IMG/VR virus record: IMGVR_UViG_3300019764_000008
Coordinates: 1 to 47,159 of that record
Origin: a virus
Reading direction: 5' to 3' (one strand)
DNA length: 47,159 bases
Part shown: positions 1-47,159 of the stretch, piece by piece
Position numbering within the stretch: the stretch's first letter is position 1
How the letters are laid out: every line of letters begins with the position of its first letter
The notes under the pieces: model-generated
Seen by the model: only the letters and a program-made list of their open reading frames with translations
Told to the model about the DNA's origin: nothing
The model's database searches: none
Program-made: the position numbers and the translations under genes

Positions 1-168
1 AGAACTGGCCCAGGTAAACAACACCCGCAGACTGTGGCTAACTCAGCTAACCTTCGGGAGAGGGTTCCACCCTTCGCTATTAAGTACGCTAAAGCCTGCG
101 AAGGTAGGACCCGATTTGCTAACGGGCCCAGAGCTGGCAAGACCCGACTGTTTGAGTGTAAACTCTAA
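1..168 (+). CDS. Partial hypothetical protein (C-terminal end)
   Basis: The first reading frame is open from the left edge of the window to a TAA at 166-168. It encodes about 55 residues of a basic protein (RTGPGKQHPQ... ending FECKL). The start lies outside the window. I do not recognise the family. A second frame is also open here and leads into the next gene, so which frame is coding between 1 and 115 is uncertain. This frame is preferred upstream of 116 because its codons resemble those of the neighbouring genes. Confidence 0.45.
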   Translation, partial: RTGPGKQHPQTVANSANLRERVPPFAIKYAKACEGRTRFANGPRAGKTRLFECKL

Positions 169-370
169 GACCGCTAAGGGGCAGCTTAAGGACGCGGCGG
201 CCTATTTGCTGACCAAGAGAGACGACCTTTTCCCCGAGACCTGGAGCTTTGCCCAAAAGCGTAAAATTGGCAGCTTAAAAGGCATCGAGCGACTAGAGGC
301 TGCTAAGGCCTTAATCGACGTTGAGATAAATAGATTAATTGACATACAGAACCAAACTAAGGAGGACTAA
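116..370 (+). CDS. Hypothetical protein, start uncertain
   Basis: This small, lysine- and leucine-rich helical protein has no recognised domain. A TTG at 116 is one possible start, giving 84 residues. The frame is open back to base 2, so it could also be the end of a longer gene. The convincing part is residues 20-84 (from the SKTAKGQLKDAA stretch to QTKED). Its last codons contain AAGGAGG, which sits as a Shine-Dalgarno just before the ATG of the next gene at 374, so the two are probably translationally linked. Confidence 0.55.
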   Translation: MLTGPELARPDCLSVNSKTAKGQLKDAAAYLLTKRDDLFPETWSFAQKRKIGSLKGIERLEAAKALIDVEINRLIDIQNQTKED

Positions 371-373
371 GAA

Positions 374-940
374 ATGGCTAAAACTAAATATAAAGTAATC
401 GCAGGGTACAAAATCGACGAAATCGCTAAGGAGCTCGTAAAAAGTATAGAGGCCAAAATTGCCAAGCTTGAGACACAGGCTACCGAGGCAGCCGAGGCGG
501 TTTTTATCGCTAAGCTACCGGAGGACGTGGTGGAGTTCTGGAAAAAGTACCCGGACCTAGTACGCACTACCTACCAGTTTGATTTCCAAATTGACGGGAA
601 AAAGGGCTGGGGCTACAGAAGCTACGTGTCTATGAAAATCCCGGACTATAAATTCCAGCCTACTCTTACCCTGGCAGATAATCCGAAGCTAGCTGCCAAG
701 CTTACTAAGTTGGTGAAGAAGCGTAAAGCCCTAGACTTTGAGGCTGCGCAAACTACCAACCAGATCAAGTGCACGCTCTCGAAGCTTCGCACCTATGGCG
801 AAATCGAGGCTAACTTCCCGGAGGCTTACAAAGTTCTTATTGAGAAAATCGACAAGGATATCCCGGAGCCAAAGCCTGAGACAAACCTGTGTGACGACGT
901 GGAGAAACTACGCGCTAAGTTAAACAAGTCTAAAAAATAG
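374..940 (+). CDS. Nmad5-like phage protein (tentative)
   Basis: This 188-residue protein has a lysine/glutamate-rich helical N-terminus. The central section (FQIDGKKGWGYRSYVSMKIPDY) looks like beta strands. The helical C-terminal half has the layout NPKLAAKL..LVKKRKAL..LRTYGEIEANFPEAYKVL. The C-terminal part resembles phage Nmad5 proteins (nucleotide-modification-associated domain 5), where a spaced pair of helices ends in a FPE/WPEA motif. The resemblance is from memory of the family and is weak. A strong AAGGAGG lies 9 nt before the ATG. It is the second gene of a close-packed run to 2362. Confidence 0.8.
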   Translation: MAKTKYKVIAGYKIDEIAKELVKSIEAKIAKLETQATEAAEAVFIAKLPEDVVEFWKKYPDLVRTTYQFDFQIDGKKGWGYRSYVSMKIPDYKFQPTLTLADNPKLAAKLTKLVKKRKALDFEAAQTTNQIKCTLSKLRTYGEIEANFPEAYKVLIEKIDKDIPEPKPETNLCDDVEKLRAKLNKSKK

Positions 941-944
941 ATCT

Positions 945-1166
945 ATGAGCTTATTCTGGATTATAGTTACAATAGCAGCAATAGCCCTCTCCACTGCGGG
1001 GGCGCTGCTTGCCCTTGGCGAGTTAGTTGTCAAGAAGTGGGCAAAAGGAAAAGGGTATCCTAAGAGACCTTTCCAACATATCGCGCAAATGAGAAGAGAG
1101 CGTAAAGCTCGCGAGGCGCAAGTATTAAAACGTAAAACAAACAGAGCATGCAGACTAAAAGCATAG
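945..1166 (+). CDS. Small membrane protein, one N-terminal helix
   Basis: The protein has 73 residues. Residues 4-27 (FWIIVTIAAIALSTAGALLALG) form one strong transmembrane segment. The tail is very basic (KKWAKGKGYPKR, RRERKAREAQ), consistent with a single-pass inner-membrane protein whose tail is cytoplasmic. No family is recognised. It starts 4 nt after the previous stop and overlaps the next gene by 19 nt in another frame, typical of a phage operon. Confidence 0.7.
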   Translation: MSLFWIIVTIAAIALSTAGALLALGELVVKKWAKGKGYPKRPFQHIAQMRRERKAREAQVLKRKTNRACRLKA

Positions 1167-1393
1167 ACGAACGCATCCAAGAGGAGGCGGCCAAATTAGG
1201 AATTAAGAGGCCCCGCATAGTTAGCGACGTGACCGTCCCAATTCCTCACGACCTGGAGCCCTCCAAAAAACAGGCGGGCAAGTATAGAGCGCCCTTGGTA
1301 CGTAAAGCGCCAAAGGTCCACGGGAACGAGCCCTGTACCTGTGGGAGTTCTCGCAAGGCTAAGAAATGCTGTTATAAACCTTATACGAAATAG
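1148..1393 (+). CDS. SEC-C motif zinc-binding protein
   Basis: The protein has 81 residues. The C-terminus carries NEPCTCGSSRKAKKCC (about residues 60-75). This is a SEC-C motif, the short zinc-binding CxC...CC element first described at the C-terminus of SecA. The N-terminal two thirds is polar and basic without a recognised domain. The SEC-C module usually mediates protein or nucleic-acid contacts, and the partner here is unknown. The gene overlaps the end of the preceding membrane-protein gene and is followed after 2 nt by the exonuclease gene. Confidence 0.8.
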   Translation: MQTKSIDERIQEEAAKLGIKRPRIVSDVTVPIPHDLEPSKKQAGKYRAPLVRKAPKVHGNEPCTCGSSRKAKKCCYKPYTK

Positions 1394-1395
1394 AC

Positions 1396-1983
1396 ATGAG
1401 CGTAATTAAAATATTCTACGATTTAGAGACCACAGGCCTAGACTACCATAAGGCAGGTATCCACCAGATAAGCGGAGCCGTTGAGGTGGACGGGGAAATA
1501 GTTAGAGAGTTTAACTGGAAGTGTAAGCCGTTCAGCGGTGCCAAAATTTCCCCCGACGCTTTGCTTAAGTGCAACGTGACCGAGGAGCAAATTAAGGCCT
1601 ACGAGCTGACCGAGGCAAAGGTCCACAAGAAACTTAAGGCGATGCTGTCCCGCTACATTAATCAGTACGACCGTAAGATTAAGGGCTTTTTATGTGGGTA
1701 TAATAATGCCAGCTTTGACGACGATTTTCTCCGTGAGCTATTCGAGCGACAAGGCGACCCATATTTCGGGGCTTGGTTCTGGGCCGACGCCTTAGACGTT
1801 CGCGTCCTAGCAGCCCAATACCTACAGGACCGCCGGGCAGGTATGCCAAACTTCCAACTTAAGACCGTAGCCGCTGAGCTCGGTATCGATGTAGAGGCGG
1901 AGAGGCTGCACGACGCGGAGTACGACATAGAGCTTACTCGCGAAGTTTATAGAATTGTAACCGGATTAGAATACGAACTCTAA
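1396..1983 (+). CDS. DnaQ-like DEDD 3'-5' exonuclease
   Basis: The protein has 195 residues, the size of a stand-alone DnaQ/exonuclease-I-like domain. Exo I is FYDLETTGLD (residues 7-16), with the metal-binding Asp and Glu. Exo II is the stretch with N103-N-A-S-F-D-D-D. Exo III is LHDAEYDIELT near residues 171-181, with His and Asp in DEDDh spacing. It should degrade single-stranded DNA or RNA 3' to 5' and may serve proofreading or host DNA breakdown. The family A polymerase at 35439 has its own exonuclease domain, so this enzyme probably acts separately. Confidence 0.88.
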   Translation: MSVIKIFYDLETTGLDYHKAGIHQISGAVEVDGEIVREFNWKCKPFSGAKISPDALLKCNVTEEQIKAYELTEAKVHKKLKAMLSRYINQYDRKIKGFLCGYNNASFDDDFLRELFERQGDPYFGAWFWADALDVRVLAAQYLQDRRAGMPNFQLKTVAAELGIDVEAERLHDAEYDIELTREVYRIVTGLEYEL

Positions 1984-1993
1984 AAGACACCTC

Positions 1994-2194
1994 ATGCCAA
2001 AAATAGAAGTTTACCCAACGCCAAGAAATCGCCAGAGCGCGACCTTTTTACCTCCCCACCCGAAAGCGGGCCAAGTGTTTATGTGCTTGGGCGGAGTAGT
2101 GGAGCCCAACTGGGGCCTATTTTTTAAACAGCCCGCTACAGGCGAGACGCTCGTAGAGTGCGACCCCGGGGCTATAGTCTGGATAAGTAAATAG
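1994..2194 (+). CDS. Hypothetical protein
   Basis: This 66-residue protein is rich in proline and glycine (MPKIEVYPTPRNR..., FMCLGGVVEPNWGLFFKQP). It looks like a compact beta-rich domain and ends in WISK. No family is recognised. It is supported by position (10 nt after the exonuclease, 3 nt before the next ATG) and by codon use like its neighbours. Confidence 0.6.
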   Translation: MPKIEVYPTPRNRQSATFLPPHPKAGQVFMCLGGVVEPNWGLFFKQPATGETLVECDPGAIVWISK

Positions 2195-2197
2195 GAT

Positions 2198-2362
2198 ATG
2201 AGAGAAAGACACCTAAGGGACCGCATAGAGCAGAACCTACAAACTATCAAAGACCTGGAGGGCTCCGACAAGGACCCCCAGGCTATTAAACACGAAGTCA
2301 AACTTTGCCGCCAGACAATCGAGAAGCTGGAGGCTGAAATAGAACTACTAAAAAATATTTGA
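2198..2362 (+). CDS. Small coiled-coil protein
   Basis: This 54-residue ORF starts at ATG 2198 and stops at TGA 2360. The translation (MRERHLRDRIEQNLQTIKDL... CRQTIEKLEAEIELLKNI) is almost entirely a charged helix with hydrophobic heptad spacing, so a coiled coil is likely. It is the last gene of the left-hand run. Its stop overlaps the start of the promoter/leader module at 2358. Confidence 0.6.
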   Translation: MRERHLRDRIEQNLQTIKDLEGSDKDPQAIKHEVKLCRQTIEKLEAEIELLKNI

Positions 2363-2458
2363 ATTAATTTGCAAATTAATTTTGTACTTTAAATAAAAGC
2401 ATTACTTTAGCAGAGCGATACGGCACCTAAGCCCTTCGCTCTAAAACCCTAAAAAGTT
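2358..2458 (+). promoter_or_regulatory. Promoter and conserved leader hairpin, copy 1
   Basis: An AT-rich stretch holds TAATTTTG at 2377-2384, which matches the Bacteroidota -7 element TAnnTTTG. A TTTG lies 15 nt upstream. The core TTAGCAGAGCGATACGGCAC follows at 2407-2426. AGCGA (2414-2418) can pair with TCGCT (2436-2440), and GGC can pair with GCC inside it. Similar modules are at 10516, 31393, 42559 and 46202. Confidence 0.75.
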
Positions 2459-3589
2459 ATGAATACTTGGACGTATAAAAGCGCTACCGAAAAAAGTACA
2501 GGCTACGAGGCTGATATCTTGGACTTGTCCCTGTGGGATCGGGAGAGCTTTCTAGCCGAAAGCCCGGAGAGCCAGGCCGAGATAGTAGACTCTATCTTCG
2601 AAGTTTACCGAGGCCGGAATATTTTCCCCATAACCTACTTTAACCACGCCGGAGCACTTCGAGAGGTGCGCAAGTGCATAGAGCGCCCGGTTAGCTTTTC
2701 CGGCGAGGTACTTAACCCCAGCCTCAACCAAGGCGGGGCACTGTGTAGGTTCCTCTTTCCGAACCTTGCAAGAGTAGACTGCAAGGGCGTAGAGAATAAC
2801 TCCCCCTACGATAAGTTTATGGACGACCACAAGCTTAAGAGGGCGGTAGACTTCTGTCTTAGATATAAAAACTCGACAGCCCCGGCGATGCCTTCGGGCA
2901 TAAAAGACGGCTTAGAAATGTTGGGCGGGAACGTCGCTACTAATTTCAAGCCTATGAATGCTAAGGCTCTTTTCGAAAAATACTGCCCTGAGGGCGGAAC
3001 TATTTACGACTTCGCGGCAGGCTTCGGCGGGCGTATGCTCGGGGCGCTAAGCAGCAAACAGGATTTTAAGTATGTAGCTGTAGAGCCTTGTTCCGACACG
3101 TTCGAGAATTTGCACAAACTAGGGGCCCTTATAGAAGAGGAGACAGGCCGGGATAATATTTTCGAAGTGCATAAGCTAGGGAGCGAGGACTTTAGGCCCG
3201 AACAAGGGGGCTGGGCCTCCTTCTCATTCAGTAGCCCTCCTTATTTTTCTCTAGAGGGCTACAGTTCAGAAGAGACGCAATGCTATATAAAATTCCCTAC
3301 CCTCTCCGAGTGGTTCGAGGGGTACGTCAGACCAACGATAAAAAACATATACCACGCCCTAGAGGATGGGGCGCACTACGCGGTAAACATAGCCGATTTT
3401 AATATGGGCTCTACTCGGGTGGAGTTCGTGGACCGTTGGCGCGAGATAAGCGAGGAGGAGGGCTTCGAGTTCGTGGAGCTTATAAGCATGAAGCTACAGG
3501 CTCGAAGGGGCGCAGGCCACGACGTGATCAATAAAAAAGCAAAACAGGAGGGTATCCTTGTGTTTAATAAAAACGAAATGCTAAAATAA
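2459..3589 (+). CDS. DNA methyltransferase-like protein with SPPY motif
   Basis: The 376-residue protein has a class I SAM-dependent methyltransferase fold. DFAAGFGGRMLGA (about 182-194) is the SAM-binding motif I, followed by a VAVEP strand (acidic residue binding the SAM ribose). FSSPPYF (about 260-266) is motif IV of N6-adenine/N4-cytosine amino-methyltransferases. The N-terminal 150 residues are not recognised and may be a target or accessory domain. It has its own promoter and leader. No restriction enzyme gene is adjacent, so it more likely modifies phage DNA for protection or regulation. The exact substrate cannot be read from the sequence. Confidence 0.8.
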   Translation: MNTWTYKSATEKSTGYEADILDLSLWDRESFLAESPESQAEIVDSIFEVYRGRNIFPITYFNHAGALREVRKCIERPVSFSGEVLNPSLNQGGALCRFLFPNLARVDCKGVENNSPYDKFMDDHKLKRAVDFCLRYKNSTAPAMPSGIKDGLEMLGGNVATNFKPMNAKALFEKYCPEGGTIYDFAAGFGGRMLGALSSKQDFKYVAVEPCSDTFENLHKLGALIEEETGRDNIFEVHKLGSEDFRPEQGGWASFSFSSPPYFSLEGYSSEETQCYIKFPTLSEWFEGYVRPTIKNIYHALEDGAHYAVNIADFNMGSTRVEFVDRWREISEEEGFEFVELISMKLQARRGAGHDVINKKAKQEGILVFNKNEMLK

Positions 3590-3595
3590 AACGAT

Positions 3596-3838
3596 ATGGA
3601 AGCAAGAAAGCAAGACGACAGTTACCGACCTAAGGAGGAGGCTATTATTAGCCGCGTTGGTCAATTCGGAATAATAGGTCCTGGTTACCGCGAGGACTTA
3701 GTGGGTACAAGGGTCGAATGTATTGGTGGAGGTGAGCTAGCCCAGGACAGAGGCTTAACGTTCTGGGACGACGAGAACATGGAGACGTACCAAATGTTTA
3801 ACGCGGGTGACATTATAACGTGGGAGGCTAGAGCATGA
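3596..3838 (+). CDS. Hypothetical protein
   Basis: The protein has 80 residues and starts 6 nt after the methyltransferase stop. A glycine-rich middle (RVGQFGIIGPGYRED) leads to an acidic C-terminal region (LTFWDDENMETYQMFNAGDII). No domain is recognised. The stop overlaps the start of the next ORF as ATGA, suggesting coupled translation. Confidence 0.6.
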   Translation: MEARKQDDSYRPKEEAIISRVGQFGIIGPGYREDLVGTRVECIGGGELAQDRGLTFWDDENMETYQMFNAGDIITWEARA

Positions 3839-4014
3839 GCGGATTAGGTAGTGTTAGCAATAGGGCATTGATAGACTATATTGAAAACGAGGCAGAGATC
3901 GCAATGCCGATAGCTGAACTAATGCACGAAGACGGCAGGCACTTGTCGAAGAAAGAATACGGCAAAGTGCTTCTTAAATACCTAGTAAAAGAATTACGAG
4001 AGCGTTACTGCTAA
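3835..4014 (+). CDS. Hypothetical protein, ends in the first attC-like site
   Basis: This 59-residue ORF starts at ATG 3835, overlapping the previous stop, and ends at TAA 4012-4014. It is helical (MSGLGSVSNRALIDYIENE... LLKYLVKELRERYC) and of unknown function. Its stop lies inside the first attC-like site. A GTTAGCA at 3853-3859 is nearly complementary to the TGCTAAT at 4009-4015. The ORF may therefore be a phage start codon fused into a first cassette inserted at G3853/T3854. That fusion is inference. Confidence 0.55.
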   Translation: MSGLGSVSNRALIDYIENEAEIAMPIAELMHEDGRHLSKKEYGKVLLKYLVKELRERYC

Positions 4015-4069
4015 TGGACAAGGCTATGTGCATACTGAGGAACGAAGTTGCATATAGGTAATGTTACCT
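4009..4069 (+). repeat. attC-like site a
   Basis: The first arm is TGCTAATGG (4009-4017). Stem strands CTATGTGCA (4023-4031) and TGCATATAG (4049-4057) pair with one G-U. The final arm is GTTACCT (4063-4069), with the predicted crossover at G4063/T4064. It closes a cassette whose start is uncertain, possibly 3854. Confidence 0.7.
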
Positions 4070-4162
4070 GCTTTGTTTTATTTTTAGGGAGGGTTTTTTA
4101 TTATTTAATAAATAAGTATTATAATTTATTTGCGCGTATAATAAATATGTATTATATTAGCA

Positions 4163-4480
4163 ATGTATTTAAAACTTATTGACATGACAAACATATTTGA
4201 AATAAAAAACGGTTTTTACAATATTTGTATCGACTCTAAACTTGGGAAATATCAAAAATTTTTTCTTTTATTCGATAAACGATATCCAGAAGATGATGGA
4301 ATATTGATTGAAGTTGAGAAATTTAATGAGTGGAAAAATAAAAAAATACCATATTATTTTGGTTTCCCGTATGCTGGACAAAAAGATAGTGGATGCAATA
4401 CCCCTAGAGAAAGGTGTGAATACATAGACTGGGTTCATTTCACTTCTCATGAATATCAAAATAACTTTTTAACTAATTAG
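4163..4480 (+). CDS. Hypothetical cassette protein
   Basis: The protein has up to 105 residues. ATG at 4184 (MTNIFEIKNGFYN) is an equally good start. Codons are AT-rich, unlike the phage genes. It is aromatic-rich, with DKRYPEDDGILIEVEKFNEW, a stretch around IPYYFGFPYAG, and a WVHFTSHEY end. This looks like a small soluble alpha/beta domain, but I do not recognise it. TATATTAG about 20 nt after a TTTG, just upstream, may be a cassette promoter. It is the first ORF of cassette 4064-4743. Confidence 0.65.
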   Translation: MYLKLIDMTNIFEIKNGFYNICIDSKLGKYQKFFLLFDKRYPEDDGILIEVEKFNEWKNKKIPYYFGFPYAGQKDSGCNTPRERCEYIDWVHFTSHEYQNNFLTN

Positions 4481-4481
4481 T

Positions 4482-4673
4482 ATGATGGATAAAATTAAAC
4501 AAGCTGCCGTTCATACATTCGGCAGTTTTCGCAAGTACGCAATCCATTTTGAAACTTACCCACGTAATTTTGAATTGAGAATTTCAAGCCATATTGAGAA
4601 ATTGCAAAAGTGGCTAAATCCACTTGGTTATGAAATCGTTTTGAAAAAACGAAAGTGCGGAGGTAAAAAATAA
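4482..4673 (+). CDS. Small basic cassette protein
   Basis: The 63-residue protein starts right after the preceding stop (two adjacent ATGs) and is very basic. The tail is KKRKCGGKK, preceded by helical stretches (HIEKLQKWLNPLGYEIV). No family is recognised. It shares cassette 4064-4743 with the 105-residue ORF, and its stop lies only 7 nt before the first arm of attC-like site b, the usual placement of a cassette gene. Confidence 0.6.
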   Translation: MMDKIKQAAVHTFGSFRKYAIHFETYPRNFELRISSHIEKLQKWLNPLGYEIVLKKRKCGGKK

Positions 4674-4679
4674 AATATT

Positions 4680-4751
4680 GCAGGTAATGGCCCGTGTATG
4701 GTGTCGGATTTTGAGGAACGAAAAATATGCACTATACGTTTTGTTAAGTGC
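4680..4751 (+). repeat. attC-like site b
   Basis: The first arm GCAGGTAAT (4680-4688) is complementary at 8 of 9 positions to the cassette start GTTACCTGC (4063-4071). An imperfect stem GTATGGTG/CACTATAC carries a loop containing TTGAGGAACGAA, which is also seen in site a. The final arm GTTAAGTGC begins at 4743, with crossover at G4743/T4744. Confidence 0.8.
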
Positions 4752-4780
4752 TTTTATTAATAATTTAAACAAATAATACG

Positions 4781-4999
4781 ATGAGTAAGATAATAGATTC
4801 AATAGAAAAAGGTTACGGAGACGATAGTATTTATTTTAAAGTAGGCAATAGTGGAGTAACTAAGATAGAAGAAGGCTTGAAGCCTGTTGAGTTTGACGGA
4901 AATGGCATAACGAAAGAACTTCTTATATATAATGTATTTGTCGGAGATAAAATAGTATCAGAAATAGAGTCGAATAGTGGATTGTGCGTTTCGTTTTAA
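4781..4999 (+). CDS. Hypothetical cassette protein
   Basis: The 72-residue protein starts 37 nt into cassette 4744-5089 and stops 2 nt before the next attC-like arm. This is the typical compact layout of integron cassettes. The sequence (MSKIIDSIEKGYGDDSIYFKV... LIYNVFVGDKIVSEIESNSG) predicts a short helix followed by beta strands. No family is recognised. Confidence 0.65.
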   Translation: MSKIIDSIEKGYGDDSIYFKVGNSGVTKIEEGLKPVEFDGNGITKELLIYNVFVGDKIVSEIESNSGLCVSF

Positions 5000-5001
5000 T
5001 T

Positions 5002-5095
5002 GCACTTAACGGACAAGAATATGGTTTTGTAAGCCTGATATAAATTTACAAACTAATACAAACCTTATGCTTATAAACTATATTTAGTGTTATGC
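5002..5095 (+). repeat. attC-like site c
   Basis: The first arm GCACTTAAC (5002-5010) is a perfect complement (9/9) of the cassette start GTTAAGTGC (4743-4751). A longer imperfect hairpin follows (TTTGTAA with TTACAAA, and GGTT with AACC). The final arm is GTTATGC (5089-5095), with crossover at G5089/T5090. Confidence 0.8.
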
Positions 5096-5114
5096 ATCTT
5101 CAAAAATTACTAAG

Positions 5115-5276
5115 ATGAAAATAATTAAAGTGGGAAATGTTGAAGTAAAAACTAAAGACAAAGTGTGTGGGAAATGCAATAGTGAATTGCAGTATGAACC
5201 AAAAGACGTACAAAGCGACAGAGATGGTAGGTGCATAATTTGCCCTGTGTGTGGGCAGTTTATAGCGGTACAGTAA
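5115..5276 (+). CDS. Small zinc-ribbon cassette protein
   Basis: This 53-residue ORF runs from ATG 5115 to TAA 5274. It has two cysteine knuckles, VCGKCNSEL (residues 18-26) and ICPVCGQF (about 42-49). CxxC...CxxC spacing is a classic zinc ribbon. It probably binds nucleic acid or a protein partner. It is the only ORF of cassette 5090-5350 and ends 8 nt before the next attC-like arm. Confidence 0.75.
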   Translation: MKIIKVGNVEVKTKDKVCGKCNSELQYEPKDVQSDRDGRCIICPVCGQFIAVQ

Positions 5277-5284
5277 TTTTTATT

Positions 5285-5356
5285 GTGCCTAACGGTTTGA
5301 ATATGTGGCGGCTTGTGTTGCGCCTGCGGCAAGCTGACATATATTTGTTGTTACCA
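5285..5356 (+). repeat. attC-like site d
   Basis: The first arm GTGCCTAAC (5285-5293) is complementary at 7 of 9 positions to the cassette start GTTATGCAT. The stem pairs ATATGT with ACATAT and CGGCTTG with CAAGCTG, with an unpaired GG on one strand, as extrahelical bases occur in attC sites. The final arm is GTTACCA (5350-5356), with crossover at G5350/T5351. Confidence 0.8.
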
Positions 5357-5426
5357 ACTGGCGGTTTATGCAGGCGTTAATTAAATGAACGGAAGTAATA
5401 ATAAATAATTTTTAGGGAGGGATTTT

Positions 5427-6191
5427 ATGGAATTAAATAGCGTGTACAACGAATCGAACTTAGATACAATGGGTAAGATGCCTGACAACTTTATAGACTT
5501 AGTTGTTACAAGCCCGCCATACGGTAAGCTCAGAAAATACAATGGTTTTGCCTTCGATTTTTATGCGTATGCAAAAGAAGCGTACAGAACAATGAAAGAT
5601 GGCGGTGTATTAGTTTGGGTGTGCCAAGACCAGTGTATCAATGGCGGTGAAAGTATGGTAAGTTTTGAACAAGCTTTATATTTCAAAGAAGTTGGATTTA
5701 GACTTTACGACACTATGATTTGGAAGAAACCAAGTCCGCAAGCACCAACAGAGGGCAGATATTATGACGTATTTGAGTATATGTTTGTGTTTAGTAAAGG
5801 TAGACCAAAAACGCTAAACCTGCTCGCTGACAGAAAAAACAAAAGTGCTGGAAGTGTATCTAAAAAGGAAACAAGAAGCTGTAGAGAGGATAGGAAATAT
5901 AAAGATGAAACCCGAACAGTAAAAGAATTTGGCAGAAGATTTAATGTTTGGGAAATTAGTAGGGGTAAAAACAAGACAGCACACCCTGCTGTTTTTCCTG
6001 AACAATTGGCAAATGACCACATATTAAGTTGGAGCAACAAAGGTGATATTGTCTACGACCCATTTGCAGGAAGTGGCACTACTGCTAAAATGAGCATCGT
6101 AAACGGTAGGAATTGGATAGCATCGGAGATGAGCTTTGAGTATTGTGAAATAATAAAAGAACGCATAAACTCTATCCAAATGGCTTTATAA
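5427..6191 (+). CDS. Orphan DNA N4/N6 amino-methyltransferase (cassette gene)
   Basis: The protein has 254 residues. VVTSPPYGKL (about 26-35) is catalytic motif IV, and YDPFAGSGTTA (about 213-223) is the SAM-binding motif I. Motif IV precedes motif I, the beta-class order. HPAVFPEQLANDHI (about 189-202) is the conserved stretch before motif I. It would methylate N6-adenine or N4-cytosine in a short DNA site. There is no endonuclease partner. The ATG follows an AGGGAGGG Shine-Dalgarno-like sequence. AT-rich codons mark it as foreign to the phage backbone. It is the only clear gene in cassette 5351-6363. Confidence 0.9.
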   Translation: MELNSVYNESNLDTMGKMPDNFIDLVVTSPPYGKLRKYNGFAFDFYAYAKEAYRTMKDGGVLVWVCQDQCINGGESMVSFEQALYFKEVGFRLYDTMIWKKPSPQAPTEGRYYDVFEYMFVFSKGRPKTLNLLADRKNKSAGSVSKKETRSCREDRKYKDETRTVKEFGRRFNVWEISRGKNKTAHPAVFPEQLANDHILSWSNKGDIVYDPFAGSGTTAKMSIVNGRNWIASEMSFEYCEIIKERINSIQMAL

Positions 6192-6196
6192 AAGCC

Positions 6197-6273
6197 AAAG
6201 CGGGCGGGCAGAAATTATTTATTATGGTAAATTTAGCACTGACCTTGATTAAACGAGCAAATGCCCTTCCGCT
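6197..6273 (+). other. Long inverted repeat inside cassette 4
   Basis: AAGCGGGCGGGCA near 6198 and TGCCCTTCCGCTT near 6261-6273 pair at 11 of 13 positions around a loop of about 50 nt. The element lies between the methyltransferase stop and attC-like site e and ends directly at the GTTGGTAAC arm. It could be a terminator or the remnant of another attC. It lacks the TAAYG arm of the other sites. Confidence 0.5.
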
Positions 6274-6274
6274 T

Positions 6275-6369
6275 GTTGGTAACGCACTAAACTAAGTTTT
6301 AGTAGCGTAGAATTGAATTATCAAATTAGCATTAACTACAATAGCTATTAAATTTAGTTGTTGTTATAA
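6275..6369 (+). repeat. attC-like site e
   Basis: The first arm GTTGGTAAC (6275-6283) is a perfect complement of the cassette start GTTACCAAC (5350-5358). A strong hairpin pairs AACTAA with TTAGTT and TTTAGTAGC with GCTATTAAA, with small bulges. The final arm is GTTATAA (6363-6369), with crossover at G6363/T6364. Confidence 0.8.
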
Positions 6370-6388
6370 AACTTTTAAATATTTAAAA

Positions 6389-6640
6389 ATGGAAAATGAA
6401 ATTAAAGATATAGAATTAGCACAAACAATATTGAAAGTGTGTAAAAAACACCAAGAAGAGCGAGTTAGTGGACAATGGTATATAACACAAACGGGATTAA
6501 ATAAAGTCGCTAAACTTATTGGCGGCACTTACGAAGCGTTGACCAAGAAACAAAGGGCTGAATTTAGAAATGATTGTGTTTGTGCGGCGCATGAAAACAG
6601 ATATGCAGTTATGACATGGTGGCATTATATAAATATTTAA
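6389..6640 (+). CDS. Hypothetical cassette protein
   Basis: The 83-residue protein starts 25 nt into cassette 6364-6702 and stops 4 nt before the next attC-like arm. A helical N-terminus (MENEIKDIELAQTILKVCKKH) precedes a small domain ending VMTWWHYINI. No family is recognised. Codon use is AT-rich like the other cassette genes. Confidence 0.65.
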   Translation: MENEIKDIELAQTILKVCKKHQEERVSGQWYITQTGLNKVAKLIGGTYEALTKKQRAEFRNDCVCAAHENRYAVMTWWHYINI

Positions 6641-6643
6641 TTG

Positions 6644-6708
6644 TTTATAACGGTTTGGCTATGTGCCGTTGTGAGGCACGAGCAATGGACCTATAGCCTG
6701 TGTTACCC
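6644..6708 (+). repeat. attC-like site f (last site)
   Basis: The first arm TTTATAAC (6644-6651) is a perfect complement of the cassette start GTTATAAA (6363-6370). The stem pairs GGCTAT with ATAGCC and contains an inner stem GTGCC/GGCAC. The final arm is GTTACCC (6702-6708). Phage-like sequence resumes after it, so G6702/T6703 is the predicted right junction of the array. Confidence 0.8.
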
Positions 6709-6742
6709 ACAGTACGGATTATTAACTAAAAATATAAATAGA

Positions 6743-7168
6743 ATGAAAGCAAGGACAGGAGCATGGAGGCTGAAAAACAAGGAACTAAACGAGGCTATCA
6801 GAGCCTTGGAAATTAAGATTACCCAGGCGCCGCTAGGCCCTGAGGGTATTAACTCCCTAAAGTTGGCCCTGGAGCAGGAGGAGCCCATATCCCCCGAGGC
6901 CTCGACTCTGAGGGTAGATATAAAATTTAAGGAGTACGACCTAGAAACCGCTAAGGGCCACCTGGAACGCCTAAAGGCTGAGAAGCAAGCCCACGCGGAG
7001 CTCCTTAACTCTCCTACAGAGTCGCCGGAGGCTAAGAGGGTACGTCTGTTTAATGAAATGGCGGAGCTTGAAGCCCAAAAGCGCGAGCTGAGGGACCAGC
7101 TAAAGGGACTAACCAAGCAGATTAATAATAAGGTAAGGCAAATTAACCGATTAGATAAGGAGGACTAA
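6743..7168 (+). CDS. Coiled-coil protein 1 of 3
   Basis: The protein has 141 residues from ATG 6743. The open frame extends upstream to 6641, but that part is attC-like sequence and is not used. Long charged heptad helices (LNEAIRALEIKITQAP..., EMAELEAQKRELRDQLKGL) predict a coiled coil for most of its length. The sequence ends LDKED. The final codons contain AAGGAGG, acting as a ribosome binding site for the next ATG. No family is recognised. Confidence 0.75.
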   Translation: MKARTGAWRLKNKELNEAIRALEIKITQAPLGPEGINSLKLALEQEEPISPEASTLRVDIKFKEYDLETAKGHLERLKAEKQAHAELLNSPTESPEAKRVRLFNEMAELEAQKRELRDQLKGLTKQINNKVRQINRLDKED

Positions 7169-7171
7169 ATT

Positions 7172-7492
7172 ATGGGGAAAGTAGGAACCAATTTAAAGGA
7201 GGTGCTTATAGAGGCACTGCTAAAAGATAACGAGGTATCAATCCGAGAGCAAGAGCTGGAGAAGGTACTCCGCCGAGTTAGGTCCGCCGTGCGAAGCGTG
7301 GACGCGTATAAGCACTCGAGCAATACCGAGGAGTTAGAAAAGGCCATAGCTCGAAGATACGAGGCGAAAGCCCGTAGAAACGTTCTGGAGGACGAGCTAT
7401 CCAGGCTTAGGCCTATGCTGGCACTCCGAAAAAATAAATTAAAAGAAAAGCACCGTTTTGACTACGATAAACTAATAAATAAGGAGGGCTAA
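7172..7492 (+). CDS. Coiled-coil protein 2 of 3
   Basis: The protein has 106 residues and starts 3 nt after the preceding stop, with AAGGAGG about 12 nt upstream. It is highly charged and helical (RRVRSAVRSVDAYK, LEDELSRLRPMLALRKNKLKEK), so a coiled coil is likely. It ends NKEG, again with a ribosome binding site in its last codons. It resembles its two neighbours in composition and may be a diverged relative of them. Confidence 0.7.
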   Translation: MGKVGTNLKEVLIEALLKDNEVSIREQELEKVLRRVRSAVRSVDAYKHSSNTEELEKAIARRYEAKARRNVLEDELSRLRPMLALRKNKLKEKHRFDYDKLINKEG

Positions 7493-7495
7493 ATT

Positions 7496-7996
7496 ATGGC
7501 AAGATCAAAGACTAAAGCATGGCACGAAATAAACCAGAAGCTACGTGCCAAGGTTAACGAACAGGAGGTACTCCTCACACAAACCAAGAGGGAAAAAGGA
7601 GCGGCAGAGCACCACCTGGGGACCTACGAAGTGAAGGAAAACCCAACGGCGGCAAGAGCCTACCAAGACATTGCGGACGCTTGCTCCTCCAGGATAAGAA
7701 CTATAAAGGTAGACCTAGAGGAGGCCAAAAAGAACAGGCTAGCCCATAGGTCCTGGTTAGATCTGGAAGGGTTGACCCCCGACGAACGCATAGAGGGGCA
7801 CCAGAAGGATATCGAGGCCTTAAAGGCCGGTAAGGACGAGGCGCGAGCGGTGGCCAAACAGAAAACAAGCAAATTAGAGGAGGATATTAAGAGCGTAGCG
7901 GACGAATTAGCCTGGAAGCTTACTAATATTAATTCTAAATTAGCTAATAAAAGGACTGTAATATCTCGAATAAAGCGGTTCAAAAATAAGAGCTAG
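7496..7996 (+). CDS. Coiled-coil protein 3 of 3
   Basis: The protein has 166 residues and starts 3 nt after the preceding stop. It contains long charged helices (KVNEQEVLLTQTKREKGAAEH; SKLEEDIKSVADELAWKLTNINSKL), predicted to form a coiled coil with a basic C-terminus (RIKRFKNKS). No family is recognised. It is the last gene before the 500-nt non-coding region and the packaging genes. Confidence 0.75.
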   Translation: MARSKTKAWHEINQKLRAKVNEQEVLLTQTKREKGAAEHHLGTYEVKENPTAARAYQDIADACSSRIRTIKVDLEEAKKNRLAHRSWLDLEGLTPDERIEGHQKDIEALKAGKDEARAVAKQKTSKLEEDIKSVADELAWKLTNINSKLANKRTVISRIKRFKNKS

Positions 7997-8118
7997 GAGC
8001 TACAGCTAAGCTACAGCTCCAAAAAGGAGTCTATGTCTATACGCCACTTTTCAATATTTGGTTTATGGATATAGTCTCCTTTTTTGAGCTAGAAAAAGCT
8101 ACAGCTGAGCTACAGCTC
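7997..8118 (+). repeat. Cluster of hairpins with four AGCTACAGCT repeats
   Basis: AGCTACAGCT occurs at 7998-8007, 8009-8018, 8097-8106 and 8108-8117, as two tandem pairs. Between them AAAAAGGAG..CTATGTC (from about 8021) pairs with GATATAG..CTCCTTTTT (to about 8085), about 16 bp around a 30-nt loop. It ends in a T run, so it can terminate the upstream genes. TTTTTTGAGCT and AGCTCAAAAAA form a further 11-bp inverted repeat at about 8080-8124. Confidence 0.7.
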
Positions 8119-8129
8119 AAAAAAGGCCA

Positions 8130-8430
8130 AAAAGAGCAACAAAGAATAAACAATAAGTATACAATGCAGCCCTTTAAAATCAGTACTTTAGCTTTTAAAA
8201 TATACAGAAACAAAGAAAAGCTAAAAAACCTTATATAATAGAATATAGATAATAGTCTATATATAGTATAGTAGAATAATATTTATAGGATATTATCTAT
8301 TTTAGTTTAATAGAGTTTTTCGGCCACTTTCTTTGTTTCTTTGTTTATTTGGTGCTAAGTTGTTGATTATGAGTGGTACTTAGGTAAACAAGCTTTGTAT
8401 ATCTTTGTATACTTTGTTTATTTGCCTTTT
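8130..8430 (+). repeat. AT-rich region flanked by inverted AACAAAG/CTTTGTT repeats
   Basis: This region has no gene. The left side has AACAAAG-type repeats (about 8138-8217). The centre (about 8230-8310) is almost pure A/T with short palindromes. The right side has CTTTGTTT, TTTGTTTA and TAAACAAG repeats (about 8330-8422). The same arrangement is found at 31018-31320. Candidates are a replication origin, a regulator-binding region or a partition-like site. None is proven. Confidence 0.6.
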
Positions 8431-8447
8431 TGGGCTGCTTGGCTTGC

Positions 8448-8474
8448 TTGGTCCGATAATTCTGTTTAATTTTG
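8448..8474 (+). promoter_or_regulatory. Putative promoter of the packaging/late genes
   Basis: TAATTTTG at 8467-8474 matches the Bacteroidota -7 consensus TAnnTTTG. A TTG lies at 8448-8450, 16 nt upstream. The predicted start of transcription is about 20 nt before the ATG of the small terminase gene. Confidence 0.55.
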
Positions 8475-8498
8475 TTGCATAATCAAACTATTTATATT

Positions 8499-9086
8499 AT
8501 GGCTAAGAATAAAAACAACATAGACCCACTAGTAGAGTGCGACAATTGGCTTGATGCTGAGGAGACTACAGAAGAAACCTACGCCAATAAGCTGCGAAAG
8601 GCTACAGTAGGGAGGCCCCGAAAGCTAGAAAGTCCTGAGGCTCTTTGGGGGTTCTTCTGCGACTACGTAGAGGAGGAAACAAATAACCCGTTTTACAAGC
8701 AGGAGGCCATTAAGTCCGGGGAGCGAGCAGGGCAGCTCATAGCTATACCCACTTTTAAACCCCTAACATGGCAAGGGTTCTCTAGTTATCTGTTTATCAA
8801 CAAGATAATAGCTAGGATAGACGACTACAAAGCGAATACTAATAATTCTTACACAGAATTTTCGAGCATCATCACGTGTATAGGTGAGGCTATGTACGCC
8901 CAGAAGCTATCAGGAGCCGCTACAGGCGCCTTTAACCCCAACATCATAGCTAGAGAGCTAGGGCTAGCAGAAAAGACCGTACAGGACGTTACAACGCGTG
9001 ACGAAACTCAGATAGACTACTCGAAACTTTCACCCGAGGCACTGGAGGAGATAGCCAGCCAGCTAAACCAAAAAGCTGAAAAATGA
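8499..9086 (+). CDS. terS: Terminase small subunit
   Basis: The protein has 195 residues from ATG 8499 (a longer frame from 8472 exists but covers the promoter region). The N-terminal GRPRKLESPEALWGFFCDYVEE is followed by TWQGFSSYLF, FSSIITCIGEAMYAQKLSGAATG and FNPNIIARELGLAEK. This is the pattern of gp3-like small terminases in Bacteroidetes phages. It should bind the packaging site and recruit the large subunit. It overlaps terL by 4 nt. Confidence 0.85.
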   Translation: MAKNKNNIDPLVECDNWLDAEETTEETYANKLRKATVGRPRKLESPEALWGFFCDYVEEETNNPFYKQEAIKSGERAGQLIAIPTFKPLTWQGFSSYLFINKIIARIDDYKANTNNSYTEFSSIITCIGEAMYAQKLSGAATGAFNPNIIARELGLAEKTVQDVTTRDETQIDYSKLSPEALEEIASQLNQKAEK

Positions 9087-10507
9087 AACTAAACTTAAAC
9101 CCTAACAAAGCTCTTGCGGAATTATGCCGCAGGAGCTTTTATCGATTTGTGCAAGAGTTCTGGGACGTGATCATACAAGAGCCCCCAGTGTTCAACTGGC
9201 ACATAGAATACTTGTGCGACGAACTACAGTACCTAAATAGCTTTGTAGTGCTGCGAGAGCCTAAGCCTTATGATTTGGCTATAAATGTCCCCCCAGGGTC
9301 TACTAAGTCGACTATCGTGTCTCAGATGTATAACGCTTGGGTCTGGACAATAGACCCGACGCAGCGCTTTATCTCTTCTAGTTACTCTATGAACTTGGCA
9401 GTGTCCCACTCAGTTAAGACGAGGGACATAATCCTTAGTGATAAGTACCAGGAGCTCTTCCCGGAGGTCCAGCTTAAGGCTGACCAATCGGGAAAGATGA
9501 ATTTCTCCAATACAGCAGGAGGGCAAAGGTTCACCACTTCGACGGGCGGAACGGTTACAGGTATGCACGCCCACCAGATTCTAGACGACGACCCGAGTAA
9601 CCCACAGCTGGCACAGAGTAAGAAAGAGCGAGAGAATACGAACGCCTTTTGTGGCCAGACGCTCTCCTCTCGTAAAGTAGACAAGGCAGTCACTCCGACT
9701 ATCCGAGTCATGCAGCGACTACATGAGGAGGACCCTACGGGTATGATGTTGCAAAAGAAGAAAGCCAAGCTTAAGCACATATGTCTACCAGCTGAGCTCT
9801 CGGACCTAGTGAGCCCTCCAGAGTTGAGGGATAGATATACCGACGGGCTGATGGACCCTATAAGACTTAACCCTGAGGTCCTGGCAGAAGCTAAGGCCGA
9901 CCTGGGGAGTTATGGCTACGCGGGGCAGTTCGACCAGAACCCGGCACCAGCTGAGGGGGGTATCCTAAAACGTGAGTGGTTCGAGATCATAGACTGGACG
10001 CCTGAGTTAGCGATGCTATCCTGGAACTTTACAGCCGATACAGCCTACACGAAGGACGACACGAACGACCCGAGCGGGTACCTAGCCTATGCTAAATTTC
10101 AAAATGATTTTATTATCAGAGGGGCCCAGCTTGACTATGTAGAATTTCCGGAGTTATGTAAGACTTTGCCAGGCTTTGCCTATGCCAACGGATACACTAG
10201 GCAGTCTATGATCGAGGTAGAGCCTAAGGCGTCGGGGAAGTCATTAGTGCAAACGCTAAAGAGGAACACCCAGCTAAACATCAAAGAGGGCAAACCCCCG
10301 GCAAAGGACAAGATAGCCAGAGCCAACGACTCCAGCCCGACCATAGAGTCCGGCAGAGTTAAGCTTATTAGGGGGCCATGGAACAAAGAGTTTATAGATC
10401 AGGTCTGCACCTTCCCCAATGCAGCGCACGACGAATATGTAGACTGTTTGACTATGATGGTGGGGGACACTAGAGAGAAGCGTAAAGGAGTCAAGCGTAG
10501 GAACTAA
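9083..10507 (+). CDS. terL: Terminase large subunit
   Basis: The 474-residue protein powers DNA packaging and cuts the concatemer. The ATPase P-loop is the variant NVPPGSTKST (about 68-77). Walker B is HQILDDDP (about 161-168), with the DDD acidic cluster. The C-terminal RNase-H-like nuclease begins near FTADTAYTKDD (about 316-326), which supplies the first metal-binding Asp, and HDEYVDCLTMMV near the end supplies later acidic residues. The length is normal for the family, and it lies directly after terS. Confidence 0.95.
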   Translation: MKLNLNPNKALAELCRRSFYRFVQEFWDVIIQEPPVFNWHIEYLCDELQYLNSFVVLREPKPYDLAINVPPGSTKSTIVSQMYNAWVWTIDPTQRFISSSYSMNLAVSHSVKTRDIILSDKYQELFPEVQLKADQSGKMNFSNTAGGQRFTTSTGGTVTGMHAHQILDDDPSNPQLAQSKKERENTNAFCGQTLSSRKVDKAVTPTIRVMQRLHEEDPTGMMLQKKKAKLKHICLPAELSDLVSPPELRDRYTDGLMDPIRLNPEVLAEAKADLGSYGYAGQFDQNPAPAEGGILKREWFEIIDWTPELAMLSWNFTADTAYTKDDTNDPSGYLAYAKFQNDFIIRGAQLDYVEFPELCKTLPGFAYANGYTRQSMIEVEPKASGKSLVQTLKRNTQLNIKEGKPPAKDKIARANDSSPTIESGRVKLIRGPWNKEFIDQVCTFPNAAHDEYVDCLTMMVGDTREKRKGVKRRN

Positions 10508-10515
10508 TTAAATTT

Positions 10516-10616
10516 AATTTGCATTTATTTGCATATTTATTTTGTAGTCTATAAAATTGTAGTACCTTAGCAGAGCGATACGGCACTAAAGCCTCCGCCT
10601 TAAAATTCTATATGTT
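10516..10616 (+). promoter_or_regulatory. Promoter and conserved leader hairpin, copy 2
   Basis: TTTGCATATTTATTTTGTAG lies at about 10529-10548. The leader core TTAGCAGAGCGATACGGCAC starts at 10567, with GGC/GCC and GCG/CGC able to pair. The upstream 20 nt is nearly the same as in copy 4 at 42570. It drives the sliding-clamp-like gene. Confidence 0.75.
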
Positions 10617-11171
10617 ATGAGAGATATTCTCCCAAAGTTAAACCTAGCTTGCGCAAAAGACAAACTTAGACCAGCAATGAACCACGTTTATATCAACGGC
10701 GAGGAGACGGTAGCCAGCGACACGCATATCCTAGTCGTACATAAAACGGCGGACCTATTCGGCGACGTAGCCAACGACCTGCCAGCTAATTGTCTTATCC
10801 CTGCTGAGGACTGGGCAGAGTTAACGTCTAAGTTTGAAAGACTAGAGGTGTCAGGCGACTACCTGATGGTACACCGTAAGAAAGGGGCCCCTAGAGCCGC
10901 TAGACTAGTCAAGCCTGAGGACGTAGGGCAGTATCCTAACTACCGCGCAGTAATGCCTCTCGAATCTAAAAAGGGACCTGTGGAGCAGATAGGTTTAAAT
11001 CCTGACTGCATAGCTAGACTATTCGCGGCAATGACAGCCGACAAAAACACAGCGTTATCCTTTACTTTCATATCTGAGAGCCATGGCGTGCTCGCTAAGG
11101 TGAACTATCCTAAAGAGTATGGCACGCGCTACGAAGTCGAGGGCGTAATTATGCCCATGCTGATAAGGTAA
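10617..11171 (+). CDS. DNA sliding clamp-like protein (beta-clamp domain)
   Basis: The protein has 184 residues. The stretch RPAMNHVYINGEETVASDTHILVVHK (about 21-46) resembles the first strand-helix unit of DnaN-type clamps, where the pattern is a structural turn, G, V/ASD, followed by a hydrophobic strand. CLIPAEDW (about 61-68) also fits. The protein is about half the size of bacterial DnaN, so it would need to oligomerise further or act as a clamp-fold protein of another role. A terminator follows. It may increase processivity of the phage polymerase. Its position in the late block is unusual. Confidence 0.65.
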   Translation: MRDILPKLNLACAKDKLRPAMNHVYINGEETVASDTHILVVHKTADLFGDVANDLPANCLIPAEDWAELTSKFERLEVSGDYLMVHRKKGAPRAARLVKPEDVGQYPNYRAVMPLESKKGPVEQIGLNPDCIARLFAAMTADKNTALSFTFISESHGVLAKVNYPKEYGTRYEVEGVIMPMLIR

Positions 11172-11192
11172 GCACAAACCAATAAACCTATT

Positions 11193-11222
11193 AAGGCCCT
11201 ACGAGAGTGGGGCCTTTTTTCG
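11193..11222 (+). terminator. Rho-independent terminator
   Basis: AAGGCCC pairs with GGGCCTT around a short loop and is followed by a T run. It closes the transcript of the clamp-like gene and isolates the next promoter. Confidence 0.85.
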
Positions 11223-11229
11223 TACCTAT

Positions 11230-11258
11230 GCGATAATTAAATATTTTTTGTATATTTG
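11230..11258 (+). promoter_or_regulatory. Putative promoter for structural genes
   Basis: TATATTTG at 11251-11258 is an exact match to TAnnTTTG, preceded by T-rich sequence. It lies directly after a terminator and about 40 nt before the next start codon, so a new transcript most likely begins here. Confidence 0.65.
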
Positions 11259-11299
11259 CAAAGAGAGTAATATTACTATCCATTAAATTTTAGAACATT

Positions 11300-11941
11300 A
11301 TGGGACTTTTAATCAATTGCCCACCAGCTGCCGAAATTGCGGACATTCCTATCGAGGCGTGTCCTGAGTCAGTAGGGCAAATTCAAAAGATCGTATTCCA
11401 GCGTATCGAATCGGTAGCCGGAACAAAGAACGAGCACGTTATCGGCACACTTGACCCAGCTACGAAAGCAGCCTGGACTCCTTTGTTAGCTGCTAGCGAC
11501 GGGACTAAGGTAGTACAAACTCCTTACGTGCAAGCTCCAACCACTGAACCAGGCGCAGCGCGTACCTTTGGAGGTGGGAACGAAACTCTAGGAGGTATCG
11601 AGATCATTATCGGAACTGAGCCTACGGCTTTTACTGGTATGTTCAACCAGGTACCACAAAAGACTATCAAAGCTATCAAGAAGTACTACGGCGAGGCTGT
11701 AGGGGTTTACTTCGTTGATGAATTTGGTAGAATTATCGGTAAGTCTGACGACTCGGCAGCACCTACCAAGTTTATGCCTATTCCGATCATGGGGCTATTT
11801 GTTGGCGATAAGAACTTCGGAGGCCTTGAAGGGGTGGACCAAAACGCTATCAACTTCAAGATGCTACCTAATTGGTCGGACGACTTGCATATCGTAACGC
11901 CTACCGACTTCAACGCGCTTACTGACTTAGTAACGCCTTAA
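11300..11941 (+). CDS. Virion structural protein, candidate major tail protein
   Basis: The 213-residue, glycine/threonine-rich protein predicts mostly beta structure (FGGGNETLGGIEIIIGTEP..., VGVYFVDEFGRIIG, FMPIPIMGLFVG). I recall similar proteins encoded near the portal in Bacteroidetes phages. The usual slot for a tail-tube gene, between tail terminator and chaperone, is empty here. Codons are biased like those of the capsid gene and there is a strong own promoter. I infer that it may be the tail tube protein. A head-associated protein is the main alternative. Confidence 0.7.
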   Translation: MGLLINCPPAAEIADIPIEACPESVGQIQKIVFQRIESVAGTKNEHVIGTLDPATKAAWTPLLAASDGTKVVQTPYVQAPTTEPGAARTFGGGNETLGGIEIIIGTEPTAFTGMFNQVPQKTIKAIKKYYGEAVGVYFVDEFGRIIGKSDDSAAPTKFMPIPIMGLFVGDKNFGGLEGVDQNAINFKMLPNWSDDLHIVTPTDFNALTDLVTP

Positions 11942-11952
11942 ACCTTTTAGCT

Positions 11953-12216
11953 ATGAGCACAAAGACAAAAGTAAGGCTTAGAGCCGTCGAGCTCGTAGTG
12001 GACAAACCGGGAGGCGCTGCACACACGCAGCGCTTTCCTTGGTTAACAGCCGAGCGTCTGCTATTAATGCCAAATAATGGAGGCTGGCGACTTCCCATCG
12101 ATTCAGAACTAGAAATATCTCCCGAGCATGGCCTTAGAACTAGAACAAACGAAAGAGCTACTAAAAAGCCCAAAGCGGGCCGAGTTAGTAAAGCGAGCAA
12201 TACTGCACGAAAATAG
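11953..12216 (+). CDS. Hypothetical protein overlapping the portal gene
   Basis: The 87-residue protein has a compact N-terminal region (KVRLRAVELVVDKPGGAAH... WLTAERLLLMPNNGGWRLP) and a basic low-complexity tail (RTRTNERATKKPKAGRVSK). The last 89 nt overlap the start of the portal gene in another frame, so its tail and the portal N-terminus share DNA. The function is unknown. A small head-associated role is suggested only by position. Confidence 0.6.
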   Translation: MSTKTKVRLRAVELVVDKPGGAAHTQRFPWLTAERLLLMPNNGGWRLPIDSELEISPEHGLRTRTNERATKKPKAGRVSKASNTARK

Positions 12217-13858
12217 GCTAAAGTTTCACTCTGAGGCCCATATGGACCCGAAGGAGATACAGCAACCTACTACCGTGTTTTTGGATTGGGTCCAGAAGCT
12301 AATCCCTAAGGATAAGTTTAAGACCTTTGTTTCCTTGTTCCAATTCCCTACGCCTAACGTCCACCTATGCGACGCTATGTACAAGGAACTAGAGCGAGTA
12401 TTCGACGGCCGTAACCCGAACTATACGTATCAGTTCTCTAACCCCGACCTACTGGCGGACTGGGAGAGCTACAGAGAGGACAACCTTAACGAGCCCACAG
12501 TCTGGAGGCGTAAAGGGTGGGAAGCGCTAAGAACTGCTACAAACTCGGTTTTAATCGTGGACATAGCAGAGCAGGAGGCTAGGGGGCTACCGGAGCCTTA
12601 TTTCTATTTCCTAGGCATCGAGAACGTTATCGACTTTGGGTACAAGGGCGACGACCTGGAGTACCTTATCGCAAAGCAGCCCGATAACAAGGTCGCTGTA
12701 TTTGACGACGAGAGCTACACAGTTTATCAGCTGAACGACAAAGGGGAAATTAGTGAGGAGCTGATTAACGCCCCGCACGACTTGGGCTACTGTCCTGCCC
12801 GATTCTTTTGGGATGAGCCACTAAACCAGAAAACCCCAGAGATTAAGAAAGCGCCCATATCTCCCTTTTTGGCGGTTATGGACTGGCTGCTATTCTTTTC
12901 TATCTCTAAGAAGCACCTAGACCTTTACGCGCCTTATCCTATCTACTCAGCTTATGAGTCGGACTGCGATTTTAGCAACGGAGAGACGGGCGAATATTGC
13001 GACGGGGGATACTTACGTAACCAGGACGACACCTACACGCTACTAGCTAGCGGGACTATTCAGGAGTGCCCTCTGTGTGCCTCTAAGAACTTGGCAGGCG
13101 TTGGATCATTTATTGAGAAGCCAATACCTAAAGACGGAGAGACGGACCTAGGCGCTGCTGTAACCATTACGACTATAGACAAGGACAGTCTGCAGTATAA
13201 CGTCGACGAGGTGGCAAGGTTAAAAGCTGAGGTATTTACCGGAGTAGTGGGCCAAGGGGGCGACATTATGGCTAATAAGGCTCTTAACGAGTCACAGATC
13301 GCGGGAAACTTCGAGAGTAAGGTCTCAATCCTAAACAACCTTAAGAGCAACTTTGAGGCTTCTATGGCTTGGGTGGATGAGACAATCTGCCGCCTTAGAT
13401 ATGGCCAGGCCTTTATCGGGGCTAACATCTCACTAGGTACTGAGTTCTATATCTACTCTAAAGAGGAGCTATACGCGCAGTTCAAGCTAGCTAAAGAGAA
13501 CGGAGCAAGCGAGGCAGAGCTAGACGCGATTAACTCGCAGATACTCTCCACTGAATATCGCAACAATCCGGCACAGCTACAACGTATGCAGATACTTAAG
13601 CAGCTGGAGCCATACCGCCATTATACCCTAGAGGAGCTACTCAAATTACATGAAAAGCAACTTTTAAATAATGATTTGCTACAAATTAAAATAAATTTTA
13701 CTAGATTTGTAGAGCGATTCGAGCGAGAGAATACAAATTTGAGAGAGTTTGGCATCCTTTTAGACTTCGATAAAAAAATTAAAACTATTACAGATACTTT
13801 TAAAACTTACGCAAATGAGCAACGAGAACCTATCAGACCAGGACCTACTGGGGATTAG
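12128..13858 (+). CDS. Portal protein
   Basis: The 576-residue protein forms the dodecameric channel at the capsid vertex. The N-terminus (LLKSPKRAELVKRAILHENR) fits portals of Bacteroidetes phages and supports the start at 12128 despite the overlap. The middle has the typical FLGIENVIDFGY and YCPARFFWDE regions, and the C-terminal third is helical (YEKQLLNNDLL-type helices). Cysteines at EYCDGG (about 296) and ECPLCASKN (about 312-320) form a possible metal site, unusual for a portal. The gene overlaps the next gene by 44 nt. Confidence 0.85.
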   Translation: MALELEQTKELLKSPKRAELVKRAILHENRLKFHSEAHMDPKEIQQPTTVFLDWVQKLIPKDKFKTFVSLFQFPTPNVHLCDAMYKELERVFDGRNPNYTYQFSNPDLLADWESYREDNLNEPTVWRRKGWEALRTATNSVLIVDIAEQEARGLPEPYFYFLGIENVIDFGYKGDDLEYLIAKQPDNKVAVFDDESYTVYQLNDKGEISEELINAPHDLGYCPARFFWDEPLNQKTPEIKKAPISPFLAVMDWLLFFSISKKHLDLYAPYPIYSAYESDCDFSNGETGEYCDGGYLRNQDDTYTLLASGTIQECPLCASKNLAGVGSFIEKPIPKDGETDLGAAVTITTIDKDSLQYNVDEVARLKAEVFTGVVGQGGDIMANKALNESQIAGNFESKVSILNNLKSNFEASMAWVDETICRLRYGQAFIGANISLGTEFYIYSKEELYAQFKLAKENGASEAELDAINSQILSTEYRNNPAQLQRMQILKQLEPYRHYTLEELLKLHEKQLLNNDLLQIKINFTRFVERFERENTNLREFGILLDFDKKIKTITDTFKTYANEQREPIRPGPTGD

Positions 13859-14306
13859 CGGCGTAGAGGCCGACCTAGAGCTTACCCTTAACGAACTTAA
13901 GGCGAAGTACCCGGACTTAAAAGCAAATAAGAAAGCCGCAGCTATTAAAGAGCTAGGGCTTGACGAACTGGCAGCTGAGAAAGAGCGGGCTAAGGATAAG
14001 GCCTTAAAAGCTGAGAAAGAGAGAGCTAAGCGATTAGCTGAGGACAAAGCAGCACACGAGGCAAACGTCAAACGTGCACAAGTCGAACAACGGGAGGACG
14101 AGGACTACCGCCCTAAGTTGGAGGAGGCGCACCTCTACCACGTTGAGCTAGAGAAGCCATACCATGACAGCCGCAGCGGTAAAAAGCTGAGCCCTCCCGC
14201 GTATATCCAAATGTTTACAGAGCGCGACTATGCCGATTTTTGCAAGCATGGCAAAGGACACGGCTACCAGCAACGCGTTATGTGGGACCCTACAAAATAC
14301 GAGTAG
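13815..14306 (+). CDS. Charged coiled-coil protein, head module
   Basis: The 163-residue protein overlaps the end of the portal gene. Residues 15-45 (VEADLELTLNELKAKYPDLKANKKAAAIKEL region) look like an LEM/HeH-type or SAP-like helix pair. Residues 46-95 are an AEKERAKDKALKAEKERAK coiled coil. The C-terminal 70 residues (YHVELEKPYHDSRSGKKLS... MWDPTKYE) resemble a small globular domain. The role is unknown. A terminator follows, so it ends this transcript. Confidence 0.65.
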   Translation: MSNENLSDQDLLGISGVEADLELTLNELKAKYPDLKANKKAAAIKELGLDELAAEKERAKDKALKAEKERAKRLAEDKAAHEANVKRAQVEQREDEDYRPKLEEAHLYHVELEKPYHDSRSGKKLSPPAYIQMFTERDYADFCKHGKGHGYQQRVMWDPTKYE

Positions 14307-14318
14307 GCAAACTCTTAC

Positions 14319-14354
14319 CCACCTACAGGGCTAACTTGTAGGTGGCTTTTTTTT
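14319..14354 (+). terminator. Rho-independent terminator
   Basis: CCACCTACA (14319-14327) pairs perfectly with TGTAGGTGG (14337-14345) and is followed by eight T. It separates the portal transcript from the scaffold/capsid genes. Confidence 0.9.
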
Positions 14355-14401
14355 ATAACTCACTCCCAATAATAATTTAAAGGGACAAAATTATTAGAAC
14401 T

Positions 14402-15328
14402 ATGTTGACCGAAGAAATTTTAAAAGCAGACGAAGCCCTAGCAGGCTTAGCACCTGAGCAATTGTCAGCAATTGCCACATTATCCAAAAACGACGAAGAG
14501 ACCGTAATCGGCTCTAAAGTTGGAGAGATTCACGGCGGGTATGATACCGACGTCTTGAACGTTACAGGCATCGCTAAGAACCAAGGCGAGAAGTCATACG
14601 ACTACGTTAAGCGCGTACTTGGTGACTACAAAGGCAAAGTAGAAGCCGGAGCCGGAGCGACTGAAAAGCTTACAGAGGCTCAGAACGAAGTAACCCGCTT
14701 AAAGGCTGAAATGGCCAAAGGTGGCGACGCGGAGATCAAGGCACAGCTGGACAAAGCTAAGCAGGACCTTACCGACCTTACAGGCAAGTACGACGCCGAC
14801 AAATCAGCCTGGGACACTGAGAAAACCCAATGGCAGAAGGACCAAGAAACGGCTAAGATTAATAAGGCTTTTGGTAAAGCTACCGAGGGCTTGACGTTTA
14901 AAGCGGCTTATCCTGAGGGCGTACAGAAAACACTTATTAACGCGGCTAAGGCTCAGGTCCTAGCAGAGGCTACTCCTTCGGAAGTGGACGACGTTATGGT
15001 ATTCCGTGACAAGGACGGCAACATTATGCGCAACCCTGCCAACCGTAACAGCCCTTTCACAGCTGAGGAGCTTATCACTGCAAAACTTACCGACGCTTTA
15101 GAGCCAGCTAAGAAGCAAACAGGCACAGGCACCGGAGACGACAAGACCCCTAAAATTGATGTGGTAGACTTGACAGACTTAGCCGGGGCAACTACTCAGC
15201 TAGCAGCCGACGAGCTTATCGTGACCCACTTGCTACAGAAAGGCCTTGTAAAAGGTACGGGGGCTTTTGCAGAGGAGCACCAAAAAATCAGATTAGATAA
15301 TGGAGTGGATAAAATGCCAGTCCGATAA
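14402..15328 (+). CDS. Capsid scaffolding protein
   Basis: The protein has 308 residues. A central charged coiled coil (about 85-160, EAQNEVTRLKAEMAKGGDAEIKA and TEKTQWQKDQETAK) lies between a helical N-terminus and an acidic, threonine-rich C-terminal part. The gene is located just before the capsid gene. Both are standard for a scaffold that directs procapsid assembly and is then lost. There is no protease motif. It is the first gene after a terminator, about 50 nt upstream of which I see no strong TAnnTTTG. Confidence 0.75.
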   Translation: MLTEEILKADEALAGLAPEQLSAIATLSKNDEETVIGSKVGEIHGGYDTDVLNVTGIAKNQGEKSYDYVKRVLGDYKGKVEAGAGATEKLTEAQNEVTRLKAEMAKGGDAEIKAQLDKAKQDLTDLTGKYDADKSAWDTEKTQWQKDQETAKINKAFGKATEGLTFKAAYPEGVQKTLINAAKAQVLAEATPSEVDDVMVFRDKDGNIMRNPANRNSPFTAEELITAKLTDALEPAKKQTGTGTGDDKTPKIDVVDLTDLAGATTQLAADELIVTHLLQKGLVKGTGAFAEEHQKIRLDNGVDKMPVR

Positions 15329-15340
15329 ATTTTAAATACT

Positions 15341-15775
15341 ATGAAAAAGTTTCTTTTTTGTTTAGTATCTGTATTAGCGCTGGCACTCTTCGGAGCGCCG
15401 GCTCTTTTGGCACAAGGTGCCGAGATGCTAGCTACGCCCATAGCTCAAGAGGCACCGTTTAACATTGTGGACGCTTTCCAGACTTTCGGGTCCTTGGTTC
15501 TAGCTATCCCCATTATAGTTGAATTTCTAAAGAAATACTTAACGCAGACAGGCGGACAATTCACAGACCGAGAGAAATGGGTCGTAAAAATTGCGTCTTG
15601 GATTACAGGCTTAATTTTAGCGTTTGGAGGCTGGCTGTTGGGCTTGGGGTTCTTAGCGGGCTTAGCTTGGTATTACGTGCTGATGTATGGCGTAGGGGCC
15701 TCCCTAGCAGCTAATGGGGTGGCATCTACTAAACTAATTCAAGCTATCTTTGCTATATTCATCAAAAAGCGCTAA
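15341..15775 (+). CDS. Exported membrane protein between scaffold and capsid
   Basis: The 144-residue protein has an N-terminal signal peptide (MKKFLFCLVSVLALALFG.. ending ALLAQG, about 1-26). It has at least two further hydrophobic segments (about 48-66, FGSLVLAIPIIVEF, and 83-122, ITGLILAFGGWLLGLGFLAG). The tail is basic (IFIKKR). This topology fits a holin-like or host-envelope protein and is odd in the middle of the head genes. It is expressed just before the capsid gene. Function unproven. Confidence 0.7.
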   Translation: MKKFLFCLVSVLALALFGAPALLAQGAEMLATPIAQEAPFNIVDAFQTFGSLVLAIPIIVEFLKKYLTQTGGQFTDREKWVVKIASWITGLILAFGGWLLGLGFLAGLAWYYVLMYGVGASLAANGVASTKLIQAIFAIFIKKR

Positions 15776-15842
15776 GTTTGTAACAGAGTTAAACAACTCC
15801 GTGCAAGGGTAACACGCATTTTTCCATTCATAAAATTCTATT

Positions 15843-16952
15843 ATGAGCTTAATTAACACTAGAATCCAGAACATTCGATCTAATTCGAGACTGGATAAGA
15901 ATGAGCTTAGACCCTCACAGTACGGAGGTCTTAACTTGTTTATGCAACAGTCGGAGGACCCAGCGGGTATCCTTACCGACGAATTGAAAACCAAAGCGGA
16001 GAACTCTATCGGGTCAGTTTTGGAAACTCCTGTAATTGACTACGACGGAGGTGTGACCATTGGTAACACTCGAAGCGTGACAATTGCGGATGATGAGAAC
16101 ACCTCCCAAATGTTTACTATCACGTTTACGACTTACAGCTGGGGTTTTACTCAAGTGCCTGTATTGTTCAAAAACAATGAGATCGGAGCGCAAAAAGACT
16201 TTGAAAAGAAGTTCTTAAAGTATCTTTATAAGTTTGGTGCGACTGTAGACTCGGCAGCTTTGGCGGCTTTATCTGCGGCTAAGTCTCAGGTATTTACTGA
16301 CACTTTGAATTATAGCGTGGTTGGTAACGTGTTACAGTCTCCTTGGGGACAGCGCGAGAACATTATCGGCGACCTTAACCCGATTTTTGCAGCTAATGAC
16401 CACTTTGACGAGATCAATGTAGTTGGTAACGCTGGAGTAGAGTCTTTGGTCCGCAAGTTGGCCCAAAAAAGTCTTTATAACTCAGAGAACAAAACTCTTG
16501 AGTATTCGGATAAAATTATGCACTTTTCGTCTCGTATCGCCAACGGTGCTACTGAGTTCGCGAATGCTTATGTCGTTAATGGGGGTTCTGTTGGTATGCT
16601 TACACGTTTTGACCGTGAAGCTTTAGCAGGTACTAAAATGGCAGACGGTACAGAGTGGGGTATCGATACCTTACCAGTTTTAAACTTCCCTATTGGGACT
16701 TACTACTATGAGTCAAAAGGTGACTTTAATGCTATAGCAGGTGCAGCTTCGGCGGACATGACTGCAGTACGTAAAGAGCATTTCGGCTTCTCTGTAGATG
16801 TGGCTTTTGTAACTCCTTACAATTCAGACCCTACTTCAATCGCTAACCCGATTATGAAAGTAGCTTTCTTGAAAGAGACAGCGGCGGACGGCTTCAAAGT
16901 ACTTGTTACTAATGAGGACGCTGACCCTATCCCAACTAAGGAGCAGCCTTAA
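15843..16952 (+). CDS. Major capsid protein
   Basis: The 369-residue protein follows the scaffold and is followed by a strong terminator. The predicted fold is an HK97-like mixture: an N-terminal helical arm, FTITFTTYSWGFTQVPVLFKNNEIG, a helix KKFLKYLYKFGATVDSAALAAL, and a long beta-rich C-terminal part. Codons favour GGT, GTT, ACT and CGT more than in neighbouring genes, as expected for the most abundant virion protein. The exact fold cannot be confirmed by eye. Confidence 0.8.
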   Translation: MSLINTRIQNIRSNSRLDKNELRPSQYGGLNLFMQQSEDPAGILTDELKTKAENSIGSVLETPVIDYDGGVTIGNTRSVTIADDENTSQMFTITFTTYSWGFTQVPVLFKNNEIGAQKDFEKKFLKYLYKFGATVDSAALAALSAAKSQVFTDTLNYSVVGNVLQSPWGQRENIIGDLNPIFAANDHFDEINVVGNAGVESLVRKLAQKSLYNSENKTLEYSDKIMHFSSRIANGATEFANAYVVNGGSVGMLTRFDREALAGTKMADGTEWGIDTLPVLNFPIGTYYYESKGDFNAIAGAASADMTAVRKEHFGFSVDVAFVTPYNSDPTSIANPIMKVAFLKETAADGFKVLVTNEDADPIPTKEQP

Positions 16953-16979
16953 GATATTGGTTAGATTTAAGTGAGTAGA

Positions 16980-17010
16980 GGGGTGGGTGTGGTTACCTGC
17001 CCCTTTTTTT
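16980..17010 (+). terminator. Rho-independent terminator after capsid gene
   Basis: GGGGTGGG (16980-16987) pairs with CCTGCCCC (16996-17003), using two G-U pairs, around an 8-nt loop. Seven T follow. It would raise capsid transcript levels relative to the tail genes. Confidence 0.85.
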
Positions 17011-17031
17011 AATACCATAAAATTAACAACC

Positions 17032-18210
17032 ATGTACAGAGCAAGCACTTTAAAAACTGGACTATTTGGCCGCTGGGGGTGGAGACAACACCACGACGCT
17101 AGCGAGTTCCAACTGGGGGCGCCTCTAGTAGCTTCGGCTAATGGGCAATATTTCCAGGACGTCCACCCGCTCCTCACACTTGACAACATAAAAGCCATAG
17201 CTCCAGACTTCGACGGGACCGAAGCCGAGGTAGCAGCCAAGTTCGACGCGTGGCTCACCAACAAGACACAGGCGTCAATCCTTAAGGCTATCCGTAGTTT
17301 TTGGGATGAGAAGATGGTAGAGAAAACAGCTGCCAATATCTTAGAGAGCAGGGCACTGTTTAACGGAGCCGGGAGACTGGCGGACACTATCCCGAACAAC
17401 GGCAAGATAGTAGGCTTTGAGATTATACCTATACGGTCCAAGGGTACGACTGTAAGAATTGACTCTATAGGCTTACAGTTCAACGGTGCCGGATTAGTGG
17501 ACCTATACCTTTTTCACTCAAGTAGAAAAGAACCTATCCAACACTTACCACTAACCAGAACCCGCGCGGAGGGCATGGAGTGGTTTAATCAGTCGGGCCT
17601 ATACTTACCTTACATTAGCGAAGATAAGGACGCAGGCGGCAGCTGGTACATGGTTTATGTACAACCAGACGGACCAGGAGGCACGAAAGCAATAAACAGA
17701 GAGCTAGACTGGAGCAAGAAGTCTGTAAATGCAGACCTACGCGACCAACCCGCTACGACATTAAGCTGGAGCAGATATCTAGAAGTGCACCCGATGAGTA
17801 CGGCGCACAACTGGGGAGCAACTCCTGAGCTTTGGGATATAACAGACAACGCGTACACTTACGACGCTAACTACGGCATAAACTTACAGTTTACTGTAGA
17901 GTGCGATATTACCGAGGTAATCCTGGAGCAGCAAAATATCTTTGATAATGTTATAGGCTTGCAAGTTGCGGCGGATATGTTGCGAGAGTTCGCATATAAT
18001 CCTAACTTTAACATTAATAGGGTAGGCGCCAACTTGAGCAAACCTGAGATATTATACGAGATTGACGGAGACAGCCAAGGCACCCGAGACAGCGGACTAT
18101 CTCATGAGCTAAGGGTAGCACTTGAGGCGGTAAAACTGGACGTCAGTAGCCTAAGCCGCGTATGCTTTCCAAGAAACAACAGAGGTTTAAGATATAGATC
18201 AATAGGATAA
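17032..18210 (+). CDS. Virion structural protein (head/connector)
   Basis: The protein has 392 residues from ATG 17032; an upstream GTG frame lies in the terminator. The N-terminus is GLFGRWGWRQHHDASEFQLG. Beta-rich segments follow (IVGFEIIPIRSKGTTVRIDSI, WYMVYVQPDG, INLQFTVECDITEVI). The C-terminus (REFAYNPNFNINRV) precedes a basic NNRGLRYRSIG tail. I know of homologous large proteins after the capsid gene in Bacteroidetes phages without assigned role. It overlaps the next gene by one base. It may be a capsid decoration or connector protein. Confidence 0.65.
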   Translation: MYRASTLKTGLFGRWGWRQHHDASEFQLGAPLVASANGQYFQDVHPLLTLDNIKAIAPDFDGTEAEVAAKFDAWLTNKTQASILKAIRSFWDEKMVEKTAANILESRALFNGAGRLADTIPNNGKIVGFEIIPIRSKGTTVRIDSIGLQFNGAGLVDLYLFHSSRKEPIQHLPLTRTRAEGMEWFNQSGLYLPYISEDKDAGGSWYMVYVQPDGPGGTKAINRELDWSKKSVNADLRDQPATTLSWSRYLEVHPMSTAHNWGATPELWDITDNAYTYDANYGINLQFTVECDITEVILEQQNIFDNVIGLQVAADMLREFAYNPNFNINRVGANLSKPEILYEIDGDSQGTRDSGLSHELRVALEAVKLDVSSLSRVCFPRNNRGLRYRSIG

Positions 18211-18647
18211 TGGACAAATTAGACGCCTTAATCGCCAAAGTAACAGAGCTACAAGCTTCGATAATCGAGACTATTATAGACGCGATTAGAGAGAATGAAG
18301 CTCTTATTTTGGATATGAACACGCAGGACCAACTCTATGAAAAGGGAATTTATAGGGATGGGGAGAAGCTGGACGGATACAGCCCTTTCACAATACACAT
18401 TAAAAAGCAGAAAGGGCAGCCAACCAACAGAACCACCCTGCGAGATACAGGCGAATTTCACGAATCCTTTTATATTGAGTATACGGGGGATGGCTTCGAG
18501 ATAAAAGCAAGCGACCCAAAGACCGAAGAACTAAAAGAACACTGGGGCGTCGAGATAATGGGACTGTCTGACGAGAACCTGGACGAGCTTACTAAGGTCT
18601 ACGTGGCCGACAAGATTAACGAACATTTTAGAAATAGCTTACTATGA
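18210..18647 (+). CDS. HK97 gp10-like tail/connector protein
   Basis: The protein has 145 residues. An N-terminal helix is followed by LYEKGIYRDGEKLDGYSPFTI and LRDTGEFHESFYIEY, the arrangement seen in small head-tail connector proteins of Bacteroidetes siphophages. The C-terminus has a helical VYVADKINEHFRNSLL. It should take part in head completion or joining of the tail. It overlaps the next gene by 4 nt. Confidence 0.7.
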   Translation: MDKLDALIAKVTELQASIIETIIDAIRENEALILDMNTQDQLYEKGIYRDGEKLDGYSPFTIHIKKQKGQPTNRTTLRDTGEFHESFYIEYTGDGFEIKASDPKTEELKEHWGVEIMGLSDENLDELTKVYVADKINEHFRNSLL

Positions 18648-19207
18648 AATTAACTAAAACACCTAAACCAGCTAGCCCGCAGTTTTTCGATAAACCTATC
18701 GGAGAAATACAGGACCACCTAGCGGCGACCTTCACCTGGTTAGACCACGCGTTCGGTAAGTGCCAGCGCCTTGTTAAGGAAAGAGACAAACGCTCTTACC
18801 ATTATCCTGCAGCGCATATCTCAAAAGGTAAATATGAGAGCTTACTCCCAGGGCAGCACCTAGGCAACTTTTCTTTCGTAGAGCTGCACGACCCCCAGGA
18901 AATAGGGGAATACCAGCGCAGCAATAACAGAGCTACGGCTAAGGTATCGATTATTTTCTGGCTTAATGTTGGTAAGATAGCAGCCTCAGACGACCGCACT
19001 ACGGAGGTCATAAAGGCCCAAATCTTAAAAGCACTTACTCGCGATCTATTCCTTAAATCTGGCAGCTTAAGCATATCCTCAGTAAGCGAGAGAGCCGAGA
19101 ACGTTTACAAAGGCTATGATATGAAAGAGGTAGAAAACCAGTTTATTATGCAACCTTTCGCAGGCTTTCGCTTCGAAGGTACGCTCTCACTTATAGAACC
19201 TTGCTAA
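18644..19207 (+). CDS. Tail terminator/completion protein (inferred)
   Basis: The 187-residue protein lies between the connector and the tail assembly chaperone, the usual place for the protein that caps the tail tube. Residues 95-115 (RATAKVSIIFWLNVGKI) are a beta strand pair. The following helix ends in KALTRDLFLKSGS, and FIMQPFAGFRFEGTLSLIEPC forms the C-terminal beta segment. Several family members end in a similar beta-rich segment. The assignment is from order and fold pattern, not a motif. Confidence 0.55.
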   Translation: MKLTKTPKPASPQFFDKPIGEIQDHLAATFTWLDHAFGKCQRLVKERDKRSYHYPAAHISKGKYESLLPGQHLGNFSFVELHDPQEIGEYQRSNNRATAKVSIIFWLNVGKIAASDDRTTEVIKAQILKALTRDLFLKSGSLSISSVSERAENVYKGYDMKEVENQFIMQPFAGFRFEGTLSLIEPC

Positions 19208-19208
19208 A

Positions 19209-19625
19209 ATGCGAACAATCCAACTAAATAAGAAAAGCGTAGAGATATACGACGCTATCGACGAGCTACCAGTGGACCGCTTCCATAAGTTTAATAAGTG
19301 TATGCTTATAGACTCGGGTATCGGCTCCGATTTGAACGACATTAATAGCCACATAGCTAAGGCGCTTAGGTATGTAGACCTAGACCCCAAGAAAGCTAAG
19401 GCGACCCTGGAGAACTTAAGACAAAGCCTCTTTTTAGTGGCTGAGGAGCGCAGCGTTAAACATTTGTCTTTTGCTGTGCTGGTCCACAAAATCGACGGTA
19501 GGCAAATATTTGATTTTACCGACGAGGGGCTGGTCAAGACGTTAGCCAAGTTAGGCGACGCGCCAACTAATAAACTGGAGCAGGTTCTTGCTTCGGTCAA
19601 AAAAAAAAAATCGAGGCAGAGCTAG
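19209..19625 (+). CDS. Tail assembly chaperone, short form
   Basis: The 138-residue protein immediately precedes the tape measure. It ends with VKKKKSRQS, the lysines read from a run of twelve A. The short form alone corresponds to gpG in lambda-type tails. The N-terminus (IQLNKKSVEIYDAIDELPVDRFHKF) and helical C-terminal half look like other chaperones of this order. It should bind and hold the tape measure protein during tail assembly, and is not part of the virion in related systems. Confidence 0.75.
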   Translation: MRTIQLNKKSVEIYDAIDELPVDRFHKFNKCMLIDSGIGSDLNDINSHIAKALRYVDLDPKKAKATLENLRQSLFLVAEERSVKHLSFAVLVHKIDGRQIFDFTDEGLVKTLAKLGDAPTNKLEQVLASVKKKKSRQS

Positions 19626-19945
19626 ACCTCTATTTCCCGGGGCAATTTGACAGCGCAGCGGATAAGGAGCAATACGACCAACTAAGACAAAAGGCGCTCT
19701 TAGTACTCGGGCAAACGTTGCGAGGAGAGGACAACAAAGAAGCTATTGAGCGCATAGACGACCAAATGCTTATAGGTGCCACTCCTCCCAATTTTACAGG
19801 CAAGGGCTCCGTAGAGATCGAATACGAGAAAAGATACCAGGATATGGTCCTTATTCTGCGTAAAGAGCTAGGCCAGGACACGGGGGAAATGAACGTCTTA
19901 CAGTTTTATACCTCTTTTAACTTTTTAAAGAACAAATCTAAATAA
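19209..19945 (+). CDS. Tail assembly chaperone, frameshifted long form
   Basis: After the A run at 19599-19610, the -1 frame is open (IEAELDLYFPGQFDSAADKEQ... LFYTSFNFLKNKSK) to TAA 19943-19945. The downstream part has no start of its own before 19718, and that GTG-like start is internal. A single -1 slip joins it to the short form, giving about 245 residues. This is the gpG/gpGT arrangement typical of siphoviruses. The tape measure follows after 7 nt. Confidence 0.75.
19599..19610 (+). promoter_or_regulatory. Programmed -1 frameshift site (A12)
   Basis: Twelve consecutive A, read as four AAA Lys codons in the zero frame, precede a zero-frame stop at 19623. The tract includes several A-AAA-AAA heptamers, which are efficient slippery sites. 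The -1 frame continues with the second chaperone domain. Confidence 0.75.
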
Positions 19946-19952
19946 TAAAGCT

Positions 19953-22900
19953 ATGGCTAACAACCCACTAAAGTATCGGGATTTTATCGAGCCGGACGAC
20001 ACGCTTAAGGTGCTCCTCCAGAATCTAACCGATATTAAGGCGAAATATGAGGAGCTCTCCGCCAAGATTCAATCAGACGGGGCAGCTATTGAGACAGCAC
20101 TGAAAAAGAACACCGGAGCCACAACAGAAGGTAAGGAGGCCATAGAGAAGTCTATCCCTAAAGTTGACGAACTGGCCAAAGCCTCCGAGCGACTGGCCAA
20201 GGCACAAGGCGAGAACGCTAAGAAAATCGCCCAGGTCAAAGCCGAGCTTAAGAAAGCCAATAACATAACTAAGCTAGAAGTGGCGCAGAATAAAGCGGCG
20301 AAAGGGTCCTACGACCAATTAAGTGCGACTTATTCGCTTATGAAGATTAAGCTTAACGCTATGAGCTCAGCCCAACGAGAGGGCACCAAGTCCGGGAGAG
20401 CCTACGAGGCGCAGAGCAAGCGTATCTATGAGCAAATGAACAGATTACAGAAAGCAACAGGAAAGCACCAGCTAGGAGTCGCTAGGTACGCCCAGGGGCT
20501 AGGTAGTGCTGTCAAGTCCTTAGCTGGAATGTACCTCGGAGTAGCAGGCCTAAGAAAGCTATTTAATAGTTTTACGGACAATGTTATCGGCTTTGAAAAG
20601 CAAATGAGCGGCTTAAAAGCCATTTCTGGAGCTACCGGGGACGAGTTCAAAGAGCTACGCGACGACGCTATGGCCTTGGGGGCAGCGACCACCAAAACAG
20701 CTATAGAGGTGGGCTCCTTACAAACCGAGTTCGCGAAATTAGGCTTTAGTACTAAGGAGATTCTGGACGCTACTAAGGCGACAATCCTATTATCAGAAGC
20801 AACGGGCGAGGACGTGGCTATGGCCGCGCAGGTAGCAGGGGCGACGCTCCGGGGTTTTGGCAAGGACGCCGCAGAGACAGGGCAAGTAGTCGACGTTATG
20901 GCTAAATCTTTCACCAGTTCAGCTCTGAACTTGGAGAGATTCGCCGAATCTATGAAATACGTTGCACCAGTAGCCAAAGCCTCCCACGTGTCGCTCGAAA
21001 TGGTTACGGCCGCAATGTCAGCACTAGCCGACGCAGGTATTCACGGGTCTATGGCCGGAACCGCACTGCGTAGGATTTTAACTGAGTTTGACAAATCGGG
21101 CAAGCCTTTCGGAGAGCAGCTGGACGCTCTAGCCGCAAAAGGCCTAACGCTGGCAGATGCCAACGACGAGGTAGGACGTAGAGCTCAAACCGCTTTACTA
21201 ATCTTGTCGGAAAATACCGATAAAATCAAAGAGCTTACAGAGGCATACGAGAACGCAGGAGGCTCTGCCGAAGAAATGGCAGACATTCAGAGGGACAACT
21301 TAGCCGGAGCGCTTAAGCTTGCGGGCAGTGCCTGGGCAGGTCTTATGCTGAGAATTGGGGAGTCTAACGGATTTATGAGAAAATTCATAGACAACTTAAC
21401 CGAAGTATTAAGCTTAGCCGAGACGGCACCGCAGGCAGCGAGCAGGCTATCCGACCTAGCAGCTAAGAGCTGGGCTGATGCCACAGAGAATACCGCCGAG
21501 TATATAGCAGGGCTCGAAAAAGCTAACAAAGCACAAACCCAACTAACTATCGAGGCACTTAACGCGTTTATAGACGCAGGAGGCGGGGCAGATCTGAGTA
21601 AGTACTGGGAGACTCAGGTCCAAATCGGTAAGAACCTGAGAGAGGAGCTGGCCAGAGCCAGGACTAAGCTAGAGGCTGAGGAGTTGGCTAAGAGATTCGA
21701 CCTGGAGAACAAAAGCGTCGAGGAGCTTATGCTTTTGAGCAAGAGTTTATCTTCTTTCAAAACCGGAGAGCGTGCCAAACAGTGGGCTATATTAAAGCCT
21801 ATCGTAGAGAAGCAACTCAAAGAAATGACCGACTTAGAGAGGGCGGCGGCTGAGAAAGCAGCGGCAGAGGCTCTCCTTAATGTTACCAAAATCCGAGACC
21901 TCCAAATCTCTATGATGAACGAGGGCAAGGAAAAGGAGCTGGCTATCCTTGCTAGGTCTTTCGATAAGAAAAAGATTTTATTTGCTAAGTATGGCATGGA
22001 CCAGGCAGTCCTCGACGAGTGGCTAGTCACCCAGACCAAGAAAATAAATGATAAGTACGCTAAGAAAGAGGCAGACGCAGCGAAGAAAGCCAGAGACAAG
22101 AAAGCGCGAGAAGAGAAGAAAGCTGCCGACGCAGCCGCTAAACTTAAGAAAAAAGAGAGCGACGCAGCGGTTAAAGCTATCAACGAACAGAAAGCACTCA
22201 GAGACTCTGAGATCGAGCTTGTAAAAGGCACCGAAGCGGAAAAGACTAGACTTACACTCCAAGCAGAAAAAGAACGCTTACAAGCGCTCCTAAAGCTTAG
22301 TAAGGCTGGGGGATTAGAACTTTCTAGGGCTCAGATTGATACTATGAAAAACAGCATTAAGGCGCTGGACGGCCAAATGGCTACGGTAGGGGCTAAGGAC
22401 TACGACCTATACAGTTTAGCGGGCCTTAATTTGTCTGATGAGAAAAAAGAGGCGATAAGCTTGTCTACCCAGTTCGCACTCGAGAACGTTAGCCAATTCC
22501 TAGGCGCTAAGATAGCAGCTGCGGACCAATTAGTCGCACTAGCAGAACGAGAGCGCTCCGAGGCGGATAAGAACCTGGACCGAGAGCTGGAGAACCGCAA
22601 CGCGGGCTATGCTTCTAATGTTATACAGGCACAGAAAGACCTAGCACTGGCCAAGAAAAACCAGGACAAGGCGCTTAAGGAGCAGGAGAAAGCCAAAAAA
22701 GCTCAAATCCTTATGGAATCAGGCTTGCAAGCTAGTAGCTTAATCACTGCCTCAGCTAAGATCTGGGGTCAGTTAGGGGTCTGGGCTCCGGCAGCCTTGG
22801 CCGTTATGTGGGGGTCTTTTGCTATGTCTAAGATTCAGGCCGTAAAAGCTACCAAAGTGCAGAAGTTCGGCACAGGAGGAACCGGCACCGTAGAGGGCGG

Positions 22901-23255
22901 GAGCCACGCCTCGGGCAACGACGTACATTTTGGAAACAAGACCGACGGCACAGAGTTAAGGGCCGAAGGTGGCGAGCGTTGGGCTATTTTCAACAAAAAG
23001 AGCTCTAGCCGTTACAGAAATATTCTGCCAGGGGTGATTAATTCACTAAATAAGGGTACTTTTGAGAGGCAATACTTGGCAGGATATAACTCTGACGGTT
23101 TAAACGTTAGCGTACAAGCACAAGCGCCAAGCCTAGGAGCCTTAGAGGGTGACGTGGCAGCTATCCGCCAACAAGGCGAAAGACGCTTTCATACCAATAG
23201 CCAAGGCCAAACGGTAGAAACTTATAAAAACCTAACACGTACTTACTCATGCTAA
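19953..23255 (+). CDS. Tape measure protein
   Basis: The 1100-residue protein sets tail length and spans the tail tube. The N-terminal 200 residues are coiled coil (LAKASERLAKAQGENAKKIAQV). The TP901-type minor tail domain lies at about 205-400, with GLKAISGATGDEFKEL, FAKLGFSTKEILDAT, VAGATLRGFGKDAAE and SALADAGIHGSMAGTALR. A second coiled coil follows (about 580-840). A hydrophobic segment near the C-terminus (about 925-960, ITASAKIWGQLGVWAPAALAV) could act at the membrane. The C-terminal QKFGTGGTGTVEGGSH stretch is typical. It overlaps the next gene by 7 nt. Confidence 0.92.
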   Translation: MANNPLKYRDFIEPDDTLKVLLQNLTDIKAKYEELSAKIQSDGAAIETALKKNTGATTEGKEAIEKSIPKVDELAKASERLAKAQGENAKKIAQVKAELKKANNITKLEVAQNKAAKGSYDQLSATYSLMKIKLNAMSSAQREGTKSGRAYEAQSKRIYEQMNRLQKATGKHQLGVARYAQGLGSAVKSLAGMYLGVAGLRKLFNSFTDNVIGFEKQMSGLKAISGATGDEFKELRDDAMALGAATTKTAIEVGSLQTEFAKLGFSTKEILDATKATILLSEATGEDVAMAAQVAGATLRGFGKDAAETGQVVDVMAKSFTSSALNLERFAESMKYVAPVAKASHVSLEMVTAAMSALADAGIHGSMAGTALRRILTEFDKSGKPFGEQLDALAAKGLTLADANDEVGRRAQTALLILSENTDKIKELTEAYENAGGSAEEMADIQRDNLAGALKLAGSAWAGLMLRIGESNGFMRKFIDNLTEVLSLAETAPQAASRLSDLAAKSWADATENTAEYIAGLEKANKAQTQLTIEALNAFIDAGGGADLSKYWETQVQIGKNLREELARARTKLEAEELAKRFDLENKSVEELMLLSKSLSSFKTGERAKQWAILKPIVEKQLKEMTDLERAAAEKAAAEALLNVTKIRDLQISMMNEGKEKELAILARSFDKKKILFAKYGMDQAVLDEWLVTQTKKINDKYAKKEADAAKKARDKKAREEKKAADAAAKLKKKESDAAVKAINEQKALRDSEIELVKGTEAEKTRLTLQAEKERLQALLKLSKAGGLELSRAQIDTMKNSIKALDGQMATVGAKDYDLYSLAGLNLSDEKKEAISLSTQFALENVSQFLGAKIAAADQLVALAERERSEADKNLDRELENRNAGYASNVIQAQKDLALAKKNQDKALKEQEKAKKAQILMESGLQASSLITASAKIWGQLGVWAPAALAVMWGSFAMSKIQAVKATKVQKFGTGGTGTVEGGSHASGNDVHFGNKTDGTELRAEGGERWAIFNKKSSSRYRNILPGVINSLNKGTFERQYLAGYNSDGLNVSVQAQAPSLGALEGDVAAIRQQGERRFHTNSQGQTVETYKNLTRTYSC

Positions 23256-25372
23256 TTACTTACAGATTTTCAATAAATGGCCACTCTGTGGAGCCTGTCT
23301 ATAAGGACGGGCTCTCTAAGGAGTTCGCCCTGGAGCCGTCCCAGCGGTTCTACAGAGCCACCCTAGACGGGACTCTCAAATTTGAGAACGCAGATTTTGA
23401 CTGGTTAAAAGCTCAATTTTTCGGGACGGAGTTCAAGCTCCTAATCGAGAAAGGCGTCGGGGGCACTTGGTCCGATTACTGGAGAGGCACGTTCTCCAAA
23501 ACAGATGGAGACTGGAACGACGACGACCGCACAGTCTCCGTAAAAGTAGACCCTGACGACGAGTACGTCGATATCCTCGCAGGGCTAGAAAATGAATACA
23601 ACCTTATTAAGTTGGCCCCAGCTCTCACTCCTTTAGCGATTCAAAAGAGGCCGCTACTACAGTACTACCTAGAGGGGGACGACGTCGTGGGGTGCTTCCT
23701 TGCAGGTAACTACTGGGAGCAGGGCGCTACTCCGCCAACGGACCCAGCGGACTTAGGGAACCTTTACAAGTTTGGCACCGCCGGGCTATTCTATGAGATA
23801 ACCCTATCCGGGCCAGACACACCACTTACGGGGGCTTATGTGGGCAATTATGTAGCCGCGACACCTACCGACCTGGTAGGGCCTACAGGGGCTTACCTCC
23901 TCAGACCAAACGACCACGGACTCGGGACAGGAGAAACAAAGCTTGACCTGGTAAGAGTGTCCGACGGGGCAGTGTTATACATATCTAACGCCTTTTTTAT
24001 TGGAGTGGACCAAGACCTTACTTTCTACGAGGAGGGAGGCTCTAGAGAGCTAACGGGATACAGGCGAACTATAAACCACCGAGCTAGAATACTGCTAGAT
24101 ACAGACACCTACGACGGGGACGCCACTTTCGACCTACTCGATAGCGATATGGTCGGAGAGAATAGAAATTATAAAAAAGTAGCCCCTTTCGGGTCTGAGG
24201 CGGACGAAAAGCTCCTAGTCATATCTAGCCGCGTGCGCGACGAGCCCACAGAGTACGGGCGTAACGACGAGGGTAAATACTTCATGCCTCCTACGGACGG
24301 CCGGAAATACTACCCTGTAGCGCGTAACGCCTGGGGGAATGCTGGCTTTTGGTTAGATTCTGCCCTTTGGGACTGGGGGCTGGAGGACGAGGCTCGAAAG
24401 GAGTACACTCTGAAAGAGACCAACCCTATAGAAAGCGTTATATCTGTACTATTGGCCGAAATTGTGCCAGGCGTAACTCACGAGGGCGACGCAGCACACA
24501 GCGAATTTTTGTACGGATCCGCTAATCCAGTGGCGGGGCAGGCCTTTAAACTTTTTATGGCCCAAAAGTCTAACGTCTTACAAGGCGAGTTCGACACACC
24601 AGCACAGAAAGCGCCTATTAAATTAGGTGAAGTTTTCCGAATGCTGCGCGATGTTTTCCAATGCTATTGGCATATAGACGCAGGAAAGCTTAGAGTAGAA
24701 CATATAAGTTGGTATAAAAACGGAGGTACGTATGCGTACTCTCCTATATATACTGCGGACTTAACTACTCTGTCCGATGTGCGCAACCGCAAAACGTGGG
24801 GCTATGCCGCGAATAAATACACCTACGACAAGGAAGCCCTTGCCGAGAGTATAAAACTTAGCTGGATGGACGAAGTAACCGCAGGCTTTGAGGGGGTGCC
24901 TATAAAGATTAAGTCCTCGTTTGTGAAAAAGGACAAAAAGGACGAGATTAACGTCGGGAGTTTTACCTCCGATATAGATTATATGCTTTTGAACCCTTCC
25001 GCTATCAGTATGGACGGATTTGCCTTGTTTGGGGCTGTGCTCGACGGGGGAGTTTACAAAACGCCGCTTGTGCCTCTAGAGGTGGACGGCGTGGACGAGC
25101 TCCTGCAGAACGGTTTTTTAAGTTGGCCGTACCTCGCGTCTAATTTCTGGACCTCGGACCTACCAAGTAGAACCGCGACCATAAACGGCGTAGAGAGCTA
25201 CGGGCTGGGCATAAGGAGTACCAAAAAGCAAAAGGTTAAATTCCCAAGCTCGGACGACCCCAACCCCCTACAGCTGATAAAAACCTCTTTAGGGGACGGG
25301 CAAATCGAAAAATTAAGTGTAAATTTGTGTAGTAGAATGAACTCCATAACCTTAAAGTATGCTACAGACTAA
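23249..25372 (+). CDS. Distal tail / baseplate protein
   Basis: This 707-residue protein follows the tape measure. An N-terminal beta domain (ITYRFSINGHSVEPVYKDGLSKEF... GTEFKLLIEKG) resembles the start of tail-tip proteins in Bacteroidetes phages. The middle is rich in aspartate and tyrosine. The region around VFQCYWHIDAGKLRVEHISWYKNGG (about 469-493) is the characteristic receptor of the next baseplate component in related proteins. It probably forms the tail-tip hub. It overlaps the next gene by 14 nt in a different frame. Confidence 0.65.
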   Translation: MLITYRFSINGHSVEPVYKDGLSKEFALEPSQRFYRATLDGTLKFENADFDWLKAQFFGTEFKLLIEKGVGGTWSDYWRGTFSKTDGDWNDDDRTVSVKVDPDDEYVDILAGLENEYNLIKLAPALTPLAIQKRPLLQYYLEGDDVVGCFLAGNYWEQGATPPTDPADLGNLYKFGTAGLFYEITLSGPDTPLTGAYVGNYVAATPTDLVGPTGAYLLRPNDHGLGTGETKLDLVRVSDGAVLYISNAFFIGVDQDLTFYEEGGSRELTGYRRTINHRARILLDTDTYDGDATFDLLDSDMVGENRNYKKVAPFGSEADEKLLVISSRVRDEPTEYGRNDEGKYFMPPTDGRKYYPVARNAWGNAGFWLDSALWDWGLEDEARKEYTLKETNPIESVISVLLAEIVPGVTHEGDAAHSEFLYGSANPVAGQAFKLFMAQKSNVLQGEFDTPAQKAPIKLGEVFRMLRDVFQCYWHIDAGKLRVEHISWYKNGGTYAYSPIYTADLTTLSDVRNRKTWGYAANKYTYDKEALAESIKLSWMDEVTAGFEGVPIKIKSSFVKKDKKDEINVGSFTSDIDYMLLNPSAISMDGFALFGAVLDGGVYKTPLVPLEVDGVDELLQNGFLSWPYLASNFWTSDLPSRTATINGVESYGLGIRSTKKQKVKFPSSDDPNPLQLIKTSLGDGQIEKLSVNLCSRMNSITLKYATD

Positions 25373-26222
25373 TAATAACTTATCTATTTTGCCGTTCTAT
25401 ACGAGTTTAGAAAAGCAGAACCACCGCAAAGACTACGCTTTCGGCGAGGTCTACCCTCTTGTCACTCCAGACAAGAGGCTTTTACCTTTTCAGATACTCC
25501 GAGAGACCAGCGCGAGCGCGACCTGGAACGCGTCCCTTAAAAACTTATACGGGGTTACGGTGGCGGATATAAAAGACACACTACTAGCTACAGGGTTTAT
25601 TCTTACCCGTTTCGAGTCCGAAGGGTACGACGTCATACAGTACCCAGGCAATCTGCCCCTTACGGTAGACACCCCCGAGGGGCAGTACTACGTCCAACTA
25701 TCTGACGGCTCGCGCACTTGGTACAGCGAGGTTTTTACCGTGGTGCGCCACGTGGGCGACTTCCTAAAAATAGAATTTTGGGACGAGGAGAGCCTGGACC
25801 TAGGAGCTAATAAAGGCCGAGTAAACTACACTGAAAATTTTAGATATAGAGTGTATCTTAAAACGCAGCTAGGCCGACCAGCCTACCCTATAGAGGAGCA
25901 AGTCGAGAAACGCGACGGACACACTTTTGTAGAAAAGCAAGTAAGTGAAAAGACTTTTAAATTCACTTTCTTAGCTCCTGAGTTCTTGCTCGATGCTATG
26001 CGTCTCATAAGATTGAGCGACCACGTAGAAGTCACCAGTAAAGGGGACACCTACGAGCCTGAGACTTTCCTAATAACTCCGACATGGAAAGACGGGGGTT
26101 TTATTGCGTCAGTATCGGCGGAGTTCCAAACCGATACAGTAATTAAGAAAACAGGCAGAGGGCAAGCTCTTGCTGAGGGCGTGGTCTTTAATGATGATTT
26201 TAATAATGATTTTCCTTTATAA
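25359..26222 (+). CDS. Tail tip protein
   Basis: The 287-residue protein is largely beta-structured (YYVQLSDGSRTWYSEVFTVVRH, FRYRVYLKTQLGRP, EVTSKGDTYEPETFLITP). It is encoded between the hub and the tail fibre. The N-terminus (MLQTNNNLSILPFYTSLEKQNH) and acidic end (FNDDFNNDFPL) are distinctive. I infer that it is a baseplate component linking the hub to the fibre. No domain is recognised. Confidence 0.65.
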   Translation: MLQTNNNLSILPFYTSLEKQNHRKDYAFGEVYPLVTPDKRLLPFQILRETSASATWNASLKNLYGVTVADIKDTLLATGFILTRFESEGYDVIQYPGNLPLTVDTPEGQYYVQLSDGSRTWYSEVFTVVRHVGDFLKIEFWDEESLDLGANKGRVNYTENFRYRVYLKTQLGRPAYPIEEQVEKRDGHTFVEKQVSEKTFKFTFLAPEFLLDAMRLIRLSDHVEVTSKGDTYEPETFLITPTWKDGGFIASVSAEFQTDTVIKKTGRGQALAEGVVFNDDFNNDFPL

Positions 26223-26241
26223 ATAAATAAATAAATAAATA
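26220..26241 (+). repeat. TAAA tetranucleotide repeat upstream of the tail fibre gene
   Basis: Five TAAA units and a partial TA lie between the stop of the tail-tip gene and the ATG of the fibre gene at 26251. Slippage changes in this tract would alter spacing in front of the fibre start. Confidence 0.8.
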
Positions 26242-26250
26242 CTACTAATT

Positions 26251-28506
26251 ATGTGGACAGATTTGAAAGCCGCCCTAGGAGCGGTAATAAAAACAAACGG
26301 GGCCGGGGAGATAACCGGGGACGTGCTTAACCAAGCCCTAGACTCTATAGTTGACAACGTTGGGGCAGACGCCTCTTTTAAGGGGGTGGCTATTCCTAGT
26401 ACAAACCCAGGAACCCCGGACGGGCCTGTGTTTTACTTAGCCTCCGAGAAAGGGGACTATCCTAATTTTGGAGGGTATGCACACAATGGCAAGGCCACTA
26501 AGGTAATCAGCAACGCCTCGGGCTCTTGGGTGGTCTCAGACACAGGCATAGCTACAAAGGAGCTGTCCGACTCCGTGGAGCGAGGGGTGATATCCTCCCG
26601 TGAGGCGGGGCTAAAAGAAACGAATATAGTGTATGTCCCTACGCAATCCGAGGATATAAACTACCCATCAAAATTAGGAGGCACTCTCTATTTTAATAAA
26701 ACTACGGTATCGGGCACACACGATATCATATTCCGTGGGGTTAGAGGGGACGGCACCTATGCCAACCTATCAATATCCTTCCTAGAGGGGCAGTTTGTAG
26801 CCTGGGAGAACACTCTGGAGGACTTCGTGGGGTTCCGTATATATTTCGGGTCTGGGTCGACACCTGGGGAAGTGGACTTTAGTATCAAAGGGGTAGACTT
26901 TCCAGGCGAGGTGGCAAGAGTCGACGCGGATATCGCCGCGCTACAGTCGCAGGTAAACGAAAACCTCTACGCGAGAGCGGAAGCCTTTGACTCCAGTATA
27001 TTTACAATACCTGGATTTATGAGACCTGCGGGAACGCTAAGTACCTCTTCAGTCTATTTAAGGTCTGATTATTTAGACGTGAATTTTGCTAAATTATATA
27101 TCCATACCAAAGTAGCCTCTGTCTCAGTTTCTCCAGCAGTTTTCTTTGACGAAAGCTATACTTACATTTCTGGATACACAGCTGGAGACACTAACGAAGC
27201 TGACTTCGAAATAGACGTCCCACTTAACGCAAAATACGTGATATTGTCAATGGTTGAGAACCACTTAGGTATTTTTAGTGCTGAGGCTGACGTGGGGGTA
27301 TCTTCATTTCTAGGGAAGTCTGAGAAAGTCTATGTTTCCACTACTGGAGATGATGGGAATACAGGGGGAATTTCTTCGCCTTTTTCTACTATCGGAAAAG
27401 CTACTAGAGAGGTGTCAGAAAATGGCGAAATTATACTACGTGAAGGAGACTACTCTGGAGAAGAGTTCGATTTAGCAAATATTAATAAGATTAGAGCTAA
27501 AACTGGAGAAAGAGTACGCCTAATATATGGCGCTGAGATAAACGCAGCTTCTTTGTCTGGAGGATATACCAGAGTATTCGAGGCGGCATATGCCGGAGCT
27601 ATTAACTCGGCTTACTTTCTTTGGCAGCACGATATGGAAGACGAAGAAACAGTAATATCGATTGAAGATAGACACCCTCTACACAGAGGACGTAGAACTA
27701 GAATGCCTAGTACCAGAGTTTATCCAGCTGCAAGTATTGCAGAAATTGAGTCCACTGTTGATAAATTAATGTGGTTTTTAGATGGTGGAGTTTTATACTT
27801 CTCGAAAACTACTGGCTCTGATTTAGCAGTAAACCCTATAAGATTTTCCACAGGACAAACTCTTACAGCAAGTAAAGAAAAGCATATTTCTATGGTAGGT
27901 ATTGACCTTCTCCATGTAGTGCTAAAAACTGCTAACTTATCTGGGTCTATCAGAGATGTATCAGTCGGAATGGCTAACGCTTCGGGAGTCATAGCTACGG
28001 ATAAGACTGTGGGTCTAACCCTTGAAAACGTAGAAGTCTTCGGAGGAAACAATGATGGATTTAACGGACATACAACAGACCCAAATACATTAATATACGC
28101 CAAACAAACAACTGTAAAGTTTATAAACTGTCACGGTCATGATAATTTTGACGATGGAGAAAGCCACCATGAATACTGTGAGGTATATATGGAGGGAGGA
28201 CTTTATGAGTTTAACGGCTCAGCATGCACCCCTGCCTCTGGCTGCCACGCTACGTACAATAATGTAATGGCTGCGAATAATGGGGGACACAACTGGAGTA
28301 ATGCTGACGGGACTGGCTTTTCTGCACAAGGTAGTGCTTTAGATGGTGGGGTAGATACTAATGTCTACTGCTATAGTTGCCTCTCAAAAAACAATGTTAT
28401 AGGCTTTAGAGGCTTAGATAACTCTAGTAAATTTATAAACTGTATATCTCAGAACAATATAACGCCTTTTGAGAATGGAGAGCAGCTTAATTGTACTACC
28501 TTATAG
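26251..28506 (+). CDS. Tail fibre/spike with beta-helix C-terminal half
   Basis: The 751-residue protein is the likely receptor-binding protein. The N-terminal 140 residues (MWTDLKAALGAVIKTNGAGEITGDVLNQALDS...) form a baseplate-attachment domain common at the start of Bacteroidetes phage fibres. A short coiled-coil segment (VARVDADIAALQSQVNENLY, about 223-242) follows. From about 360 the layout KVYVSTTGDDGNTGGISSPF begins a parallel beta-helix of the pectate-lyase/spike type (many short strands, CHGHDNFDDGESHHEYCE). This type often cleaves surface polysaccharide. The second half uses more A/T-ending codons, suggesting exchange of the receptor-binding part. Confidence 0.85.
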   Translation: MWTDLKAALGAVIKTNGAGEITGDVLNQALDSIVDNVGADASFKGVAIPSTNPGTPDGPVFYLASEKGDYPNFGGYAHNGKATKVISNASGSWVVSDTGIATKELSDSVERGVISSREAGLKETNIVYVPTQSEDINYPSKLGGTLYFNKTTVSGTHDIIFRGVRGDGTYANLSISFLEGQFVAWENTLEDFVGFRIYFGSGSTPGEVDFSIKGVDFPGEVARVDADIAALQSQVNENLYARAEAFDSSIFTIPGFMRPAGTLSTSSVYLRSDYLDVNFAKLYIHTKVASVSVSPAVFFDESYTYISGYTAGDTNEADFEIDVPLNAKYVILSMVENHLGIFSAEADVGVSSFLGKSEKVYVSTTGDDGNTGGISSPFSTIGKATREVSENGEIILREGDYSGEEFDLANINKIRAKTGERVRLIYGAEINAASLSGGYTRVFEAAYAGAINSAYFLWQHDMEDEETVISIEDRHPLHRGRRTRMPSTRVYPAASIAEIESTVDKLMWFLDGGVLYFSKTTGSDLAVNPIRFSTGQTLTASKEKHISMVGIDLLHVVLKTANLSGSIRDVSVGMANASGVIATDKTVGLTLENVEVFGGNNDGFNGHTTDPNTLIYAKQTTVKFINCHGHDNFDDGESHHEYCEVYMEGGLYEFNGSACTPASGCHATYNNVMAANNGGHNWSNADGTGFSAQGSALDGGVDTNVYCYSCLSKNNVIGFRGLDNSSKFINCISQNNITPFENGEQLNCTTL

Positions 28507-28586
28507 AGACCTCACCTGCTAAACGCGAATCACGTGTTGCCCAGGTTAGACAAAAGAAACTATTGTTTAATTTAATAAATATCACT

Positions 28587-28679
28587 ATGGAAAATCAAAA
28601 GCAGAAGACCAGCAAGACGCAGGAAAAGCCAAAAGAAGAGGCGCCAATTATCGACCCTGAGCAGGATGTGCTCGGATAG
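28587..28679 (+). CDS. Short acidic/charged protein
   Basis: The 30-residue ORF from ATG 28587 (MENQKQKTSKTQEKPKEEAP... EQDVLG) lies 80 nt after the fibre gene. The longer frame from 28491 would begin inside the fibre gene. The sequence is disordered and charged. Its 3' end overlaps the next gene. Function is unknown; a small accessory or regulatory peptide is possible. Confidence 0.4.
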   Translation: MENQKQKTSKTQEKPKEEAPIIDPEQDVLG

Positions 28680-29055
28680 GGAGCTAAGGCTATTAATCGC
28701 AGTGGGGGTCTTTGCGGCTCTCACTGTGGTTTATCTCACCCTAGGGGTGGCAAATAGCGTATTTTGGACAGTCTACGGCTTTGGGCTCAAAGATCTTTTA
28801 ATTATAGCTCTACTTATGGGGAATCTGCACAAAGAGCAAGCCAGAGCGCTAAGCTTGGCCTCCATAGGGGTATCCTGTTATCTAGTTGTTCCTACTCTCA
28901 CCCGCCTATCGTGTGCAGTGAAAACAGACTGGGGCTACGAGGCATACAAGGAGCTTATAAACTCTTCTACTTACCCCTCCCTACTTTTGTCCGCGATGCT
29001 AGTAATCTCAATAATAATCTACTATGAATACAGAAATGAGCGAAAAACTAGATAA
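28666..29055 (+). CDS. Polytopic membrane protein, possible holin
   Basis: The 129-residue protein has about three to four transmembrane segments (8-30 LLIAVGVFAALTVVYLTLGVA, 43-52 LLIIALLMGN, 63-78 LSLASIGVSCYLVVP, 105-119 SLLLSAMLVISIIIYY). It lies directly before the predicted endolysin gene, consistent with a holin that opens the inner membrane for lysis. The topology supports this but no holin family is recognised. The tail is basic. Confidence 0.6.
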   Translation: MCSDRELRLLIAVGVFAALTVVYLTLGVANSVFWTVYGFGLKDLLIIALLMGNLHKEQARALSLASIGVSCYLVVPTLTRLSCAVKTDWGYEAYKELINSSTYPSLLLSAMLVISIIIYYEYRNERKTR

Positions 29056-29452
29056 ATTGATTATATCAGTCGAGGAACTGAAATTATCAAAGAAAACGGA
29101 TATAAGGCTAATGCGCGGGTTTATGTTGGCCTGCGGAGGAGTAATGCTATACTTTATCACCTTTATGAATGCTACAGGCAGGGAGTTAGAGGGGATTAAG
29201 TCTATATTAGCGACCAAGGACAACATAGTTAAGCTACGGACCGAGCTACGAAACGAGATAGGCGCCTACTTGCCTATGACAGCCTACATTGAAATAGAGA
29301 ACCAAAGGAGCTACACAGTAGCAGAGCTTTTCTGTATTTTTGGCGAGAAGTACATACATGTAAAGGAGGAGGAGCTGGAGAAGTTCAGAACCTCAGCAAT
29401 CTTTAAGCTTAATAACCAGACTAAACTAGGCACCACACGGGGCCAAAACTAG
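29024..29452 (+). CDS. Membrane-anchored protein of the lysis region
   Basis: The 142-residue protein overlaps the previous gene by 32 nt in another frame. It has a short coiled-coil N-terminus (KLDKLIISVEELKLSKKT), one hydrophobic segment (about 32-50, FMLACGGVMLYFITFM) and a polar region of about 80 residues after it. This single-pass layout could fit a spanin-like or holin-associated protein. No family is recognised. Confidence 0.55.
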   Translation: MNTEMSEKLDKLIISVEELKLSKKTDIRLMRGFMLACGGVMLYFITFMNATGRELEGIKSILATKDNIVKLRTELRNEIGAYLPMTAYIEIENQRSYTVAELFCIFGEKYIHVKEEELEKFRTSAIFKLNNQTKLGTTRGQN

Positions 29453-29458
29453 CCGACT

Positions 29459-29947
29459 ATGAAGAAAAGAAATAAATACCAATTTGGTAGAACAAGCACG
29501 CAGCGCAAAAATGGGGTAAGTCATTACTTACTCCTAGCGTCTGATAGAGCTATGGAGTGCAGCCCTGTAGACTTTGGGGTCCCAGACCACGGAGGCAAGC
29601 GCACGGCTCCAGAACAAAAAGGAATTTACAAACTAGGCTACAGCAAAGCGGACGGCTACAGAAGTCTCTCATACCACCAAGTACTCGACGACTTCGGCAG
29701 AGGCCAAGCGTTGGACTTGGTGCCTTACATTAAAGGCGTGGGGTATTGCTACGACGCTCCTGGGCGTTTCGGTATTATTGGTATGCTTATGTTAGAAGCT
29801 TGGGAAGAGCTCCAAGACGAGGGTCTAATCCCTAAAACTCTTTATTTGCATTGGGGCGGCCTTTGGTCACATAAAGACCCCAAGAAATTAGGCTGGGACA
29901 TGGCGCACTATGAAATTAGGAACTACCCACAAATAGGGAAATTATAA
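29459..29947 (+). CDS. Peptidoglycan peptidase (M15-type endolysin)
   Basis: The 162-residue protein is a compact peptidase domain. SYHQVLDDFGRGQALDLVP (about 75-93) fits the M15/VanY pattern: an SxxH that binds zinc, followed by a GxAxDxxP stretch with the second zinc-binding Asp. MAHYEI (about 150-155) supplies the third zinc ligand, His. It should cut L-Ala/D-Glu or D-Ala cross-links in the host wall. The holin candidate lies just upstream. Confidence 0.8.
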   Translation: MKKRNKYQFGRTSTQRKNGVSHYLLLASDRAMECSPVDFGVPDHGGKRTAPEQKGIYKLGYSKADGYRSLSYHQVLDDFGRGQALDLVPYIKGVGYCYDAPGRFGIIGMLMLEAWEELQDEGLIPKTLYLHWGGLWSHKDPKKLGWDMAHYEIRNYPQIGKL

Positions 29948-29960
29948 GTATATTTGTGTA
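29945..29960 (+). promoter_or_regulatory. Putative promoter
   Basis: TATATTTG (about 29949-29956), in the gap after the endolysin, is an exact TAnnTTTG match about 20 nt before the next ATG. The next gene probably has its own transcript. Confidence 0.55.
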
Positions 29961-29977
29961 CACTAAATATTTTAATT

Positions 29978-30721
29978 ATGAAAATTTTCTGGAATGGCGA
30001 AAAGCTCGTAGTCGACGACGAGGCCGGGAAAGTATTAAAACACAGCCCAGGACCGGGGGCTATTAAATGGACTGAGGACGCGGACCTTAATGCTATGGTT
30101 TATATCAAAGGACCCGTCGGAGTTGTTCAAGAGGAGATACTCCTATCCGAAGTCAAAGACGGGGCAGGAGCCAACTACACAGACGCGGCAACCTTTGAGG
30201 CGAGCATCGTCGATTTTTTCGTTAGCGCCCCTGATCTTGGGGGCTTTAGTGCGGGCGCGTACATCCCCTCCGCCAGTACCGGCGAGGTGGTGCCCGCGGG
30301 AGTATTGACTAGAGCCCAGATACCTCTAGCCCTGACGACCTCCCCTCCTCCCGACGGCTTCGACATGTTCGAGACCCTACAAGGTCCGGCGCTGAGGTTC
30401 GTAGGTGATGGGTCTGGAAAGACTAGAGTATTTAGCATGGCTATCTCCTCAGGTCTGAAAGCCGACTTTGGTGCCTCGGATAGGGTTGTTTTCTCTGTGT
30501 CTAGAAGGCCATACACACAGAGCGCTTGGGATGGGGCGGACCTAATACCGGGGTACGCTGTGTCTCGGAAGCTGCCAAACAAAGACCTCGGAGCGATAGC
30601 CCTCAACTCCCCATTTTTTACTTTACAGGAGGGGGATCTTGTGGAGCCCTCTCTTTTGTCTGTTTCAGGGGTGACTCTGTTGGTGGATACCTTTAGCCTG
30701 ACTATCAAACAGATCGGCTAA
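29978..30721 (+). CDS. Beta-rich protein, possible head/tail decoration
   Basis: The protein has 247 residues from ATG 29978 (an earlier in-frame start at 29954 lies in the promoter). A short N-terminal beta motif (MKIFWNGEKLVVDD) precedes a proline-rich linker (YIPSASTGEVVPAG) and a C-terminal globular domain of about 120 residues (VFSMAISSGLKADFGASDRVVFSVSRRP... LLVDTFSLTIKQIG). The alternation of beta strands resembles a jelly-roll. A virion-surface role is possible. It has its own promoter. Function is not identified. Confidence 0.6.
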   Translation: MKIFWNGEKLVVDDEAGKVLKHSPGPGAIKWTEDADLNAMVYIKGPVGVVQEEILLSEVKDGAGANYTDAATFEASIVDFFVSAPDLGGFSAGAYIPSASTGEVVPAGVLTRAQIPLALTTSPPPDGFDMFETLQGPALRFVGDGSGKTRVFSMAISSGLKADFGASDRVVFSVSRRPYTQSAWDGADLIPGYAVSRKLPNKDLGAIALNSPFFTLQEGDLVEPSLLSVSGVTLLVDTFSLTIKQIG

Positions 30722-30782
30722 CAGCAGACAATAAACAAAATAGCCTTAACGGGGGATAGGCTCCCTTTCAATTTTTAAAACT

Positions 30783-31007
30783 ATGTGGCAAAATATAGCA
30801 CTGCTAGCGATAGGCTTCTCCGGGGGACTACTAGCTGGGTACTCTTTTAAGAAAGGGCCCAAAACAATCAACGCAGAGACATACTACGAGAGTCAAACGC
30901 AGGAGATAGATATAGCGCGTATCAAGCAGAAAAAGAGCGACGGCGAGCAATCGGTCGAAATTAAACCAACGTTCTTTAAAAGGCTCCTAAAGGGCAAAAA
31001 GAAATAA
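30783..31007 (+). CDS. Small membrane protein
   Basis: The 74-residue protein has one N-terminal transmembrane segment (about 3-23, QNIALLAIGFSGGLLAGY) and a hydrophilic charged tail ending FKRLLKGKKK. No family is recognised. It is the last gene before the second non-coding repeat region. Confidence 0.65.
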   Translation: MWQNIALLAIGFSGGLLAGYSFKKGPKTINAETYYESQTQEIDIARIKQKKSDGEQSVEIKPTFFKRLLKGKKK

Positions 31008-31017
31008 AAGACTTATT

Positions 31018-31320
31018 AGTCCGAACATAAACAAAGTAAACAAAAGTAAACAAAGATTGTTTATCTGTGGGCTCCTCAAGATCAGCTAGTTACAGCGAAA
31101 TAAACAAAGTAAACAAAGATTATATAAAAGACTATATTAGATTAATATGGTATATATGGTAGTAGTTTTATATACCACATATACCAAACGCGATTGTAAG
31201 AGGTCTTTTGTTGTTTTTATTGTTTCTTTGTTTATTTGCTCGTAACTGCTTAATATTGAGGTGCTAGCAGGTAAACAATCTTTGTTTATTTTGTTTATTC
31301 TTTGTTTATTCTTTGTTTAT
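31018..31320 (+). repeat. AT-rich region flanked by inverted TAAACAAAG repeats (second copy)
   Basis: At least four copies of TAAACAAAG/TAAACAAAA lie to the left (31028-31119). An AT-rich palindromic centre runs from about 31120 to 31190, with TATATATGG/CCACATATA-type symmetry. CTTTGTTTA repeats (31225-31320) lie to the right. The layout and some flanking words (GGTAAACAA, TTTGTTTATT) match 8130-8430. The region between 31008 and 31480 has no other gene. Confidence 0.65.
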
Positions 31321-31392
31321 CCTGGAGAGTGTAAATTTATTTGCTCCGCAGTTGCTTGGTATGCAAGCAGTTACAAAGAGTTATAAAATTAA

Positions 31393-31482
31393 TTTGCAAA
31401 AAAGTATAGAATATATTTGCAGGTTTAGAAAATAGCAGTACTTTAGCAGAGCAATAAGGCACAAAACAAACACAGAAACAAG
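31393..31482 (+). promoter_or_regulatory. Promoter and degenerate leader, copy 3
   Basis: TTTG at 31393-31396 and TATATTTG at 31412-31419 (15-nt spacing) form a Bacteroidota-type promoter. A degenerate leader TTTAGCAGAGCAATAAGGC follows at 31442. The AGCGA/TCGCT pairing of the other copies is lost here. Confidence 0.7.
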
Positions 31483-31572
31483 ATGACAAAGCGAAACAAA
31501 ATCAGAGTAGAGCTAGCAGTATTGGCCGTATGGGCTTGCGTAGCTTTTTATCTAATCGTTATAACTTTCTAA
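31483..31572 (+). CDS. Single-helix membrane peptide
   Basis: The 29-residue ORF (MTKRNKIRVELAVLAVWACV... VITF) has an N-terminal basic stretch followed by one hydrophobic helix of about 18 residues. It is the first gene of the right-hand transcript, just after the promoter/leader. Such small proteins are hard to assign; a toxin-like or regulatory membrane peptide is possible. Confidence 0.5.
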   Translation: MTKRNKIRVELAVLAVWACVAFYLIVITF

Positions 31573-31575
31573 GCT

Positions 31576-32064
31576 ATGAAAACTAATTTAATCGATTTTA
31601 AGGGCTGGAGCTCTGACGAGATAGCAATATTCCCAGGGCAAACGCTAAAGGCTAACGAGAGAGCCGTCAACTGTATCGCGGTGCTTTTCTTCGACCACGA
31701 ACAAGGCGACCCAAAGACAGAGACCAACAGCAACGAGGTAACAGGCCAAGAGGGCTACAAGTTTGCAAGGTTCTTCCGTAGAACTCTGCCCGCTAAGCCT
31801 ATCGAGCAAAAAGGGTCCGCACAAATCGCCGACTTAATCGAAAAATTCAGACTAGAGACCGAAAGCACCCTGGACCCAGAAGCTACCAAAGCACGCCAAG
31901 ACTCGGAGCTTAAAAAAATAATCTTAAAGCAGGTACACGCTAAGCTCTCGCATAAGACCGAGATATGGGCAGCCCTTAACAGACTGGGAGCTCGCTACTT
32001 TTCAGAGTTAGAGCCTTCCGAATATTTCAACTTTTTAGGGTTCTTGGAAAGCCTAGAAAATTAA
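31576..32064 (+). CDS. Hypothetical protein
   Basis: The 162-residue protein starts 3 nt after the preceding stop. An N-terminal alpha/beta part (IDFKGWSSDEIAIFPGQTLKANERAVNCIAVLFFDHE) is followed by helices (KKIILKQVHAKLSHKTEIWAALNRLG). No family is recognised. It is encoded upstream of the XRE-like gene. Confidence 0.65.
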   Translation: MKTNLIDFKGWSSDEIAIFPGQTLKANERAVNCIAVLFFDHEQGDPKTETNSNEVTGQEGYKFARFFRRTLPAKPIEQKGSAQIADLIEKFRLETESTLDPEATKARQDSELKKIILKQVHAKLSHKTEIWAALNRLGARYFSELEPSEYFNFLGFLESLEN

Positions 32065-32089
32065 TTTAAAAATAAGTTCTAATATATTT

Positions 32090-32118
32090 TTTTATCTCGC
32101 AGCTAAAAACTATTTTTG
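32090..32118 (+). promoter_or_regulatory. Putative promoter
   Basis: TATTTTTG at 32111-32118 is an exact TAnnTTTG match, about 27 nt before the ATG of the XRE-like gene. Confidence 0.55.
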
Positions 32119-32144
32119 TAGCGAATCAAATAACCAAAAGCATT

Positions 32145-32561
32145 ATGAGAAAGATTGACTTACAAAAAATCGTAGACAGCTGCGGGCTCGATACCAAAGA
32201 GCTAGCTACAGAGCTATTTCCTACAGCTAAGTTTCCTATCCCAGCGCTTAAGCGTATTCTATCGGGAGAGGCTCAGCTAGACGCTAACCAGATAGCTAGA
32301 CTATCACACTACACAGGCCTAACCTTAGACCAGATCTTCGGAGCTCCTGCAAAGTGGAAAGGGGCCAAGCAACTATCCGAGGGAAAGCTTAACCTGGAGA
32401 GTGGCGAGTATAGAGCAGAGCTGGACTTGAAAACGTGGCTTGTTAAAATTTCACACAAAGAGTCGCTATTCTGTAATGAAATACTTTGCAGCCAAATGGT
32501 ACCAATGTCAGTATTTATTAACGCTCTAAACGAGCAAGTTTCAAACCATAAAAACCAGTAA
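32145..32561 (+). CDS. XRE-family helix-turn-helix protein
   Basis: The 138-residue protein carries a Cro/C1-type HTH at about 8-66. LDTKELATELFPTAKFPIPALKRILSG and LDANQIARLSHYTGLTLDQIFG show the helix 2 and helix 4-5 pattern. The C-terminal half (YRAELDLKTWLVKISHKES... FINALNEQVSNH) is a second small domain. It could regulate nearby promoters or bind DNA as an accessory replication protein. It precedes the replication operon. Confidence 0.75.
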   Translation: MRKIDLQKIVDSCGLDTKELATELFPTAKFPIPALKRILSGEAQLDANQIARLSHYTGLTLDQIFGAPAKWKGAKQLSEGKLNLESGEYRAELDLKTWLVKISHKESLFCNEILCSQMVPMSVFINALNEQVSNHKNQ

Positions 32562-32565
32562 ACAG

Positions 32566-33264
32566 ATGAACTCATTTAAACTAAAAGCAGACCTAACCGA
32601 CCCTAAGCACGTGGCAGCAATGGCCGCTTTTTTCAACACTTTGAACGGTGCCGCTGAGGTAGCCGCTCCAGTTTTTAACCAAATGGCCCAGGCAGGGCAG
32701 CAAGCGTCCCGAGCAGGCAAAGCACTGGCGGAGGCCGCTATAGAAGCTAAGCCAACCCCAGAGCAGCTTAAGGCTGAGGTAGAAGCAGCTAAGCCGGAGG
32801 CAACCACCGAAGCCGTAGAGCCTTGCGAGGCCGATAGATTGCTTTCTTTCTCTGAGCTTAAAGCTAAATTTCCAGCTACGAAAGCCAAATCAAAAGAGGT
32901 ATTTCTGGAGCGTATCGGCCTAGGCCCTGTCAAAGAGGAGACAACTACCGAGGAGACAACTACCGAGGAGACAACTACCGAGGAGACAACTACCGAGGAG
33001 ACAACTACCGAGGAGGCAACTACCGACGAGCAGCAAGTGCGTGAACAGGAGCAAACAGAGGCGGAAGCCCCAGCAGGCGAGAAAATCGACGCGGTGCTAG
33101 TTAAGAAAACTATGTCCGAGTGTATTAACGTTAAGGATATGGACCTTAAGCAGGAGCGTAAGAAAGCCCTACGTGAGAAGCTTAACGAGTACGGCGCTAA
33201 AAACGTTTCAGCGGTCCCAGAGGACAAGTTCGCCGAGTTTGTAACCTTTATGCGTAGCTTGTAA
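32566..33264 (+). CDS. Replication-operon protein with EETTT repeats
   Basis: The 232-residue protein has a helical N-terminus (MNSFKLKADLTDPKHVAAMAAFFNTLNGAAEVAAP). A LSFSELKAKFPATKAKSKEVFLERIGLG stretch follows (about 88-115), resembling a HeH/LEM or SAP-type DNA-binding helix pair. After that comes an acidic EETTT repeat (about 124-153). The C-terminal 45 residues (KALREKLNEYGAKNVSAVPEDKF...TFMRSL) are shared with the 44098 protein. The following gene starts immediately. A DNA-binding accessory role is inferred. Confidence 0.7.
   Translation: MNSFKLKADLTDPKHVAAMAAFFNTLNGAAEVAAPVFNQMAQAGQQASRAGKALAEAAIEAKPTPEQLKAEVEAAKPEATTEAVEPCEADRLLSFSELKAKFPATKAKSKEVFLERIGLGPVKEETTTEETTTEETTTEETTTEETTTEEATTDEQQVREQEQTEAEAPAGEKIDAVLVKKTMSECINVKDMDLKQERKKALREKLNEYGAKNVSAVPEDKFAEFVTFMRSL
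32935..33024 (+). repeat. Six tandem 15-bp repeats
   Basis: Six copies of GAGGAGACAACTACC (the last one with GGCA instead of GACA) keep the reading frame and encode EETTT units, ending EEATT. Gain or loss of units would change the linker length without a frameshift. Confidence 0.9.
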
Positions 33265-34458
33265 ATGGCTGCCGTAAAACACTCCCAGAGGGCCCACGCG
33301 CTACTTAGCGCGTCCGGCGCCTCTCGCTGGATGAATTGCACACCCAGCGCACGACTTGAGGAAAGCCTCAACATAGTAGACGAAGGTAGCGACTTCGCTA
33401 AGGAGGGCACCCTGGCCCACGAGTTCGGGGATTTAAACCTGCAGCTCTTATCTGGACAGTACGAACCTATCGGGCTAGAGCACTTAGAAAACGAGCTCCT
33501 AGAGCAGCGAAAAAGCAAGTTCTACACTGACGAGATGGAGGGCCAGGTGGAGAAATACACCGATTACGTCATGGAGCAGTTCCTGGCAGCTCAACAAAAA
33601 GACCCTTTAGCTATCCTATCAATTGAGGAAAAACTAGACATGACGCATTTGATTGAGGACGGCTTCGGCACCGGGGACGCGTGTATTATCGCAGACGGTG
33701 AGCTGGAGATTATCGACCTTAAGTATGGCAAGGGTATCAGAGTAGAGGCCGACGACAACCCACAGTTAAAACTTTACGGACTCGGCGCCTTGGATAACTA
33801 CGACATGGCCTACGACATTGAAACTGTCCGACTTACAATTGTACAGCCTAGACTCGACCACGTGAGCAGCTGGGTAATTCCTGTAGAGAATTTGCAACAT
33901 TGGGCAGAGACCGAGGTTAAAACTAAGGCGAAACTAGCCTACGCAGGAGAGGGGAAAACTTGCTCCGGCGACTGGTGCAAATGGTGCAAAGCAAAAGCAC
34001 GCTGTAGAGCACTGGCAGAAAAGAACCTGGAACTAGCTAAACACGCATTTTCAGACCCTGACCTTTTAGAGGACGACGAGCTCCTGGAGGTATTCAAACA
34101 GATACCGGGCTTAACCGACTGGGCGAAAGCTGTAGAATCTCATATTAAATCTGAGGCCATAAAGGGCAAAAAGTGGCCAGGATATAAGCTAGTAGAGGGC
34201 CGAGCTAATCGCAAGTTTAAGGACCCCCAAATGGCTATGACCACGCTAAGCGCTAAGGGCTATAAGTATCCCGATTTTTCTAATACTAAAATTAAAGGTT
34301 TTGGGGACCTGGAGAAATTGCTTACTAAGGCCAAGTTTAACGAGATACTTGGGGAGCAAGTTATCAAACCTAAGGGAGCGCCTACTTTAGTCCCAGAATC
34401 GGACAAAAGAGCACCCTACGCGCCTACGTCGGCTAAGGACGATTTCGACGACGAATAA
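33265..34458 (+). CDS. DUF2800 protein, PD-(D/E)XK nuclease-like
   Basis: The 397-residue protein begins SQRAHALLSASGASRWMNCTPSARLE, as DUF2800 proteins do. The catalytic segment (ELEIIDLKYGKG, about 150-161) has the D-x-K of a PD-(D/E)XK nuclease, followed by NPQLKLYGLGAL. CSGDWCKWCKAKARC (about 233-247) can bind an iron-sulfur cluster or zinc, as in RecB/Cas4-type nucleases. It probably trims DNA ends in recombination with the ssDNA-binding protein encoded next. The C-terminus DDFDDE is identical to the end of that protein. Confidence 0.8.
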   Translation: MAAVKHSQRAHALLSASGASRWMNCTPSARLEESLNIVDEGSDFAKEGTLAHEFGDLNLQLLSGQYEPIGLEHLENELLEQRKSKFYTDEMEGQVEKYTDYVMEQFLAAQQKDPLAILSIEEKLDMTHLIEDGFGTGDACIIADGELEIIDLKYGKGIRVEADDNPQLKLYGLGALDNYDMAYDIETVRLTIVQPRLDHVSSWVIPVENLQHWAETEVKTKAKLAYAGEGKTCSGDWCKWCKAKARCRALAEKNLELAKHAFSDPDLLEDDELLEVFKQIPGLTDWAKAVESHIKSEAIKGKKWPGYKLVEGRANRKFKDPQMAMTTLSAKGYKYPDFSNTKIKGFGDLEKLLTKAKFNEILGEQVIKPKGAPTLVPESDKRAPYAPTSAKDDFDDE

Positions 34459-34565
34459 AATTATTTTCAATTATTTTATAAAATTGTTTTGCGGTTTAAA
34501 AAACTTGATTACCTTTACACCGTAAGACAAAATAATTACTCACTTTAATAAAAACTAAGAAAGTT

Positions 34566-35096
34566 ATGGCTAAGCAAAGAGACCCACAAGAGATTTTAAC
34601 AAAAGAAGTAAGATTTTCATATCTTAACATTTGGGAACCTAGAGCAATGAACGAAGGCGACGACGCTAAGTACTCCGTGTCGGTCCTTGTTGACAAAGAG
34701 GACAAAGTTACTTTAAAGCGCATAGAGGGCGCTATCAAAGCCTGTGAGGCTGACCTGGCCGCTAAGTGTGGCGGAAAACTGCCTAGGAAGTACAGAACCC
34801 CATTAAGAGACGGCGACGAGGAGAAAGAGGACGACGAAGCCTACGAGGGCAAAATGTTCTTAACTGCGTCCTCAAAACGTCAGCCGGGTATCGTTGACGA
34901 GGACCGCGACGAGTTTATGGATGAGGAGAAGTTTTATAGCGGGTGCTATGGTCGCGTTGTGTTGCGTTTTTACGCCTACAACAACCAGTCTAAGGGCATC
35001 GCTTGCGGTTTGCAGAATATCCAAAAGCTAAGAGACGGCGAGCGTCTAGGAGGCGGCGGTAGAACTGCGGCAGCTGACGACTTTGACGACGAGTAA
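34566..35096 (+). CDS. DUF2815 single-stranded DNA-binding protein
   Basis: The 176-residue protein has the DUF2815 pattern: VRFSYLNIWEPRAMNEGDDAKYSVSVLV (about 15-42), FLTASSKRQPGIVD and GCYGRVVLRFYAYN (about 136-149). These proteins are SSB-like OB-fold proteins in phage recombination modules. The C-terminus (ADDFDDE) is an acidic tip like those that recruit partners to SSB. It matches the tail of the DUF2800 protein just upstream. Confidence 0.82.
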   Translation: MAKQRDPQEILTKEVRFSYLNIWEPRAMNEGDDAKYSVSVLVDKEDKVTLKRIEGAIKACEADLAAKCGGKLPRKYRTPLRDGDEEKEDDEAYEGKMFLTASSKRQPGIVDEDRDEFMDEEKFYSGCYGRVVLRFYAYNNQSKGIACGLQNIQKLRDGERLGGGGRTAAADDFDDE

Positions 35097-35111
35097 CATA
35101 CTTGTCAAATA

Positions 35112-35155
35112 GAATAAAGCGGCTATTTTAGGGGGCCGCTTTATTCTCCTTATTA
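35112..35155 (+). terminator. Hairpin, probable terminator
   Basis: GAATAAAGCGGC (35112-35123) pairs perfectly over 12 bp with GCCGCTTTATTC (35135-35146). A T-rich but interrupted tail follows. It ends the DUF2800/DUF2815 transcript before the tRNA-like gene. Confidence 0.7.
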
Positions 35156-35167
35156 CTCTAAAAATAT

Positions 35168-35333
35168 GGGGGAGTGGCGGAACTGGTAGACGCTGAGAGT
35201 ATAAGCGCTTATACTCAATAATAAAACACTAGTCTGATAAACTAGAGCATTCCAATAACGGTTAAGGTGCCTGGCTCTTAGAGACGGGATAGTTTAGAAA
35301 GTACCGTTGCAGGTTCGAGTCCTGTCTCCCCCA
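35168..35333 (+). tRNA. tRNA-like gene with a large insertion (Leu-type ends)
   Basis: The acceptor stem is perfect: GGGGGAG (35168-35174) pairs with CTCCCCC (35326-35332), with discriminator A35333. The D arm GCGGAACTGGTAGACGC is Leu-like. The T arm (GCAGG, TTCGAGT, CCTGT; 35309-35325) is good. Between D and T arms there are 115 nt instead of about 38. A canonical 5+7+5 arm, CTAGT-CTGATAA-ACTAG (35229-35245), would give anticodon GAT. Alternatively GAGAG (35195) pairs with CTCTT (35275), with an intron-like insert. No CCA is encoded. Functionality is uncertain. Confidence 0.55.
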
Positions 35334-35374
35334 CAATTTAAACCTGATTTATCTCGCAATCGTGTTTTTATGTA

Positions 35375-35417
35375 GGGCTTCGTATCTCGGTTAACCAGAC
35401 CGACGAAGCCCTTTTTT
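35375..35417 (+). terminator. Rho-independent terminator
   Basis: GGGCTTCGT (35375-35383) pairs perfectly with ACGAAGCCC (35403-35411) around a 19-nt loop, followed by six T. It closes the tRNA-like transcript. Confidence 0.85.
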
Positions 35418-35438
35418 CACCTTTAAACTAAAATAGTT

Positions 35439-37472
35439 ATGCAAGTAACAGACTTACACACCGATATCGAGACGTATAGCTCGGTTAGCATAAAAGACGC
35501 CGGAGCGTATAAGTACTTAGAATCAATCGACTTTGAGATTCTTATGGTAGCTTATTCTTTCGACAAAGTTAACTTTAAGATCGTAGATTTAGCCCAGGGC
35601 GAAGATCTGCCCGAAGAGTTCACAAAGGCACTATTAGACCCGACAGTTAGAAAACACGCGCATAACGCAGTATTTGAGCGCCGAGCGTTTGAAGCCTACG
35701 GGTACCAGACCCACCCGAGAGATTGGCACTGCTCAGCAATTAAAGCGAGTTACTGCGGTTTCCCTTTGAGCCTGGGAGCTATTTCTGAGGCTATGGGCCT
35801 AGGGGACAAAGCGAAGGACAAAGCAGGTAAGGCACTGATACAGTACTTTTGTGTACCTGTCAAGCCTACCAAGACCAACGGGCACCGAACCCGAAACTTC
35901 CCACACCACGACCTAGAGAAGTGGGAGCAATTTAAAAACTATTGTATTCAGGACGTTGTGGCGGAGTGCGCTATCGGCGACCGACTGGACCGCTACGAGA
36001 TTCCAGAGGATGAGCGAACCAACTACATATTAGATCAAGAGATTAACGACCGGGGTATCCTAGTCGACTTAACTATGGCGGCCAACGCTGTAGAGATGGA
36101 TGGTATAAACTCCGACCTACTTACTAAAGAACTACAAGAACTGACAGGGCTAGACAATCCAAACAGCCCCGCCCAGCTTAAAGCCTGGCTAGGTCGAGCA
36201 TTGAAAAAAGAAATAAAATCACTCGCTAAAGAACCAGTAAAAGAGCTAATAGCTGAGGCGGCGGCTAATCTAAAAAAAGCAGAGGAGGACGAGACTAGCA
36301 AATACTCGCAATATAATTTAGATATAGCCTACGACGTCGTTAGAGTCTTAGATCTTCGCGTCAAAGCTGCGAAAACGTCAGTTAAGAAATATATTAAAAT
36401 GTTGGAATGTGCTTGCGACGACAATAGAGCCCACGGCTTGCTCCAGTTCTACGGAGCGAGGACCGGACGCTGGGCTGGTCGCTTGGTCCAACTACAGAAC
36501 CTACCGCAGAACCACCTCGACGACGAGGGAGAGCTGGAGGCAGCTAAGGAGATGGTAGTTAATAACGATTTTGACGGCCTGGGCATGGTTTACGATGATG
36601 TAGCCAGCGTCTTATCTCAGCTGATTAGAACGACGTTTATAGCGCCTAAGGGCAAGACCTTTGCCGTAGCTGACTTCTCAGCTATTGAGGCCCGCGTTAT
36701 TGCGTGGCTTGCTGATGAAAAGTGGAGGCTCGACGTATTTAAAACAACGGGTAAAATATACGAGGCTTCGGCGGCTATGATGTTCGACGTACCTATCGAA
36801 GAGGTGACCAAGGGCTCAGACCTTAGAGCTAAGGGGAAAGTGGCGGAGCTTGCTCTGGGCTACCAGGGAGCACTCGGAGCCCTTAAGGCTATGGGCGGCG
36901 AAAAGATGGGGCTATCCGATTTTGAAATGGAAAGCATTGTAAAGCGTTGGCGTAAAGCTAGCCCGGCAATTGTTAAACTATGGGCTAATGTTGAGGCCGC
37001 AGCTATGCGAGCAGTCCAAACTCGCAAGCCTGTGACTTGTAAAAATAAAGGGCTAGTTTTCCAAATGGAGGGCAAGGCCTTAACTATCCTTTTGCCCTCA
37101 GGTAGAAAACTGTTTTACCAAGGTGCCAGAATAGGGACCAATAGATTTGGCCGCGAAAGCATAGAGTATTACGGCACGCATCAAGTAATGAGAAAATGGA
37201 TGCACCTAGAGACCTACGGCGGAAAGCTAACGGAGAACATTATCCAAGCCATAGCTCGCGACTTGTTGGCTGTATCTATGCAGCGATTAGACGAGGAGGG
37301 CTACCCTATTGTTATGCACGTGCACGATGAGGCTATTTGTGAGGTTCTTCTTGAGGACCAGGAGCAGAGCCTAGAAGATATGTGCGAGATAATGGGCCAG
37401 ACTGTAGACTGGGCGCCAGGTCTGCCTCTAGTTGCTGACGGATACCTTACTCCCTTTTATAAGAAAGACTAA
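35439..37472 (+). CDS. Family A DNA polymerase with 3'-5' exonuclease
   Basis: The 677-residue replicative polymerase has an N-terminal DnaQ-type exonuclease domain (HTDIETYSS, residues 7-15, with catalytic D and E). The polymerase palm carries motif A DFSAIEARVIAWLA (about 410-423), which includes the metal-binding Asp. The fingers helix motif B (RAKGKVAELALGYQGALGA, about 463-481) has the R, K and Y(G) residues. Motif C is MHVHDEAICEV (about 624-634), with catalytic HDE. It lacks the 5'-3' exonuclease of bacterial Pol I. The clamp-like and primase-helicase proteins are its likely partners. Confidence 0.95.
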   Translation: MQVTDLHTDIETYSSVSIKDAGAYKYLESIDFEILMVAYSFDKVNFKIVDLAQGEDLPEEFTKALLDPTVRKHAHNAVFERRAFEAYGYQTHPRDWHCSAIKASYCGFPLSLGAISEAMGLGDKAKDKAGKALIQYFCVPVKPTKTNGHRTRNFPHHDLEKWEQFKNYCIQDVVAECAIGDRLDRYEIPEDERTNYILDQEINDRGILVDLTMAANAVEMDGINSDLLTKELQELTGLDNPNSPAQLKAWLGRALKKEIKSLAKEPVKELIAEAAANLKKAEEDETSKYSQYNLDIAYDVVRVLDLRVKAAKTSVKKYIKMLECACDDNRAHGLLQFYGARTGRWAGRLVQLQNLPQNHLDDEGELEAAKEMVVNNDFDGLGMVYDDVASVLSQLIRTTFIAPKGKTFAVADFSAIEARVIAWLADEKWRLDVFKTTGKIYEASAAMMFDVPIEEVTKGSDLRAKGKVAELALGYQGALGALKAMGGEKMGLSDFEMESIVKRWRKASPAIVKLWANVEAAAMRAVQTRKPVTCKNKGLVFQMEGKALTILLPSGRKLFYQGARIGTNRFGRESIEYYGTHQVMRKWMHLETYGGKLTENIIQAIARDLLAVSMQRLDEEGYPIVMHVHDEAICEVLLEDQEQSLEDMCEIMGQTVDWAPGLPLVADGYLTPFYKKD

Positions 37473-37501
37473 AATTAATTTGCATTATTTGTATAAATTA
37501 A

Positions 37502-37536
37502 TTTGCATACTCTAATTTAAGTATTATATTTGAGGC
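37502..37536 (+). promoter_or_regulatory. Promoter with little or no leader
   Basis: TTTG at 37502-37505 and TATATTTG at 37525-37532 (19-nt spacing) form a close match to the Bacteroidota promoter. The element ends 4 nt before the ATG at 37537, so transcription should start at or next to the start codon and the mRNA may be leaderless. Confidence 0.6.
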
Positions 37537-37776
37537 ATGAAAGACAAAATAATTGACATAGTAGCAGAGCACTGCGTAGGCTGGAAGAATTGCGAGGCAC
37601 TGGCTGACAAGCTTTTAGGCTTGCACAAGGCCGCCCTAGCCAAAGAGCTAAGAGAAGAGGGGGACGTAATCGCTAAGGCGAACGCCTCCAGCTGCTCTCT
37701 AGGTAAAGCTTTCAACGGCTGCCCGTCGCACAACATAGGGCAGTATGGCTGCCTCACGTGCAGATATTACAAATAG
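37537..37776 (+). CDS. Cysteine-rich small protein
   Basis: The 79-residue protein has a helical N-terminus (MKDKIIDIVAEHC... LADKLLGLHKAALAKELREEG). The C-terminal cysteines (SSCSLGKAFNGCPSHNIGQYGCLTCRYYK, with CxxC at the end) look like a small zinc-binding site. No family is recognised. It precedes the primase-helicase gene and has its own promoter. Confidence 0.65.
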   Translation: MKDKIIDIVAEHCVGWKNCEALADKLLGLHKAALAKELREEGDVIAKANASSCSLGKAFNGCPSHNIGQYGCLTCRYYK

Positions 37777-37801
37777 AACAAACTACCCTAAAAATACATA
37801 A

Positions 37802-40183
37802 ATGAAATACGACGGCACCCTGGCGGTGGCTTTTGGCCACAGCGCTAAGTCTAAGACTTGGAAGAATGAAAAGATAGAGTGGTCCGAGTTCGCGGAGCGC
37901 TTGCTCACCGAGAATAAAACGAAGGAGACCTATAAGCAGTTTATGGCCTCCAACAAAGGCGACCAGTCCAGTATTAAGGACGTAGGCGGCTATGTTGGTG
38001 GATACTTAAGACAAGGCCGACGCAAGCCCGAGAACGTGGTGCACCGTCAAATTATGACCTTAGACATTGACTTCGCGCATTTGGAATTTTGGGACGACTT
38101 TATAATGCAATTCGATAACGCGGCAGTCCTGCACGGTACCCACAAGCACCACGAGGACACGCCCCGCTATCGTTTAGTTATGCCTCTTAGTAGAGAAGTG
38201 ACCCCCGACGAGTACGTGGCCATATCTCGACAAGTGGCGGGCCTGTTAGGTATTGAATTGTTTGACGGTACCACTTTCGAGACTAACCGCTTAATGTTTT
38301 GGCCGTCTACTCCATCAGATCAGGACTACTACGCAGAGCTACAGGACGGACCTTGGTACGACGCTGACGAGGCGCTGGCCTCTTATCACGACTGGACAGA
38401 TTCCAGCCTCTGGCCTACTGCCGGGCGTGACTTCGACGAAGTTAAGAGCCTAAGTAAAAAGCAGGAGGACCCGAGAGAGAAGCGCTGGCCTATTGGCCCG
38501 TTCTGCCGTACCTACTCGATTAGCGAGGCTATAGAGGCCTTTCTGTCCGACGAATATACGGAAGCATTCGACGAGCGCTACACTTACTTAAAAGGGTCTA
38601 CAGCTGCCGGAGTAATCACATATGAGGACCTTTTCGCTTTCTCACACCACGGAACCGACCCAATAAGCGGCAAACTTTGCAACGCTTTTGATTTGGTGCG
38701 TATTCACAAGTTTGGGCACTTAGACGGCGACAGCGAGAGCAACGCCAAATCGAATAAGAGCTTTCGAGCTATGGAGGAGTTTATCCAAAAAGACGCCAAG
38801 ACTAAAAAGACCGTAGCATCTGAGACAGTTACCGAGGCTAAATACGCTTTCGTAGACGAGGACGAAGAGGAGGACGAAGAGGCAGCACCTAAGGGGCTGG
38901 ACCTGGACTGGATGCAAGAAATGGACACCGACCCAAAAGGGAAGTATTTAGCCTCTGCCTCGAATATTAATATTATTCTAGCCAACGACTACCAACTTAA
39001 AAACCGATTCAAACAGAATAATTTTGACGGCCAAAGGTACATTTGTAAAAAGGCACCATGGAGAAAAGTCTCTGGAGAGGAGCCTATGAAAAACGTAGAC
39101 TATGCAGGAGTTAGAAACTATATAGAGAGTATTTACGGGATAGCTGGCAACCTTAAGATAGACGACTCCCTAGCTTTGGAGTTTGAAAAGCAAAGTTTCC
39201 ACCCAGTTAAGGATTACCTGGAGGCTACAGAGTGGGACGGAGAGGCTAGACTGGACACGGTCCTAATTGACTACCTAGGAGCTGAGGACAATATCTACAC
39301 ACGTGAAGCAATTAGAAAAATGCTTTGTGGAGCCGTAGCGCGTATCCTTAACCCAGGGGTAAAGTTTGACCTAGTGCTCACCTTAGTGGGCAAGCAGGGG
39401 ACCGGGAAAAGTACAATAATTAAGATCTTGGGCCGCGAGTGGTTTAGCGATACATTTATGGGCGTATCTGGTAAGGAGGCACTGGAGCAAATCCAAGGGG
39501 CCTGGCTTATTGAAATGGCCGAGCTTGCTGGATTACGCAAGGCAGAGGTCGAAGCTGTTAAGCATTTCATTACAAAACAAGAGGACACCTTCCGTCCTGC
39601 TTATGCTAGAACTGCGGAGACTTATAAGCGTCAATGTGTGTTTTTTGGTACCACTAATAACCCAGCTTTTTTAAGAGACCCCTCAGGGAATAGAAGATTT
39701 ATGCCTGTAGACATTGACCAACAGCCACGCTCTAAAAGCGTATGGGACGACCTAGAGGCTAACACTGCCCAAATATGGGCCGAGGCTGTGGCGATGTATA
39801 AAGGAGGCGAAAAGCTTTATTTAGGCGAAGCGGCCGAAGCAATAGCCCGCACCGAGCAACTTAACCACTCAGAAGCAGACGACCGCCAGGGCGTAGTCGA
39901 GAACTACCTAGAGCGCTTACTGCCTAAGAACTGGGCAAAATTGGACCTTTACGAACGCCGCGACTGGTTAGCCAGCGACGAAAAAGGCGCCGAGTTAAGG
40001 GTGCACACCTGTGTAGCAGAAGTATGGTGCGAGTGCCTAGGCAAAGAGAAAGAGGACATGAGCCGATACAATACAAGGGATATTAACGAGATTCTTAGAG
40101 GCCTCCAAACATGGGACGCAGGCCGAAGCCCTCGAAACTTCCCTCTTTACGGAAAACAAAAGTATTATTCACTTATAAAATAA
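37802..40183 (+). CDS. Primase-helicase with VapE-type helicase domain
   Basis: The 793-residue protein has an N-terminal primase-like part (residues 1-210) with QIMTLDIDFAH, HGTHKHHEDTPRYRLVMPL and TNRLMFWPSTP. These carry the metal-binding D-x-D, the basic/His loop and a late conserved strand of a PrimPol-type fold. The C-terminal VapE/SF3-like helicase has Walker A GKQGTGKST (about 529-537), Walker B WLIEMAEL (about 566-573) and the sensor-like FFGTTNNPAFLRDPSGNRRFMPVDI. It should prime and unwind DNA for the family A polymerase. An acidic linker (DEDEEEDEEAAPKG, about 357-370) separates the domains. Confidence 0.9.
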   Translation: MKYDGTLAVAFGHSAKSKTWKNEKIEWSEFAERLLTENKTKETYKQFMASNKGDQSSIKDVGGYVGGYLRQGRRKPENVVHRQIMTLDIDFAHLEFWDDFIMQFDNAAVLHGTHKHHEDTPRYRLVMPLSREVTPDEYVAISRQVAGLLGIELFDGTTFETNRLMFWPSTPSDQDYYAELQDGPWYDADEALASYHDWTDSSLWPTAGRDFDEVKSLSKKQEDPREKRWPIGPFCRTYSISEAIEAFLSDEYTEAFDERYTYLKGSTAAGVITYEDLFAFSHHGTDPISGKLCNAFDLVRIHKFGHLDGDSESNAKSNKSFRAMEEFIQKDAKTKKTVASETVTEAKYAFVDEDEEEDEEAAPKGLDLDWMQEMDTDPKGKYLASASNINIILANDYQLKNRFKQNNFDGQRYICKKAPWRKVSGEEPMKNVDYAGVRNYIESIYGIAGNLKIDDSLALEFEKQSFHPVKDYLEATEWDGEARLDTVLIDYLGAEDNIYTREAIRKMLCGAVARILNPGVKFDLVLTLVGKQGTGKSTIIKILGREWFSDTFMGVSGKEALEQIQGAWLIEMAELAGLRKAEVEAVKHFITKQEDTFRPAYARTAETYKRQCVFFGTTNNPAFLRDPSGNRRFMPVDIDQQPRSKSVWDDLEANTAQIWAEAVAMYKGGEKLYLGEAAEAIARTEQLNHSEADDRQGVVENYLERLLPKNWAKLDLYERRDWLASDEKGAELRVHTCVAEVWCECLGKEKEDMSRYNTRDINEILRGLQTWDAGRSPRNFPLYGKQKYYSLIK

Positions 40184-40189
40184 AAGACT

Positions 40190-40417
40190 ATGGACAATCT
40201 TAAGGAGTACCTCGAAATAGAGACACTAAAGGAAATGACCTACACAGAGATTAACACTCTACTTAATAAATTAAATAGCCAAGTCGCGAAGCTTGAGCAT
40301 AAGGCTATAGCCTACGACGCTCTCGATTTGAAAGTAGCCGAGCTATACTCAGAAGATAGCGAAGCGGACCTTGTCGACGTAGGGGAACTAGTGGCCACAG
40401 AATTAGGCTATCTATAA
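40190..40417 (+). CDS. Small coiled-coil protein
   Basis: The 75-residue acidic, helical protein (MDNLKEYLEIETLKEMTYTEIN... LNSQVAKLEHKAIAYDALDL) has a probable coiled coil at 25-50. It overlaps the next gene by one base (TAATG), so translation is coupled to the VRR-NUC gene. No family is recognised. Confidence 0.65.
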   Translation: MDNLKEYLEIETLKEMTYTEINTLLNKLNSQVAKLEHKAIAYDALDLKVAELYSEDSEADLVDVGELVATELGYL

Positions 40418-40710
40418 TGATTGAATCCGAAAAAACACTAGAGAAAAGACTAGGCGCCGAGGCTAAAAAGATCGGCGGCTGGTCGCTTAAACTGCCAGCT
40501 ATCCACGTTAGCGGAATACCGGACAGGCTGCTACTCCTCCCAGGTGGGCGGGTAGTCTTTGTCGAGCTAAAGACGACTAAAGAAAAGCCTAGAAAGATTC
40601 AGCTAGTAATCCATAGGAAACTAAGGAAGCTAGGTTTTAGAGTTGAGATAATAGATACAACCGCGCAAATAATCGCATTAATTGAAGAGTATGAGCCAGC
40701 CAAAACCTAA
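40417..40710 (+). CDS. VRR-NUC domain nuclease
   Basis: The 97-residue protein is the usual size of a minimal phage VRR-NUC. GIPDRLLLLPGGRVVFVELKTTKEKP (about 35-60) contains the catalytic D and the E-x-K of the PD-(D/E)XK core, and KLRKLGFRVEII is the C-terminal strand. It could resolve or trim branched DNA. It is followed, with overlap, by a small unknown gene. Confidence 0.88.
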   Translation: MIESEKTLEKRLGAEAKKIGGWSLKLPAIHVSGIPDRLLLLPGGRVVFVELKTTKEKPRKIQLVIHRKLRKLGFRVEIIDTTAQIIALIEEYEPAKT

Positions 40711-40864
40711 GAGGGTTTACTGTGTGCAGCGAAATGGCAACACATGGATAACTAGAAACTACACATATCAAGTAGAGCGTGAGGACTCAGAGAACTATTT
40801 TATCACTGACGACCTGGACAGAGTTTGGGGATACGACAAAGAACTTTTTAAAATTATAGAATAG
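40691..40864 (+). CDS. Hypothetical protein overlapping the VRR-NUC gene
   Basis: The 57-residue protein starts at ATG 40691, 20 nt inside the previous gene in another frame. A TTG start at 40682 is possible. The protein is polar (KRVYCVQRNGNTWITRNYTYQVERED... VWGYDKELFKII), with a compact beta-rich pattern. No family is recognised. Confidence 0.55.
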   Translation: MSQPKPKRVYCVQRNGNTWITRNYTYQVEREDSENYFITDDLDRVWGYDKELFKIIE

Positions 40865-40866
40865 CC

Positions 40867-41157
40867 ATGCTAAAAATAAATGTGCCCCAACAGCTAAAGA
40901 TATCGATACCAGAGCAGTACTTCCAAGAGTCAGGGCAGGAGATAGACTGGGAAGGAGAGGACCTCGACAAGGTGCAAGTAGACCAAGCCGACGAGGTAGG
41001 GGCTATACTGGCTTTAGAGGTGAGTATCCACACACTGCGCAGGACTCCCGGCTACTGTGGCAGCCTGTCCGACACTCTGGTCGCGTTACGCAGGAGGTTA
41101 ATAACTGAATACGAGCAGATTTTTGATAAGTACATAGAGCATCAAGACTTTTACTAG
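40867..41157 (+). CDS. Hypothetical protein
   Basis: The 96-residue protein begins MLKINVPQQLKISIPEQYFQE. A helix-rich C-terminal half (TLRRTPGYCGSLSDTLVALRRRLITEYEQIF) suggests a small regulatory or assembly protein. It lies 2 nt after the previous gene and 14 nt before the helicase gene. No family is recognised. Confidence 0.6.
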   Translation: MLKINVPQQLKISIPEQYFQESGQEIDWEGEDLDKVQVDQADEVGAILALEVSIHTLRRTPGYCGSLSDTLVALRRRLITEYEQIFDKYIEHQDFY

Positions 41158-41171
41158 AAAACTTAAATAAA

Positions 41172-42569
41172 ATGAACGAATCTAACCTACACGACTACCA
41201 AAAGGAAGCCGTTAACAAAATTATGCTGAGTCCCTATTCCGGGTTGTTCCTGGATATGGGACTCGGATAGCGCCCTGGTAAAACTGTATCAACTTTAACA
41301 GCGATTAAGAAATTAATCTGGGAAGAGCTAGAAGTGGACAAGGTCCTCGTAATAGCGCCCAAACGAGTAGCGGAGACAGTCTGGTCGACTGAGTGTGAGA
41401 AGTGGGAGCACCTTAACGATTTGCGCGTGGCGAAAGTCATAGGTAACGAGAAGCAACGCAAGGCAGCCCTAGCAGAGAAAGCCGATATCTATATGCTTGG
41501 CCGTGATAATGTGGCCTGGCTAATTGGTCAGTACGGGGGCAATATGCTGCCGTTTGATATGCTTGTGATAGATGAGTCTAGTAGCTTTAAGAACCCAAAG
41601 AGCCAACGCTTTAAAGCCCTTAAAAAGGCACAGCCTTGTTTTAAGCGCGTCGTTATCTTAACGGGTACGCCAGCGCCTAACGGACTAATAGACTTATGGA
41701 GTCAAGTCTACCTATTGGACCGAGGGGAGCGCTTAGGCAAGAATATAACCACCTACCGCCGTGACTTCTTTAGCCCTGGGCAGACTAATGGCTCGATAGT
41801 TTATAATTACCGAATCAACAAAGGCAGCGAGGAGCGTATCCACGAGAAAATCGGCGACATTTGTATGTCTATGAAAGCAGAGGACTACCTGGACCTACCC
41901 GGTAGAACTAACGTGACTGTGGATATTAAGCTGGAATCTAAGACGCAGAAAATGTACAACGAGTTCGAAAAGGAGCAAGTCCTGGCACTATTAGATAACC
42001 AGGAGGAGGGCGAAGAAATTAGCGCGGTTAATGCTGCGGCACTCTCTACCAAATTGCTACAGTTTGCTAACGGTGCCATATATGACGAGGATATGAACGT
42101 CCACGAGGTCCACAACTTGAAAATAGACGCGCTTAAGGAAATTATGGAGAACGTACAGGGCCAGCCTGTGCTTTTGGCCTGGACCTTCCGCTCCGATATG
42201 TACCGCATAAAGAGACACCTTAAGGAGTACGAGCCTAGAGAGCTAAAGACCGAGCAGGATATCCTCGACTGGAACAATGGCAAGGTTAAACTTATGATGA
42301 TGCACCCAGCGAGTGGAGGGCACGGATTGAACCTGCAGGCTGGCGGCTGTAATATTGTCTGGTTTGGGCAAAATTGGAGCCTTGAGCTATACCAACAGTT
42401 CAACGCTCGACTAGACCGCCAGGGCCAAACTAAGCCAGTAATTATACACCACCTAATAGCGTCCGAGACTATCGACTCCGATGTGCTGAAAGCTTTAGAT
42501 GGCAAAAGCACTAAACAAGAGGCACTTATGCAGTCTATTAAAGCAAGGGTTAAAAAATATTTGAAATAA
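41172..42569 (+). CDS. SNF2-family DNA helicase interrupted by an in-frame TAG in motif I
   Basis: From ATG 41172 the translation reads SNLHDYQKEAVNKIM then FLDMGLG, followed by TAG at 41268. CGC CCT GGT and then KTVSTLTAIKKLI follow in the same frame. Without the 12 nt at about 41266-41279 the sequence is DMGLGKTVST, the exact motif I of phage SNF2 helicases. The rest is intact: motif II VIDESSSFKN (about 132-141), LTGTPAPNGLIDLW, a helicase C domain with QNWSLELYQQFNARLDRQGQ (motifs V-VI). A second frame from GTG 41334 would lack motif I. The product needs bypass, readthrough or correction to be active. Confidence 0.85.
41226..41282 (+). promoter_or_regulatory. Candidate translational bypass element (hairpin, GGA-TAG, landing Gly)
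   Basis: CTGAGTCCC (41226-41234) can pair with GGGACTCGG (41258-41266) over 9 bp with one U-G. A further 3-bp inner stem is possible. The stem ends within GGA 41265-41267, directly before TAG 41268-41270. Resuming at AAA after GGT 41277-41279 restores GKT. T4 gene 60 also uses a GGA-UAG take-off site. Confidence 0.5.
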
Positions 42570-42655
42570 TTTGCATATTTATTTTGTAGTTTACTTAAAA
42601 GCACTACCTTAGCAGAGCGATACGGCACTAAAGCCTCGCTACTAAAAACAAGAAA
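42559..42655 (+). promoter_or_regulatory. Promoter and conserved leader hairpin, copy 4
   Basis: TTTGCATATTTATTTTGTAG (about 42571-42589) precedes the core TTAGCAGAGCGATACGGCAC at 42609. AGCGA..TCGCT pairs around GGC-ACTAAA-GCC. Copy 5 at 46202 has the same core plus flanks for over 40 nt. It drives the PAPS-reductase-like gene. Confidence 0.8.
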
Positions 42656-43897
42656 ATGAACAAGCCAAATATTAAAAACCTAGACCTACTAATCAAGACC
42701 TACAACGAAATGTATATCGAGACTTTGCGCTACGATATCGACGCGGAGGACGGCGACGCTTACCTTTTCAGTTCTCACGAAGCGCATAGAGTTTATCCGA
42801 CGTCTGAGTGTTTGGAGGCCTACCTTATCGGAGCTATTAAGAACGGAGTACAGCGCACGCTAGACCCTAACTACTCAGACGGCGGCCTAGAGGCTTCCCC
42901 TGAGTATTTGGAGCAAAAAAAAGCGGAGGCAGAGCTTGACGAGTACTTAGAAAGTACTGAGTATACTACCCTAGCCCCTGAGGTGTGCGAGGCTAAAGCT
43001 ATCAACCAGGAGGCAGTCTCTAAGGAGCAGCTTATAGACCGCCAAAGCTGGACGCTAGACCAGAAGATCGACCACGCTCTCGGAGCTATAGAGCAATTTT
43101 ATAACTACTACGAGGGCAAGGTGTACATTTCTTTTTCTGGGGGCAAGGACTCCACAGTCTTAAGGCATCTAGTCCGCAGGCTCTACCCGGACGCCGCTTG
43201 CGTGTTTTGTGATACGGGGCTAGAGTTCCCGGAGGTTAAGGAGTTTGTTAAGTCCTGCGAGGGGGCTACCTGGATAAAGCCCAAATTTACCTTTAAGGAG
43301 GTAGTGGACAAATACGGATACCCTATGATATCAAAGGAGACCTCCGAGAAGCTACGCAAGTACAAAACGCAGAACCTCTCCGACAGATACAGGGGTATTT
43401 TGCTGAACGGTAGCGAGAAAGGCACGGCCGGAATGATTCCGAAAAAGTGGCAATTTTTGATAAAAGAGGATATTAAGATTAGCGGCCAATGTTGCGACAA
43501 GCTAAAGAAAGACCCTTTTAAGGTTTTCGAGAAAGCTACAGGCCTAAAGCCTATTATCGGGACTATGGCAAAGGACAGCCTACTTAGAGCCCGCACGTAT
43601 AAGAAAACAGGTTGTAACAGCTTCGACAGCAAGAGGCCCAAGTCTACCCCCCTAGGGATTTGGACAGAGGCGGACATCTGGGAATACATTAAACGTTTTA
43701 AGGTGCCCTATTCGAAAATCTACGACATGGGCTACGACCGTACAGGCTGCGTATTCTGTATGTTTGGGGCGCACCTGGAGAAAGAGGCTAACCGCTTCCA
43801 GCTTATGGCAGGCACACACCCGAAACTACACAACTACTGTATCAATAAGCTAGGGCTTGCGGAGCCGTTGAAGTTAATGGGGGTAGAATATGAGTAA
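42656..43897 (+). CDS. PAPS reductase-like protein
   Basis: The 413-residue protein has an unrecognised N-terminal domain (about 1-150), then SFSGGKDST (about 159-167). This is the PP-loop that binds the nucleotide in the phosphoadenosine phosphosulfate reductase/adenine-nucleotide hydrolase superfamily. ACVFCDTGLEFPEV (about 182-195) is a family hallmark. Further cysteines (GQCCDKL about 277, GCVFCMFG about 363) could bind a metal cluster or act in sulfur transfer. Related phage enzymes may transfer sulfur to DNA or tRNA, or use other nucleotides. It overlaps the next gene by 8 nt. Confidence 0.8.
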   Translation: MNKPNIKNLDLLIKTYNEMYIETLRYDIDAEDGDAYLFSSHEAHRVYPTSECLEAYLIGAIKNGVQRTLDPNYSDGGLEASPEYLEQKKAEAELDEYLESTEYTTLAPEVCEAKAINQEAVSKEQLIDRQSWTLDQKIDHALGAIEQFYNYYEGKVYISFSGGKDSTVLRHLVRRLYPDAACVFCDTGLEFPEVKEFVKSCEGATWIKPKFTFKEVVDKYGYPMISKETSEKLRKYKTQNLSDRYRGILLNGSEKGTAGMIPKKWQFLIKEDIKISGQCCDKLKKDPFKVFEKATGLKPIIGTMAKDSLLRARTYKKTGCNSFDSKRPKSTPLGIWTEADIWEYIKRFKVPYSKIYDMGYDRTGCVFCMFGAHLEKEANRFQLMAGTHPKLHNYCINKLGLAEPLKLMGVEYE

Positions 43898-44111
43898 GCT
43901 ACCACCCCCACCGGAGCGGATAGGGATATCCGCTCTAGACCGCGAGAAGGCACTTACCAAGATGCTGCGCGACGACCTGGCCTACGAGGCTGGGATGCGC
44001 CAACGATACCAAGCCTTAAGCGTGAAACTTAAGGAGCACCTGGGCGAGGCCCGACGCCTTAGCCGTATTAAATCACAGGAAATTAAAAGACTGAAAAATG
44101 AAAAGATCTGA
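43890..44111 (+). CDS. Small helical protein
   Basis: The 73-residue protein is mostly charged helix (MRQRYQALSVKLKEHLGEARRL, SQEIKRLKNEK). It is probably a coiled coil or DNA-contact protein. It overlaps the genes on both sides. No family is recognised. Confidence 0.6.
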   Translation: MSKLPPPPERIGISALDREKALTKMLRDDLAYEAGMRQRYQALSVKLKEHLGEARRLSRIKSQEIKRLKNEKI

Positions 44112-44367
44112 ATTAGTAAAACGAGTAAAAGGCATACGTAAAGAGCTAGCCGCTACCGAGACAGCCTACGCCAAAAAGGACGCTGAAAAGCAAGCTCACG
44201 CGGAAATAGTAGAGCTCATACTTCCTAAAATACAGGGGAAGGGCCCCGAGATAAAAGGCAACAGATTAGCCACCCGCAGAACTTTGGAGCGCATGGGCTC
44301 CCGAAACATAAGCGCCCTAGACCGAAGACATTACCCCGAGTTCTTAACCTTTGTAAACTCTTTGTAA
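44098..44367 (+). CDS. Small protein sharing its C-terminus with the 32566 protein
   Basis: The 89-residue protein begins with an N-terminal coiled coil (KRVKGIRKELAATETAYAKKD). The C-terminal 33 residues (ATRRTLERMGSRNISALDRRHYPEFLTFVNSL) match the end of the 32566 protein in pattern (ALREKLNEYGAKNVSAVPEDKF...TFMRSL). This suggests a shared interaction or DNA-end-recognition module. It overlaps the previous gene by 14 nt. Function unknown. Confidence 0.7.
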   Translation: MKRSELVKRVKGIRKELAATETAYAKKDAEKQAHAEIVELILPKIQGKGPEIKGNRLATRRTLERMGSRNISALDRRHYPEFLTFVNSL

Positions 44368-44368
44368 G

Positions 44369-44719
44369 GTGGACAACTGTAACAAATGCGGCAAAATAGC
44401 CGAGTACAGCGACAAGAGCGGGCCTATCTGCTACTCATGCATAAAGATAAAAGAGGAGGCGCTTATCCACCCAATTATCGCGGAGGTAGTCGAGCACTCG
44501 GGCGTTAGCTTCCAGCTGCTGGTTAGCCCCTCTAGACGCCAGGAGGTAGTCGAAGCTCGTAGTTATGCTATGTACCGCTTAAGAAGAGATACGGACTACA
44601 CTATGGACCGCATAGGCAAGATATTTTATAAGGACCACTCTACGGTCTCCCACGCAGTAAAAACAACTAGAATATTATTAGAAACGGACCAGCTAGCCTG
44701 GGCCAAAAACTTAGACTAA
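44369..44719 (+). CDS. DnaA domain IV-like DNA-binding protein with zinc knuckle
   Basis: The 116-residue protein begins with GTG 44369, directly after the preceding stop. An N-terminal CNKCGK..CYSC (4-24) is a zinc knuckle. The C-terminal region (about 55-105, SRRQEVVEARSYAMYRLRR, MDRIGKIFYKDHSTVSHAVKT) follows the Bac_DnaA_C pattern. It includes the DHSTV helix that reads DnaA boxes. The AAA+ part of DnaA is absent. It could bind the phage origin or host oriC sites. It overlaps the next gene by one base. Confidence 0.85.
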   Translation: MDNCNKCGKIAEYSDKSGPICYSCIKIKEEALIHPIIAEVVEHSGVSFQLLVSPSRRQEVVEARSYAMYRLRRDTDYTMDRIGKIFYKDHSTVSHAVKTTRILLETDQLAWAKNLD

Positions 44720-45228
44720 TGAAAATTTTCAAAACTAGAGAAGTAAAGACCCCAGAGGTCAAAGGAAACGGGATTAACTTTTTTATCCCTTACACGCACC
44801 CGGGTAAGACCTACCTAGCACCTGGACAAAGTGAGCGCATCCCTAGCGGCCTGCACTACAGAGTCCCAGCTGGCACCGCCTTAGTATCAGTAAGCACTAT
44901 CTCAGAGGTAGAGGACTGCCCTAAGCTTAAAGTCGAGTTTTACCACGTGGTAGGCGACCCAAACGCGGAGGTAGTTTTCCACGTAACCAACATAGGCGAC
45001 GAGGTAGAAGTGCTTAAACCTGGGCAGTACATAGCCCGCGCCATTGTGACGCCAATAGTCGAGCCTAAGGTAGAAATTACCGAGGAGCTGGACGAGTTCC
45101 TTAGCGGGCCTAAAAAGGACCCGGAGCTGGACTTTAACCCGGATTGTGGGACTTGTCCCCACGCTCACAACCACGAGCCTATCCAGTCAAAAACTTGTAT
45201 TGATTGTATGAATAACAAAAACGTTTAA
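44719..45228 (+). CDS. dUTPase-like fold protein with C-terminal cysteines
   Basis: The protein has 169 residues. The order and spacing of beta motifs (SERIPSGLHYRVPAGTALVSVS, EVEVLKPGQYIARAIVTPIVE) resemble trimeric dUTPases, with their I-P-T-G-I and G-D-R-I-A-Q patterns. The nucleotide-binding motifs III (GNVDADYTGE) and V are not obvious, so catalysis is doubtful. The last 35 residues (CGTCPHAHNHEPI..CIDCMNN) add a CxxC..CxxC zinc site. It is encoded before ThyX, consistent with pyrimidine metabolism. Confidence 0.55.
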   Translation: MKIFKTREVKTPEVKGNGINFFIPYTHPGKTYLAPGQSERIPSGLHYRVPAGTALVSVSTISEVEDCPKLKVEFYHVVGDPNAEVVFHVTNIGDEVEVLKPGQYIARAIVTPIVEPKVEITEELDEFLSGPKKDPELDFNPDCGTCPHAHNHEPIQSKTCIDCMNNKNV

Positions 45229-45233
45229 ATCTT

Positions 45234-45914
45234 ATGAAACTAATTAGACCAAGTTACCAGATCTTAACCCCGCTAAACCGAGACGCTATACTCGGAGCTA
45301 TCGAGCGAGCGGGCAGAACTTGCTACAAGAGCGAGGAGAACATAACAGAGCAATCGGCGCCTAAGTTTGTCGAAATGATTACAGGCCGCGGCCATATGTC
45401 CGTTATAGAACACCAAAGTTTTAGCGTGCTGTTTGTTTGCGACAGAGGAGTAAGCCACGAGCTAGTCCGCCACCGTCTGGCAAGTTTTAGCCAGGAGTCG
45501 ACGCGCTACTGTAATTATTCTAAGGATAAGTTCGACAACCAGCTTACTTTTATTATCCCGCCTTGGGTGCCCGTTGAGCCTGGAGAGGGCAGTCCTTCCA
45601 ATTTTGGGCTAACTACTCCCGGCGGCGTATGGTGGTTAAATGCTATGCAAAACGCAGAGGAGATTTATAATGGACTAATCGCTCCCGATAGTGGCTGGAG
45701 AGCTGAGCAAGCCCGTTCTATCCTGCCTAACTCGCTTAAGACTGAGATAGTAGTCACGGCCAACTTAAGAGAGTGGGCGGAGATATTCCGACAGCGCACG
45801 GCTCCGGCAGCTCACCCACAAATGCGAGAATTAATGTGCCCACTACAGGCGGAGCTCCAGGACGTACTCCCTGAGATATTCGGCGACAGACAGATAGGAG
45901 GCGCAGATGAGTAG
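45234..45914 (+). CDS. thyX: FAD-dependent thymidylate synthase
   Basis: The 226-residue protein converts dUMP to dTMP using methylene-THF and FAD/NADPH. The ThyX signature RHRLASFSQESTR (about 79-91) is complete (RHRxxSxxxxSxR). GRGHMSVIEHQSF (about 50-62) and the C-terminal RQRTAPAAHPQMRELM (about 185-200) fit the nucleotide-binding parts. It does not resemble ThyA. It should help supply dTMP for phage replication. It overlaps the next gene by 8 nt. Confidence 0.95.
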   Translation: MKLIRPSYQILTPLNRDAILGAIERAGRTCYKSEENITEQSAPKFVEMITGRGHMSVIEHQSFSVLFVCDRGVSHELVRHRLASFSQESTRYCNYSKDKFDNQLTFIIPPWVPVEPGEGSPSNFGLTTPGGVWWLNAMQNAEEIYNGLIAPDSGWRAEQARSILPNSLKTEIVVTANLREWAEIFRQRTAPAAHPQMRELMCPLQAELQDVLPEIFGDRQIGGADE

Positions 45915-46140
45915 CCCAGAACAAAAGAAAGACGTCCGTAGCCACAACGTAGGGGACTCGGACTACGCAAAGCATAAGATACAACCCTGGGATATTTGGG
46001 AGGAGTACAGCCTCAATCCTTGGGACGCGGATATCGTTAAGCGGGTCCTAAGGGAGAAAGCCAGCCAAAGCAGGCGCCTAGACTACGAGAAGATTATCCA
46101 CATTTGCCAGGAGCGTATCCGGCAAATAGATAGTAAATAA
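45907..46140 (+). CDS. DUF3310-like protein
   Basis: The 77-residue protein has the core AKHKIQPWDIWEEYSLNPWDADIVKRVLREK (about 21-51), which follows the DUF3310 pattern (IxPWDYIxxxGLxxxxGNAxKYLLR). Its typical second Lys-rich helix is present (LDYEKIIHICQERI). DUF3310 proteins are common in phages, are not enzymatically characterised and are usually next to nucleotide-metabolism genes. It ends the ThyX transcript, and a terminator follows. Confidence 0.8.
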   Translation: MSSPEQKKDVRSHNVGDSDYAKHKIQPWDIWEEYSLNPWDADIVKRVLREKASQSRRLDYEKIIHICQERIRQIDSK

Positions 46141-46158
46141 TTTTACACACTAATAAAC

Positions 46159-46198
46159 TATAGGCTAGCTCTTTAAAAGGTTAGCCTATATTTTTTTT
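46159..46198 (+). terminator. Rho-independent terminator
   Basis: TATAGGCTA (46159-46167) pairs perfectly with TAGCCTATA (46182-46190), followed by eight T. It closes the ThyX/DUF3310 transcript before the fifth promoter/leader module. Confidence 0.9.
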
Positions 46199-46201
46199 AA
46201 T

Positions 46202-46291
46202 CTTTTTTGCAGATTTATTTTGAGGTTCAAATAAAAGCAGTACCTTAGCAGAGCGATACGGCACTAAAGCCTCGCTACTAAAAACAAAACT
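46202..46291 (+). promoter_or_regulatory. Promoter and conserved leader hairpin, copy 5
   Basis: TTTTTTGCAGATTTATTTTG lies at 46204-46222. The core TTAGCAGAGCGATACGGCAC starts at 46245. AGCGA-TAC-GGC-ACTAAA-GCC-TCGCT can form the same hairpin as in copies 1, 2 and 4. It directly follows a terminator, so it must start a new transcript. Confidence 0.8.
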
Positions 46292-46519
46292 ATGAACTTC
46301 ACACCTAACGGAACTAAGGAGGGTATAAAACTGGGAATACTTCACAGTGTAGATGGGTACTGGGTAAGTAATGAGGGTACTAAGATCAAGCCAAGTTTTC
46401 ACGTATGGATACCTGGAACAACTCACGCCACCTGTGACTCCGCATACGAGGACATCACGCTGGCCGTTTGTCGCTGCAACTTCTTAGCTAGGAACAAATC
46501 CAAAATTAGAAAGCTATGA
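46292..46519 (+). CDS. Hypothetical protein
   Basis: The 75-residue protein is beta-rich (TKEGIKLGILHSVDGYWVSNEGT, PSFHVWIPGTTHATCDS), with a short basic C-terminus. It is the first gene after copy 5 of the promoter/leader and overlaps the next gene by 4 nt. No family is recognised. Confidence 0.6.
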   Translation: MNFTPNGTKEGIKLGILHSVDGYWVSNEGTKIKPSFHVWIPGTTHATCDSAYEDITLAVCRCNFLARNKSKIRKL

Positions 46520-46707
46520 AAACCGAATTTTGCCCCGACTGCGTGGAGCCTATGCAACCTTATAAGAAAAAGCTAGGCTACCGCACCAACTGGAACCGCT
46601 GCCCTAAGTGTGGGCTGGTTAAGGGCCCAGACGCTAGCAGACCGACTCCTGATAATTGCGAAGAACGAAATAACTTAAATATCGACCGTCACTACGACGG
46701 CGAATAA
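46516..46707 (+). CDS. Zinc-ribbon protein
   Basis: The 63-residue protein has CPDC (6-9) and RCPKCG (about 28-33) in CxxC...CxxC spacing, as in a zinc ribbon. The C-terminal half is polar. It may contact DNA or a partner protein. No family is recognised. Confidence 0.7.
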   Translation: MKTEFCPDCVEPMQPYKKKLGYRTNWNRCPKCGLVKGPDASRPTPDNCEERNNLNIDRHYDGE

Positions 46708-46720
46708 AACCGAAAGCTAT

Positions 46721-47056
46721 ATGAAAACAAAGAAAATCCAAAAGGAGCTTACTAAGCGCACCTTTGCAAACCTAGACGGCATCTACAAGGCAGCTCAGAA
46801 CACTTGTAAGAGCTGGGGCGTTGAAGACTTGCCACTAATCACTTTAAAGCAGACAGTCGCTAAGGCGAAGCTTAAGACTAACACCGAGGTAGCAGCTGTC
46901 AACGAGTACAACGTCGTTTATAATAAGGTCCTGGACTCTATGGTCGAGACTCTGGAGCAGGGGGCCAAGGCTAACAAGCTTACAGCGGTGCCCTTGCCAA
47001 GACTTAAGGGCGTTATAGATATCATAAAAGTTAACATTAAGGCGGGAGCCAAATAA
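46721..47056 (+). CDS. Hypothetical helical protein
   Basis: The 111-residue, lysine-rich helical protein (KIQKELTKRTFANLDGIYKAAQNT, VYNKVLDSMVETLEQGAKAN) ends DIIKVNIKAGAK. It starts 13 nt after the zinc-ribbon gene. No family is recognised. Confidence 0.65.
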   Translation: MKTKKIQKELTKRTFANLDGIYKAAQNTCKSWGVEDLPLITLKQTVAKAKLKTNTEVAAVNEYNVVYNKVLDSMVETLEQGAKANKLTAVPLPRLKGVIDIIKVNIKAGAK

Positions 47057-47065
47057 ACCGAAACT

Positions 47066-47159
47066 ATGAACTTATTAGAATTTCCAGAAGTAAACTGCCG
47101 AGTAGGCGAGAATCAAGAGGAGTATATTACTATCCCTGCCTGCATGGACGACAGAGACC
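47066..47159 (+). CDS. Partial hypothetical protein (N-terminus)
   Basis: ATG 47066 opens a frame that runs off the right edge of the window. It reads MNLLEFPEVNCRVGENQEE and then YITIPACMDDRD. Too little is present to assign a function. The spacing from the previous gene (9 nt) fits the operon. Confidence 0.55.
   Translation, partial: MNLLEFPEVNCRVGENQEEYITIPACMDDRD

Follow-up and report, generated by a model that had tools for sequence, protein, structure and literature searches.

A gene cassette array in a tailed phage related to those of Bacteroidota points to a probable integron-like system adapted to phages

The virus record IMGVR_UViG_3300019764_000008, the 47,159 nucleotides of which were analysed in full and are referred to here as the window, carries six attC-like sites between positions 4,009 and 6,708, all on the plus strand and alternating with six small ORFs. 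We consider it likely, with a probability of about 0.8, that this block is a recombinase-less, phage-borne cassette array belonging to an integron-like system adapted to phages. Integron gene-capture systems are known mainly from bacteria. The features of the array and its surroundings are as follows (R1, covariance model described below).

3835-4014 (+): phage ORF, whose TAA stop forms the left arm (TAAT) of S1; left flank without TTG-N5-AAY
4009-4069 (+): attC-like site S1; R1 47.9 bits, strict-pattern match
4016-4688 (+): cassette K1, S1 core with ORFs 4163-4480 and 4482-4673; ends complementary at 15 of 18 positions, boundaries placed by the polarity of the Freya junctions (see below)
4163-4480 (+): ORF, 105 aa, no assigned function
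4482-4673 (+): ORF, 63 aa, no assigned function
4682-4749 (+): attC-like site S2; R1 46.4 bits
4689-5010 (+): cassette K2, S2 core with ORF 4781-4999 (72 aa); ends complementary 11/18
5004-5095 (+): attC-like site S3; R1 33.6 bits
5011-5293 (+): cassette K3, S3 core with ORF 5115-5276 (53 aa, zinc-ribbon-like); ends complementary 9/18
5287-5356 (+): attC-like site S4; R1 53.6 bits
5294-6283 (+): cassette K4, S4 core with DNA methyltransferase ORF; ends complementary 9/18, and 4/4 beside the core
5427-6191 (+): N6/N4 DNA methyltransferase, orphan type, 254 aa; Pfam N6_N4_Mtase 2.8e-44, PADLOC oMTase 3.7e-86
6277-6369 (+): attC-like site S5, divergent; R1 only 15.3 bits, backed by cassette-end complementarity and CTTG-N5-AAC
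6284-6651 (+): cassette K5, S5 core with ORF 6389-6640 (83 aa); ends complementary 10/18
6645-6708 (+): attC-like site S6, last site before the phage genes; R1 56.8 bits
6743-7168 (+): first phage gene right of the array; GC3 0.59
9083-10507 (+): terminase large subunit, marking the record as a tailed phage; phrog_38 6.4e-94

The alternation of attC-like sites with small AT-rich ORFs, proposed in an earlier note on this DNA, was borne out by a strict site pattern (TAAC-N6-TATA...CATA-N6/7-CCRTTA) and by the covariance model; of the layout given there the six sites stand, while the fifth is now placed at 6277-6369 and one cassette proved to hold two ORFs. The strict pattern matched four of the six sites, nothing else in the 47 kb, and nothing in 100 dinucleotide shuffles. 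Model R1 was trained on 33 sequences, of which 27 came from bacterial genomes, two from phage P12002L and four from the window itself, so that the window sites are partly its basis. The sites display an imperfect hairpin with TAAC/GTTA R boxes, and their L stem is conserved and covaries: 87.7% of the alignment cells are paired, versus 73.9% after shuffling and at most 46.7% in slid versions. No Rfam family matched the sites, and the stem emerged only from the alignment, since sites folded freely one by one took up mixed structures. The stem carries one conserved bulged base and one conserved G-U mismatch. Going by the Freya junctions, both would be expected on the other arm, as attC sites have their extrahelical bases on R''-L'' of the recombinogenic strand. 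With five sites of 34-57 bits and a weak one within 2.7 kb, the block is a CALIN, for which at least two attC sites close together are required. A tblastn search of the whole window with 16 IntI/XerA-like recombinases found no match below E=0.04, which agrees with the earlier description of an array lacking an integrase; the mark of a canonical integron, an IntI whose catalytic domain bears the specific insertion, is missing from the window, and this insertion is also missing from the recombinase of related arrays.

Complementarity between the facing ends of each cassette extends past the core, and the actual combination of ends came out best among 120 permutations. The same was seen in integrase-linked phage arrays, where neighbouring ends match at 4.2 of 6 positions versus 2.2 for random pairs (12 of 31 being perfect). 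Five of the six window sites have the cassette-end motif TTG-N5-AAY at their left flank, S1 being the one without it; an initial cassette that would begin at 3853 (ends complementary 10/18) was dropped on this ground, and since the composition of ORF 3835-4014 is phage-like. These properties bear on the view that the block is an ordinary accessory-gene hotspot, in which the hairpins act as transcription terminators and genes are exchanged through homologous or illegitimate recombination, with no site-specific system involved. The sites are hairpins, AT-rich morons are frequent in phage genomes, and the sole other R1 match above 20 bits in the window (46148-46202, 21 bits) is a false positive, a terminator hairpin followed by a T-run. 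However, the nearly invariant TAAY and GTTA ends in the site alignment, the covarying L stem, the complementary cassette ends, the base-exact junctions at AAC in Freya and the strict linkage of such sites to a recombinase gene make this explanation very improbable.

The block has a GC content of 33.8%, dropping to 28-39% per 500 bases, versus 48.6% upstream and 45.9% downstream, in line with the earlier claim of an insertion between GC-richer phage genes, and the six cassette ORFs have GC3 values of 0.24-0.35 versus 0.42-0.59 in phage genes. The insertion point is apparently the TAA stop of ORF 3835-4014. A second record, IMGVR 3300019763_000021, matches the array at 100% over 8,436 bp, which rules out a chimera arising in the assembly of a single sample; this sole second copy is identical, and the data held no cassette variants of the window phage. 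The block is absent from near relatives with a TerL 68-75% identical, and is therefore not a segment carried unchanged by all related phages. Except for one record, all relatives of the portal protein are from phages of Bacteroidota, which on sequence grounds identifies the window phage as a relative of these.

Among the cargo, ORF 5115-5276 matches phrog_2834 (E=1.4e-7); ORF 4163-4480 has no relative among virus contigs except in the sister assembly, and relative searches with the small cassette ORFs were uninformative. Relatives of the methyltransferase lie beside such sites at 9 of 77 loci, with 16 of 16 sites on the methyltransferase strand. The orphan DNA methyltransferase is most likely an anti-restriction gene.

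In related arrays a recombinase gene is often present. Relatives of this gene were found in 80 virus contigs, in about 50 of which it lies at the 3' end of such an array; all 108 sites near recombinase genes are on the recombinase strand, and 107 of them are upstream. A terminase scored over the cut-off in 9 of 30 records bearing it, which reach 465 kb, but not in the other 21 (which may be fragments, or have a terminase family missed by the profile). The enzyme is a compact tyrosine recombinase of about 267 aa with invariant catalytic R, K, H, R, H and Y, in which the Lys loop is separated from HxxRH by 53 residues, versus 100 in IntI, the IntI-specific insertion being missing. Its best fold match is IntI4 (2A3V), and the phage recombinases form one clade (support 100/99). 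Their best family match is that of the XerA-type recombinases (NF040815, 'site-specific tyrosine recombinase/integron integrase'), from which they differ in scoring 168-191 bits, below the cut-off of 220, and in adjoining cassette arrays. Hairpin ends and small cargo would also be expected of a decayed single-strand element of another kind (IS200/IS605-like or retron-like) with attC-resembling ends, but neither a transposase nor a reverse transcriptase was seen in the block and the neighbour in related arrays is an IntI/Xer-family tyrosine recombinase; we regard such an origin as the least probable of all those considered.

Cassette turnover is documented by Polaribacter phage Freya, whose isolates differ by whole cassettes, as single indels with base-exact junctions at AAC that share AAC, CAAC or TACCAAC. 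As in the related arrays, small ORFs with hairpin sites lie directly upstream of a recombinase, but the site sequences of Freya have diverged: R1 finds none of them (best score 11.9 bits). Its recombinase is sister to the phage recombinase clade (SH-aLRT 97) and 36% identical to the main clade. The link between Freya and the window therefore rests on the layout, the ATTG-N5-AAC end, the GAGGCACGAA loop and the tree. Freya arrays have a constant end before the recombinase, AAC followed by ACCCCTATAAC, which is a candidate attI. In the Freya paper (PMC8776804) the gene is read as a lysogeny integrase, and cassettes and integrons go unmentioned.

The earlier note had inferred capture from a Bacteroidota chromosomal integron with the host integrase supplied in trans. 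CALINs in phages had already been published by Qi et al. (2023; PMC9892861), who likewise explained these as parts of bacterial integrons; on this view host IntI could have effected the transfer at a secondary, attG-like site, or illegitimate recombination could have done so. The recognition of integron-type cassettes in a phage and of Bacteroidota-type sites holds, the latter through the portal relatives and through 31 exact site-pattern matches in 84,980 prokaryote genomes, 29 of which are of Bacteroidota or Ignavibacteria groups or without taxon name. Chromosomal arrays with similar sites exist, S6 being near-identical to one chromosomal site (in L046), canonical IntI is present in 105 of 396 genomes of the phylum, and IntI1 is reported to recombine attC2 of Polaribacter phage P12002L (PMC9892861), a site of such type. 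Where ORF direction could be called, however, ORFs are oriented one way at all sites of IMG/VR virus contigs (61:0) and mostly the reverse way at chromosomal sites (10:27), and the loop type also mostly differs; the chromosomal integron was dropped as donor after this split. The 20 canonical IntI loci examined in the phylum all lack these sites within about 10 kb, and array-bearing phages often encode their own recombinase at the array 3' end. The IntI profile TIGR02249 was also abandoned as a probe for the partner enzyme: none of 18 array genomes reached its cut-off, and canonical IntI loci lacked the sites. Capture from a host integron is thus unlikely.

The proposed phage system resembles a canonical integron (IntI, attI and attC cassettes) in its TAAC/GTTA-box hairpin sites, one per cassette, its complementary cassette ends and a single recombinase at one array end, and differs in a recombinase without the IntI-specific insertion and in cassette ORFs that run toward it. 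Like the window, the CALIN of P12002L has the same site type (R1 56.9 and 47.2 bits), adjoins DNA methyltransferase genes and lacks an integrase; judging from this methyltransferase context, the sites scored here would be those tested by Qi et al. Since neither a phage recombinase family nor array polarity or natural cassette turnover was described for the phage CALINs (PMC9892861), the insertion-less phage recombinase, the polarity and the turnover appear to be new.

A cassette of this system consists of the core of a site with the one or two small ORFs behind it, and finishes in TTG-N5-AAY. Under the proposed mechanism, a phage-encoded, IntI-related tyrosine recombinase of about 267 aa, located in relatives on the array strand at its 3' end, exchanges DNA between adjacent sites at their AAC. 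Whole cassettes are thereby gained or lost and phage genes left intact, as comparison of natural Freya isolates shows and as we infer for the window, whose own sites would be active in recombination. Because the window has an array without a recombinase, probably either another phage supplied the enzyme that inserted its cassettes or its own copy of the gene has been lost. Cassette ORFs, being on the phage-gene strand, would be read by phage transcription rather than from an integrase-gene promoter. We think it probable, somewhat less firmly than the assignment of the block itself, that Bacteroidota phages, including very large ones, run an integron of their own, in which an insertion-less IntI-like recombinase moves attC-type cassettes among phages, with ORFs turned to join phage transcription, and that the window phage depends on the recombinase of another phage.

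In the prevailing view integrons belong to bacteria, and CALINs in phages are fragments strayed from these. If the present reading is true, phages can stock anti-restriction and other accessory genes and exchange them among themselves by site-specific recombination. A recombinase functioning without the insertion held essential for integron function (PMC8138268) would inform how folded single-strand sites are recognised, and the Freya isolates would offer a ready laboratory model.

The window phage encodes a terminase, portal, tape-measure protein, exonuclease and DNA polymerase on its 47,159 bases (IMG/VR virus). Since its portal is closest to those of Croceibacter phage P2559Y and of phages of Elizabethkingia, Bacteroides and Flavobacterium, it very probably infects a bacterium of the Bacteroidota. 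The earlier note had described an array at 4009-6708 in which six hairpin sites take turns with small AT-rich ORFs, with GC-richer phage genes on both sides, and this description was borne out. A strict site pattern matched four of the six sites, no other place in the window and none of 100 shuffles, while the covariance model of the site (R1, partly built from four of these sites) scored five strongly and the sixth weakly. A second assembly carries the array identically across 8.4 kb. No sites of this type were found in relatives of the window phage whose terminase is 68-75% identical. A strong terminator hairpin with a T-run at 46148-46202 reached 21 bits with the attC model, which is the false-positive level of that model. 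Two further AT-rich stretches of approximately 30% GC (8001-8500 and 31001-31500) are without such sites. Elsewhere in the window, a PAPS-reductase-like gene (phrog_424) lies at 42656-43897.

Among 84,980 prokaryote genomes the site pattern gave 31 matches, 29 of which are named as Bacteroidota or as the Ignavibacteria group or belong to bacteria without a name, and two of which are named otherwise; virus contigs gave 118. The isolated Polaribacter phage P12002L possesses two such sites, located at DNA methyltransferase genes; Qi et al. assayed attC sites of this phage with IntI1 and found one to be functional (PMC9892861).

The earlier note had also proposed that the cassettes were captured from a Bacteroidota chromosomal integron by means of its integrase, and this proposal was not supported. 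Among 396 genomes of the phylum, 105 have canonical IntI (TIGR02249, NCBIfam) above cut-off, and no site of this type occurred within approximately 10 kb of 20 canonical IntI genes. Many of the IntI genes in the 396 genomes sit at the edge of a contig, where a gene next to repetitive arrays would be expected. Genomes with the arrays studied here carry tyrosine recombinases that match TIGR02249 as two pieces, the middle being missing, and in 14 contigs (11 from a 111-genome sample of one family, three found separately) such a gene lies at most 20 kb from the sites, every time on the GTTA side. At locus L231 a 265-aa recombinase adjoins a phage-type array, and a search with this version recovered relatives in 80 virus contigs, where all 108 site matches are on the recombinase strand and 107 are upstream of the gene. 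A terminase scored above cut-off in 9 of 30 of these recombinase-bearing records, including contigs of 208-465 kb. Such arrays are, in relatives, associated with a phage recombinase. The phage recombinases form a single clade separate from IntI and Xer, with invariant catalytic residues and 53 residues from the Lys loop to HxxRH, versus 100 in IntI; the predicted fold (pLDDT 87) best matches the integron integrase IntI4, followed by XerA. The window encodes no recombinase gene, and cassette movement there must therefore have used an enzyme from elsewhere.

Natural turnover can be followed in the Polaribacter phages Freya_1 to Freya_10, isolated on one host strain (PMC8776804), whose genomes range from 43,978 to 48,920 bases. 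Their recombinase branches as the sister of the phage clade (SH-aLRT 97), and its gene directly follows an array of small ORFs; the Freya paper interprets this gene as evidence of lysogeny, without mention of cassettes or integrons (PMC8776804). Eight pairwise comparisons among the arrays of Freya 1, 5, 6, 8, 9 and 10 each revealed one clean indel, with ends sharing AAC, CAAC or TACCAAC, and most differences were at the recombinase-proximal end, adjoining a constant AAC followed directly by ACCCCTATAAC. This shows that whole cassettes are gained or lost at AAC, and it sets the polarity: the TAAC end is the exchanged end. The Freya sites are too diverged for R1. With their whole-cassette differences, the Freya isolates (L412-L424) are a laboratory model ready to use; the sister phage Danklef is also variable in length (47.2-48.2 kb).

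With polarity taken from the Freya junctions, the window array is divided as follows.

Window cassettes and terminal site
4016-4688, first cassette
4689-5010, second cassette
5011-5293, third cassette
5294-6283, fourth cassette
6284-6651, fifth cassette
6645-6708, plus strand, terminal site

In an integron cassette one end is complementary to the other, because together they become the site's outer boxes once the cassette is a free circle. The window has this structure: the sequence following each GTTA is complementary to that preceding the next TAAY. Of 5 x 18 positions compared, 54 are identities, where permutations average 31.4; the true order is the best among 120, and the two ends of any single site are far less alike than these facing cassette ends. 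The element [AC]TTG-N5-AAY precedes five of the six sites, the sole exception being the left flank of S1, the leftmost site, on the phage side. The L stem of the sites covaries; the conserved stem bulge sits on the arm expected if polarity were opposite. The window sites are probably active in recombination. The insertion point appears to be the stop codon of the ORF at 3835-4014, and with the left junction on that codon the phage gene would stay intact.

Based on the ORF ending at each site, two sub-types were distinguished, and the window array belongs to the phage one. Virus sites have the ORF in one orientation in 61 cases and in the reverse orientation in none, a further 26 showing both orientations or allowing no call, versus mostly reversed ORFs at chromosomal sites (27 versus 10). 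As TTG-N5-AAC is restricted to the TAAC side in both groups (24-37% versus approximately 2% elsewhere), the sites share one polarity and the ORFs are the turned part. Unlike in canonical integrons, the recombinase of the chromosomal arrays is usually co-directional with the cassette ORFs. In Bacteroidota chromosomes, arrays with sites of this family (L228, Tenacibaculum sp. SG-28; L229; L230) adjoin XerA/IntI-like recombinases without the IntI insertion; their ORFs face the other way from those of phage arrays, and the recombinase points the same way as the ORFs.

Outside the array, at 2459-3589, lies a second, diverged DNA-methylase-like gene with 61-62% identical relatives in two virus contigs, and a stretch of 120 bases at 2342-2462, which lies upstream of the first methylase-like gene, recurs with 76% identity at 10504-10623, directly after the terminase gene. 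The cassette ORFs would be expressed through phage transcription. The largest cargo of the array is an orphan-type DNA methyltransferase. Its relatives occur at 77 other virus loci, in 9 of which they adjoin sites of this type; this location fits an anti-restriction role, which the enzyme may serve for the phage.
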